Origin: Chloroflexota bacterium
GTDB taxonomy: Bacteria; Chloroflexota; Anaerolineae; Anaerolineales; DRMV01
NCBI GenBank assembly: GCA_011322445.1
Contig: DRMV01000027.1
Location: forward strand, 1-40,373
Direction of reading: 5' to 3'
DNA length: 40,373 nt
Position numbers and translations under genes: made by a program. The notes beneath the pieces are model-generated. The model ran no database searches, was not told where the DNA came from, and saw only the letters and a list, made by a program, of their open reading frames with translations. Below are positions 1 through 40,373 of the stretch, piece after piece. The number at the start of each line of letters is the position of its first letter. Position 1 is the first letter of the stretch.

Positions 1-117
1 GACGTCCTGAGCGGAGCGTCCGCAGGGCGCGAAGTCGAAGACGTCCTGAGCGGAGCGTCCGCAGGGCGCGAAGTCGAAGACGTCCTGAGCGGAGCGTCCG
101 CAGGGCGCGAAGTCGAA
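1..117. repeat. 39-bp tandem repeat, three identical copies, running off the left edge
   Basis: Three head-to-tail identical 39-bp units occupy 1-39, 40-78 and 79-117, and the array probably continues left of the window. Each unit contains a small dyad, GCGGA-GCG-TCCGC, and the unit junction makes the palindrome GACGTC. There are no spacers between units, so this is not a CRISPR array. Short dyad-bearing intergenic repeats of this kind are common in Chloroflexota, but I cannot check copy number here. Function is unknown. Confidence 0.95.
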
Positions 118-394
118 GGACGGCGGGGGAGGGGGAGACCACCACCGATTTCGCGGATTGCACAGAGTTTTTACACCTTTCTCCGCGCCTTTGCACCCCT
201 CTGTGCCACCGTGTCCTCCTTGCTCCCAACTTACAGGGCTTCCTTCTCCTCCTCCAAATTCCATCAAAACTCCTCCCAAATGGATGAGGCGGAAACCATG
301 CCAAACCGCTATACTGCAAGCGTACAAACGAGGAAGCAATGGGCACACTTCTGCCCCCCTCAACGACAACAACTTCCCAATCGGAGGATCAACC
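118..394. other. intergenic stretch, no gene seen
   Basis: The reading frame of the downstream lipoprotein is open back to 158, but the extra 79 codons are Pro/Ser/Thr-rich, lack a ribosome-binding site and precede a perfect signal peptide, so I treat them as noncoding. At about 147-166 lies a 9-nt-period GATT-CGCG/GATT-GCAC motif like one near 7421-7445. No convincing promoter was found. Confidence 0.6.
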
Positions 395-1207
395 ATGTTC
401 AAGAAAATGCGAAAACTCTTACCCATCGTGAGTGTACTGGCCCTCGTGGCAACGCTTGCTCTGGCTGGCTGCAGCGCCGCGACGACAGCCGCAGCCGCTG
501 CCCCCGCCGCTGAAGCCAACACCGTCCTGGGCCAGGGCGGCCCGCAAGGTGCAGGTCAAGGGCGTGGGCAAGGCCAGGGTGGCCCACAAGGCGCAGGCCA
601 AGGCTTGCTGGAAGTCACCACCCCGCCCGACGCCACCGCAGCCGACTTGAGCGATGAAGAAATCGCCGACCTGCTTCACATGCGCGAAGAGGAAAAACTG
701 GCTCGTGACGTTTACCTCACCCTCTACGACAAATGGGGCGCACAGGTGTTCAGCAACATCGCTCGCTCTGAGCAGATGCACATGGACCGCATCGGCACCC
801 TGCTGAACGCTTACGGCATCGACGACCCCGTTGCTCAAACCGGCGACCAGCGCGGCGTGTTCACCGACCCTAACCTGCAAGACCTCTACAATCAACTGGT
901 CGAGAAAGGCTCCTCCTCCCTGGTCGATGCCCTCACCGTGGGCGCCACCATCGAAGACCTGGACATCAAAGACCTTGACGAAGCCATCGCTCGCACCACA
1001 CACGACGACATCAAGAGCGCCTACGAGAGTCTGCGCCTGGGCTCCGAACACCACATGCAGGCTTTCGTCAGCAACCTGCAGGCCAACGGTGCTGACTACA
1101 CCCCGCAGTACATCTCCGCAGACGAATACCAGAGCATTCTGGCAAGCACTCCCGGCCAAGGCCAGGGCGCAGGCGGGCAAGGCCGACGTGGTGGCCCCAA
1201 CCACTAA
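395..1207 (+). CDS. DUF2202 ferritin-like lipoprotein (copy 1)
   Basis: A 270-residue secreted lipoprotein. Residues 1-25 form a signal peptide ending in the lipobox LALAG-C, with Cys26 as the lipid anchor. Residues 45-70 are a low-complexity Gly/Gln-rich linker and about 85-245 form a DUF2202 domain, a ferritin-like four-helix bundle. Candidate metal ligands are the glutamates of MREEEKLARD (residues 96-105), the ExxH of SEQMH (Glu126, His129), Glu187 in IEDLD and His219/His220. The C-terminal tail is again Gly/Gln-rich. The start is set by GGAGG at 383-387, seven bases before the ATG. The product probably sits on the outer face of the membrane. A di-iron or other metal role is expected from the fold but not shown. 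A near-identical paralogue lies at 2695-3582. The family call is firm; the function is unknown. Confidence 0.9.
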   Translation: MFKKMRKLLPIVSVLALVATLALAGCSAATTAAAAAPAAEANTVLGQGGPQGAGQGRGQGQGGPQGAGQGLLEVTTPPDATAADLSDEEIADLLHMREEEKLARDVYLTLYDKWGAQVFSNIARSEQMHMDRIGTLLNAYGIDDPVAQTGDQRGVFTDPNLQDLYNQLVEKGSSSLVDALTVGATIEDLDIKDLDEAIARTTHDDIKSAYESLRLGSEHHMQAFVSNLQANGADYTPQYISADEYQSILASTPGQGQGAGGQGRRGGPNH

Positions 1208-1227
1208 AATGTCCTGAAATATCCTGA

Positions 1228-1262
1228 GAGGAGGGTTTGCATGGAAGAAGCAAACCCTCCTC
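1228..1262 (+). terminator. perfect 13-bp hairpin after the first DUF2202 gene
   Basis: The arm at 1228-1240 is exactly complementary to 1250-1262, with a 9-nt loop. No T-run follows, so it may be a 3' end stabiliser or a partial terminator between the lipoprotein gene and the gene at 1293 rather than a classical intrinsic terminator. Confidence 0.55.
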
Positions 1263-1292
1263 ACTTCCAAAAGACTTTAGAAGGAGGCCATC

Positions 1293-1733
1293 ATGACCAT
1301 GCTCCTGCGCCGAACCTTGACCGCCACTTTCCTGACCGTCTTCATCCTTTCCCTCCTTTGGGCGGGCGCCAACCTGCGCCTGACAAAGCCCTCACAAGAA
1401 ACCACCGCCGAGGCTGCCAACACCCCCACCAGCGTGGAAGACACCTGGGCTCCCTCGGACGAATGGATAGAAATCGAAGGCACCGTGGCACATTACGAAG
1501 ATAACACCCTGGTCATCAACACCAACGACGGCACCAGCCTGGAAGTCGAGTTAGGGCCGCTGGGTTACTGGCTGGCCAACGGCATCGCCTTCCATCCCGG
1601 CGACGCCGTCCGCATCAAGGGTTTTTACACCGACTCTTTCGAACCGGCAGAAATTTTCAACCTGACCACGGGCGAAAGCATTACCCTGCGCAACGCCGAC
1701 GGCTCCCCCGTCTGGCGAGGCGAAGAACACTAA
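1293..1733 (+). CDS. small secreted or membrane-anchored protein, function unknown
   Basis: A 146-residue protein with an N-terminal hydrophobic segment (about 8-26) after two arginines, so it is exported or anchored; no lipobox cysteine is present. A Thr/Glu-rich linker is followed by a beta-rich domain (about 58-140) with alternating short strands and glycines, like the small OB-fold or DUF5666-type domains of exported proteins. AAGGAGG at 1281-1287 lies six bases before the ATG. It is followed after 43 bases by the DUF4405 gene and preceded by a DUF2202 gene, so the three probably serve one envelope function. I do not recognise the family with confidence. Confidence 0.75.
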   Translation: MTMLLRRTLTATFLTVFILSLLWAGANLRLTKPSQETTAEAANTPTSVEDTWAPSDEWIEIEGTVAHYEDNTLVINTNDGTSLEVELGPLGYWLANGIAFHPGDAVRIKGFYTDSFEPAEIFNLTTGESITLRNADGSPVWRGEEH

Positions 1734-1776
1734 AGACTATGCCCACTTGCTTACCCCTGTTTTCAGGAGGCATCTC

Positions 1777-2334
1777 ATGACCAGCAAACGCAAACAATCC
1801 CGCTTTTACACCCGCGGTTTCGCGGTATTTGTCCTGGTTTTCATTGCCCTGGTACTCACCGTTTCCGGCATCGTGCTCTACATCGCGCCGCCAGGGCGCT
1901 ACACCAACTGGACTGACTGGCGCGTGTTCTCGATTACCAAGAGCGGCTGGGAAGCCATTCACATCAACTTCTCGTTGCTCTTCATCATCCTGGTTTCCCT
2001 GCACATTTACTTCAACTGGCGCGTGCTGCGCGGCTACCTGCGCCGCGGCCTGGCCTGGACGGTGCGCTACCGCAAAGAACTCGCTGCAGCCACCGCGCTG
2101 ACCGCAGCCGTTTTCGCTGGCTCGGTGCTTTCCTGGCCGGTGTTTGCCGACATCGCGGACTTCGGCGAAACCCTCAAGGCTCAAATCGAAGCCCAGCAGA
2201 TCACCGCCATTGCCAACTGGCAGGCCGCTGTGGGGCTGCTGGTAGCCTTCCTGGCCGGATGGGGCCTGTTGGCCGTGCGCAGCATGCCAGTCAAGGAGCC
2301 TGTACCCACGCAGCAGCAGTCGAAAGGAGGCTGA
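1777..2334 (+). CDS. DUF4405 integral membrane protein, cytochrome b-like
   Basis: A 185-residue protein with about four membrane helices (roughly 14-36, 63-82, 101-119, 150-167). The opening region SGIVLYIAPPGR, the WTDW segment and the helix HINFSLLF...SLHIYFNW match the DUF4405 family. His62 and His76, one on each side of the second helix, could bind haem as in small b-type cytochromes; this is inference. The start is the ATG behind AGGAGG (1765-1770); an upstream in-frame TTG at 1747 lacks a ribosome-binding site. It is followed within two bases by the small gene at 2336, so they are almost surely co-translated. Its place between two ferritin-like lipoproteins suggests electron transfer to or from an external metal centre. 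Confidence 0.85.
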   Translation: MTSKRKQSRFYTRGFAVFVLVFIALVLTVSGIVLYIAPPGRYTNWTDWRVFSITKSGWEAIHINFSLLFIILVSLHIYFNWRVLRGYLRRGLAWTVRYRKELAAATALTAAVFAGSVLSWPVFADIADFGETLKAQIEAQQITAIANWQAAVGLLVAFLAGWGLLAVRSMPVKEPVPTQQQSKGG

Positions 2335-2335
2335 T

Positions 2336-2482
2336 ATGCCCCGCGGACATCGTGGATTTGGCGGCCCTCGTCCTTTCGCTCCTCGCCCGTGGCGCCCCTG
2401 GCGGCGCCGCGGGTGGGGTTGCTTCCCCTGGTTTTTCCTGCTTGGCCTGTTCGTCATGGCCGCAGTGCTCGTCCTGGGGTGA
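2336..2482 (+). CDS. 48-residue small membrane protein
   Basis: A short gene easily missed by length cut-offs. AAAGGAGG (2323-2330), lying inside the end of the DUF4405 gene, is five bases before its ATG, and only one base separates the two genes. Residues 1-28 are very rich in Arg, Gly, Pro and Trp, giving a strong positive charge. Residues 29-48 are a hydrophobic helix ending the protein, so it is a single-pass membrane protein with its positive end probably in the cytoplasm. It may be a subunit or assembly partner of the DUF4405 protein. No family is recognised. Confidence 0.7.
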   Translation: MPRGHRGFGGPRPFAPRPWRPWRRRGWGCFPWFFLLGLFVMAAVLVLG

Positions 2483-2513
2483 AAGGGCGAAACGCCGCTT
2501 CATCTTCCAAATC

Positions 2514-2549
2514 CGCAAGGGCGCACTACCGTGTGCCCTTGCGTTTCTT
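2514..2549 (+). terminator. intrinsic terminator after the DUF4405/small-protein genes
   Basis: The arms 2514-2526 and 2531-2543 pair over 13 bp (one G-T wobble) around a 4-nt loop and are followed by TTTCTT. It separates the first four-gene unit from the second DUF2202 gene. Confidence 0.7.
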
Positions 2550-2694
2550 CGGAAATCCTCGCGTCTCCTCCGTTTTTCATCCTTAAGGGATGAGGCGCGA
2601 ACGCCCCTTTGCGACTACACTACAGGCGCTTGAATGCACAAGCATCGCTCGAGGGCAACACCCTCGCAACATTCCGACTTTTGGAGGTTCGACC

Positions 2695-3582
2695 ATGTTG
2701 AAGAAAATCCTGCCGTTTATCGGCGTTTTAGTTTTTGCTCTGGGGCTGGTGGCCTGCCAGGCAACGCCCACCGCAGCGCCGGCACAAACCACAACCGAAG
2801 CGCCCACCGCGGTGACGACGGCCATGCCCACGATGGGTAACGGCCCCGCCGCAGGCGCCGGGCAAGGTGCCGGCCAGGGCGCCATGTATGGCCAGGAAGG
2901 CCACGATGACGAGCACGGCGGCCCGCCGGAGGGCATGAACCCTGCCGAAAACATTCCCACCCCCAGCGACACCAACCTCACCGACGCCGAAAAGGCCGAC
3001 CTGCTTCACATGCGTGAGGAAGAAAAACTGGCCCGCGACGTTTACCTCACCCTCTATGACAAATGGGGAGCACAGGTGTTCGGCAACATCGCCCGCTCTG
3101 AACAAATGCACATGGACGCCGTCGGCACCTTGCTCCAGACCTACGGCCTGGAAGACCCCGTAGCCCAAACCGGCGACAAGCGCGGCGTGTTCAGCGACCC
3201 CAAACTGCAAGACCTCTACAACCAACTGGTAGAGAAAGGCTCTACTTCCCTCGTTGACGCCCTCACCGTGGGTGCCACCATCGAAGACCTGGACATCAAA
3301 GACCTTGACGAAGCCATCGCCCGCACCACGCACGCCGACATTCAGACCGTGTACGACCGCTTGCGCACCGGCTCCTACCACCATATGAAAGCCTTCGTGA
3401 GCAACCTGCAGGCCAACGGCGCCGACTACTCGCCGCAGTTCATCTCCGTTGAAGAGTACCAGCACATCCTGGAAAGCACGCCGGGCGGCCCCGGAGGCAT
3501 GGGGCACGGCGGCGGCGAGACAGGTCACGGCGCTGGCGGCCCGCACGGCAATTGCGATGCCACCGCCACCCCTGCTCCGTAG
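2695..3582 (+). CDS. DUF2202 ferritin-like lipoprotein (copy 2)
   Basis: A 295-residue lipoprotein paralogous to the one at 395-1207. It has a signal peptide with lipobox LVA-C (Cys21), a Thr/Ala/Pro then Gly/His/Asp-rich linker, and a DUF2202 domain carrying the same MREEEKLARD, SEQMHMD and TIEDLDIKDLDEA motifs. One difference is that the third-helix motif reads GSYHH instead of GSEHH, replacing an acidic residue by tyrosine while keeping both histidines. The C-terminal tail is Gly/His-rich and could bind metal. TTGGAGG at 2681-2687 fixes the start. Between the two copies the catalytic domains are close to identical even at DNA level, which points to fairly recent duplication. Confidence 0.9.
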   Translation: MLKKILPFIGVLVFALGLVACQATPTAAPAQTTTEAPTAVTTAMPTMGNGPAAGAGQGAGQGAMYGQEGHDDEHGGPPEGMNPAENIPTPSDTNLTDAEKADLLHMREEEKLARDVYLTLYDKWGAQVFGNIARSEQMHMDAVGTLLQTYGLEDPVAQTGDKRGVFSDPKLQDLYNQLVEKGSTSLVDALTVGATIEDLDIKDLDEAIARTTHADIQTVYDRLRTGSYHHMKAFVSNLQANGADYSPQFISVEEYQHILESTPGGPGGMGHGGGETGHGAGGPHGNCDATATPAP

Positions 3583-3624
3583 CACCTTCTCCTCACACCG
3601 TGGGCTTCCAGCCCACACAAACGC

Positions 3625-3655
3625 AAGAGGCCCAAACCTTTGGGCCTCTTCGTTT
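3625..3655. terminator. bidirectional intrinsic terminator
   Basis: The arms 3625-3634 and 3641-3650 pair perfectly over 10 bp, with a T-rich run after the right arm and AA before the left arm. It lies between the convergent DUF2202 and S9 peptidase genes. Confidence 0.8.
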
Positions 3656-3678
3656 TGATTTGGAAAGGCGAAATGGGC

Positions 3679-5682
3679 TTAGAGATGCTTCTCGAACCAT
3701 CCTACGATATGCTCCAGCCGCGCAATGCGCTTGTCGGTGCGGCCAGTGCGCGAAAGGCCATGCGGTTCGCCGGGGAAGCGCACAAATTCGGTTTCCACAC
3801 CACTGTATTTCAGCGCCGCGTAGGCCTGCTCGCCCTGGTCAATGGGGCAGCGCAGATCCTGCTCGCTGTGGATGATGAGGGTGGGCGTGGTGGCTTTGTG
3901 CAGGTAAGGCAAAGGCGACATGCGCCAGTAGTCGTCTAACGCCTCCCACGGGGGCTTGCCCACGCCGATGAGGTGCTGGGTGAGGTAGTTCATGTCGCTG
4001 GCGCCCCACATGCTGATGTGGTTGGAAACCGACCGCTGCGCGGCGGCGGCCTTGAACCGGCCCGTGTGCCCCACCACCCAAAGGGTCATGTAGCCGCCGT
4101 AACTGCCGCCGGTGACAAACATACGCTCTTTGTCCACGTAGGGCAGCGCGGCGAGGTAGTCCGCCCAGGCCATGATGTCGCTGTAATCGCGGTCGCCCCA
4201 GTTGCCCCAGATGGCCCTGGTGTGCGCTTCGCCGTAGCCGGTGCCGCCGCGGGGGTTGCAGAAGCCCACCACGTAGCCCTTCGCGGCAAAGGCGTAAAAC
4301 TCGTGCATCATCAGGAAGCCGTACTGGGTCATCGGGCCGCCGTGGATTTCCAGAATCAGCGGATATTTCTTGGCAGGGTCGAAATCGGGCGGCTTGAGAA
4401 TCCAGCCCTGCAGGCGGTAGCCGTCTTCGGGGTTGGTGAACCAGACTTCCTCGGTTTCGCCCAAATTGGTGCGGCGCAGCCAGGCGTTGACGCGGGTGAG
4501 TTGGCGGCGGCGTCCGGTGGCGGTATCCAAACGGTAAATTTGCCCCGGGTCGGTGAGGTCGCCGTAGAAATAGGCCAGGGTGCGCCCGTCTTTGGAAAGC
4601 GAGAGCGCGCCCACCGCGCCGTTTTCGTCAATCAGGGTTTCCAGGCGCTCGCCGTCGCGGCTGATGCGGCAAAGTTGCACCTTGCCGTGGGTCGCGTTGT
4701 GGAAATACAGGGCTGCGGAATCCGGCGTCCACTGGGGCGGGGTGGTGGTGATGGCTGCGATGAGGTCGTTGATGACGTCGGCGGCGGCGTGCAGGCCGTG
4801 GGCGGCGGTCAGGTTACGGGCTTCCCCGCGGCCGTTGGCGGGCATCACCCACAGGGAAGTCGCCCGCCACCACTCGAACAGCCCCTCGCTGCCGAGGTAA
4901 GCCAGCCACTTGCCGTCGGGGGAAACCGCCAGGTTGCCCTTGGGCCCCACGGGCGTGGGAATGCGCTCCGGCTCGCCCCCTTCCGCAGGAATGCGGAAGA
5001 TGTCGATGGCTTCGGGCGCAAGGTCGGGGTCGGGCTGGCGGTTGCTGAGGTAATAAATCCACCTGCCGTCGGGCGACCACACCGCGCCGTATTCCTCGTA
5101 AATTTCGTGGTCGGGCGTGAGTTGGGTAGCCTTGCCGGTGCGGACATCCACCAGCCAGAGGTGCTGGGTGCGCTTGGGCAACAAGCCCATGCCGTCGGCC
5201 TTGTAGTGCAGCCGCGCCAGGTGGAAGAACACCGGCCCCAGATCCTTCTTGCGGGGGTCTTTTTCGCGTTCCAGCACTTCGGGGTCGGGTTCCCGGAAGC
5301 CAATCAGCAGGCGCTTGCCGTCGGGCGACCATGCGAGGCTGAAAATGCGCCCCTTGAGGTCGGTGAGTTTGCGGGCTTCGCCGCCGTCGGTGGGGATGAG
5401 GTAGATTTGCGGCTGTTTTTCGTCATCGCGGTTGGAAACGAAGGCGATGGTCTTGCCATCGGGCGACCAGCGGGGCATGGTGTCGTTCTGGTCCCCACTG
5501 GTGAATTGGCGGCTGCGCCCGTGGCGGGTGGAAACCAGCCACAGGTTGGTGTATTTCTTCTCGGTCTTGCGGTCAACCCGCTGCACGGTGAACACGACGT
5601 GCTCGCCATCGGGGGAAATGCGCAAGTCCTGAATCAGGCGGAAGCGGTACAGGTCTTCGGGAGTGATGGTGTGGAGGGGCAT
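3679..5682 (-). CDS. S9 family serine peptidase (acylaminoacyl/dipeptidyl peptidase-like)
   Basis: A 667-residue cytoplasmic peptidase with no signal peptide. Residues 1 to about 405 form a TolB/PD40-type beta-propeller, shown by repeated SPDG motifs (23, 73, 119, 203, 254). Residues about 425-667 are the alpha/beta-hydrolase domain: oxyanion segment HGGP (447-450), nucleophile Ser527 in GGSYGG, acid Asp609 in HSEQDL and base His641 in EPHG. This is the full catalytic triad of the prolyl-oligopeptidase family, which cleaves short peptides, often releasing N-terminal acylated or dipeptide units. AGGAG at 5689-5693 supports the start. It lies 112 bases downstream of tryptophanase, so peptide breakdown and amino-acid catabolism may be linked; this is inference. 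Confidence 0.95.
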   Translation of the reverse strand: MPLHTITPEDLYRFRLIQDLRISPDGEHVVFTVQRVDRKTEKKYTNLWLVSTRHGRSRQFTSGDQNDTMPRWSPDGKTIAFVSNRDDEKQPQIYLIPTDGGEARKLTDLKGRIFSLAWSPDGKRLLIGFREPDPEVLEREKDPRKKDLGPVFFHLARLHYKADGMGLLPKRTQHLWLVDVRTGKATQLTPDHEIYEEYGAVWSPDGRWIYYLSNRQPDPDLAPEAIDIFRIPAEGGEPERIPTPVGPKGNLAVSPDGKWLAYLGSEGLFEWWRATSLWVMPANGRGEARNLTAAHGLHAAADVINDLIAAITTTPPQWTPDSAALYFHNATHGKVQLCRISRDGERLETLIDENGAVGALSLSKDGRTLAYFYGDLTDPGQIYRLDTATGRRRQLTRVNAWLRRTNLGETEEVWFTNPEDGYRLQGWILKPPDFDPAKKYPLILEIHGGPMTQYGFLMMHEFYAFAAKGYVVGFCNPRGGTGYGEAHTRAIWGNWGDRDYSDIMAWADYLAALPYVDKERMFVTGGSYGGYMTLWVVGHTGRFKAAAAQRSVSNHISMWGASDMNYLTQHLIGVGKPPWEALDDYWRMSPLPYLHKATTPTLIIHSEQDLRCPIDQGEQAYAALKYSGVETEFVRFPGEPHGLSRTGRTDKRIARLEHIVGWFEKHL

Positions 5683-5768
5683 AGGAAGCTCCTGAGGGAA
5701 TGAGGAATTGCGAATGACGGGAGGGCTGGAAGTTGGATAGACGGATAGGCAGACAGGGGGTCAGGAAA

Positions 5769-5808
5769 GACTACCCGACTAACCGACCAAGCGACTAACC
5801 GACACCCG
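5769..5808. repeat. 8-bp tandem repeat (GACTAACC/GACTACCC type)
   Basis: Five degenerate 8-bp units occur at 5769-5776, 5777-5784, 5785-5792, 5793-5800 and 5801-5808. Read on the minus strand they supply the TAG stop codon of the tryptophanase gene (5795-5797). The same unit recurs at 28467-28514, so this is a dispersed satellite, not a local accident. Confidence 0.75.
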
Positions 5809-7183
5809 CCACCGGCTCGAAGCGCGCGGTGAAGTGCCGCAGCAGTTCGGGGGCGTAGGTAAAGCGGTAGCCGGGCACTTTTTCGCCTAACGCCATCACC
5901 TCCGCGGCGCTCTCGGCCACCCAATCCATGTGGCTCTGAGTGTACATCCGCCGCGGGATGGCAAGGCGCACCAGTTCCAGTTGGGGGTACACCATTTCGC
6001 CGGTCTCGGGGTCGGGGTGAGCAAACATCACCGAGCCGATTTCCACACCTCGCACCGCGCCGGCGCGGTAGAGTTCCACCGCGAAGGCTTGGCCGGGGAA
6101 GTGCGCCTGCGGGATGTGCGGCAGGGCACGTTTGGCGTCGATATACACCGCATGGCCGCCCGCGGGTTCCAGCACCGGCACGCCGAGGCCCTTCAGGCGC
6201 TCGTTCAGGTAACGCACCTGCCCGGTGCGGTAGGCCAGGTAGTCTTCCTGCAGGGCTTCGCGCAGGCCCACAGCCATCGCCGCGAGGTCGCGTCCCGCCA
6301 GCCCGCCGTAGGTGGGGAAGCCTTCCCGCAGGATAAGGGCGTTGGCAGCGCGGCGGTAAACGTCTTCGTCGTTCATCGCCAGAAAGCCGCCGATGTTCAC
6401 GATGGCGTCCTTCTTGGCGCTCATGGTCGCGCCGTCGGCGTAGGAAAACATCTCCTGGGCGATTTCCAGCGGCGTTTTGTCGGCATAGCCGGGTTCCCGC
6501 TGCTTGATGAACCACGCGTTTTCGGCAAAGCGGCAGGCATCAATGAAAAACGGAATGCCGTATTCGTGGTAGATCTCGCTCACGGCGCGAATGTTGGCCA
6601 TGCTCACCGGCTGGCCGCCGCCGCTGTTGTTGGTGACGGTAATCATGCCAAAGGGGATGTTTTCGGGACCGGTTTCCTTGATAAACGCCCGCAGTTTTTC
6701 CACATCCAGGTTGCCCTTGAAGGGCGCGTCGAGGGTGGTGTCAAAGGCCTCGTCCACCACCAGGTTGACGGGGCGACCGCCGCGGGCGAGGATGTTGGCT
6801 TCGGTGGTGTCGAAGTGCATGTTGGAAGGCACATACTGGCCGGGCTTGAGCATGATTTCAGCCAAAATGCCTTCGGCAGCCCGCCCCTGATGGGTGGGCA
6901 CAAAAAAGCGGAAGCCCGTAATCTCGTGGATGGCTTCCGCTAACTGGAAGAAGGAACGCGCCCCGGCGTAGGATTCATCGCCTTCCATGATGGCCGCCCA
7001 TTGGTGCTGGCTCATCGCGCCGGTACCGGAGTCGGTCAGCAGGTCAACGAACACCTCATCCGACCGCAAGCCGAAGACGTTGTAGCCAGCGCGCTTGAGC
7101 GCGGCTTCCCGCTCGGCGGGGTCGGGCAGGCGGATGGGTTCCACCATTTTGATGCGGAAGGGTTCAGGGGGGTGTTTGGGCAT
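5795..7183 (-). CDS. tnaA: tryptophanase (PLP-dependent beta-eliminating lyase)
   Basis: A 462-residue enzyme of the tryptophanase/tyrosine phenol-lyase family, which splits an aromatic amino acid to pyruvate, ammonia and indole (or phenol). The PLP lysine is Lys258 in SAKKD. Two positions separate the two activities in known enzymes. An Asp occurs in FDTT (here Asp125; tyrosine phenol-lyase has Thr), and a Val occurs in VEIG (here Val380; tyrosine phenol-lyase has Arg). Both are of the tryptophanase type. Other shared motifs are [11 protein letters not shown] (187-197), FIKQRE and YGGLAGRD (292-299). The start ATG follows GAGAGGAG. There is no tnaC-like leader or tryptophan permease nearby. 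The C-terminal stop lies in a tandem repeat, so the last residues may be recent. Confidence 0.9.
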
Positions 7184-7306
7184 AAACGGCTCCTCTCTGT
7201 GGAATCGGGTAATTACCTACCCAGATCGCGACGACGGCAACCCTGGGCTTGTGTTCCCACCGTGTTTTTCTTTGGCACCGCCGCCGCTGCGTTGACCCCA
7301 CCCCCG

Positions 7307-7332
7307 TCCCCTCCCCGCACGCGGGGAGGGGA
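7307..7332. repeat. GC-rich inverted repeat (REP-like hairpin)
   Basis: The arms 7307-7318 and 7321-7332 are perfectly complementary over 12 bp with a 2-nt centre, flanked by imperfect C-rich and G-rich extensions. The element sits in the 291-base gap between tryptophanase and threonine synthase, where no gene is seen. Similar C-rich/G-rich palindromes are widely dispersed in bacterial genomes. It lacks a T-run and is unlikely to be a classical terminator. A 9-nt direct repeat (AATCTGCGC/AATCTGCGG) lies at about 7427-7445. Confidence 0.65.
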
Positions 7333-7474
7333 GCCAGGGGAAGGGTATGACAAAGGCGCAGCACATCAAGACGCATGGAGAGCACCACAGCGTAGGCAGT
7401 TACGAAATCGGTAGGTTTTTCCACGAAATCTGCGCAATCTGCGGTTTCTCTTCACCAAGGCTGCACCATATATC

Positions 7475-8527
7475 TTACACGATCAGCGCCTCCAGCGCCG
7501 CCAGTTCAGGGGGCACGGTGGCGAGTTCGGGCGCGCGGCGGATGACCGCGTCGGGGTCTTTCAGGCCGTGGCCGGTGCAAACGGCCACAATGGTTTTGCC
7601 CGCGGGGTCGAAGCGGCCGGCGCGGATTTCGGCGGCCAGCCCGGCCAGCCCCGCCGCCGAAGCGGGTTCCACCCACAGGCCTTCTTCTTCGGCCAGCAGG
7701 CGCTGCATGGCTAAAATTTCGTCGTCGCTCACGGCGATGATGCGCCCGCCCGATTGCCGCGCGGCTTCCAGCGCCTGCTCGCCGCGGGCCGGGCGGCCAA
7801 TGCGGATGGCCGTCGCCACGGTTTCGGGGTGCTCCACGGGATGGCCGAGCACTAAGGGCGCCGCGCCCGCCGCCTGCACGCCCAGCAGTTGGGGCAGGCC
7901 GGTACCCTTCGCTTCGTGGTACTGGCGAAAGCCCATCCAGTAGGCGGTGATGTTGCCCGCGTTGCCCACGGGCAGGCAGAGCCAGTCGGGGGCATGGCCG
8001 AGGGTGTCGCAAATCTCGAAGGCCGCGGTTTTCTGGCCTTCCAGCCGGTAGGGGTTGATGGAATTGACCAGCGCGAGGGGATGCTTGCGGCTGATTTCCA
8101 CCACCAGGCGCAGGGCGTCATCAAAAGAGCCTTCCACCTGCACCACCTGCGCCCCGTAAGCCAGCGCGCCGGCCAGTTTGCCCAGCGCCACCTTGCCTTC
8201 GGGAATCAGCACCACCGCTTTAACGCCGGCGCGGGCAGCATAGGCTGCCGCTGAGGCCGCGGTGTTGCCTGTGGAGGCGCAAATCACGGCTTGCGCCCCC
8301 CGCCCGATGGCCTCGCTCACCGCGGCGGTCATGCCGCGGTCTTTGAACGAGCCGGTGGGGTTCAGCCCCTCGTATTTCACGAAGAGTTGGAAGCCGCCGC
8401 CGAGGCGCGCCGCCAGCCGAGGCACCGGCACCAGAGGCGTCTCGCCTTCCAGCAGGGAAACCACCTGCGTATGGGCGGGCAAGTCGAGCCACGGGCGGTA
8501 ACGAGAGATGACACCATTGTAAGGCAT
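7475..8527 (-). CDS. thrC: threonine synthase
   Basis: A 350-residue PLP enzyme of fold type II that converts O-phospho-L-homoserine to L-threonine. The PLP lysine is Lys62 in NPTGSFKDRG. The ASTGNTAAS segment binds the substrate phosphate, and the later PVGNAGN segment binds the cofactor phosphate. The length fits the short bacterial ThrC class. AAGGAG at 8534-8539 lies six bases before this ATG; an in-frame start 18 bases upstream has no such site. It follows mrdA after 24 bases, so it may be read from the mre operon. No other threonine-pathway gene is in the window. Confidence 0.93.
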   Translation of the reverse strand: MPYNGVISRYRPWLDLPAHTQVVSLLEGETPLVPVPRLAARLGGGFQLFVKYEGLNPTGSFKDRGMTAAVSEAIGRGAQAVICASTGNTAASAAAYAARAGVKAVVLIPEGKVALGKLAGALAYGAQVVQVEGSFDDALRLVVEISRKHPLALVNSINPYRLEGQKTAAFEICDTLGHAPDWLCLPVGNAGNITAYWMGFRQYHEAKGTGLPQLLGVQAAGAAPLVLGHPVEHPETVATAIRIGRPARGEQALEAARQSGGRIIAVSDDEILAMQRLLAEEEGLWVEPASAAGLAGLAAEIRAGRFDPAGKTIVAVCTGHGLKDPDAVIRRAPELATVPPELAALEALIV

Positions 8528-8551
8528 ATCCGTCTCCTTGAGCACAATGTC

Positions 8552-10648
8552 CTAACGCGCGGCGTCGGCAGCTTTGAGGGCAAAATAGGCTTCCATCACC
8601 CGCCGCACAATCGGGCCGGCCACCACCGCGCCTTCCCCACCATTATAGAGGAAAGCCACCACAACAATCTCCGGATCATCATAGGGGGCGTAGGCCACCG
8701 TCCAGCCGTGGGTCGGCCAGTCGCCGCGGCGGCAGAGGTGCCGCTGCTGGGCTTTGTTGTCGCAATATTCCGCGGTGCCGGTCTTCCCCGCCACAGGGAT
8801 GGGAAAGCCCTGGAACACGCGGTGCAGCGTGCCGTGGATACCGTCGGTCACGGCCAGGCGCATCCCCCGCTGCACCTGTTCGATGGCCCACGGGTCCACC
8901 GTCTTCAACTCGCCGGTCCATTTACACCGGCCAATGCCGCCGGGGTTGCGATAAATCTTGATGATGGGGTCGGTGGTAATATCCCAGCGCACCTTGGGCT
9001 TGAACGGTTCGATGACCTTGCCTTCCGCATCCACCACTTCGTAGCGGACCGTGGGCTGCATTTGCACGCCATTGTTGGCAATGGTGGCCGCCGACATGAG
9101 CACCTGCAAGGGCGTGCCAAGTACATAGCCCTGCCCCACGCTGGCAAGGTAGGTGTCGCCGGTGGACCAGTTTTCGCCCTTGTAGATACGCTTCCAGGTC
9201 GGCGTGGGGATCAGGCCGGTGGCTTCCCCAGGCAGGTCGATACCGGTGCGGTCGCCGTAGCTCAAGGCGTGGGCATAAGTGCCCAAACGGCAAATGCCGA
9301 GGCCGGGGTTGATTTCATCGTCGTAGCCACCGCCGAGTTTGTAGAAGCACACATTGCTGGAATAAGCAATGCAGTGCAGAAAGTCAATTTTGCCAAACCC
9401 GCCCTCCTGGTAGTTGTGGTCGTAGAACTTTTCGGCCTTACCAGGGTCGTTGGCGTAATACTTGTTCGCCAGGGTGATGATGCCCGGCGCGTCGATAATC
9501 TGATCGAGGGTAACGATGTGCTCATTCATTGCGCCGGTGCCGGTGACGATTTTGAACGTCGAGCCGGGGGCATATTCACCGGAAATGGCGTGGTTGAGGA
9601 GCGGGTTCTCGGGGTCGGCAGCCAGTTGCTGGTAATAATAAGCCGGAATGAAGCGCGCCATGCGGTTGTTTTCGTACGTGGGGTACGAAACCATAGCGAG
9701 GATTTCGCCAGTTTTGGGGTTCATGGCAATGACCACCCCGCTTTGGGTGCGCGGCGCGCCATCGGGCATCGGGTAGCGCTCGTTCACATACTTGATCTGG
9801 TTGACCAGAATGTGATAGGCCGCATCTTGCAGGCGGGTATCAATCGTCAGCACCAGATTTGCGCCCGGCTTGGGCTGCTGGGGTTCCTTCAAGTCGCGCA
9901 AAATGTGCCCGGCGACGTCGACTTCCACCGTGCGGTGGCCGTTAGTGCCGGCCAGCAGGTCTTGGTAAGAAAGTTCCACCCCCGCATAGCCCACTTTATC
10001 GCGATTAGGCACCAGCCCTTTGTTTTTGTAATAATCAACCAGCGCCTTGGGCACCGGCCCCAGGAAACCAACCACGTCGGCCGTCAGGTAGCCGGTGGGG
10101 TAATCGCGGATGGGGTCGACTTCGATGCCCACCCCCGGCCAATCGGCGGCGCGTTCGCGAATGACCATGGCGGTTTTTCGCGGAATATCGCACTTGATTT
10201 TCACCGGTCGGTACGGGGCAAAGGTTTCGCCGAAATTCACAATCTGGCGAATGCCTTGCTCCGAGCGGCAGGGCACGTAGGGGTGCTCCTTATCCACCGT
10301 GCCATAACTCACCGGCACGCCGGTAAGGGCCGAGAGTTGCCGGTAGATGGCATCCACCTTGCCGGGGTCGTCGGGCAGGTAGGCGGGGGTAATCACCAAC
10401 GTGTAGGAAGCCACATTGCGCGCCAGCACCACGCCGTTACGGTCGTAAATTGCGCCGCGCGGCGCGGGGATGTTGAGTTCCTCAACCCGGTTGGCATTGG
10501 CGCGGGCAATCCACTCGTCGTAACGCAGCACCTGGAGGTCGAACAGGCGCGCGACAAATGCCAGCAGCACCAACCCAATCACGGCTGCTGTAACGCCCAG
10601 CCGCCAGCCTTCCAGCAGCGCAGAGGTGATTTCAGGTTCGCCGTTCAT
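8552..10648 (-). CDS. mrdA: penicillin-binding protein 2 (elongasome transpeptidase)
   Basis: A 698-residue class B penicillin-binding protein that cross-links peptidoglycan during rod elongation with RodA and MreBCD. It has one N-terminal membrane helix (about 15-37), a dimerisation/pedestal region including PRGAIYDRNG, and a C-terminal transpeptidase domain. The transpeptidase carries all three signature motifs: STFK with nucleophile Ser363, SSN at 430-432 and KTG at 622-624. The start is the ATG in an ATGA overlap with the mreD stop. Cysteines scattered in the periplasmic part (for example 127, 152, 428, 434) are unusual for an exported enzyme and could form disulfides. Its order after mreBCD is typical. 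RodA is not in the window. Confidence 0.96.
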   Translation of the reverse strand: MNGEPEITSALLEGWRLGVTAAVIGLVLLAFVARLFDLQVLRYDEWIARANANRVEELNIPAPRGAIYDRNGVVLARNVASYTLVITPAYLPDDPGKVDAIYRQLSALTGVPVSYGTVDKEHPYVPCRSEQGIRQIVNFGETFAPYRPVKIKCDIPRKTAMVIRERAADWPGVGIEVDPIRDYPTGYLTADVVGFLGPVPKALVDYYKNKGLVPNRDKVGYAGVELSYQDLLAGTNGHRTVEVDVAGHILRDLKEPQQPKPGANLVLTIDTRLQDAAYHILVNQIKYVNERYPMPDGAPRTQSGVVIAMNPKTGEILAMVSYPTYENNRMARFIPAYYYQQLAADPENPLLNHAISGEYAPGSTFKIVTGTGAMNEHIVTLDQIIDAPGIITLANKYYANDPGKAEKFYDHNYQEGGFGKIDFLHCIAYSSNVCFYKLGGGYDDEINPGLGICRLGTYAHALSYGDRTGIDLPGEATGLIPTPTWKRIYKGENWSTGDTYLASVGQGYVLGTPLQVLMSAATIANNGVQMQPTVRYEVVDAEGKVIEPFKPKVRWDITTDPIIKIYRNPGGIGRCKWTGELKTVDPWAIEQVQRGMRLAVTDGIHGTLHRVFQGFPIPVAGKTGTAEYCDNKAQQRHLCRRGDWPTHGWTVAYAPYDDPEIVVVAFLYNGGEGAVVAGPIVRRVMEAYFALKAADAAR

Positions 10649-11154
10649 ACATGCACCTCTTTGCTCGGAAAGAACCAGGCCGCCCATTCATCCATCAGGC
10701 TATAAACCGGCAGCGCGAACAACAGGTTGAGCAACAGGCTGGGGAAAACCACCCGGTTGAGGGCTTCCCCAAGGGGCAAAGGGCTGCGCAGCACAAAGCG
10801 CAAATAGCCCCACGCCAGCCCCTGCGTCACCAGGGTGCCGACCAGCACCACGGTGAAAAACGCAAAAAAGGAAGCCCGCCACAGTTTTCGCCGCAAAAGC
10901 ATGGCAAAACCTGCAACCATGCCATAGCCCATCACGAACAGCCACCACGGCAGCGCCGAAAGCGTGCCAACCATCAGCCCGGCCAGCACCACCCACACCC
11001 ACGAAGCGGGAGCGTCTTCGTGCATATACCACGCTGCGAGGGTCAACAGCACCACATCGGCTGCCCCTTGCAAGAGGTGAATCTGGCTAAACACGGCGCT
11101 CTGCAACGCGGTTGCCAGCGCCAGCACCACCAGGCCAGAAAGCGAAGCCATCAT
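10645..11154 (-). CDS. mreD: rod shape-determining protein MreD
   Basis: A 169-residue, very hydrophobic protein with about five or six membrane helices, the size and pattern of MreD, which links MreC to the elongasome in the membrane. Sequence conservation in this family is low, so the call rests on topology and position. It overlaps mreC by ATGA at its start and mrdA by ATGA at its end, implying translational coupling throughout. The start is one of two consecutive ATG codons. Confidence 0.9.
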   Translation of the reverse strand: MMASLSGLVVLALATALQSAVFSQIHLLQGAADVVLLTLAAWYMHEDAPASWVWVVLAGLMVGTLSALPWWLFVMGYGMVAGFAMLLRRKLWRASFFAFFTVVLVGTLVTQGLAWGYLRFVLRSPLPLGEALNRVVFPSLLLNLLFALPVYSLMDEWAAWFFPSKEVHV

Positions 11155-11999
11155 GGCGTGCCCCCTTGCGGTTTGGTCAGGGGTGTCACATCCACCGGGC
11201 GGAAGTTGACGATGACCAGCACGATCTGCAAGCGCCGGAAATCTACCACCGGCTGAACCGCGGCTTCCTGAAAGAGCGCATACGAAAGCTTGCGCACGCT
11301 CACGATTTGCCCGGCGAGAATGTTAGGGGGGTAACGCCCCCCCAGGCCCGAAGTCAGCACCAGGTCGCCGGGCTTGATTTTGGCATCCAACGAAACCATA
11401 TCCAGCGAAAGCTCACCGGTCAGGCTACCGACCAGCACGGCGTTGGTGTGGGAAGGCTGCACCACGACATCCACCGCCGAGTTGGCGTCGGTAATCAGTT
11501 GCACGCGGGCCGCGTTGGGGATCACCGCGGTGATGTGCCCCACCAGCCCCTCGGCGCTCACCACAGGCATGCCCACCCGCAAGCCATCGTCGGAGCCGCG
11601 GTTGATGATGATGTAACGCAAAAAGGGGCTGGGGTCACGGCCAATGACCTGAGCGGCCTTGTATTCGTTCTGGGGATGGGCGCGGGCAAAATCCAACAAC
11701 GCCGAAAGCAATTCCGCTTCGGCCAGTTGCTGCTGCAAGGTCACCACTTCGGTTTGCAAGCGGCTGACCTCGGCTTTGAGTTGCTGGTTTTCGGCGCGCA
11801 GGGCGTTGACGTCTTTAGGCGCGTTGAGATAAGCCCGGATGCCCTGATAAGCCCGGGCCAACCACGCCTGCACCGACAAAACTGGCTGGGTGCTCAAGCG
11901 TGTCAGCGGCGTCAGATAGCCCCCCAACGAAAGCGCCAGCAGCCCAATGACCACCAACGCAATCACCAACGCCCGTAAAGTGCGAGGGGAAAATTTCAT
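11151..11999 (-). CDS. mreC: rod shape-determining protein MreC
   Basis: A 282-residue protein with one N-terminal membrane helix (about 9-28), a coiled coil rich in Leu, Glu and Gln (about 62-97) and an extracytoplasmic double beta-barrel domain. Typical MreC segments include VIGRDPSPF, INRGSDDGLRVGMPVV and SGLGGRYPPNILAG. MreC scaffolds penicillin-binding proteins during lateral wall growth. It begins 28 bases after mreB, without a strong ribosome-binding site, and overlaps mreD at its end. Confidence 0.95.
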   Translation of the reverse strand: MKFSPRTLRALVIALVVIGLLALSLGGYLTPLTRLSTQPVLSVQAWLARAYQGIRAYLNAPKDVNALRAENQQLKAEVSRLQTEVVTLQQQLAEAELLSALLDFARAHPQNEYKAAQVIGRDPSPFLRYIIINRGSDDGLRVGMPVVSAEGLVGHITAVIPNAARVQLITDANSAVDVVVQPSHTNAVLVGSLTGELSLDMVSLDAKIKPGDLVLTSGLGGRYPPNILAGQIVSVRKLSYALFQEAAVQPVVDFRRLQIVLVIVNFRPVDVTPLTKPQGGTP

Positions 12000-12027
12000 C
12001 GCAAGCGCAAGGCGGGGAATCCCGCCC

Positions 12028-13080
12028 TCAGGCTATATTCTCCATATCGACGAGGAACTGGCCGTTGGTGCGGAAGTCTTCCAACACCATGCCTGCGCCG
12101 CGGGCCACGCAACTTTGTGGGTCGTCGGCCACCCAGGCACGCAGGTTGAGTTCGTCGGTAATGCGCTCGGCCAATCCCTGCAACTGTGCCCCGCCGCCGG
12201 CTAAGGTAATGCCGCTCTCCATCAAATCGGCAATGATGGCCGCGGGGGCTTCATCGATGGTGTCGCGAATGGTATCCATGATGGTCTGCACCGGCCCGGC
12301 AATGGCTTCCCGAATCTCAATCGAAGAGACTTCTACCGCCTCCGGCAAGCCAGTGACCAGATTGCGGCCGCGCACCACCGTGGTTTTCTCTTCCGGCAAG
12401 GGATGCGCCGAGCCAATCTGGATTTTGATGGTCTCAGCCATCTGCTCACCAATGAGCAGATTATACTTATTGCGCAGATATTGCACGATGGCCTCATCCA
12501 TTTCATCACCTGCCACCCGCAGCGAACGGGAAACCACCGTGCGTCCCACCGAAAGCACCGCCACCTCGGTGGTGCCGCCGCCAATATCCACAATCATGTG
12601 CCCTTGAATATCGCCAATGGGCAACCCGGCACCGAGGGCTGCGGCTACCGGCTCTTCAATAAGGTGGGCTTCTCGCGCCCCGGCCGCCATGGCCGCGTCG
12701 TACACGGCGCGCATTTCCACCTCGGTCACGCCGGCAGGCACGCCGATCACCACCCGGGGGTAAGGTGCGGGCACGATGCTCTGTTCGTGCGCCTTCCCGA
12801 TGAGGTGCTCTAACATGGCTTCGGTGATGTCGAACTCGGAAATCACACCATCGCGCAGCGGGCGGATGACCAGGACGTTGGCAGGCGCACGCCCGGCCAT
12901 TCGCTTGGCCGTGCTACCCACGGCCAAGGGCTGGCGGGTGCGCTTGTCGACCGCGACCCAGGAAGGCTCATTCACCACAATACCTTTACCACGGATGTAA
13001 ACCAGGGTATTGGCTGTACCCAGGTCGATGCCGATATCCAGCGCAAAAAAACTCAGCAGCCAACTGATTGGATTAAACAA
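12028..13080 (-). CDS. mreB: rod shape-determining protein MreB, TTG start
   Basis: A 350-residue bacterial actin. The phosphate-1 loop GIDLGTANT (17-25), the phosphate-2 loop DIGGGTTEVAV and the adenosine motif GGGAQL are all present. The N-terminal stretch FNPISWLLSFF is amphipathic and likely attaches the filament to the membrane. No ATG precedes the conserved region; the start is a TTG at 13080, eight bases after AGGAG (13089-13093). It is the first gene of the mreB-mreC-mreD-mrdA operon and is divergent from yebC, with a good -10 box at 13130-13135. Confidence 0.96.
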   Translation of the reverse strand: MFNPISWLLSFFALDIGIDLGTANTLVYIRGKGIVVNEPSWVAVDKRTRQPLAVGSTAKRMAGRAPANVLVIRPLRDGVISEFDITEAMLEHLIGKAHEQSIVPAPYPRVVIGVPAGVTEVEMRAVYDAAMAAGAREAHLIEEPVAAALGAGLPIGDIQGHMIVDIGGGTTEVAVLSVGRTVVSRSLRVAGDEMDEAIVQYLRNKYNLLIGEQMAETIKIQIGSAHPLPEEKTTVVRGRNLVTGLPEAVEVSSIEIREAIAGPVQTIMDTIRDTIDEAPAAIIADLMESGITLAGGGAQLQGLAERITDELNLRAWVADDPQSCVARGAGMVLEDFRTNGQFLVDMENIA

Positions 13081-13129
13081 AACACAGGCTCCTGCAAGGG
13101 AATAGGCTTACCGTGCGTTAAGCGCGTCC

Positions 13130-13135
13130 ATTATA
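13130..13135 (-). promoter_or_regulatory. -10 box of the mre operon
   Basis: A perfect TATAAT on the minus strand, inside the 13-mer ATGGTATAATGGA (13127-13139), about 50 bases upstream of the mreB TTG. The expected -35 position has no clear TTGACA. The same 13-mer occurs on the plus strand upstream of yebC. Confidence 0.65.
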
Positions 13136-13275
13136 CCATTGCGAAAAACGAGTGCATTAAAGCAGCAGGAACGGCGGAACCGAAACGCGTTGAAATTGAA
13201 AGGATGGCTCCCAGGGCGGCAGGGTGATGACCTTACTGGAAAACGCGCATCCGCCCTTTTCCCAGCAGGCGATGG

Positions 13276-13281
13276 TATAAT
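13276..13281 (+). promoter_or_regulatory. -10 box upstream of yebC
   Basis: A perfect TATAAT inside ATGGTATAATGGA (13272-13284), giving a leader of about 70 bases before yebC. No good -35 is seen. It mirrors the mreB -10 across the divergent region 13081-13358, in which no gene is seen. Confidence 0.65.
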
Positions 13282-13358
13282 GGAAAACACAGCGGGTAGC
13301 AGCAATCCGAGCGCGCGCGGCTACCCCGCGCTGCGATTTCGTGTTAGAGGAGTTTTGT

Positions 13359-14114
13359 ATGTCCGGTCATTCCAAGTGGTCAACCATCAAGCGCAAGAAA
13401 GCCGCCGAAGATGCCAAGCGCGGTAAAATCTTCACCCGCCTGGCGCGGGAAATCACCTTAGCGGCGCGGGAAGGCGGCGGCGATCCGGAAGCCAACGTCC
13501 GCCTGCGGCTGGCCATCGAGCGCGCCAAAGCCGCCAACATGCCCAAAGACAACATCGAGCGCGCCATCAAGCGCGGCACCGGCGAAGACAAAGAAAGCGG
13601 CAACTTTGAGGAAATCTACTACGAAGGCTATGCCCCCCACGGCGTCGCGCTGATGATTTACTGCGTGACCGACAACCGCAACCGCACCGTCTCCGACGTC
13701 CGGCACATCCTCAGCCGGTACGGCGGCAGCATGGGCGAGGGCGGCTCGGTAGCGTGGCAGTTCGAGCGGATGGCCTACTTCGCCATCCCCGCCGAAGGGC
13801 AAGACCCCGACGCCATCTTCGAACTGGCCGTGGAAGGCGGTGCCGACGACGTCAAATTCGACGACGACCTGATCGAAATCTTCGGGCCGGTCGATTCTTT
13901 CAAGACCATCGGCGACCAGTTGCGCCAGGCGGGCATCCAGCCCGACGAAGCCGGGCTGAAAATGATCCCCAAGCAAGAAATGGAACTTTCCCCCGATGAA
14001 ACCATCCAGGTGCTCAAGGTCATCGAAGCCCTGGAAGAACTGGACGACGTCCAGGAAGTATATTCCAACCTCAACATCAGCGAAGAAGCCCTCGCGAAGA
14101 TGGAAGCCGCCTGA
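13359..14114 (+). CDS. yebC: YebC/PmpR family protein (TACO1-like translation or transcription factor)
   Basis: A 251-residue cytoplasmic protein with the family hallmark SGHSKWSTIKRKK at the N-terminus, followed by RLAREITLAAREGG and the NMPKDNIERAIKRG segment. Members have been described as DNA-binding regulators and, more recently, as ribosome-associated factors that relieve stalling at proline-rich stretches. GAGGAG at 13347-13352 lies six bases before this ATG; an upstream in-frame start six codons earlier lacks support. Its position before ruvC and ruvA is the widely conserved order. Confidence 0.95.
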   Translation: MSGHSKWSTIKRKKAAEDAKRGKIFTRLAREITLAAREGGGDPEANVRLRLAIERAKAANMPKDNIERAIKRGTGEDKESGNFEEIYYEGYAPHGVALMIYCVTDNRNRTVSDVRHILSRYGGSMGEGGSVAWQFERMAYFAIPAEGQDPDAIFELAVEGGADDVKFDDDLIEIFGPVDSFKTIGDQLRQAGIQPDEAGLKMIPKQEMELSPDETIQVLKVIEALEELDDVQEVYSNLNISEEALAKMEAA

Positions 14115-14139
14115 GCGCGGCTCGCGGGAGCACTTTTCA

Positions 14140-14207
14140 GGCCGCTGAGGCGCTGCATGCGCGGCAAGCGGGAAGCCGCACAGCGGTGGTTGCCTCGGTG
14201 GCCTTTT
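14140..14207 (+). terminator. long hairpin with T-run between yebC and ruvC
   Basis: The arms 14140-14151 and 14192-14203 can pair over 12 bp (two G-T wobbles) around a GC-rich 40-nt loop that holds its own small hairpin. TTTT follows at 14204-14207. It could be a terminator or an attenuator reducing read-through into ruvC, whose start codon lies a few bases downstream. Confidence 0.45.
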
Positions 14208-14221
14208 CATAGGTGCAGCCT

Positions 14222-14725
14222 GTGCTCGTTCTTGGACTTGACCCCGGCACCGCCACCACCGGTTACGGCCTGGTAGAAGCCGCCGCCGACGGCGCCATGA
14301 CGGCCATAGACTACGGGGTCATCCTCACACCGGCCAAAACACCCCTGGCCGAGCGCCTGCACATGCTCTACGACCGGCTGCAAGGGCTGCTGGAGCGTTA
14401 CCACCCCGATGGTGCGGCGGTCGAAAAACTGTTCTTTCAGAAAAACGTCACCACGGCGATGAGCGTGGGGCAGGCGCGGGGCGTGCTGCTGCTGGCGCTG
14501 GCCCAGGCCGGACTGGCCGTGGCCGAATACACGCCCAACGAAATCAAGGAAGCCGTGACCGGCTACGGCAGCGCCGGAAAAGCCCAAATGCAACGCATGG
14601 TGCAAATGCTGCTGGGGCTGGAAAGCCCCCCTCGCCCCGACGACGCCGCCGACGCCCTGGCCGTCGCCCTCTGCCACGCCCAGCACCTCCGCTGGCAAAC
14701 CCACCTTGCCGAGAGGCAGCCATGA
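14222..14725 (+). CDS. ruvC: Holliday junction endonuclease RuvC
   Basis: A 167-residue nuclease that resolves Holliday junctions by paired nicks. The four acidic active-site residues of RuvC are present: Asp7 in LGLDPG, Glu68 in VEKLFF, and the pair Asp141/Asp144 in DDAADALA. The start is uncertain. I chose the GTG at 14222, which has AGGTG six bases upstream and puts the first catalytic Asp at position 7 as in other RuvC proteins. A GTG at 14213 would add three residues. The stop overlaps the ruvA start by ATGA. RuvB is not in the window. Confidence 0.94.
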   Translation: MLVLGLDPGTATTGYGLVEAAADGAMTAIDYGVILTPAKTPLAERLHMLYDRLQGLLERYHPDGAAVEKLFFQKNVTTAMSVGQARGVLLLALAQAGLAVAEYTPNEIKEAVTGYGSAGKAQMQRMVQMLLGLESPPRPDDAADALAVALCHAQHLRWQTHLAERQP

Positions 14726-15300
14726 TTGCCTTCCTGGAAGGCACCCTCGCCGCCCGCCACGAAGACCGACTGACCGTGCAAATCGGCGCGATGGGACTGT
14801 GGGTGTTCGTGCCCCGCCCCCTGGCCGAGCGGCTGACGGTGGGGCAGCCCGTGGCGTTGCACACGCACCTGGTGGTGCGGGAAGATGCCCTCACCCTCTA
14901 CGGCTTCGAAACCGCCGAAGCGCGTGACCTCTTCATCCTGCTGCTGGGCGTCAACGGTGTGGGGCCGCGGCTGGCGCTGGCCATCCTTTCGGCGCTTACC
15001 CCGGCGGCGCTGCGGCGCGCCGTTTTCCAGGAACAGGCCGACGTCTTCCAGCGGGTGCCCGGCGTGGGCAAGAAAACCGCCCAGAAAATCGTGTTGCACC
15101 TGCAAGACCGCCTGCGCCCCGAAGATACCCTCACTGCCGTGGCCGCTCTGCCCGATGCCGACGGCGAAGTGCTGGAAGCCCTCATCGCCCTGGGCTACAG
15201 CGTGGTGGAAGCCCAAACCGCCATCCAGTCCCTGCCGGGCGATGCCCCCCCCGATGTGGAAACGCGCCTGCGGCTGGCGCTTCAATCTCTGAGCCGCTAA
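14722..15300 (+). CDS. ruvA: Holliday junction branch-migration protein RuvA
   Basis: A 192-residue DNA-binding protein that forms tetramers on four-way junctions and recruits the RuvB motor. The N-terminal OB-fold (1 to about 63) is followed by two helix-hairpin-helix motifs, GVNGVGPRLA (about 76-85) and VPGVGKKTAQKI (about 111-122). The C-terminal domain (about 145-192) is the one that contacts RuvB. It overlaps ruvC by four bases, so the two are translationally coupled. Confidence 0.96.
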   Translation: MIAFLEGTLAARHEDRLTVQIGAMGLWVFVPRPLAERLTVGQPVALHTHLVVREDALTLYGFETAEARDLFILLLGVNGVGPRLALAILSALTPAALRRAVFQEQADVFQRVPGVGKKTAQKIVLHLQDRLRPEDTLTAVAALPDADGEVLEALIALGYSVVEAQTAIQSLPGDAPPDVETRLRLALQSLSR

Positions 15301-15322
15301 TTCCCCTTTTTGGAGTTCTGTT

Positions 15323-15661
15323 ATGGCTGAAGAAAGCAACACCCTTCCCGAAAGCGAAATCGTCGCCCCCGAAGCCGAAAGCGAAACCCCGGCTACCTGG
15401 CACGACCCCGCCAAAGTGCTCCGCTTTGCCGTCATTGCCCGCGTCACCGCTCGCATTCTGCTGGCCCTCATCGTCGTGGGGCTGGGTTATGTCACGTACC
15501 AGGTCGTTCACAACGCTTCCATGACCGGCCAGAGCGCGTGGAGCAATCTGCTGATGCAATATCTGGCTTTTGTTTCGCTGGTGATGGCCGTGGTGGTGAT
15601 GGAAGGTATCGCCTACTTCCTGGAAATCATGGTGGACATCGAGGAAAACACCCGGAAGTAG
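15323..15661 (+). CDS. small two-helix membrane protein, function unknown
   Basis: A 112-residue protein with an acidic, disordered N-terminus (1-30) and two membrane helices (about 42-62 and 78-102). The tail is short and charged. TGGAG at 15311-15315 precedes the ATG by seven bases. It starts 22 bases after ruvA and ends one base before proC, so it is part of the same operon. No family is recognised; the arrangement suggests a membrane accessory protein rather than a transporter. Confidence 0.75.
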   Translation: MAEESNTLPESEIVAPEAESETPATWHDPAKVLRFAVIARVTARILLALIVVGLGYVTYQVVHNASMTGQSAWSNLLMQYLAFVSLVMAVVVMEGIAYFLEIMVDIEENTRK

Positions 15662-15662
15662 C

Positions 15663-16514
15663 ATGGCTGTTTCCCTCCCCAACACTACGATAGCCTTCAT
15701 TGGGCCGGGCACGATGGCCGAGGCGATGATCACCGGCCTGCTGCGGGAAGGCGTCGCGTCGCCGGAACGCATCGTGGCGGCCGGGCCGCGTCAGCAGCGG
15801 CTGGAACGGCTGGAAACGCGCTACGGCATTCGCACCACGCGCGAGAATGCCACCGCGGCAGCTGAGGCCGATGTGGTCGTACTCTCGGTCAAACCGCAGG
15901 TGCTTTCCAAAGTGCTGCCCGAGTTGAAAGGGAGAATCCGCCCCGAGGCGCTGGTGCTTTCCATCGTGGCCGGTGCCACGATGGAACGGTTGAGCCATGG
16001 CCTGCAACACCCGGCGGTGGTACGCGCCATGCCCAACACCCCCGCCCAAATCGGCATGGGCATCACCGTGTGGACGGCGGCGCAGGCTGTCAGCCCCACT
16101 CAGCGGGAAACCGCGCGCGGTGTGCTCACAGCCCTCGGCGACGAAATTTTCATGGAAGACGAGGTGTATCTGGATATGGCCACCGCCCTTTCCGGCACCG
16201 GCCCGGCCTATGTGTTCTTGTTCATGGAAGCCCTGATCGACGCGGGTGTGCACCTCGGTTTCCCGCGGCGGGTGGCCGAGCAGCTGGTTGTGCAAACGGT
16301 CAAAGGCTCGGCAGCCTACTATGAGCGACAACAGGGCGAAGTACACTTGGCGCATTTGCGCAATCAGGTCACTTCGCCGGGCGGCACCTCGGCATCGGCG
16401 CTCTACTATTTGGAAAAAGCGGGCTTTCGCACGGCCATCTCGCGCGCCGTATGGGCGGCCTATGAACGGGCGCTTTCGCTGGCCCAAAACGGCAAACCGC
16501 AGCCGCCGAAATGA
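15663..16514 (+). CDS. proC: pyrroline-5-carboxylate reductase
   Basis: A 283-residue enzyme for the last step of proline synthesis, reducing 1-pyrroline-5-carboxylate with NAD(P)H. The Rossmann-fold motif GPGTMAEA (14-21) starts the N-terminal domain. The C-terminal dimerisation domain has ALSGTGPAYVF and the family signature TSPGGTSAS. The ATG comes one base after the preceding stop codon, indicating coupled translation. No proA or proB is present nearby. Confidence 0.95.
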   Translation: MAVSLPNTTIAFIGPGTMAEAMITGLLREGVASPERIVAAGPRQQRLERLETRYGIRTTRENATAAAEADVVVLSVKPQVLSKVLPELKGRIRPEALVLSIVAGATMERLSHGLQHPAVVRAMPNTPAQIGMGITVWTAAQAVSPTQRETARGVLTALGDEIFMEDEVYLDMATALSGTGPAYVFLFMEALIDAGVHLGFPRRVAEQLVVQTVKGSAAYYERQQGEVHLAHLRNQVTSPGGTSASALYYLEKAGFRTAISRAVWAAYERALSLAQNGKPQPPK

Positions 16515-16743
16515 GCGTGCCGCGCGGAGATTGCAAAGCAACCGCAGCCAAAATGCACATCCCCTGGCGTTAGCCGCTATTCAGGCTAAGCACCGATCCA
16601 AAATCCCTGAGCAATGTGTCTCTGCGGGGCAGGCGGGAAGCCATCTGCCTCGCGTGACGTTGCTCGGCCCCACGCTTGCCAAGATGTGCTAAACTAAGAA
16701 CGGTTTGACTTCCACCCTGCTTTCTCTGCGAAAGGAGCAACCC

Positions 16744-16956
16744 ATGGACGAAAAAGAAAAACTCCTCAACCTGATGCGCTTTTGGCTGTTCGGCACGTCC
16801 GTAATCGTCTTCGCCGCCGTGACGGCCTACATCGGCATCTTCAGCAACCGCAACTGGTGGCTGGCAATCAAAGCCGGTTTCCCCATCTGGGGGCTGAGCG
16901 CCGTGTTGGCCGTGATCTGGTATTACCTCTACAAGTGGTACCTTTCCCGCAAATAG
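16744..16956 (+). CDS. 70-residue two-helix membrane protein, function unknown
   Basis: A small protein with two membrane helices (about 12-33 and 42-65) joined by a short loop containing NRNWW, and a basic C-terminus. AAAGGAG at 16731-16737 is six bases before this ATG, which is preferred over an upstream in-frame start. It lies 229 bases after proC, and no gene is seen in the gap. A strong terminator follows. No family is recognised. Confidence 0.75.
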   Translation: MDEKEKLLNLMRFWLFGTSVIVFAAVTAYIGIFSNRNWWLAIKAGFPIWGLSAVLAVIWYYLYKWYLSRK

Positions 16957-16974
16957 GGCGCTTCCCAAAACGAG

Positions 16975-17012
16975 ACCGGCCTGCCTCAATCCAGGGCAGG
17001 CCGGTTGCTTTT
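16975..17012. terminator. bidirectional intrinsic terminator
   Basis: The arms 16975-16985 and 16995-17005 pair perfectly over 11 bp, with a 9-nt loop, followed by TTGCTTTT; AAAA lies upstream of the left arm. It separates the small membrane-protein gene from the convergent acyl-CoA dehydrogenase gene. Confidence 0.85.
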
Positions 17013-17056
17013 GCGAAAGCCGCGCGAAGCGCGCTGCAATCTCAACAAAGGGGCGC

Positions 17057-18223
17057 TCAGAAGAGCGGCGCCATGGTGCTCAACACCCGCCGGGCAATCA
17101 CCAGGCGCTGAATTTCGCTGGTGCCTTCCCCAATGGTCATCAAGCGGGTGTCACGATACATCCGCTCGACAGGGTATTCCCGGCTGTAACCGTAGCCACC
17201 GTGAATCTGGATGGCGTTGCGGGTGACGCGCTCGGCCATTTCCGAGGCAAAGAGTTTGGCCATAGCCGCCGCGTGGGTAAAAGGCTTGCCCTGGGCTTTG
17301 AGCCAGGCAGCGTGATACACCATCAGGCGAGCGGCGTGGATTTCGGTAGCCATGTCGGCCAGCATAAACTGGATGGCCTGACGGGCGGCCAGGGGCTTTC
17401 CAAAAGCCATCCGCTGCTGGGCATACGCGACGGCTTCCTCGAAGGCGGCCTGGGCGATACCCAACGCCAGCGCGCCGATGCTGATACGCCCACCATCCAA
17501 CACCTGCAGCGTCTGATACATTCCCTGGCCAACATCGCCCAACAGGTTTTCGCGCGGCACCCGGACGTTTTCGTAAGTAATGGCATGGCTATGCGTGGTG
17601 CCCAGCCCCATCTTCTTCTCCGGCGGGCCCACGTGCAGCCCAGGGGTGTTGGTGGGCACCACAATCAGGCTGAGGCTGTGGCTGCTACGCTCAGGCGAAG
17701 TGCGCACCAAAGTCACGATGTAATCGGCGTCGCCTGAGTTGGTAATCCACATCTTGCTGCCGTTGATCACCCAGTGGTCACCCTCCAGTTCGGCGCGGGT
17801 TTTGACGCCTTTGAGGTCGGAACCCGCGTCGGGCTCGGTCAGGGCCAGGGCAGCGAGGCGCCCCGGCTGGCCGCTAACCACTCGCGGCAAAAAGCGCTTT
17901 TTCTGTTCTTCGTTGCCAAACATGACAATCGGCATGCATCCCAAACCGTTGTGCGCCGCGACCACCAACGCCGTACCGCCATCGCCCCAGCCGAGTTCTT
18001 CAATGGCAATGGCAAAAGCCAAAGGGTCCACCGCGCTGCCGCCGTAGGCTTCCGGCACGCTCATCCCCATCAGGCCAAGTTGCTCACCGCCCTTCTGCAA
18101 AGCGGGCCACATGGTTTCTTCCCGCTCGTTGTATTCGGCTGCCAGTGGCTTGATTTCCCTGGCGACGAAGTTGTGCACGGCATCGCGCCACATTTTCAAT
18201 TCGGGGGAAAGGGCAAAATCCAT
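17057..18223 (-). CDS. acyl-CoA dehydrogenase
   Basis: A 388-residue FAD enzyme that introduces the alpha-beta double bond into acyl-CoA thioesters. It has the usual N-terminal helical, middle beta and C-terminal helical domains. Motifs seen are ALTEPDAGSD (127-136), WITNSGDAD for flavin binding, and the C-terminal GEGTSEIQR with the probable catalytic base Glu366. AGGAGG at 18229-18234 sets the start. The substrate chain length cannot be told from sequence; the length and motifs fit short/branched-chain or butyryl-CoA types. It follows a thioesterase gene but is separated from it by a strong terminator. Confidence 0.93.
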   Translation of the reverse strand: MDFALSPELKMWRDAVHNFVAREIKPLAAEYNEREETMWPALQKGGEQLGLMGMSVPEAYGGSAVDPLAFAIAIEELGWGDGGTALVVAAHNGLGCMPIVMFGNEEQKKRFLPRVVSGQPGRLAALALTEPDAGSDLKGVKTRAELEGDHWVINGSKMWITNSGDADYIVTLVRTSPERSSHSLSLIVVPTNTPGLHVGPPEKKMGLGTTHSHAITYENVRVPRENLLGDVGQGMYQTLQVLDGGRISIGALALGIAQAAFEEAVAYAQQRMAFGKPLAARQAIQFMLADMATEIHAARLMVYHAAWLKAQGKPFTHAAAMAKLFASEMAERVTRNAIQIHGGYGYSREYPVERMYRDTRLMTIGEGTSEIQRLVIARRVLSTMAPLF

Positions 18224-18257
18224 GGTGTCCTCCTGTGCTGGTCGGGTATGGAGAAAC

Positions 18258-18279
18258 AAAAAACGCGCCTTGCGGCGCG
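18258..18279 (-). terminator. intrinsic terminator after the thioesterase gene
   Basis: On the minus strand a stem CGCGCC/GGCGCG with a GCAA tetraloop (18264-18279) is followed by six T residues (18258-18263). It begins five bases after the thioesterase stop codon. Confidence 0.85.
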
Positions 18280-18283
18280 CGAG

Positions 18284-18784
18284 TTACGATTGGGGTGGCG
18301 TGGGAAGGTCGGTCGGCACCATGTGTTCGGGCATTCTCACAAGCACGGCCTCGCCGGTGACGCAGGCTTCGCCGTCGGCGTACACAGTAGTTTCGACGAC
18401 CACTTTGCGGGGCTTGACTTCTTTGATGCGACCCCGGGCTTCTAACGTCACACCCAGCGGCGTGGGTTTGAGATAATTGACGTGCAATGCCGCCGTCACA
18501 AAGCGCGGCACCGGGGCGCCGTCGCCGGGCTCATGGCCCTCGGCGCGATACGCAGCGAGGGCCGCGCTGCCCGTGCTGTGGCAATCAATGAGCGAAGCCA
18601 GCAAACCACCATACACAAACCCGGGAATAGCAATGTGATACGGTTCAGGCGTGAAACGGGTTACCGTTTCGTCGCCATCCCAGGCCGTCTGGAAATGGTG
18701 GCCGTGGGCATTGTAACGCCCGCAGCCGTAGCACCAGGCCAGATCGTCGGGGTAATAATCCTGAATAAACGGAGAAGCGGCCAT
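18284..18784 (-). CDS. PaaI-type hotdog-fold thioesterase
   Basis: A 166-residue protein with a single hotdog domain of the PaaI/YbgC-like thioesterase group, which hydrolyses acyl-CoA esters. The core helix segment GFVYGGLLASLIDCHST holds the acidic residue (Asp) usual for catalysis. The N-terminus has a short CYGCG motif that could bind metal or be structural. The ATG at 18784 has GAGG five bases upstream; a GTG two codons earlier is less likely. The neighbouring acyl-CoA dehydrogenase suggests joint acyl-CoA turnover. Confidence 0.85.
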   Translation of the reverse strand: MAASPFIQDYYPDDLAWCYGCGRYNAHGHHFQTAWDGDETVTRFTPEPYHIAIPGFVYGGLLASLIDCHSTGSAALAAYRAEGHEPGDGAPVPRFVTAALHVNYLKPTPLGVTLEARGRIKEVKPRKVVVETTVYADGEACVTGEAVLVRMPEHMVPTDLPTPPQS

Positions 18785-18879
18785 AAACACCTCGGCAAAA
18801 GTGAGATGAAATGCAAGGGTGTTTCTATTCTATCCCAGGGTGCGCGAAAAGAGGGGCAGGAAGAGGCCCTCGGGGCCGA

Positions 18880-18918
18880 TAAAATACGCCCCTGGACCCT
18901 TACCGGGCACCAGGGGCG
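18880..18918 (-). terminator. intrinsic terminator after the minus-strand ClC gene
   Basis: The arms 18887-18895 and 18910-18918 pair perfectly over 9 bp, with a small inner CCC/GGG stem, and the minus strand then reads TATTTTA. It lies 34 bases after the ClC stop codon. Confidence 0.7.
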
Positions 18919-18951
18919 GCAGGTCAATTCCAGCATGTCGCGCAATAAGCC

Positions 18952-21084
18952 TCAGGAGGCCTGTTCCTGTTCCTCTTCCTCCTGTTCCTGCGGCGGCGTG
19001 TTGATCGCTTCCCAAAAGCGTTCCAATGCCTCCACGTCGCCTTCCCGCGCCAACAGCGTGAGAATGTCGCCGCTCTGCAAGCGAGTATCGCCGTGGGGCA
19101 AGACGGTTTCCCCACCCCGATCGATGTGGATGAGGAGGAACGTTTCCGGCAGATGCACTTCGGCCAACGTTTTGCCCACCAGGGGCGAATCGGGAGGCAC
19201 GACAAATCGCGCCTCTGCCGTGCCCGGAGGCACCCCAGGGAGTTCCCCCACAGCAAAGCCGCGCCGTACCATGCCAAGTTCGTACGCGTGCACGATGTCA
19301 TTGCGGCGAATGACGCCCAGCAGTTTGCGCGGGTTCTTGCGGTCCACCACGGGCAAGCGTGAAATGTCGCGCGGGGCCATTCGCTGGGCCACATCGCGCA
19401 GGGTTTCGTCCGGGTAAGCCACCACCACCGACCGCACGGCAATATCGCGCACTTTCAAATTGGGGTCGTTGCCCCGACGGCCTTCAATGGCGCGGCGGTA
19501 ATCGGCCAGTGAGACAATGCCCCACAGGTTACCATGCTCATCCACCACCGGGAAGCCATGGCTGTTGGTCTGCAAAAACAGGCCGCCCAGGCTGGCCGCC
19601 GGGATGTCGGGCGACACGGTAACCGGGTTGGAATCCATGACCTCCGCCACTTTGACCGAGGCCAGCACATCCATATCGCGTCCGCGGAAAAGGCGAATGC
19701 CCCGCCGCACGAGTTTGAGCGTGTAAATGGATTCCGGCTCCATGCGCTCAGCGACCACCACGCTCACCACCACAGCGGCCATGAGGGGGAGCAAAATGCG
19801 GTAATCGTCGGTAAGTTCAAAGACGATCATAATCGCCGTGAGCGGCGCACGGGCCGCGGCGGCAAACACCGCTGCCATGCCCACGGTGGCGTAAGAGCCA
19901 GCCCCGGCAGCAATGGTGGGCAACGTTTTGTGCACCACCCACCCGAAAGTGCCGCCGGTCATTGCCCCCATGAACAGGGCAGGTGCAAACACACCGCCCG
20001 AATTGCCCGCCCCCAGCGTCAACGAAGTCGCCGCCAGTTTGAGCACCACCAACACCACCATCAAAGTCAGCGAGAGGTTGCCCAGCAAAGCATCTTCAAT
20101 GACGGGGAAACCGGAACCAAACACATGGGGCAACCCCTGGTGCAGCGGCACCCCCAGACGTAATTCGTCGGCAGGCACGAAGCCCAACCCCAAAATCTGG
20201 GGGTAAAGGTAGCCCATCGTGCCGAGCAACAAACCGCCCACCGCCGGTTTGAGCCAGGCGGGGAAATCCCAGTTATCGAACAGGTCTTCGGTGAAATAGA
20301 GCGCCCGAATGAACGCCACACCGATGAGCGCCCCCAACACGCCGAGCAACAGGTAAATCAAAATTTCCCAGCCGCTGCGGGTGGCATAGAAAGGAATGCC
20401 AAAAGCAGGGCGGTCGCCCAAAATGCTGCGGGCAATGGTGCTGGCCGTCACCGCCGAAAGCACCACGCTGCTCAAGTCGCGCAGGGTCAGTTCGCCCAAA
20501 ATGACTTCAATGGCAAACAACACGCCCGCGATGGGAGCATTGAAAGTAGCGGCAATCCCCGCTGCCGCCCCTGCCGCGACCAGGTTGCGTGTGCGGCTTT
20601 CCGAAAGGCGGAACCACTGCGCCAACGTCGAGCCGAAAGCCGCGCCTACCTGCACAATCGGCCCTTCACGCCCTGCCGAGCCGCCCGAGCCAATGCAGGC
20701 TGCCGAGGCGGCCACCTTGGCAACCACCACCCGCGGGCGGATGCGCGCGCCCTTCAGCGCAATCGCTTCCATCACCTCCGGCACGCCGTGGCCTTTGGCT
20801 TCGGGCGAAAAAAAGGCAATAATCGGCCCGGCAACCAGGCCCCCAATCACCGGGGCAATGATGTACCAGCCGCGCCCCAAATCGGGCCACACTTTGGGCA
20901 AGTGAAAGAAAAGAAGCCGCTCTACCCACGAGATCAACTCAATGAAGAACACGGCTCCTACAGCAGTTCCCGCGCCAATGAGCGCAGCCAACAGTAACCA
21001 GGCTATCATGCCCGAAGCGTGCACCCGATCGAGCACACGCTCCCACACCATCTGGCGAGCGAACGATGAAGGGGTTTCCTGCAA
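18952..21084 (-). CDS. ClC-family chloride channel/transporter with two CBS domains and RCK_C domain, TTG start
   Basis: A 710-residue membrane protein. Residues about 25-450 are the ClC pore, with GSGGSAGREGP (132-142; gating Glu140) and GGVFAP (363-368). Two CBS domains follow (about 478-535 and 545-603), which in other proteins bind adenine nucleotides. An RCK_C/TrkA-C domain comes next (about 622-690), then a Glu/Gln-rich tail. At the position of the internal proton glutamate of E. coli ClC (Glu203) there is Val194, as in animal channel-type ClCs, so uncoupled chloride conduction is possible but not certain. The start is a TTG with GAGGAG six bases upstream (21091-21096). It is divergent from a paralogue of the same architecture. 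Confidence 0.92.
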   Translation of the reverse strand: MQETPSSFARQMVWERVLDRVHASGMIAWLLLAALIGAGTAVGAVFFIELISWVERLLFFHLPKVWPDLGRGWYIIAPVIGGLVAGPIIAFFSPEAKGHGVPEVMEAIALKGARIRPRVVVAKVAASAACIGSGGSAGREGPIVQVGAAFGSTLAQWFRLSESRTRNLVAAGAAAGIAATFNAPIAGVLFAIEVILGELTLRDLSSVVLSAVTASTIARSILGDRPAFGIPFYATRSGWEILIYLLLGVLGALIGVAFIRALYFTEDLFDNWDFPAWLKPAVGGLLLGTMGYLYPQILGLGFVPADELRLGVPLHQGLPHVFGSGFPVIEDALLGNLSLTLMVVLVVLKLAATSLTLGAGNSGGVFAPALFMGAMTGGTFGWVVHKTLPTIAAGAGSYATVGMAAVFAAAARAPLTAIMIVFELTDDYRILLPLMAAVVVSVVVAERMEPESIYTLKLVRRGIRLFRGRDMDVLASVKVAEVMDSNPVTVSPDIPAASLGGLFLQTNSHGFPVVDEHGNLWGIVSLADYRRAIEGRRGNDPNLKVRDIAVRSVVVAYPDETLRDVAQRMAPRDISRLPVVDRKNPRKLLGVIRRNDIVHAYELGMVRRGFAVGELPGVPPGTAEARFVVPPDSPLVGKTLAEVHLPETFLLIHIDRGGETVLPHGDTRLQSGDILTLLAREGDVEALERFWEAINTPPQEQEEEEQEQAS

Positions 21085-21177
21085 AATGCACTCCTCGAAG
21101 CAAAATTCCAGGGGAACGTCTCACGCCCCACCTCTGGCCGAGCACAAAGCAGACCGACTGCAGACAAACCGAAATCC

Positions 21178-21183
21178 ATTATA
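21178..21183 (-). promoter_or_regulatory. -10 box of the minus-strand ClC gene
   Basis: A perfect TATAAT on the minus strand, about 94 bases before the TTG start. Its expected -35 region overlaps the -10 of the divergent ClC gene. Confidence 0.6.
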
Positions 21184-21206
21184 CAACGATTTATGTCCAA
21201 AGGCGG

Positions 21207-21212
21207 TATAAT
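21207..21212 (+). promoter_or_regulatory. -10 box of the plus-strand ClC gene
   Basis: A perfect TATAAT about 46 bases before the chosen GTG start. Only 23 bases separate it from the opposing TATAAT, so polymerase cannot occupy both promoters at once. Confidence 0.6.
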
Positions 21213-21258
21213 CTAATCGCATTCTTTTCCATCCTTTTCCCTGGTGAGGCGAAGCATC

Positions 21259-23271
21259 GTGGTTTCCAAAGTCAAACAGTGGCGAGATTTCTGGACCCTT
21301 CCCTCTTCTTACAGCGATCTCATGCAGGCGCTGGGAGCAACGATCATCGGCTTGCTCAGCGCCGCGGGCGTCCTTCTCTTTAAACAAACCATTCGCTGGA
21401 TCCACACCCTGCTTTGGGAAGACGGGGCCGGCCTGCTGGTGCCGCACACTGGCCGCTGGGTGTTGCTACTGGTGCCAGCCGTAGGCGGTTTGGCTGTTGG
21501 GCTGATTCGCATGTGGTGGCTGAGTGAAGAACGCCATCACGGTGTGGCCTCGGTGATGGAAGCCGTCGCGCTGGCAGGCGGCCGCCTGCGCTACAAAGAA
21601 ACGCCCCTCAAAGTGCTGGTTTCGGCCATTTCGTTGGGCAGTGGTGCGTCGGTTGGGCCGGAAGACCCCAGCGTGCAAATTGGCGCCAGCATTGGCTCCT
21701 TTTTCGGGCAAAAGTTCCACATGTCTGACCAGCGCACACGGGTGTTTGTGGGCGCAGGCGTCGCCGCGGGCATCGCAACGGCCTTCAACGCCCCCATTGC
21801 GGGCGTATTTTTTGCGGTAGAAATCATCTCGGGTGATTTCTTCATCTCGTCTTTCGGCATGATCGTGCTCAGCGCCGTGATGGCCGCCGTGCTCACCCGC
21901 GCCCTGGTCGGTCCCCAACCCGCCTTCCCCATCCCGCTCTACACCTACCACGGGCCAATGGATCTGCCCTTCTACCTCGGCCTGGGGCTTCTGGCTGCCC
22001 CGGTGGCTTTACTCTACATCCAGGCCATTTACTGGACGCATGACTTTTTCCATCGCCTCAAACTCCCCAAATGGCTCTCGCCTGTGCTCATCGGCCTGCT
22101 CATTGGCGCTGTGGGGCTTTACTACCCCCAAATTCTGGGCGATAGTTACGAAGCCGTGGGAGATATTCTCAACGGGCGCGAGATGGTGTTAGGAACGTTG
22201 GTCATCCTGGTCTTCCTGAAAATCATCTTCACAGCGCTCAGCCTGGGAGCAGGCTTCATCGGCGGCGTGTTCGCCCCCTCACTTTTTCTCGGGGCAGCCT
22301 TGGGCGGCGCCTATGGCCTGGCGATGGAGCACCTCTTCCCCAGTTTGCACCTCGTGCCTTCGGCTTTCGCCCTCGTCGGCATGGCGGCGGTGCTTGCCGG
22401 CACGGTGCATGCGCCAGTGACGGCCATCATGCTTTTATTCGAGATGACCGACGATTACCACATCGTGCTCCCACTGATGTTCGCGGTCACCGTGAGCATT
22501 TTGGTAAGTCAATACTTCCAACCCGAATCGGTCTACTCGCTGGGGCTGGTGCGCGATGGGCTGCGGCTGCGACGCGGCCGCGATGTCGACGTGCTGGAAT
22601 CCATCAAAGTCAAAGAAGTGATGGAACCCCGGCCGGTCACCATTCGCGCCGACATGCCGCTGCTCACCGTGAGCGCCATGTTCGACCAGTTCCATACCCA
22701 CGGCCTGCCGGTGGTGGATGACGAAGGCCGCCTCATCGGCATCATCACGTTGCAAGACCTGCAACGCGCCCTGGCCGAAGACCCAGAGAACCCTCAGCGC
22801 ACGGCAGGCGAAGTCTGTCGCAAGCGGTTGGTGGTGGTTTACCCCGAAGAGAGCATCAAAGACGCCTTACACAAGATGAGTGTGCACGAAATCGGCCGCC
22901 TGCCGGTGGTCGACCCGGCTCACCCCGACCGCCTGCTGGGCTGGATCAACAGGGCTTCCATCATCCGCGCCTACGAACTCGCCCTTGCCCGCCGGGCTTC
23001 CCTGGAACACCGCGGCGAACAAATGCGGCTGGAAGCCATCACCGAAGCGCCCGTGCTGGAAATGACCGTTGTGGAAGACGCGCCGGTGGCGGGCAAAACG
23101 GTGGCCGAAGTGCCCTGGCCGGAAGGCGCGGTGTTGGTGCGTGTTCAGCGAGGGCATCAGTTGCTCATCCCGCACGGCGATACGCTGTTGCTGCCCAACG
23201 ATCGGCTGACCTTCGTCGCCGAGCCCGGCGCCGTGGCGCCGCTGCGCTCGCTGGTGGAGAACAAGGCCTGA
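21259..23271 (+). CDS. ClC-family chloride channel/transporter with two CBS domains and RCK_C domain (second copy)
   Basis: A 670-residue paralogue of the divergent ClC protein with the same order: ClC pore, two CBS domains, RCK_C domain. The selectivity-filter motif is altered to GSGASVGPEDP (gating Glu135 kept; the usual Arg and Gly on either side are Pro and Asp). GGVFAPSLF is present. The internal proton-glutamate position is Ile189. The start is uncertain: the GTG at 21259 has GAGG nine bases upstream, while an in-frame GTG at 21244 would add five residues but has no ribosome-binding site. The two copies differ widely in sequence, so this is an old duplication and they probably have different roles. 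Confidence 0.91.
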   Translation: MVSKVKQWRDFWTLPSSYSDLMQALGATIIGLLSAAGVLLFKQTIRWIHTLLWEDGAGLLVPHTGRWVLLLVPAVGGLAVGLIRMWWLSEERHHGVASVMEAVALAGGRLRYKETPLKVLVSAISLGSGASVGPEDPSVQIGASIGSFFGQKFHMSDQRTRVFVGAGVAAGIATAFNAPIAGVFFAVEIISGDFFISSFGMIVLSAVMAAVLTRALVGPQPAFPIPLYTYHGPMDLPFYLGLGLLAAPVALLYIQAIYWTHDFFHRLKLPKWLSPVLIGLLIGAVGLYYPQILGDSYEAVGDILNGREMVLGTLVILVFLKIIFTALSLGAGFIGGVFAPSLFLGAALGGAYGLAMEHLFPSLHLVPSAFALVGMAAVLAGTVHAPVTAIMLLFEMTDDYHIVLPLMFAVTVSILVSQYFQPESVYSLGLVRDGLRLRRGRDVDVLESIKVKEVMEPRPVTIRADMPLLTVSAMFDQFHTHGLPVVDDEGRLIGIITLQDLQRALAEDPENPQRTAGEVCRKRLVVVYPEESIKDALHKMSVHEIGRLPVVDPAHPDRLLGWINRASIIRAYELALARRASLEHRGEQMRLEAITEAPVLEMTVVEDAPVAGKTVAEVPWPEGAVLVRVQRGHQLLIPHGDTLLLPNDRLTFVAEPGAVAPLRSLVENKA

Positions 23272-23299
23272 ACGCCAGCCACCCCGCCGCAGCCAAAAC

Positions 23300-23329
23300 C
23301 TGTCATCTTTCCAAAAGATGTAATACAAT
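23300..23329 (+). promoter_or_regulatory. possible promoter of the recombinase-like gene
   Basis: CTGTCA (23300-23305) and TACAAT (23324-23329) are 18 bases apart. A small hairpin (23304-23309 with 23315-23320) lies in the spacer and could be an operator. The match is moderate. Confidence 0.4.
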
Positions 23330-23371
23330 AGCGCCGTTCTTGGCCATCCTGACACATCGAGAGAGTTTTCC

Positions 23372-24295
23372 ATGGAAACCTGGCTTCCCAACTTCGTCGA
23401 CGAAGTGCAACGGCTGCTTGGTTACAGTCCCACGACCGCGACGGCCTACGCAAGCGACATTCGCCGTTTTCTGGCCTACCTGGCCGAAGAGGGCAAAGAA
23501 GTGCCCCCCACCAGCCTGAGCGCCGACGATGTGGTGGGCTTCCTGGCCCACGAAGTGGCCGCGGGGCGCAGCCGCGCCACAGTCCAGCGCCGCACGGCTT
23601 CGCTGCGGGTGCTGGAGCGTTGCCTGCTGCTCACCCACCGCATTGAAAAACCTTTCATGCCCACCGAACTTTTGCTGGAAGAGACGCTCAGCCAAAGCCG
23701 CGCGCCGCGCCCCACAACCTGCCTGCGCACGGAAGACCTGCAACGCCTGTGGCAAACGCTGCTGACTTCCCCCAAACGGCAGGCCCTGCGCGACCTCGCG
23801 CTGATGGCTTTGCTGGTCGAATGGGGCTTCCCCGTCAGCGCCCTGCTGGAACTGCACCTGCAGCACCTAGACAAAGCCCAACACGCCCTCTGGCTGCCCA
23901 CGCCCTCGGGCACCATGCTTTCCTGGAAACTCGAAGGCGCTTTCGAGCCGTTGAAGCGCTACCTGGAACAGGGGCGCGATGGGCTTTCCCCCAAAGAGGG
24001 CGAAACCCATCTCTTCATCAGCCAACAAGGGAAACCGCTCTCTCGCCAGAGCGTGTGGCACAGCCTGCGCCGCTGGGGGCAAAAGGCCGGCCTGGAAACC
24101 CCGCTCACCCCGCGTGTGCTGCGCGCCACAGCAGCCCACCGGCTGCTTGCCCGTCAGGTGCCCCTGAAAACCATCGGCATGGCGCTGGGGCACACCAACC
24201 CCCTTTCAACAACCTTGCTGGTGCGTCGCCTGCAAACCTCCTGCGGCAACACCCCGCCTGCCGAATTGCCCACCCTCGACACCCCTGCTGAATAA
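23372..24295 (+). CDS. tyrosine recombinase-fold protein lacking catalytic residues
   Basis: A 307-residue protein that aligns along its length with XerC/XerD: an N-terminal SAM-like DNA-binding domain (about 1-105) and a C-terminal catalytic fold (about 115-290). Recognisable segments include LRDLALMALLVEWG, HLFISQQGKPLSRQSVWH and ALGHTNPLSTT. Active-site positions are mostly lost. Arg I (GLR in XerD) is Pro154, the box-II His (PHxLR) is Arg248, the nucleophile Tyr is Val284, and the hairpin Lys motif GKG is not recognisable. Only Arg251 and His274 remain. The frame is open and the composition matches its neighbours, so it is likely a retained DNA-binding protein rather than a decaying gene. 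Strand exchange activity is improbable. The ribosome-binding site is weak. Confidence 0.85.
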   Translation: METWLPNFVDEVQRLLGYSPTTATAYASDIRRFLAYLAEEGKEVPPTSLSADDVVGFLAHEVAAGRSRATVQRRTASLRVLERCLLLTHRIEKPFMPTELLLEETLSQSRAPRPTTCLRTEDLQRLWQTLLTSPKRQALRDLALMALLVEWGFPVSALLELHLQHLDKAQHALWLPTPSGTMLSWKLEGAFEPLKRYLEQGRDGLSPKEGETHLFISQQGKPLSRQSVWHSLRRWGQKAGLETPLTPRVLRATAAHRLLARQVPLKTIGMALGHTNPLSTTLLVRRLQTSCGNTPPAELPTLDTPAE

Positions 24296-24320
24296 TCATC
24301 TTTTCGCCACGAGGTTCCCC

Positions 24321-25169
24321 ATGCTTCAAAAACCCGACTACTTCTCACTGCAAGACATCGATGCCCTGGCCGACGTCATCCGCCGGCGGGCGCAAGGCTT
24401 TCAACCGCGTGTAGGGCTGATTTTAGGCTCCGGCCTGGGCGCGCTGGCCGAAGAGGCCGAAGCCGTCGCCGTCATTCCCACAGCCGAAATTCCCGACTGG
24501 CCGGTTTCCACCGTGCCGGGCCATGCCGGAAGGCTGGTGCTGGGCACGCTGGCTTCCCAACCGGTGTTGATTTTGCAAGGGCGGGTGCACTATTACGAAG
24601 GCTACACCATGGCGCAGGTCGGCCTGCCGGTGCGGGTGATGCAGCGCCTGGGCGTGGAAACGCTCATCGTCACCAACGCGGCGGGGGCTGTCAACCCCGA
24701 GTTCGTGCCGGGCGACCTGATGCTGATTACTGACCACCTCAACCTGATCGGCATGGCGGGGCTGAACCCCCTGCGCGGCCCCAACCTGGATGAACTCGGC
24801 CCCCGCTTCCCCGATATGAGCCAGGCTTACGATCGCGAACTGCAAGCCCTGGCGCGGCGGGTAGCCCATGAGGCCGGCATCTTGCTGCGGGAAGGCGTCT
24901 ACGCCTCGCTGGCCGGGCCTTCCTTTGAAACCCCCGCTGATTTGCGTTTCCTGCGCGGGGCCGGCGTGGACGCGGTGGGCATGTCCACCGTGCCAGAAGT
25001 CATCGTCGCCCGCCACGGCGGCACGCGGGTGCTCGGTATCTCGGGCATCAGCAACAAAGCCAACCTCGACGGCAGCACCATCACCACCCACGAAGAGGTG
25101 CTGGAAGCCGGACGCATCATCGTGCCCAAACTGCTGACGCTGCTGCGCGGCGTGCTGCAAGCGCTTTAA
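24321..25169 (+). CDS. punA: purine nucleoside phosphorylase, trimeric type
   Basis: A 282-residue enzyme that splits inosine or guanosine with phosphate to the free base and ribose-1-phosphate. Family motifs in order are LGSGLG (35-40), GHAGRL, GRVHYYEGY, TNAAGAVN, GPSFETP and GMSTVPEVIVARH, then ISNKA at the base-binding site. The pattern is that of the trimeric (PNP-I) group specific for 6-oxopurines. GAGG (24311-24314) is six bases before the ATG. It starts 25 bases after the recombinase-like gene and is followed by a membrane-protein gene. Confidence 0.94.
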   Translation: MLQKPDYFSLQDIDALADVIRRRAQGFQPRVGLILGSGLGALAEEAEAVAVIPTAEIPDWPVSTVPGHAGRLVLGTLASQPVLILQGRVHYYEGYTMAQVGLPVRVMQRLGVETLIVTNAAGAVNPEFVPGDLMLITDHLNLIGMAGLNPLRGPNLDELGPRFPDMSQAYDRELQALARRVAHEAGILLREGVYASLAGPSFETPADLRFLRGAGVDAVGMSTVPEVIVARHGGTRVLGISGISNKANLDGSTITTHEEVLEAGRIIVPKLLTLLRGVLQAL

Positions 25170-25199
25170 CGCCCCTTCCCCTCCCTTTACCGAGGCGTC

Positions 25200-25883
25200 A
25201 TGCAACCCCTGTTGGGCTTCCTGCAAACTTACGAAACGCTCATTTATCTTTTCCTGGGGGTGGCATTCCTGCTCTATGCCTTGCGCACCGCCCAGGCCTA
25301 CCGGCGGCTGCAAGATGCCATCTTTGGGCTGGAGCGGCAGCATGCCGAGCAGCGCTTTCGGCGCAACCTGTGGGGCCTGGGGCTGACCTTCCTGGCTGCG
25401 TTGGTGGTGTTTTCCCTGGCGACCTACGTCGCCCCCTACCGCAGCGCCGTGCTGCTGCCCACCCCCACCGTCAACGTGCTGGCAACCCCCGGCACCGGCA
25501 CGCCACAGGCTTCCCCTGCACCGCAGGAAACCGCCACGCCCATCCCGCCACCGACCATCAACCCCGAGGGTTGCGTGCCCGCCAAGGTCGAAATCACCTC
25601 CCCCCAGAACGGCAAGACCATCAGCGGGGAGGTGAACATCGAGGGGTCGGCGCTGATTCCCAACTTCGGCTTTTACAAGGTTGACATTGCCCCCGTGGAC
25701 CAGGCGCTCTTCCTCACCATCTTCGCCAGCCACACGCCGGTGAAAGAAGGCACGCTGGTCGAAAAATGGGATACAGCGGCCATCCCCCCCGGCGACTATG
25801 TGCTGCAACTGGTGGTGGTGGACAACCAGGGCAAAGCCCTGCCGCCCTGTCGCATTCGCATCCACATCGCGCCGCCTTCATAG
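25200..25883 (+). CDS. anchored surface protein with Ig-like domain, function unknown
   Basis: A 227-residue protein with two membrane helices (about 12-28 and 57-79), joined by a short basic stretch that should be cytoplasmic. A Thr/Pro-rich linker (about 85-122) leads to a beta-rich extracellular domain (about 125-227). That domain contains ITSPQNGKTISGEVNIEG and PPGDYVLQLVVVDNQG, typical of bacterial Ig-like or Gmad2-type domains. A pair of cysteines (near 125 and 218) may bridge it. GAGG lies four bases before the ATG. The partner is unknown. Confidence 0.75.
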   Translation: MQPLLGFLQTYETLIYLFLGVAFLLYALRTAQAYRRLQDAIFGLERQHAEQRFRRNLWGLGLTFLAALVVFSLATYVAPYRSAVLLPTPTVNVLATPGTGTPQASPAPQETATPIPPPTINPEGCVPAKVEITSPQNGKTISGEVNIEGSALIPNFGFYKVDIAPVDQALFLTIFASHTPVKEGTLVEKWDTAAIPPGDYVLQLVVVDNQGKALPPCRIRIHIAPPS

Positions 25884-25946
25884 CGCCTGCAACCCGCGCG
25901 GCGGGACGCCCCGCCACCCCATTGCCGCCACGACCAGAGACCGACC

Positions 25947-26483
25947 ATGCCGCAAATCGAAATTCGCACCGCCCTGGCAACCGATATTCCCTACCTGCCT
26001 AAAATCGACCATCACAGCGTTTCAGAAACCGTGTGGAAGATGGCATGGGCAGAAAACGGCGGGCTGGGAGCCACCTTCCAGCCCGCGCCGTTGCCGCGCC
26101 CGCTCAAGTTACCTTACCCTCACGACCCTCAAAACCTGCTCGATACCTGGCAGCGGCGGGGGCTGCTGCTGGTGGCCGTGCACGACGGCCTCCCCATTGG
26201 CTACCTGGCTGCCGAACCCGACCGCCCGCAACACGGCCTCTGGCTGACCGACGTCGTCGTCCATGCCCCCTGGCGGCGGAAAGGCATCGGCAGCGCGCTG
26301 GTGCTGACCGCGGGGGAATGGGGCAGCGAGCGCGGCCTGCGTCAGATGGTGCTGGAAGCCTCTTTCCGCAACGGCCCGGCCATCGTCTTTGCCCAGCACC
26401 TCGGCTTCACCTTCAGCGGCTTTCAGTACGGCTACTACCCCAATGGCGACGTCGCGCTGTTCTTCGCCCTCCCGCTGACCTAA
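25947..26483 (+). CDS. GNAT family N-acetyltransferase
   Basis: A 178-residue cytoplasmic enzyme with the GNAT fold. The acetyl-CoA pyrophosphate-binding motif is RRKGIG (110-115), preceded by the strand WLTDVVVHAPW and followed by the helix SALVLTAGEWG. The substrate cannot be told; an amine of a small molecule or a protein N-terminus are both usual. The ribosome-binding site is weak (AGAGA). It is a single gene between a surface protein and a regulator. Confidence 0.85.
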   Translation: MPQIEIRTALATDIPYLPKIDHHSVSETVWKMAWAENGGLGATFQPAPLPRPLKLPYPHDPQNLLDTWQRRGLLLVAVHDGLPIGYLAAEPDRPQHGLWLTDVVVHAPWRRKGIGSALVLTAGEWGSERGLRQMVLEASFRNGPAIVFAQHLGFTFSGFQYGYYPNGDVALFFALPLT

Positions 26484-26551
26484 GGCAAAATCAAGCCTGT
26501 TGGAAAGCAGCGACCCGTCGCCGCACTCCAAAAGAAAACTGCACCCCTGAA

Positions 26552-26579
26552 TTGCCTAACTCTCGTTTGAGGATACACT
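26552..26579 (+). promoter_or_regulatory. possible promoter giving a near-leaderless transcript
   Basis: TTGCCT (26552-26557) and TACACT (26574-26579) are 16 bases apart. The -10 ends nine bases before the ATG at 26589, so the transcript would start at or next to the start codon. No ribosome-binding site is visible. Confidence 0.4.
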
Positions 26580-26588
26580 AAGGCCCCC

Positions 26589-28460
26589 ATGACTTTCACG
26601 GCGTTCCTGCGCGCCCTCAATCAAGTGCTGGCCGCGGGGATCGGCATCACAGCGCTTTCCCTGTGGCTGTACGCGCTTACCTTCAACCTGCGCAACCGGG
26701 TGACGTTCGCTTATTCGGTGGTGCTGCTTGCGGTGGCGCTCACCTTTGGGGGAGAATCGTTGGGCAGCGCGTCGGCCAGCCCTGCCCTGGCCGACCTGTG
26801 GTATCGGCTGCAATGGCTGGGGGCTATTTTGCTGCCGGCGGCTTACGTTCACTTTGCCGACGCGCTTCTGGCCACCACCGGCCGCCCCTCGCGCGGGCGG
26901 CGACGGCTCAGTGTACGGCTGCTTTACGCCGCAGCCGGTGGGTTCGCCGCGCTGTTGGGTTCCAACCGCCTGTTAGGGCCGTTCATCGCCGATGCGCCGC
27001 TGCCCTACCACACAGCCACCCGGTGGACGGCGCTGTTTGCCCTTTATTACCTCGGCACGATGGCGTGGGCGTGGGTCAATTTCGTGCGCGCCTATCGCCG
27101 CACCGTGGTACGCGCCAGTCGCCGCCGCATGGCTTACCTGTTGCTTGGCGCGCTCGCCCCGACTTTAGGGGCCTTCCCTTACGCGACCTTCCTGGGAAAC
27201 CTGACCGCCAGCGCGCCACACTTTTTCTGGCTGCTGGCGACGCTCAGCAACCTCTTCACCACCCTGCTGTTGGTGCTGATGGCCTACGCGGTCGCCTTCT
27301 TCGGCGTGGCCTGGCCCGACCGGGTGGTGCGGGTGCGGCTGGTGCACTGGCTGTTGCGGGGGCCGGTGGCGGCTTCCACAGCCCTGGCACTGACCACCGC
27401 CGTCCGCCGAATGGGTGCGCGCTATCTCGGCCAGCCCTACACGGTGCTCGTGCCGCTGACAATGGTGCTCAGTTTCCTGCTGGTCGAGCACCTCATCGGC
27501 GCGACCGCGCCCCTGTGGGAGCCACTGTTGGGCGGCTGGCAAAGCAACTCCCTGCTCGCCGCGCTACACCGACTGGAAGACCACCTGTTCACACAGGAAG
27601 ATGTCGCGCAGTTCCTGGAAGCCGTGCTGGCCGCCCTGTGCGACCAGTTGCGCGTGCCGACCGCCTTCATCGCCGTGGTGGAGGAAGGCAACCTCAGCCT
27701 GTTGGTAGCGGTAGGGGAAGGCCCGCCGCTGCCCGAAACACCGCCGCACTTGCTGGCCGAAGCGGCCTCCCAGCGAGGGCTGCTGCGCTGGGATGGCTAC
27801 CTGCTGACGCCGCTCCACCACCGGGAAAGCGGGGCACTGCTGGGGGTGCTGGGGTTCCCCAGCGACGCCAACCTGGACGCCGAAGCCCGCGCCACCCTGC
27901 GCGCCCTGGCCGAGCGAGCCGCCCTGGCCCTGACCTACCACGCCCGGGGCCGCGCCGCCGCCCACGCCCTGCAAGCCCTCACCCGCCCCGACGACTTCAT
28001 CCCCCGCTTGCGGGCAGTGGCACGCTACGACCAGCAGAAAGTGCTCGCCACCCCTGAAGAACTGCCCCCCTCGGCGGAACTGGCGCAGTGGGTCAAAGAT
28101 GCACTCAGCCACTACTGGGGCGGGCCCAAACTCTCCCGCAGCCCCCTCACACGGCTCCAGGTCATCCAGCAAGCGATGGAAGACGGCCACGAAGACGCTT
28201 CGCAAGCCGTCCGCTCGGTGCTGCGCGACGCGGTCGAGCGGCTGCGCCCCGAAGGCGAGCGGCGTTTTACCACCGAATGGCTGCTCTACAACATCCTGGA
28301 AATGAAATTCCTGCAAGGGCGCAAAGTGCGGGAAGTCGCCCAACGGCTGGCGCTTTCGGAAGCCAACTTCTACCGCAAGCAACGCATCGCGCTGGAAGAA
28401 GTCGTGCGGGTGCTACTTGAAATGGAAGCCGAAGCCCGCCAGGAAAAACACCGCCAATAA
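26589..28460 (+). CDS. membrane sensor with 7TM-like region, GAF domain and C-terminal HTH (putative one-component regulator)
   Basis: A 623-residue protein. Residues 1 to about 305 hold around eight membrane helices, in the style of the N-terminal 7TM sensor of histidine kinases. A GAF-like domain follows (about 335-450). The C-terminal region has no histidine-kinase H, N or G boxes. Instead it has a conserved block (about 505-615) ending in a helix-turn-helix, KVREVAQRLALSEANFYRKQ (579-598), like a sigma-4 or phage-type HTH. The layout suggests a membrane-bound regulator that senses a ligand and acts on DNA directly. Neither ligand nor target is known. Related proteins seem common in Chloroflexota (from memory). 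There is no Shine-Dalgarno sequence before the ATG. Confidence 0.75.
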   Translation: MTFTAFLRALNQVLAAGIGITALSLWLYALTFNLRNRVTFAYSVVLLAVALTFGGESLGSASASPALADLWYRLQWLGAILLPAAYVHFADALLATTGRPSRGRRRLSVRLLYAAAGGFAALLGSNRLLGPFIADAPLPYHTATRWTALFALYYLGTMAWAWVNFVRAYRRTVVRASRRRMAYLLLGALAPTLGAFPYATFLGNLTASAPHFFWLLATLSNLFTTLLLVLMAYAVAFFGVAWPDRVVRVRLVHWLLRGPVAASTALALTTAVRRMGARYLGQPYTVLVPLTMVLSFLLVEHLIGATAPLWEPLLGGWQSNSLLAALHRLEDHLFTQEDVAQFLEAVLAALCDQLRVPTAFIAVVEEGNLSLLVAVGEGPPLPETPPHLLAEAASQRGLLRWDGYLLTPLHHRESGALLGVLGFPSDANLDAEARATLRALAERAALALTYHARGRAAAHALQALTRPDDFIPRLRAVARYDQQKVLATPEELPPSAELAQWVKDALSHYWGGPKLSRSPLTRLQVIQQAMEDGHEDASQAVRSVLRDAVERLRPEGERRFTTEWLLYNILEMKFLQGRKVREVAQRLALSEANFYRKQRIALEEVVRVLLEMEAEARQEKHRQ

Positions 28461-28466
28461 CGCCCC

Positions 28467-28514
28467 CGACTACCCGATCACCTGACTACCTGACTACCCG
28501 ACTACCTGACTTCC
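28467..28514. repeat. 8-bp tandem repeat, six units, abutting the ecfT start
   Basis: Six units of YGACTACC type (28467-28474, 28475-28482, 28483-28490, 28491-28498, 28499-28506, 28507-28514) fill nearly all of the gap between the regulator gene and ecfT. The last unit ends two bases before the ecfT ATG. The unit matches that at 5769-5808. Confidence 0.9.
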
Positions 28515-28516
28515 CT

Positions 28517-29326
28517 ATGTTCACCTACCTCGCCCACGCCTCGCCCCTCCACCGGCTCAACCCGGCGATGAAACTCGCCGCCATCGCGGTGGTAGCGCTG
28601 GCAGCCACCGCGGCATTCGACCCTTTCATCCCAGCCATGTTGCTGATAGCCCTCTGGCTCACAGCCTGGCGGTTGGGGCGGGTGCCCTTCTTGCAAATGC
28701 TACGGTGGAGCATTCCCCTCGCGCTGTTGCCCCTGCCCATTGCGCTTTTCAATGCCCTCTACACCGACCTCAGCCGCTATGCCCATCCTCACATTCTCTG
28801 GCACTGGGGCATCTGGACTTTGAGCACCGAAGGGCTGTGGAACGGCCTGGGCATGGGCCTGCGGGTGGCAGTGTTTGTGGCGGCTTCCCTGCTGTTCATT
28901 GCCACCACCGACCCTACCGACTTTGCCCTCAGCCTGGTGCAAAACCTGAAAATACCGCCCCGCTTCGGCTATGGCGTGTTGGTCTCTTACCGCTTTCTGC
29001 CGTTGCTCAAACGGGAATACGAAACCATCCGCCTGGCGCATCGCGTGCGCGGCGTCGGGGAAGGTCAGGGCTTACGGGGATGGATCGAAAAAACCCGCCG
29101 TTATGCTATCCCCCTGCTGGCGGCGGCGGTGCGGAAATCGGAGCGCACCGCGCTGGCAATGGACGCCAAAGCCTTTGGTGCGCTGCCGCAACGCACCTAT
29201 TACCGGCAAATGGTCATCCGCCGCGGCGACGTGCTCTTTCTGCTGGCCTGGCTGCTCTATGTCGCGGCGGTGTATGCCCTTGCGCTCCATTTTGGCCTGG
29301 CCCACCTGCAATGGGTGCCAGGCTAA
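28517..29326 (+). CDS. EcfT/CbiQ-type transmembrane component of an energy-coupling factor transporter
   Basis: A 269-residue membrane protein with five or six helices. It has the two cytoplasmic coupling motifs that contact the ATPases: AHRVRG (174-179) and AMDAKAFG (214-221), together with YRFLPLLKREYETIR. EcfT proteins work with two ATPase subunits and a substrate-binding S component to import vitamins or metal ions. None of those is encoded next to it here, so it is a lone T subunit, possibly shared by several S components. No ribosome-binding site is present, because a tandem repeat occupies the leader. It ends eight bases from the convergent higA gene without a terminator. Confidence 0.88.
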   Translation: MFTYLAHASPLHRLNPAMKLAAIAVVALAATAAFDPFIPAMLLIALWLTAWRLGRVPFLQMLRWSIPLALLPLPIALFNALYTDLSRYAHPHILWHWGIWTLSTEGLWNGLGMGLRVAVFVAASLLFIATTDPTDFALSLVQNLKIPPRFGYGVLVSYRFLPLLKREYETIRLAHRVRGVGEGQGLRGWIEKTRRYAIPLLAAAVRKSERTALAMDAKAFGALPQRTYYRQMVIRRGDVLFLLAWLLYVAAVYALALHFGLAHLQWVPG

Positions 29327-29334
29327 CAGCGCGC

Positions 29335-29640
29335 TTACCGTGCCACAGAGTAAGCACGTACTTCTTTTTCTAACCGATCCCCCAATTTATCTTCTGCTAC
29401 ATCCAAGTCGTAATCGCTTTGCAATCCCATCCAAAACTGAGGGGTGGTGCCAAAGAAACGTGCCAAGCGCAACGCCGTATCGGCAGTAATACGCCGTTTC
29501 CCCAGCACTATTTCATTGATGCGGCGCGCGTCAACACCGATGCTCAATGCCAATTGATGTTGGCTCAGCCCCATGGGTTTGAGAAATTCTTCCAACAATA
29601 CCTCACCAGGGTGCACCGGCTTCAGCTTTTCGGTTGCCAT
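29335..29640 (-). CDS. higA: HigA family antitoxin
   Basis: A 101-residue antitoxin with a Cro/CI-type helix-turn-helix. The N-terminus HPGEVLLEEFLKPMGLSQ is the hallmark of the HigA/VapI group, and the recognition region follows (LALSIGVDARRINEIVLGKRR). HigA binds and neutralises the HigB RNase and represses the shared promoter. AAGGA precedes the ATG by nine bases. It lies 20 bases downstream of the toxin frame, in toxin-first order as usual for higBA. The gene is intact although its toxin appears frameshifted. Confidence 0.93.
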   Translation of the reverse strand: MATEKLKPVHPGEVLLEEFLKPMGLSQHQLALSIGVDARRINEIVLGKRRITADTALRLARFFGTTPQFWMGLQSDYDLDVAEDKLGDRLEKEVRAYSVAR

Positions 29641-29660
29641 TGCAAATGTCCTTCCTCACG

Positions 29661-29938
29661 TTAGTGGTAATCTACGATTTCCACGTGATAAGCGTCACCA
29701 TCATGCCATTCAAAACAAATACGCCATCCGTCGTTAATTCGAATGCTATATTGCCCTTTACGGTCGCCACTAAGTTCCTCTAACCTGTTCGCCGGGGGTA
29801 TTCGCAAATCATTGAGATTCATAGCATTGTTCAGCATTCGGAGTTTACGATAAGCCACTTGCTGACAGGGGGTAATTTCCGCGAGCGCGTCCGCCCGAAA
29901 ATCTTTTCCGTCTCTTTATCTCTGAACGACCGTATCAT
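29661..29938 (-). pseudogene. higB: higB toxin gene with a frameshift
   Basis: Two frames together encode a HigB/RelE-type mRNA interferase. From the ATG at 29938 the first 24 codons read MIRSFRDKETEK...SRKLPP, the expected HigB N-terminus, then run into a stop after 35 codons. The remainder continues in another frame from about 29864 (QQVAYRKLRML...) to the normal end DAYHVEIVDYH. At the junction (29865-29866) two bases stand where I recall homologues having two codons, a net loss of four bases. Only a 65-residue fragment from a GTG at 29858 is open, lacking the N-terminal helices. It may be an inactivated toxin or a sequencing error near the C5 run. Confidence 0.85.
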
Positions 29939-29944
29939 ACTCTG

Positions 29945-29973
29945 ATGATATAGCGCAACGCGCTAAACGTCAA
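29945..29973 (-). promoter_or_regulatory. higBA promoter with palindromic operator
   Basis: On the minus strand TTGACG (29968-29973) and TATCAT (29945-29950) are 17 bases apart. The spacer holds the perfect palindrome TAGCGC-GTT-GCGCTA (29951-29965), placed where HigA binding would block polymerase. The -10 ends six bases before the higB ATG, so the transcript may be leaderless. The promoter overlaps the end of surE. Confidence 0.7.
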
Positions 29974-30775
29974 TCGCCCGATTCCCCCGCAATTGGCGCT
30001 CCAGCATCTTCAAATCCACCCGCGAGGTCAAATCCAGGCTCAGGGGAGTAACGGAAACCACCTTGTCCACGCGCACCGCGTAAACATCGCTGTGGGGGTC
30101 GAAAGTTTCCGGCGGGTCGCCAGGGCCATACCCCATCGTGCCAGGCTCCTGCCAACTGCGGCGCTTAGGCGGCACGGTGCGGTAATAACGCTTGCGCGCC
30201 AGCCGCGTGACCCGCCAGGGGGTTTCCACCGTGCCGTGCCAGGGCACATCAACTTTGAGCACGTACACATCGTCGGGCAAGCGGGTTTGCAACATCCGCT
30301 CGGCAAAATAGCGGGTGAAATGCGCCGCGGCGCTGAAATCGACGTCGCGGGAATAGGAAAAGTGATAGTCTTTCGGGGTTTCCAGCGAAACCGCCAAGGC
30401 CGGGAAGCCCAACGCCGCGCCTTCCAGTGCAGCCCCCACCGTGCCGGAAACCGTGACGCCAGTGGCAAGGTTCTCCCCGTAGTTGATGCCCGCCACCACC
30501 AGGTCGGGCGGCTCAGACATGATTTCCAGCACGCCATGCTGCACAGCCTGGGCAGGCGTGCCGCCCACAGCATACACCGTCCAACGCTGGCCGTGCACGG
30601 TGATCGTTTCTTCGGTGATGATGCCATCAGAAGTGGAAGGCAGGCTTCGCCCTGCGCCGGAAGACTGTTCGCGGGGGGCCGCCACAGTCACCCAGCCCAG
30701 TTCGGAAAGGGCTTCCGCTGCGGCCCACAGGCCGGGGGAACGGATGCCGTCGTCGTTGGTAAGCAAAATGTGCAT
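29963..30775 (-). CDS. surE: 5'/3'-nucleotidase SurE
   Basis: A 270-residue metal-dependent phosphatase acting on nucleoside 5'- and 3'-monophosphates. The family's metal site is visible: Asp8 and Asp9 in TNDDG, Ser39 in REQSSG and Asn98 in GINYGEN. GAGG lies six bases before the ATG. It starts three bases after the flavoprotein gene ends, so the two are co-transcribed. Its last codons overlap the higBA promoter. Confidence 0.95.
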   Translation of the reverse strand: MHILLTNDDGIRSPGLWAAAEALSELGWVTVAAPREQSSGAGRSLPSTSDGIITEETITVHGQRWTVYAVGGTPAQAVQHGVLEIMSEPPDLVVAGINYGENLATGVTVSGTVGAALEGAALGFPALAVSLETPKDYHFSYSRDVDFSAAAHFTRYFAERMLQTRLPDDVYVLKVDVPWHGTVETPWRVTRLARKRYYRTVPPKRRSWQEPGTMGYGPGDPPETFDPHSDVYAVRVDKVVSVTPLSLDLTSRVDLKMLERQLRGNRAIDV

Positions 30776-30778
30776 GGT

Positions 30779-31888
30779 TTACCTCGTGCGAAAATTAGCA
30801 TACGCCGCAAGGGCGTGAGCAATCCACCAGATGACCCGCATCGGCGCTCGGTGCGGGGCCAGGCGGTAAGCCCACCACGCCACCGCCCAGCGCAGCGTGA
30901 GGTATCGCCCCAGAGGGGAAATCAACAAACGCCACCGATAATTGCGGAAGGCAAAATCGTTCTGCCGGAAAGCCGCCAGAATGGTCAGCGCAGCCACTTC
31001 GCCATAGGCCAGCGCCGGGCCAATGCCTTCGCCAAAAAGCGGGTCGGCGCCTGCGGCATCACCCACCAGCAACAGGCCAGGCCGCGCCAGCCGTTGCAAG
31101 GGGCTGAAAAGGTGAATGGGGTGCCCTTGCGGCTGCGGCATGTCAGGGAAGGCTTCCCGCAGCAGGGAAAGCAAAGGGGCCCGGGGCGCTTTGCGGGCTA
31201 TGCGAGCATCGTAGATGCCGCGATTGCGGTAAGGGCTCTCTTGCAATCGCAGCGGGAAGCGCCAGGTGTAACCCTGCAGGCCGCGCGCCACCGCCGAGAA
31301 ATCGAAAAAAGCCGTGCCTGGCGGCAAGTCGTCATCGGCAGCCGCGGGGGTGATGGCTTCCAACAGTCGGGCCGTGGCGTGATGGCGGCGGCGGTCGATC
31401 ACCGCGTTGCGGGTCATGCCACGCGAGCCGTCTGCCCCCACCACCACCCGGGCGCGATATTCACCCGCGGGCGTCAACACCCGCCAACCACCGGCTTCGG
31501 GCACCAGCCGCCGCACGGGAACGCCTTCCCGCAGGTTGACGCCCCGGCGACGCGCCTCGGCAGCCAGGTAAGCATCCAGCGCCGGGCGATGGAAGACGGT
31601 GAAAAGGGGCTCGGCGCCTCGCAGCGTCACGACGTTGCCGCGGTAGTTGAAGCGGCTGGTGAAAACCGGCACCTGGGGCAGCGGCAACGGCCAGGGGAAG
31701 CCCAGCCGGCGCAAAACGTCCCTCCCCAGGGGCGTCACCCCACCGCCGCACAACTTGGGACGAGGGTGATGCGCCTTTTCCAGCACCAGAAGGCGCGAGG
31801 CCCAGGATGGGGCCGCGCGCAACAGGTGAAGGGCGGTGCTTAGTCCGGCCGGGCCGCCGCCGATGATCAGGACGTCGACGGTGTTCAT
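30779..31888 (-). CDS. FAD-dependent oxidoreductase, geranylgeranyl reductase family
   Basis: A 369-residue flavoprotein. The dinucleotide-binding motif is IIGGGPAGLS near the N-terminus. PKLCGGGV resembles the KPCGGG motif of geranylgeranyl reductases. VVVGADGSRG and LLVGDAAGADPLFGEGI complete the FAD-binding set. Such enzymes reduce isoprenoid chains of lipids, quinones or chlorophyll; the substrate here is unknown. The start is the ATG at 31888; the open frame further upstream runs into the tRNA-Arg gene and is not coding. No ribosome-binding site is clear. It begins 41 bases after the tRNA cluster, so it may be read from the tRNA promoter. Confidence 0.88.
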   Translation of the reverse strand: MNTVDVLIIGGGPAGLSTALHLLRAAPSWASRLLVLEKAHHPRPKLCGGGVTPLGRDVLRRLGFPWPLPLPQVPVFTSRFNYRGNVVTLRGAEPLFTVFHRPALDAYLAAEARRRGVNLREGVPVRRLVPEAGGWRVLTPAGEYRARVVVGADGSRGMTRNAVIDRRRHHATARLLEAITPAAADDDLPPGTAFFDFSAVARGLQGYTWRFPLRLQESPYRNRGIYDARIARKAPRAPLLSLLREAFPDMPQPQGHPIHLFSPLQRLARPGLLLVGDAAGADPLFGEGIGPALAYGEVAALTILAAFRQNDFAFRNYRWRLLISPLGRYLTLRWAVAWWAYRLAPHRAPMRVIWWIAHALAAYANFRTR

Positions 31889-31929
31889 TGTATGGAAACG
31901 AAAGGGGAGCGGCGATTGCCGCTCCCGTA

Positions 31930-32005
31930 TGGCGCCCTCGGCGTGATTCGAACACGCGACCCCTTGCTCCGCAAGCAAGTGCTCTCTCCACTGAGCTACG
32001 AGGGC
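31930..32005 (-). tRNA. tRNA-Arg, anticodon GCG
   Basis: A complete 76-nt cloverleaf with encoded CCA. The acceptor GCCCTCG/CGAGGGC, D stem GCTC/GAGC, anticodon stem CTTGC/GCAAG, loop TTGCGGA and T arm GCGTG/CACGC all pair perfectly. Arginine identity is supported by A20, C35 and G73. The GCG anticodon (reading CGC/CGU) is unusual, because most bacteria use ACG modified to ICG. Confidence 0.93.
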
Positions 32006-32018
32006 AGATATTCACAGG

Positions 32019-32110
32019 CGGGGAGGGCGGGATTCGAACCCGCGGTGGAGGTTTTAGCCCCCACAACCGCTTAGCAGGCGGCCCCGATCGTCCAACTCCG
32101 GCACCTCCCC
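32019..32110 (-). tRNA. tRNA-Ser, anticodon GCT
   Basis: A 92-nt class II tRNA with acceptor GGGGAGG/CCTCCCC, anticodon stem GCCGC/GCGGT, loop CTGCTAA and a long variable arm. It decodes AGC/AGU. The discriminator is G; the following bases are CCT, so CCA is not encoded. Confidence 0.94.
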
Positions 32111-32174
32111 GAATTGTGTGGGTGCAACCGCCCCTGGGGAGGATGGGCTACCCTGGGGGCTTCCCGCCTGTGGT

Positions 32175-32266
<92 letters not shown>

Positions 32267-32314
32267 CGGAGCGGAGGGTATTTTACCACACCCAAGAAGG
32301 GGTGACAACCCGAG

Positions 32315-32386
32315 AGCGGGCGACGGGATTCGAACCCGCGAATGGTAGCTTGGGAAGCTACTGCCTTACCACTTGGCGACGCCCGC
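32315..32386 (-). tRNA. tRNA-Gly, anticodon CCC
   Basis: A 72-nt cloverleaf with acceptor GCGGGCG/CGCCCGC, anticodon stem GTAGC/GCTAC, loop TTCCCAA and T arm GCGGG/CCCGT. It decodes GGG. The discriminator is T, and CCA is not encoded. It is the first gene of the tRNA cluster, about six bases after the predicted transcription start. Confidence 0.94.
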
Positions 32387-32398
32387 AGTGCGGGGCTA

Positions 32399-32427
32399 AT
32401 TTTAGCCACCCTGGGGATATTTGTCAA
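32399..32427 (-). promoter_or_regulatory. strong sigma-70-type promoter of the tRNA cluster
   Basis: On the minus strand a perfect TTGACA (32422-32427), a 17-base spacer and TAAAAT (32399-32404). Transcription should start near 32392 and read tRNA-Gly, Ser, Ser and Arg. It is the best -35/-10 pair in the window and shows that the main sigma factor uses ordinary consensus elements. Confidence 0.85.
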
Positions 32428-32517
32428 TGCTGACACCGCCAAGCCGCCCGCTACGGGGAAGCCCCCTGGCAAGGCTCATGCGCGTGCAGCAGCGCTTCCG
32501 ACAGGGTAAAGGGGTTT

Positions 32518-33918
32518 TCACGCCCTCAACGGCGTGCTGCGGCGGTAAAGTTTTTCCCGCAGCAGCAGCACATCGCGGCGCAAACGCTCGTCGCTTTCGA
32601 TTTTATCGGCAATTTTTTCGTAGCCGTACTTCACCGTGGTGTGGTCGCGGCCGCCCAGCAGTTCACCGATTTGCGGCAGGGAAAGCTTCGCGTCTTCCCG
32701 CAGCAGATACATCGCCACCTGGCGGGGCAGCGCTACTTTGTGGGCGCGGCTTTTGCTGCGCAGGCGCTCTACACTGACACCAAAAGCCTCGGCTACGGCC
32801 TGCAAAATGCGCTCGGGGGCAATTTCCTGACGGCGAGGCAGCATGTCGGCCAGGGCGGCTTCCACCAGTTGGGGCGTCAGCGGCATCCCCCGCAACTCGG
32901 CATAAGCCAGCACCCGCGTGAGCGCACCTTCCAGCTCACGGATGTTGGTGTGCATGTAGCGGGCAATGGTTTCCAAAATCTCCATCGGCACGGTCTTACC
33001 CGCCTCTTCAGCCTTGAAACGCAAAATCGCCACACGGGTTTCGAAATCGGGCGGCTGAATATCGGCGGTCAGCCCCCATTCAAAGCGAGAACGCAGCCGC
33101 TCTTCCAGCGTCACCAGCGCCTTCGGAGGACGGTCGGAGGTCAGCACAACCTGCTTGTTCTGGCCGTGCAGGGTGTTGAAAGTGTGGAAAAACTCTTCCT
33201 GCGTGGATTCTTTACCGGCAATGAACTGAATATCGTCAATGAGGAGCACATCTACCTTGCGGTATTTGTCGCGGAAAGCCTCGGTGTCGTGGATGCGAAT
33301 GGCATTGATAAGGTCGTTGGTGAACTCTTCCGAGGAAACGTAGCGCACCACCAGCCCCTGGGCGAGGCAGGCGTTGCCGATGGCGTGGAGGAGGTGAGTT
33401 TTGCCCAAACCGACGCCGCCGTAGAGGAAGAGAGGGTTGTAAGCATTGGCAGGATTCTCAGCCACGGCCATGCTGGCTGCATGGGCCAGGCGGTTGTTGG
33501 AACCCACCACGAAGTTCTCGAACGTGTAGCGCGGGTTGATGGCCGCCGCGCTGTGGGAAGGCGGCAGCGCAGCCGTGCGGGCGCGCGAGCGCGGCTGCGG
33601 CCCCTGAGCATGGCCGTTGGGGTTCAAGGCCACGGCTTCTTCCCCCGACCGTCTCGTCAAAGATTCCTCCGTCCACACCACGAAATCCACATCCACAGGC
33701 TTGGCAAGCAGCCCGGCCAACTTGCGGCGCACCGTGCTGCGCAAACGGCTTTCCAGCCAATCGCGAGCATAAGCGTTATGAACGCCGACCACCAGTTTGC
33801 CATCGTGCAAATCAACTGGCCGGGTGTCGCGCACCCAGGTATCAAAAGCGGCTTTGGGCATCTCCATCTGGAGCTGGCCCAACACGGTTTGCCAGACTTG
33901 AACGGCTTGCTTTTCCAC
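32518..33918 (-). CDS. dnaA: chromosomal replication initiator DnaA, GTG start
   Basis: A 466-residue initiator. The N-terminal domain I (VWQTVLGQLQ...) is followed by a variable linker. The AAA+ domain has Walker A GGVGLGKT (167-174) and Walker B LLIDD (225-229). Domain IV has the DNA-binding signature LPQIGELLGGRDHTTVKY. The start is a GTG at 33918 with GAGGAGG (33924-33930) five bases upstream; an in-frame ATG 48 bases further up has no such site and would add a non-conserved tail. It is followed by tRNA genes rather than dnaN. Confidence 0.96.
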   Translation of the reverse strand: MEKQAVQVWQTVLGQLQMEMPKAAFDTWVRDTRPVDLHDGKLVVGVHNAYARDWLESRLRSTVRRKLAGLLAKPVDVDFVVWTEESLTRRSGEEAVALNPNGHAQGPQPRSRARTAALPPSHSAAAINPRYTFENFVVGSNNRLAHAASMAVAENPANAYNPLFLYGGVGLGKTHLLHAIGNACLAQGLVVRYVSSEEFTNDLINAIRIHDTEAFRDKYRKVDVLLIDDIQFIAGKESTQEEFFHTFNTLHGQNKQVVLTSDRPPKALVTLEERLRSRFEWGLTADIQPPDFETRVAILRFKAEEAGKTVPMEILETIARYMHTNIRELEGALTRVLAYAELRGMPLTPQLVEAALADMLPRRQEIAPERILQAVAEAFGVSVERLRSKSRAHKVALPRQVAMYLLREDAKLSLPQIGELLGGRDHTTVKYGYEKIADKIESDERLRRDVLLLREKLYRRSTPLRA

Positions 33919-34419
33919 GCTGTCCTCCTCGTATGCTCCAGCATCCCACGCCCCCTGGTGGGGCATCGGCGAAGGTGAGGCTGCAAAGTTTGTTGACCCT
34001 GCTTTTCATGCATCCGGCGGCTGAACGCCCCCTGTGCGAGAGTTATTCTACATGGAGAAAGCCGCGGGAGCAATGGGAAGAAACCTACGAAACTTTAAAA
34101 ACATCCGCTTTTTTAAGGAACTGTTCTTTAAATCTTGCCCTGTGCAGTCAGCCCCCCCTCACGACAAGTCGAAAAAATGTGCGCCTTTCTATGGGCGCGC
34201 CTTCGCGCCACACCCCCATATCTGGGAAGGACTATCCGAAAATTGGGCTTTCACCCAGGTTTTGGGAGGTTTAGGGGAATTCCCCCGCGCGCGTGTGCCT
34301 CGCGACTTTTGCCCTAAGGTTGCGCGCGGCCGCGCGTGTGCTTAGCCAGGAACCCCCTCAGACCACGGCCCACAGCGGCCATACCAGCACAGCCCACCTC
34401 AAAACGGGCGCAAGCCGCG
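33919..34419. other. 501-base intergenic region upstream of dnaA
   Basis: No gene is seen. The part next to dnaA carries its promoter (34045-34073). An A/T-rich patch covers about 34085-34137 with runs TTTAAAAA and TTTTTTAA. Further left are GGGGAATTCCCC (34274-34285) and the 14-bp palindrome CGCGCGGCCGCGCG (34323-34336). I looked for DnaA boxes (TTATNCACA) on both strands and found no good match, so an origin is not supported. Confidence 0.6.
34045..34073 (-). promoter_or_regulatory. probable dnaA promoter
   Basis: On the minus strand TTGCTC (34068-34073), a 17-base spacer and TAGAAT (34045-34050). The leader to the GTG start would be about 120 bases. Confidence 0.55.
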
Positions 34420-35088
34420 CTATCGCCGCCATCCCAAGAAAGCCAGCACCACCGCCAGGCACGCCAACGCCCCTTCCACAAGACGCCAGCCCCAAGGCGA
34501 AGGCGTCGGCGCAGAGGGCGCCGCCGATGGCACAGGAAACGGCGTGGGGGTGGGGGTGGGGGTGGGGGTGGGGGTGGCTGTGACCGGTTCGAGCGCGTTC
34601 TCTTCCACGTGGGCAGGAGCCAAAGCCCGCGGTTGCGGCGAAAGGGTAGGGGTGGCCATCCCCACCGCCGCGCCAGCAGCCTTGGCACTCTCGGCGGCCG
34701 GCTGCTCCACCGGCGCAGCCGAAAGCGCACGCGGCGGCGGAGCAGCCGTCGCGCCGAGCAACATGGTGTGGGAAAGGAAGTCGCCTGCAAATACCAAAAG
34801 CAACAACATCAGCGCAGCCGCACTGGCCCAGCGGTAAACCCGCCTCGTCCCCCACGGCCGTTGGGTGACCACATCGCCCGCACGCAGGGTAAACGCACGC
34901 GGGGCGCGCTGGCGGGGCAGCGTGTGCAGCCCCTGCTTGACAGCCTGCATAGCAGCGTAGGCTTCCTGCCAGGCCGGGTCGGCGGCCACGCGCTGGGCCA
35001 CACGCGCCGTTTCCCTGGGGGGCAACTCGCCATCCAGGTAAGCGGTCAACAGACGCAGGTCGCGGGCAGAAAGGTTTGCGCGGCTCAT
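34420..35088 (-). CDS. anti-sigma factor, membrane-anchored
   Basis: A 222-residue partner of the ECF sigma factor just upstream. The N-terminal cytoplasmic part (about 1-65: LTAYLDGELPPRETARVAQRV...) has the helical pattern of anti-sigma domains but lacks the zinc-binding HxxxCxxC. A membrane helix follows (about 87-105), then a Pro/Ala/Thr-rich outer region with (Thr-Pro)6 near 175-186, and a second hydrophobic helix at the C-terminus (about 200-222). The ATG overlaps the sigma stop codon as ATGA. The two-helix topology with an outside stalk suggests that it senses envelope stress or tension. Confidence 0.85.
   Translation of the reverse strand: MSRANLSARDLRLLTAYLDGELPPRETARVAQRVAADPAWQEAYAAMQAVKQGLHTLPRQRAPRAFTLRAGDVVTQRPWGTRRVYRWASAAALMLLLLVFAGDFLSHTMLLGATAAPPPRALSAAPVEQPAAESAKAAGAAVGMATPTLSPQPRALAPAHVEENALEPVTATPTPTPTPTPTPFPVPSAAPSAPTPSPWGWRLVEGALACLAVVLAFLGWRR
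34545..34574. repeat. (TGGGGG)5 hexanucleotide repeat within the anti-sigma gene
   Basis: Five perfect units plus a partial sixth. On the coding strand it encodes alternating Thr-Pro. The plus strand has five G5 runs separated by single T, a strong G-quadruplex-forming pattern. Unit gain or loss would change the Thr-Pro stalk by two residues without a frameshift. Confidence 0.9.
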
Positions 35089-35702
35089 GAGGAACGCCCT
35101 CCGGGGTTTAGACGCGCCAAAGCGCCCAAAAGTTCCGGAAAACGGCGCAGGCACGCCTGCATCCGCAACCGCCCACGCGCCAGGCGGCTTTTCAGCGTGC
35201 CCAACGCCACACCAAGGGCTTGTGCGGCCTCGGCATAGGGAAAGCCCCCCACATCCACCAAGGCAAGGGCGGCGCGCTGCTCGGCAGGGAGCGCCTGGAA
35301 GCAGGTTTCCAGGGCGCGCCGCAGGGCCGCACGCTCGGCTTCGGCTTCAGGTTGCGTTTGGGGGTTGGTGTCAGCCAGCCAGGGGGCATCTTCCACCGCA
35401 TCGCCTTCGGCATCGGCGGGTTCCAGCGGCACCGTCGGGCGGCGCTTGCGGCGGCGCAGGTGGTCGTAACACGCATTGGTGGCAATACGAAACAGCCAGC
35501 CGCGCCACGAGCCGCCCCGATAACGGCGAATGTGCTGCCACGCCCGCAGAAAGGTCTCTTGCGTGGCGTCCTCGGCCGCGACGCGCTCGCCCAAGATGCG
35601 GTAGGCCACGTTGTAAACCGCATCCTGATAAGCCAGCACCAGGCGGTTGAAAGCCTCCAGGTCACCGCCCTGGGCGGCGCGAACCCACTCAGCCTCGGTC
35701 AT
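35085..35702 (-). CDS. ECF-type RNA polymerase sigma factor
   Basis: A 205-residue sigma factor with region 2 (about 20-90: DAVYNVAYRILGERVAAEDATQETFLRAW, then WLFRIATNACYDHLRRRKRR) and region 4 (about 130-185: LPAEQRAALALVDVGGFPYAEAAQALGVALGTLKSRLARGR). Regions 1 and 3 are missing, as in all ECF sigmas. It starts nine bases after the antiporter gene ends and overlaps the anti-sigma gene by four bases, so the three form an operon. The signal is unknown; the linked antiporter hints at ion or envelope stress. Confidence 0.94.
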   Translation of the reverse strand: MTEAEWVRAAQGGDLEAFNRLVLAYQDAVYNVAYRILGERVAAEDATQETFLRAWQHIRRYRGGSWRGWLFRIATNACYDHLRRRKRRPTVPLEPADAEGDAVEDAPWLADTNPQTQPEAEAERAALRRALETCFQALPAEQRAALALVDVGGFPYAEAAQALGVALGTLKSRLARGRLRMQACLRRFPELLGALARLNPGGRSS

Positions 35703-35711
35703 GGCAACGGC

Positions 35712-37601
35712 TCAAAGCTCAATATACTCATCCACATCAAAGAGGAAAACAGTCGCCCCACCGACATGCACCGGCTTGGGGCGCGGCAGGGGCAGCACCC
35801 CACCGATTTTATCGGCCACAAACTCCACCCGGCGGCGCGACGTGGTCTTGAGAATTTCGACCACCGTCTCGATCTGGCCTTCAGGCACGCCAATAAGCAT
35901 GGTGATGTTGGGGCGCTTCAGGAAGCCACCGCTGCTTTCCACCGGCACCACCGGAATGCCCAACTTGCCCAGCGCCTCAGCAACCGCGTGCGGGGTGCGT
36001 TCCTGCACAATCGCCATCAGCAGATGACGGATGGGCGGGGCATCGGGCGAGCGGCGCAGCAACATGCCAGGCCAGGCCGGAAGGGTATCGCTGAGGGCGC
36101 TATCCACCTCAGCGGCCAGGGTGGCAAAGGTTTCTTCGCCGATGACGCCCGCGTGGAAGAGTTCTTGCAGCGCAATGCGCTGGGCACGCAGAATTTCCAG
36201 CCGGGCTTTGTGCAACTCTTCCATTTGCAGGGCGGGGTGCTGGCGCAAAATCTGCTCCACGGCCCGCTGAAGCCGCTGGTTGCGCTGCTCCAGCAAGGGG
36301 CGGAGCACCTCCCAGGTGTGCGCCGAAATCACGCCCTGCCGGTAGGCGCGGGTAAGGTATTCATGGCCGGCCCGCGCGGCCACCGCACGCGCATGGCGGC
36401 GCTCAAACTCAAGCCGCTCTTCGTCGTTACTGCCAATGCCCAGCCACTTCAACACCCACGGCATCGAGCCGCCCTGCACCAGCAGGGTAAAGAGCACCAC
36501 CCCAAAGGCCATCACGCTGATCTGGTCGCGCAGCGGCCCCACGCTCTCGGGGATGCCCAGCGCCAGAGCCAGGGAAACCGCACCCCGCAAGCCGCCCCAG
36601 TACAGCACGTGCCGCCACTTCGAGGGCAGGTCTCGGCCAATCCACGAAAGGCCATACACGCTCAAAGCGCGCGCCACGATGATCGCCAACACCGCCCACA
36701 GCACAGCGTACCAGTTGCTCAACAGCACTTCAGGGCGAATTTGCAGCCCAATGAGCAGAAAGATGAACGAGTTAGCCAGAAAAGCCGTGAATTCCCAAAA
36801 ATTGACGACCACAATGCGGGTTGTAGCCGACATGCCGCGAGGGCCGATATTGCCGTTGATGAGCCCCGCCGCCACCACCGCGAGCACACCGCTGACATGC
36901 GCCTGCTCGGCGACCAGAAAAGCACCGTAAGCCAGCACCGCGGTGAGGGCGGTTTCCAGCAGGTAATCGTCAACGCGGGCAATGATGGCCGAAACCAACG
37001 CCCCCAGCAAGCCACCCACCAGGAAGCCGCCGCCCGCAACGCGCACGAAATCAATCAGGCCGCCGGTAATGCTGTACGTGCCGGTCACCAGCACGCCCAG
37101 CAGCAGATTGAAAACCACAATGGCGGTGCCGTCGTTGAACAGACTTTCCCCTTCCAGCAACACTTGCAGCCGTTTGGGCGCGCCCAGCGAGCGGAACAGC
37201 GCCACCACCGCGACAGGATCGGTAGCCGCCACCAGTGCGCCAAAAACCAGCGCCGCGGCCAGGGGCATGCCCAAACCATAATGCACAATGCCGCCAACCA
37301 CCCCCGTCGCCAGCACCACACCGGCCACGGCCAGCGCCAAAATCAAGCCCAGATCGCGGCGCAGGTCTTCCCACCGAATGTGGAAAGCCGCTTCGAAAAT
37401 CAACGGCGGCACCAGCACCCCCAAAATCAGTTCGCTGGTGATGTGAACTTCCACCTCGGCGAAAATCGCCAGCGCCAGCCCAATGAGCACCAGGCCGAGG
37501 GTATAAGGCATCCGCAGGCGGCGGCTGAAGATGCCAACCAGCACCGCCACGGTCAGCAGCGAAATGACCACCTCTTCGAGAAAAATGATAGAGTACGACA
37601 T
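35712..37601 (-). CDS. CPA1-type Na+/H+ antiporter with C-terminal DarA/PstA-like c-di-AMP receptor domain
   Basis: A 629-residue protein. Residues 1 to about 388 are a cation/proton antiporter of the CPA1 (NhaP/NHE) family with about 12 helices, including ATDPVAV (126-132) and the ion-binding ND motif in GESLFNDGTA (Asp157). A long charged helical linker follows (about 392-515). Residues about 525-629 closely resemble the P-II-like c-di-AMP receptor DarA/PstA: an AIVQ opening strand, SSGGFLKRPNITMLIGV (557-572) and VGGATVFLFDVDEY (613-626). The usual cytoplasmic tails of CPA1 proteins are RCK or cyclic-nucleotide domains, so this fusion is unusual. The ATG lacks a strong ribosome-binding site. 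The gene precedes the ECF sigma gene by nine bases. The antiporter call is firm; the DarA match is from memory but covers the whole domain. Confidence 0.9.
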   Translation of the reverse strand: MSYSIIFLEEVVISLLTVAVLVGIFSRRLRMPYTLGLVLIGLALAIFAEVEVHITSELILGVLVPPLIFEAAFHIRWEDLRRDLGLILALAVAGVVLATGVVGGIVHYGLGMPLAAALVFGALVAATDPVAVVALFRSLGAPKRLQVLLEGESLFNDGTAIVVFNLLLGVLVTGTYSITGGLIDFVRVAGGGFLVGGLLGALVSAIIARVDDYLLETALTAVLAYGAFLVAEQAHVSGVLAVVAAGLINGNIGPRGMSATTRIVVVNFWEFTAFLANSFIFLLIGLQIRPEVLLSNWYAVLWAVLAIIVARALSVYGLSWIGRDLPSKWRHVLYWGGLRGAVSLALALGIPESVGPLRDQISVMAFGVVLFTLLVQGGSMPWVLKWLGIGSNDEERLEFERRHARAVAARAGHEYLTRAYRQGVISAHTWEVLRPLLEQRNQRLQRAVEQILRQHPALQMEELHKARLEILRAQRIALQELFHAGVIGEETFATLAAEVDSALSDTLPAWPGMLLRRSPDAPPIRHLLMAIVQERTPHAVAEALGKLGIPVVPVESSGGFLKRPNITMLIGVPEGQIETVVEILKTTSRRRVEFVADKIGGVLPLPRPKPVHVGGATVFLFDVDEYIEL

Positions 37602-37696
37602 GGGGAAGCAACGCTCCGTATGTTGATGTTGCCATGCCCCGGTGTGCCGATGCTGCAATGCACGTGATGGCCGGGCAACCGATGCACGGGAATGCC

Positions 37697-40045
37697 CTAC
37701 GGCGCGATTTCCACTTCGCAGGGCTCGGGTGTCGTCAAGGTGCGGGTTTCACCATCAGGGGTGGTGATCAAAGTGCGGCCCGGGCTGCGACGGATGTGCC
37801 AGCCCCAAAACGAGACCCTCATTTCTTCTTCAAAGGGCGTCGGCCAGGTAAACCGCACTCTATGCGGGTTGACAGGGACGATGCCGGCCGTCCGCAGCCA
37901 CAGCCCCACCGGCAACAGGCCGCCAAGGACATCGCGCCCGCCCATGCCCTCGCCGGTATCGGCGTGATAAGTTTCGGCAAACGTGCCCTGGGCGGCCAAC
38001 GCACCTTGGGCGGCCGCGGCCAGGCTTTCCAACAGGTGGGCCGCCTCGGCCACAAAGCCGTGGGCAAGCAAGCCTTCCACCGCAAAGAGATTCCACGGCA
38101 TGTGCACGGCGCGTCGCCAGGGGGCTGCCTTTTGCCCGCCGCGCGGCGAAAGGGGGGCGCCATAAGGCCGCCCGTATTCGCGCGCCGAAACCAACGCTCG
38201 CCGCACCGCCTGGGCTGCGTCGTCTTCCAACATTTCAGCCCAAAAAGGCAACAACAGGCTGATGTCGGGCGTGGTGTAGTCGGGCGTCAGCACCACAAAG
38301 CGGCTGCGGCTGCGCAGTTTCTCGCCTTCCACCGTCACCGTGGCGAGATGGCGAAACACCCCGCGGGAAACCGCCACCCCGCGGCCTTCGTGCCAGCGAA
38401 TGCGCCCGCCGCTGAGGGTCTCTTCGAGCGGCTTGCCGCGGGCGTCGCTGCCCCGCAAGGTCACCGTGGCAGGCACCACCTGCCCCCCCTCGGGGAAAAG
38501 ATGCACCACCACGCGGCTGGGCAAAGGAAAAGTTTCGGCAATCGCCAGCGTGCCGGGGCCGCGATGTTTGCCCAACGTCAGGTGCGGGGGGCGCTCGTGG
38601 GTTTCGTAATCGCGGTAGAGGGGCGCGCGACGGTGGGCATCCCACATGGCAGCGACGGCCTGCCGCAGCCGTCGGCGGCGGGTGCGCAAGTCGGGCGGCG
38701 GGGTCTCACCTGCGGCCTCGGCCAGAGTTTCCAGCCGCCCCAATGCCCGATAGAGCAGCGCGTACAGCGCGGGGCTTTCGGCCTGGGCGAGATCGGCGCC
38801 AACCGAATCGCGGCGCCAGGGGGCAAAGCCGGGCAGGTCGGCCAGCCCCATTTGCAAAGGATGCGACCATTCAGGAAAGCCATCGCGATTGGCATCACCC
38901 CGGGCATACCACGCTTCGATGAAACGATGCAGCGGGCGATAAAGTCCGGCCAGCCCCGCGGGGTCGTGGGCATAAGCCCGGTAAGCCAGTTCTACCAGCA
39001 GGGGCGAGGCCAAACGGTGGCTTTCGGGCTGCGCCGGCCTCCAGGGGATGAAACCATCGGCCTCCTGGCGGGCGAGGAAGGCGGCCACCCACCCTTGCAC
39101 CGGCTGCGGGTTGGTCGGCAAGAAGGCACTCACCGCGAGGTGATACGCCTCCAGCACCGACGCCGCCCGATTGAGGGCCAACGGGTCGGCAGGGCTGCCG
39201 TGGTCGGGGGAACGCGCGGTGAGCAAGAAGGGGCGCGGCAGGCCGGGCAACCGGGCAAGCAGGCTCTGGGCCGTCTGGCGGGCACGCAGGAAGGCCCAGG
39301 TGCGCGCGGGCGGCGTGCTTTCCAGACGCGGATGCTGGTTTTCCAGCAGGGCCAGGCGGGCAAGGAAAGGGGGCCAGGGGCGCGCTGCCAGTTTGCGGGC
39401 CAACTCGAAACCGGCTTCGGCATCGGCCAGGGCGGTTTGCACCCAGGTCAGGCGGCGGCGACCCTCGACGGGCAAGTCGAAATCCACCGTCAACGAAGGG
39501 AAAGGGCTCAGCACCGCCTCCGCCCCACCGGTCAGGAACACCACCGGTTGCAGCCCCCCGGCTTCCCCCTGCAAAACATGCACGGCGTGGCGCTCTTGGG
39601 GTGCCATGCCGTGCTCGGCATCGGTGAAGGGGCGCAACACAGCAGCCAGCCCAAGGGTGCCGGTGCGGGGTGCGGCGGCGCGGTTTTCCAGCGTCAGGCG
39701 GCCAATCACCGCATTGGGGTGCGCCACCCAATATTCGCAATGCAGCGCCAAATCGGGGAACGGTTCGCACGTCAGGCGGGCGTAAGCCGGGGCCAGGTCG
39801 TGCACCTGGGGCAAACGGGCAAAAGCCGGCGCGGCCCAACGGGGCTGGCCTTCCCGCACCACAAAGGGGAAAAGGGCCATGGATTGCACCCGCAACCCAT
39901 AAGTGGTCACCAGCGCAAGGGCATCGCGCTCCCCCCACGCGGCGTGCAGCGCCCACACATGGTCGTCATCGGGCGGCGTGTCGGTCAGGCGCGCATCGGC
40001 GGCCAGCACCATTTGCGCCGGAGGGCGAAAAGGCAAAGGAGGCAT
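37697..40045 (-). CDS. six-hairpin glycosidase-like protein (GH63/amylo-glucosidase-like)
   Basis: A 782-residue protein without a signal peptide. The N-terminal part (about 1-230) is beta-rich. The middle and C-terminal parts show the alternating helices of an (alpha/alpha)6 barrel, with segments such as GDANRDGFPEWSHPLQMG, WRRDSVGADLAQAESPALYALLYRALGRLE and MPWNLFAVEGLLAHGF, typical of GH63/GH37-like or glycogen-debranching-like enzymes. The acidic residues of GDANRDG and of FPEW are candidates for catalysis, but I cannot assign them. Substrate unknown. The ATG has no Shine-Dalgarno sequence, and a TAAAAT box (40052-40057) ends six bases before it. It lies upstream of the antiporter-sigma operon with a 95-base gap. 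Confidence 0.7.
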   Translation of the reverse strand: MPPLPFRPPAQMVLAADARLTDTPPDDDHVWALHAAWGERDALALVTTYGLRVQSMALFPFVVREGQPRWAAPAFARLPQVHDLAPAYARLTCEPFPDLALHCEYWVAHPNAVIGRLTLENRAAAPRTGTLGLAAVLRPFTDAEHGMAPQERHAVHVLQGEAGGLQPVVFLTGGAEAVLSPFPSLTVDFDLPVEGRRRLTWVQTALADAEAGFELARKLAARPWPPFLARLALLENQHPRLESTPPARTWAFLRARQTAQSLLARLPGLPRPFLLTARSPDHGSPADPLALNRAASVLEAYHLAVSAFLPTNPQPVQGWVAAFLARQEADGFIPWRPAQPESHRLASPLLVELAYRAYAHDPAGLAGLYRPLHRFIEAWYARGDANRDGFPEWSHPLQMGLADLPGFAPWRRDSVGADLAQAESPALYALLYRALGRLETLAEAAGETPPPDLRTRRRRLRQAVAAMWDAHRRAPLYRDYETHERPPHLTLGKHRGPGTLAIAETFPLPSRVVVHLFPEGGQVVPATVTLRGSDARGKPLEETLSGGRIRWHEGRGVAVSRGVFRHLATVTVEGEKLRSRSRFVVLTPDYTTPDISLLLPFWAEMLEDDAAQAVRRALVSAREYGRPYGAPLSPRGGQKAAPWRRAVHMPWNLFAVEGLLAHGFVAEAAHLLESLAAAAQGALAAQGTFAETYHADTGEGMGGRDVLGGLLPVGLWLRTAGIVPVNPHRVRFTWPTPFEEEMRVSFWGWHIRRSPGRTLITTPDGETRTLTTPEPCEVEIAP

Positions 40046-40118
40046 GGGAGTATTTTACCGTAAATTCCGGTAGGCCGGTTTGCCCGTGTGCGGCTGGGAG
40101 CACTCATAAGTTGTAGAA

Positions 40119-40373
40119 TCAGGCAGCAAGGGGCCAGCCGGTGGTGGGGGACCAAGCATCGCTCAACCAGGCTGCTCGCGCTTTGGCGGTCATTTCAGCC
40201 CCGTATGGCGTCCATCGAGCACCGGCTCGTTTGAGCCGGTGAGTCACCACTTGTTTACATGCGCTTTCCACCGTCCCACTTCCTATCAGATACCCTGCTT
40301 CCCGAAATTCCCGATAGCGCATCCGCGTTTTGTTGTGGGTGTAGTAACTCACCAGTGCTTTCACTGGCTCCGC
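40119..40373 (-). mobile_element. transposase C-terminal fragment, cut by the window edge
   Basis: An 84-residue open frame running in from the right edge and ending at 40119. The segment YREFREAGYLIGSGTVESACK followed by RLKRAGARW resembles the C-terminal part of ISKra4-like transposases, in which the Glu of GTVES is the last acidic catalytic residue. The start lies outside the window. No terminal inverted repeat could be confirmed in 40046-40118. Whether the full element is intact cannot be told. Confidence 0.75.

Follow-up and report, generated by a model that had tools for sequence, protein, structure and literature searches.

DarA/PstA proteins are among the most widespread c-di-AMP receptors. 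No partner of the free-standing forms is known (PMC7857571, 2021; PMC12802241, December 2025), and a sequence-only reading of the DNA analyzed here, which called the function of DarA unresolved, agrees with the literature for 2021 (PMC7857571). In Staphylococcus aureus PstA, half A of the c-di-AMP site consists of N24, R26, T28, G47, and Q108 of one monomer, and half B consists of F36, L37, N41, and F99 of the neighboring monomer; T28A and a GGFL-to-AAAA replacement each abolish measurable c-di-AMP binding, and N41A strongly weakens it (PMC4316997). A second group of described systems comprises CpaA, KhtTU, and CpeAB, which are c-di-AMP-linked cation/proton antiporters and, like the system proposed here, have a C-terminal or partner sensor and a small operon partner; their sensor is RCK_C, a fold unrelated to the PII/DarA-type sensor of the antiporter described here (PMC10117811).

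PII-type units that are attached to a transporter or stand next to one are already known. In GlnK-AmtB and SbtB-SbtA, a PII-superfamily protein is encoded beside a transporter and acts on it, as proposed here, but these regulators are separate soluble trimers with other ligands and other transporter families, whereas the present system has one PII-like unit as a covalent part of the transporter and another that is free. The dimeric Na+/H+ exchangers SLC9C1 and plant SOS1 also have a C-terminal sensor and were the best full-length structural matches, but their sensor has a CNBD-type (cyclic-nucleotide-binding) fold, in contrast to the PII/DarA fold of the bacterial protein. With the free DarA/PstA proteins of Firmicutes (YaaQ, PF06153), the tail shares family and fold, the GGFL T'-loop, N41, G47, and F99, and the D12/R67 region is mostly kept in the family. 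Unlike them, the tail is fused to a membrane antiporter, has a B'-loop that is four residues shorter, and has a loop-less paralogue as a partner; furthermore, R26, T28, and Q108 are replaced in the copy studied. In the open-access literature searched, no paper on a DarA-antiporter fusion was found, nor was a description of a c-di-AMP receptor that combines two different subunits.

Architecture and spread of the antiporter fusion

The window, that is, the whole stretch of 40,373 nucleotides analyzed, contains the following features of interest.

34420-35702, minus strand: sigma factor and anti-sigma factor genes, read by eye, with a gap of ~9 bp behind the antiporter
35712-37601, minus strand: CPA1::DarA fusion gene, 629 aa, ATG start, stop included
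35718-36023, minus strand: DarA/PstA (CdAMP_rec, PII-like) domain, residues 527-628, from PF06153 and the fold match
35907-35930, minus strand: T'-loop GGFL (558-561) and N565 (equivalent to N41), from the alignment; 'B' half-site retained, assignment after PMC4316997
35943-35954, minus strand: P550 to P553 (equivalent to R26-K29), from the alignment; R26 replaced by P550 and T28 by V552, 'A' half lost
36024-36443, minus strand: helical linker from membrane domain to sensor tail, residues 387-526, from the AlphaFold2 model
36444-37553, minus strand: CPA1 Na+/H+ antiporter transmembrane domain, residues 17-386, PF00999 E 6.7e-75
37697-40045, minus strand: MGH1-like glycoside hydrolase gene, 782 aa, PF22422 E 2.8e-14, directly upstream of the fusion on the same strand

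The product is predicted to be a CPA1-family Na+ (or K+)/H+ antiporter with a cytosolic C-terminus ending in a DarA/PstA-type PII-like domain. Its frame runs from an ATG at 37601 to a stop at 35712-35714, and a longer frame is possible from a TTG at 37658. In the Pfam profile search, PF00999 scored 252.7 bits (cut-off, 26.2), and the antiporter half exceeded the curated cut-off of TIGR00831 (a_cpa1) of 279.6 bits (E 9.9e-92, 308.1 bits). D128 (D128-P129 in the TDP motif), N156-D157 (the ion-site ND motif), and the helix arginine R339 are invariant in an alignment of 35 fused homologues and are the predicted active-site residues of the antiporter. No RCK_C (TrkA_C) domain was matched by Pfam in the fusion protein up to an E value of 1.

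The sequence-only reading had placed a DarA/PstA pattern in the C-terminal ~105 residues, and the AIVQ strand, SSGGFLKRPNIT, and VGGATVFLFDVDEY were all found there, with a similarity far beyond chance. The profile search that it had proposed was significant: PF06153 (CdAMP_rec) matched residues 527-628 over profile positions 3-108 of 109 (E 1.5e-16; score, 61 bits; cut-off, 27 bits). The order of the motifs is that of DarA/PstA, as had been claimed; their spacing, which had been described as identical, is only close, the B'-loop region having 23 residues versus 27 in Bacillus subtilis DarA. The phmmer E values of the tail were 5e-12 for B. subtilis DarA/YaaQ and 2e-11 for S. aureus PstA. The score of the fusion against the NCBIfam DarA equivalog NF058593, 65.2 bits, did not reach the curated cut-off of 140, indicating that the tail is a diverged member of the family and not DarA itself. 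The classical PII profile PF00543 did not match the tail up to an E value of 1, and the tail has a short GGFL T'-loop in place of the long T-loop and Walker-like B-loop of GlnB/GlnK.

Structure prediction led to the same family. The AlphaFold2 model of the tail, built on a 38-sequence alignment, had a mean pLDDT of 82, and its best PDB match was PstA with c-di-AMP (Foldseek E 2e-7, probability 1.0), on which it superimposed with Z 12.0 and an rmsd of 2.3 Å over 99 residues; the other, classical PII proteins reached a Z of about 10. The predicted fold is thus closest to PstA-c-di-AMP, the complex with which the sequence-only reading had proposed to compare it. In the full-length model (pLDDT 80), a helical linker (about 394-504) and a hinge connect the membrane domain to the tail; the linker helices span residues 394-421, 427-454, 456-483, and 489-504, and the hinge, at 509-516, is of low confidence. 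Its best structural matches were the above-mentioned SOS1 and SLC9C1, which carry C-terminal regulatory domains, with NHE1 and PaNhaP ranking next.

Its nearest named relatives place the host among Anaerolineales (Chloroflexota). Direct reading of fused loci in at least 41 Anaerolineales genomes shows that the fusion is not an assembly error, and search rows point to it in 46 of the 151 genomes of this order that were sampled. The homologues come from many genera of the order and are ~50% identical. The natural fusion of a CPA1 antiporter with a DarA/PstA domain is therefore real, on the strength of profiles, predicted fold, and recurrence. No proven fusion outside Anaerolineales was found among the matches listed from 300 Chloroflexota genomes, and the best 80 matches of a genome-contig scan with a single peptide pattern yielded, for Firmicutes, free DarA only. 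Four frames of 402-588 aa with strong DarA matches in other classes of Chloroflexota (L098-L101) were rejected as further fusions: no antiporter was found within them and a separate start codon opens the DarA part, which makes them free DarA genes in long read-through frames. In one fused copy (L067 3084-4987; G248:C58), the frame changes between antiporter and tail, through either a sequencing error or decay.

A tree of 180 sequences separated the tails (81/81, support 0.73) from ordinary DarA and from a clade of short, loop-less proteins (72/72, support 0.85). Fused and free tails were intermixed, which implies that fusion or fission occurred more than once.

Short partner protein and gene neighborhoods

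The genomic partner of the tail domain, overlooked in the sequence-only reading, is a DarA-like protein of ~88 aa without the large B'-loop. In 28 of 35 neighborhoods of the fusion, its gene comes directly after the fusion on the same strand, usually at a distance of only a few bases; this count includes one locus (L090) that was entered by eye because the short frame overlaps the fusion there. The short protein matches the first 65 positions of PF06153, and where DarA has 27 residues between positions 67 and 93, the median of the short proteins is 6. The copy in the genome of the window, which matches PF06153 with E 5e-27, is as follows.

G000:C17:5885-6151 (L096 4386-4652), minus strand: second CdAMP_rec protein of the genome, 88 aa, B'-loop deleted

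In the genus of the window, the short gene thus lies on a separate contig and does not adjoin the fusion; there it is convergent with an AMMECR1-type gene (a name given from sequence alone), and a gene of this type also flanks the tail-short pair in other families. Among 81 near-complete genomes, in which tails and short proteins were assigned manually according to the part of the profile that each match covered, both types were present in 57 and absent in 20, with 4 discordant cases. All 24 fusion-bearing genomes in this set had the short gene.

The common cluster consists of the MGH1-like glycosidase, CPA1::tail, and short genes (e.g., L152, L159, L160, and L165), and the window carries the first two members, the glycosidase at 37697-40045 and CPA1::tail at 35712-37601. 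Besides the fused form, a split form was found in which a tail-less CPA1, the tail, and the short protein are encoded by three consecutive genes (L127). In addition, tail-short pairs follow an NhaA antiporter (L109) or a CPA2 antiporter plus a PII-like gene (L110, L116, L134, L136, and others), and in L158 the glycosidase, CPA1::tail, short, CPA2, PII-like, tail, and short genes form a single run. The glycosidase is a recurrent neighbor of antiporter-tail or tail-short genes. Of 35 free tails, 13 lie directly after the glycosidase and 8 lie after an antiporter or its PII-like companion; because the former 13 do not stand behind an antiporter, the pair is not restricted to antiporters. Since PF22422 is named after mannosylglycerate hydrolase, the glycosidase may indicate a link to compatible solutes and hence to osmoregulation.

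Several further arrangements were observed. Tail-short pairs also adjoin a CitMHS/ArsB-type transporter and MFS transporters (L113 6368-7795; L139, L140, and L142). A protein of ~120 aa without a Pfam match is encoded between CPA2 and the tail-short pair (L110 5984-6343, L134 6573-6944, and similar loci); it is PII-like in appearance and possibly a third regulator. Tandem arrays of CPA1::tail, short, CPA1::tail, and short occur in L076 (2081-6511) and L081 (3171-7722), and in these arrays the second tail is without the GGFL/N41 motif and its short partner retains GGFL, with R at position 41. In two Clostridia-type genomes (L211 7004-7633 and L219 7004-7633), a DarA gene is directly followed by a 100-aa DarA-like gene, possibly a pair outside Chloroflexota. 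In the window itself, the sigma/anti-sigma pair was rejected as a part of the system, since L144, the closest relative, is the only other locus seen to have it next to the fusion. A search of the window and nine related loci for a c-di-AMP riboswitch was negative. At 31933-32386 and 32518-33966, a run of four minus-strand tRNA genes adjoins dnaA, which was named from its sequence.

Half-site residues and competing explanations

In the alignment, the tail of the window retains half B, with G558-L561 (GGFL), N565 (N41), and F619 (F99), and has an incomplete half A, in which R26, T28, G47, and Q108 (PstA numbering) correspond to P, V, G, and E. The short protein of the same genome keeps R26 and T28 and has S in place of N41, so that the two proteins are complementary in half-site residues. 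The same division was seen across Anaerolineales: a complete half A (scored as R26, T28, G47, and Q/R/K108) was present in 0 of 80 tails versus 53 of 72 short proteins, and a complete half B (G35, F36, L37, N41, and F99) was present in 47 of 80 tails versus 14 of 72 short proteins. Taken singly, T28 occurred in 41/80 tails and 71/72 short proteins, N41 occurred in 60/80 and 22/72, respectively, and G47 was found in all 72 short proteins. Short proteins had N41 more often where the tail was without it (7/13 versus 10/47, p 0.035), a p-value that overstates the case because related sequences and genomes were treated as independent, although the direction is clear. The most conserved tail columns include GGFL, GGAT, and F99, with GGAT owing this in part to the search pattern in the loci found by pattern.

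These residues qualify the label 'c-di-AMP receptor' given in the sequence-only reading. Membership of the DarA/PstA domain family stands; binding by the lone tail is weakened as a proposal, since R26, T28, and Q108 are P, V, and E and T28A alone abolishes measurable binding in S. aureus PstA. The diadenylate cyclase sought in the genome was found, as a single CdaA-type enzyme (PF02457 E 3.1e-43) with HDGA (DGA) and GLRHRA (RHR) motifs, and a PgpH-like 7TM-HD (7TMR-HDED HD) phosphodiesterase is also encoded. With the profile and fold matches and the cyclase, neither of the outcomes that the sequence-only reading had listed as refuting it came about. A diadenylate cyclase is present in 142 of 151 genomes of Anaerolineales, and so near-universal an enzyme is compatible with the c-di-AMP idea but supports it only weakly and without discriminating.

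From this distribution, we infer that the tail and the short protein form a hetero-oligomeric sensor that controls the antiporter, probably via c-di-AMP. The best explanation, held with moderate confidence, is that a PII-type trimer of tail and short protein, with a nucleotide, most likely c-di-AMP, at the interface, switches antiport. Against it count the replaced residues of the tail, the position of the short gene on another contig in the genus of the window, the free pairs that stand behind the glycosidase, and the negative riboswitch search.

A change of ligand is an unlikely alternative, in which the tail and the short protein would sense another adenine nucleotide (AMP, ADP/ATP, or cAMP) or bicarbonate and regulate antiport by energy or carbon state. 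The replacement of T28, R26, and Q108 in the tail, the loss of N41 in 50 of 72 short proteins, and the match of the short protein to the P-II profile PF00543 (E 9e-7) fit such a change, and SbtB is an example of a PII-like relative with several adenyl nucleotides as ligands (PMC10991534). However, the c-di-AMP A half is almost perfectly kept in the short proteins, and with it T28, the residue that reads the adenine; there is no Walker-like B-loop of the kind seen in ATP-binding PII proteins, and nearly all genomes of the order have c-di-AMP synthesis genes.

CPA1 antiporters are dimers, and DarA is a trimer. This mismatch bears on a second alternative, that the tail alone forms homo-oligomers across antiporters and binds c-di-AMP in the manner of ordinary DarA, with the short protein an unrelated co-operonic regulator. 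GGFL, N41, G47, and F99 are kept, T28 is still present in 24 of 45 fused tails, and Listeria monocytogenes PstA binds c-di-AMP without R26 (PMC4475381), but the V at T28 and E at Q108 in the window, the lack of a complete A half in any tail, and the tight tail-short co-occurrence, together with the mismatch, make this explanation distinctly improbable. It is at least as hard to sustain that the tail is ligand-blind and a mere assembly or docking platform, with regulation coming from the short protein or elsewhere: the A half is degenerate and the motif is eroded further in one genus (g228) and some others (e.g., EGGFLSQKR), yet the GGFL/N41/F99 half is complete in more than half of the tails and the GGFL, GGAT, and F99 columns are highly conserved. 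Finally, a chance or annotation-level fusion without regulatory meaning, for which one could argue that the support for regulation consists of sequence and predicted structure, is scarcely credible given the conservation across many genera at ~50% identity, the split operon form, and the repeated pairing with other antiporter families.

Proposed control of antiport

In the preferred explanation, that of a tail-short trimer, the nucleotide would bind an interface to which the short protein would contribute R26/T28/G47/Q108 and the tail would contribute GGFL/N41/F99. Binding would shift the position of the tail and linker and thereby switch antiport. By analogy with KhtTU and CpaA, the first guess is that c-di-AMP activates the antiporter and so raises export: KhtTU is activated by c-di-AMP (PMC10117811), which generally stimulates exporters (PMC7857571). 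At other loci, the target of the same tail-short pair would be a separate CPA1, CPA2, or NhaA antiporter, controlled in trans.

A more specific form of this proposal, which we put forward tentatively, is a split receptor: the tail and the loop-less subunit would carry opposite half-sites, c-di-AMP would be sensed only at the hetero-interface, and the sensor would be reused for CPA1, CPA2, and NhaA antiporters. Perhaps the two tails of an antiporter dimer and one free subunit would together make up one PII trimer. If this idea is true, then it describes a c-di-AMP receptor made of two different subunits.

The natural fusion, the split operon version, and the pairing with three antiporter families provide a testable class of partners for DarA, namely, cation/proton antiporters. 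Together, the conserved fusion, the short partner, and the antiporter neighbors suggest that ion exchange is among the targets of DarA-type proteins. The control of ions by c-di-AMP would then reach beyond RCK_C and USP sensors and into a large uncultured phylum.
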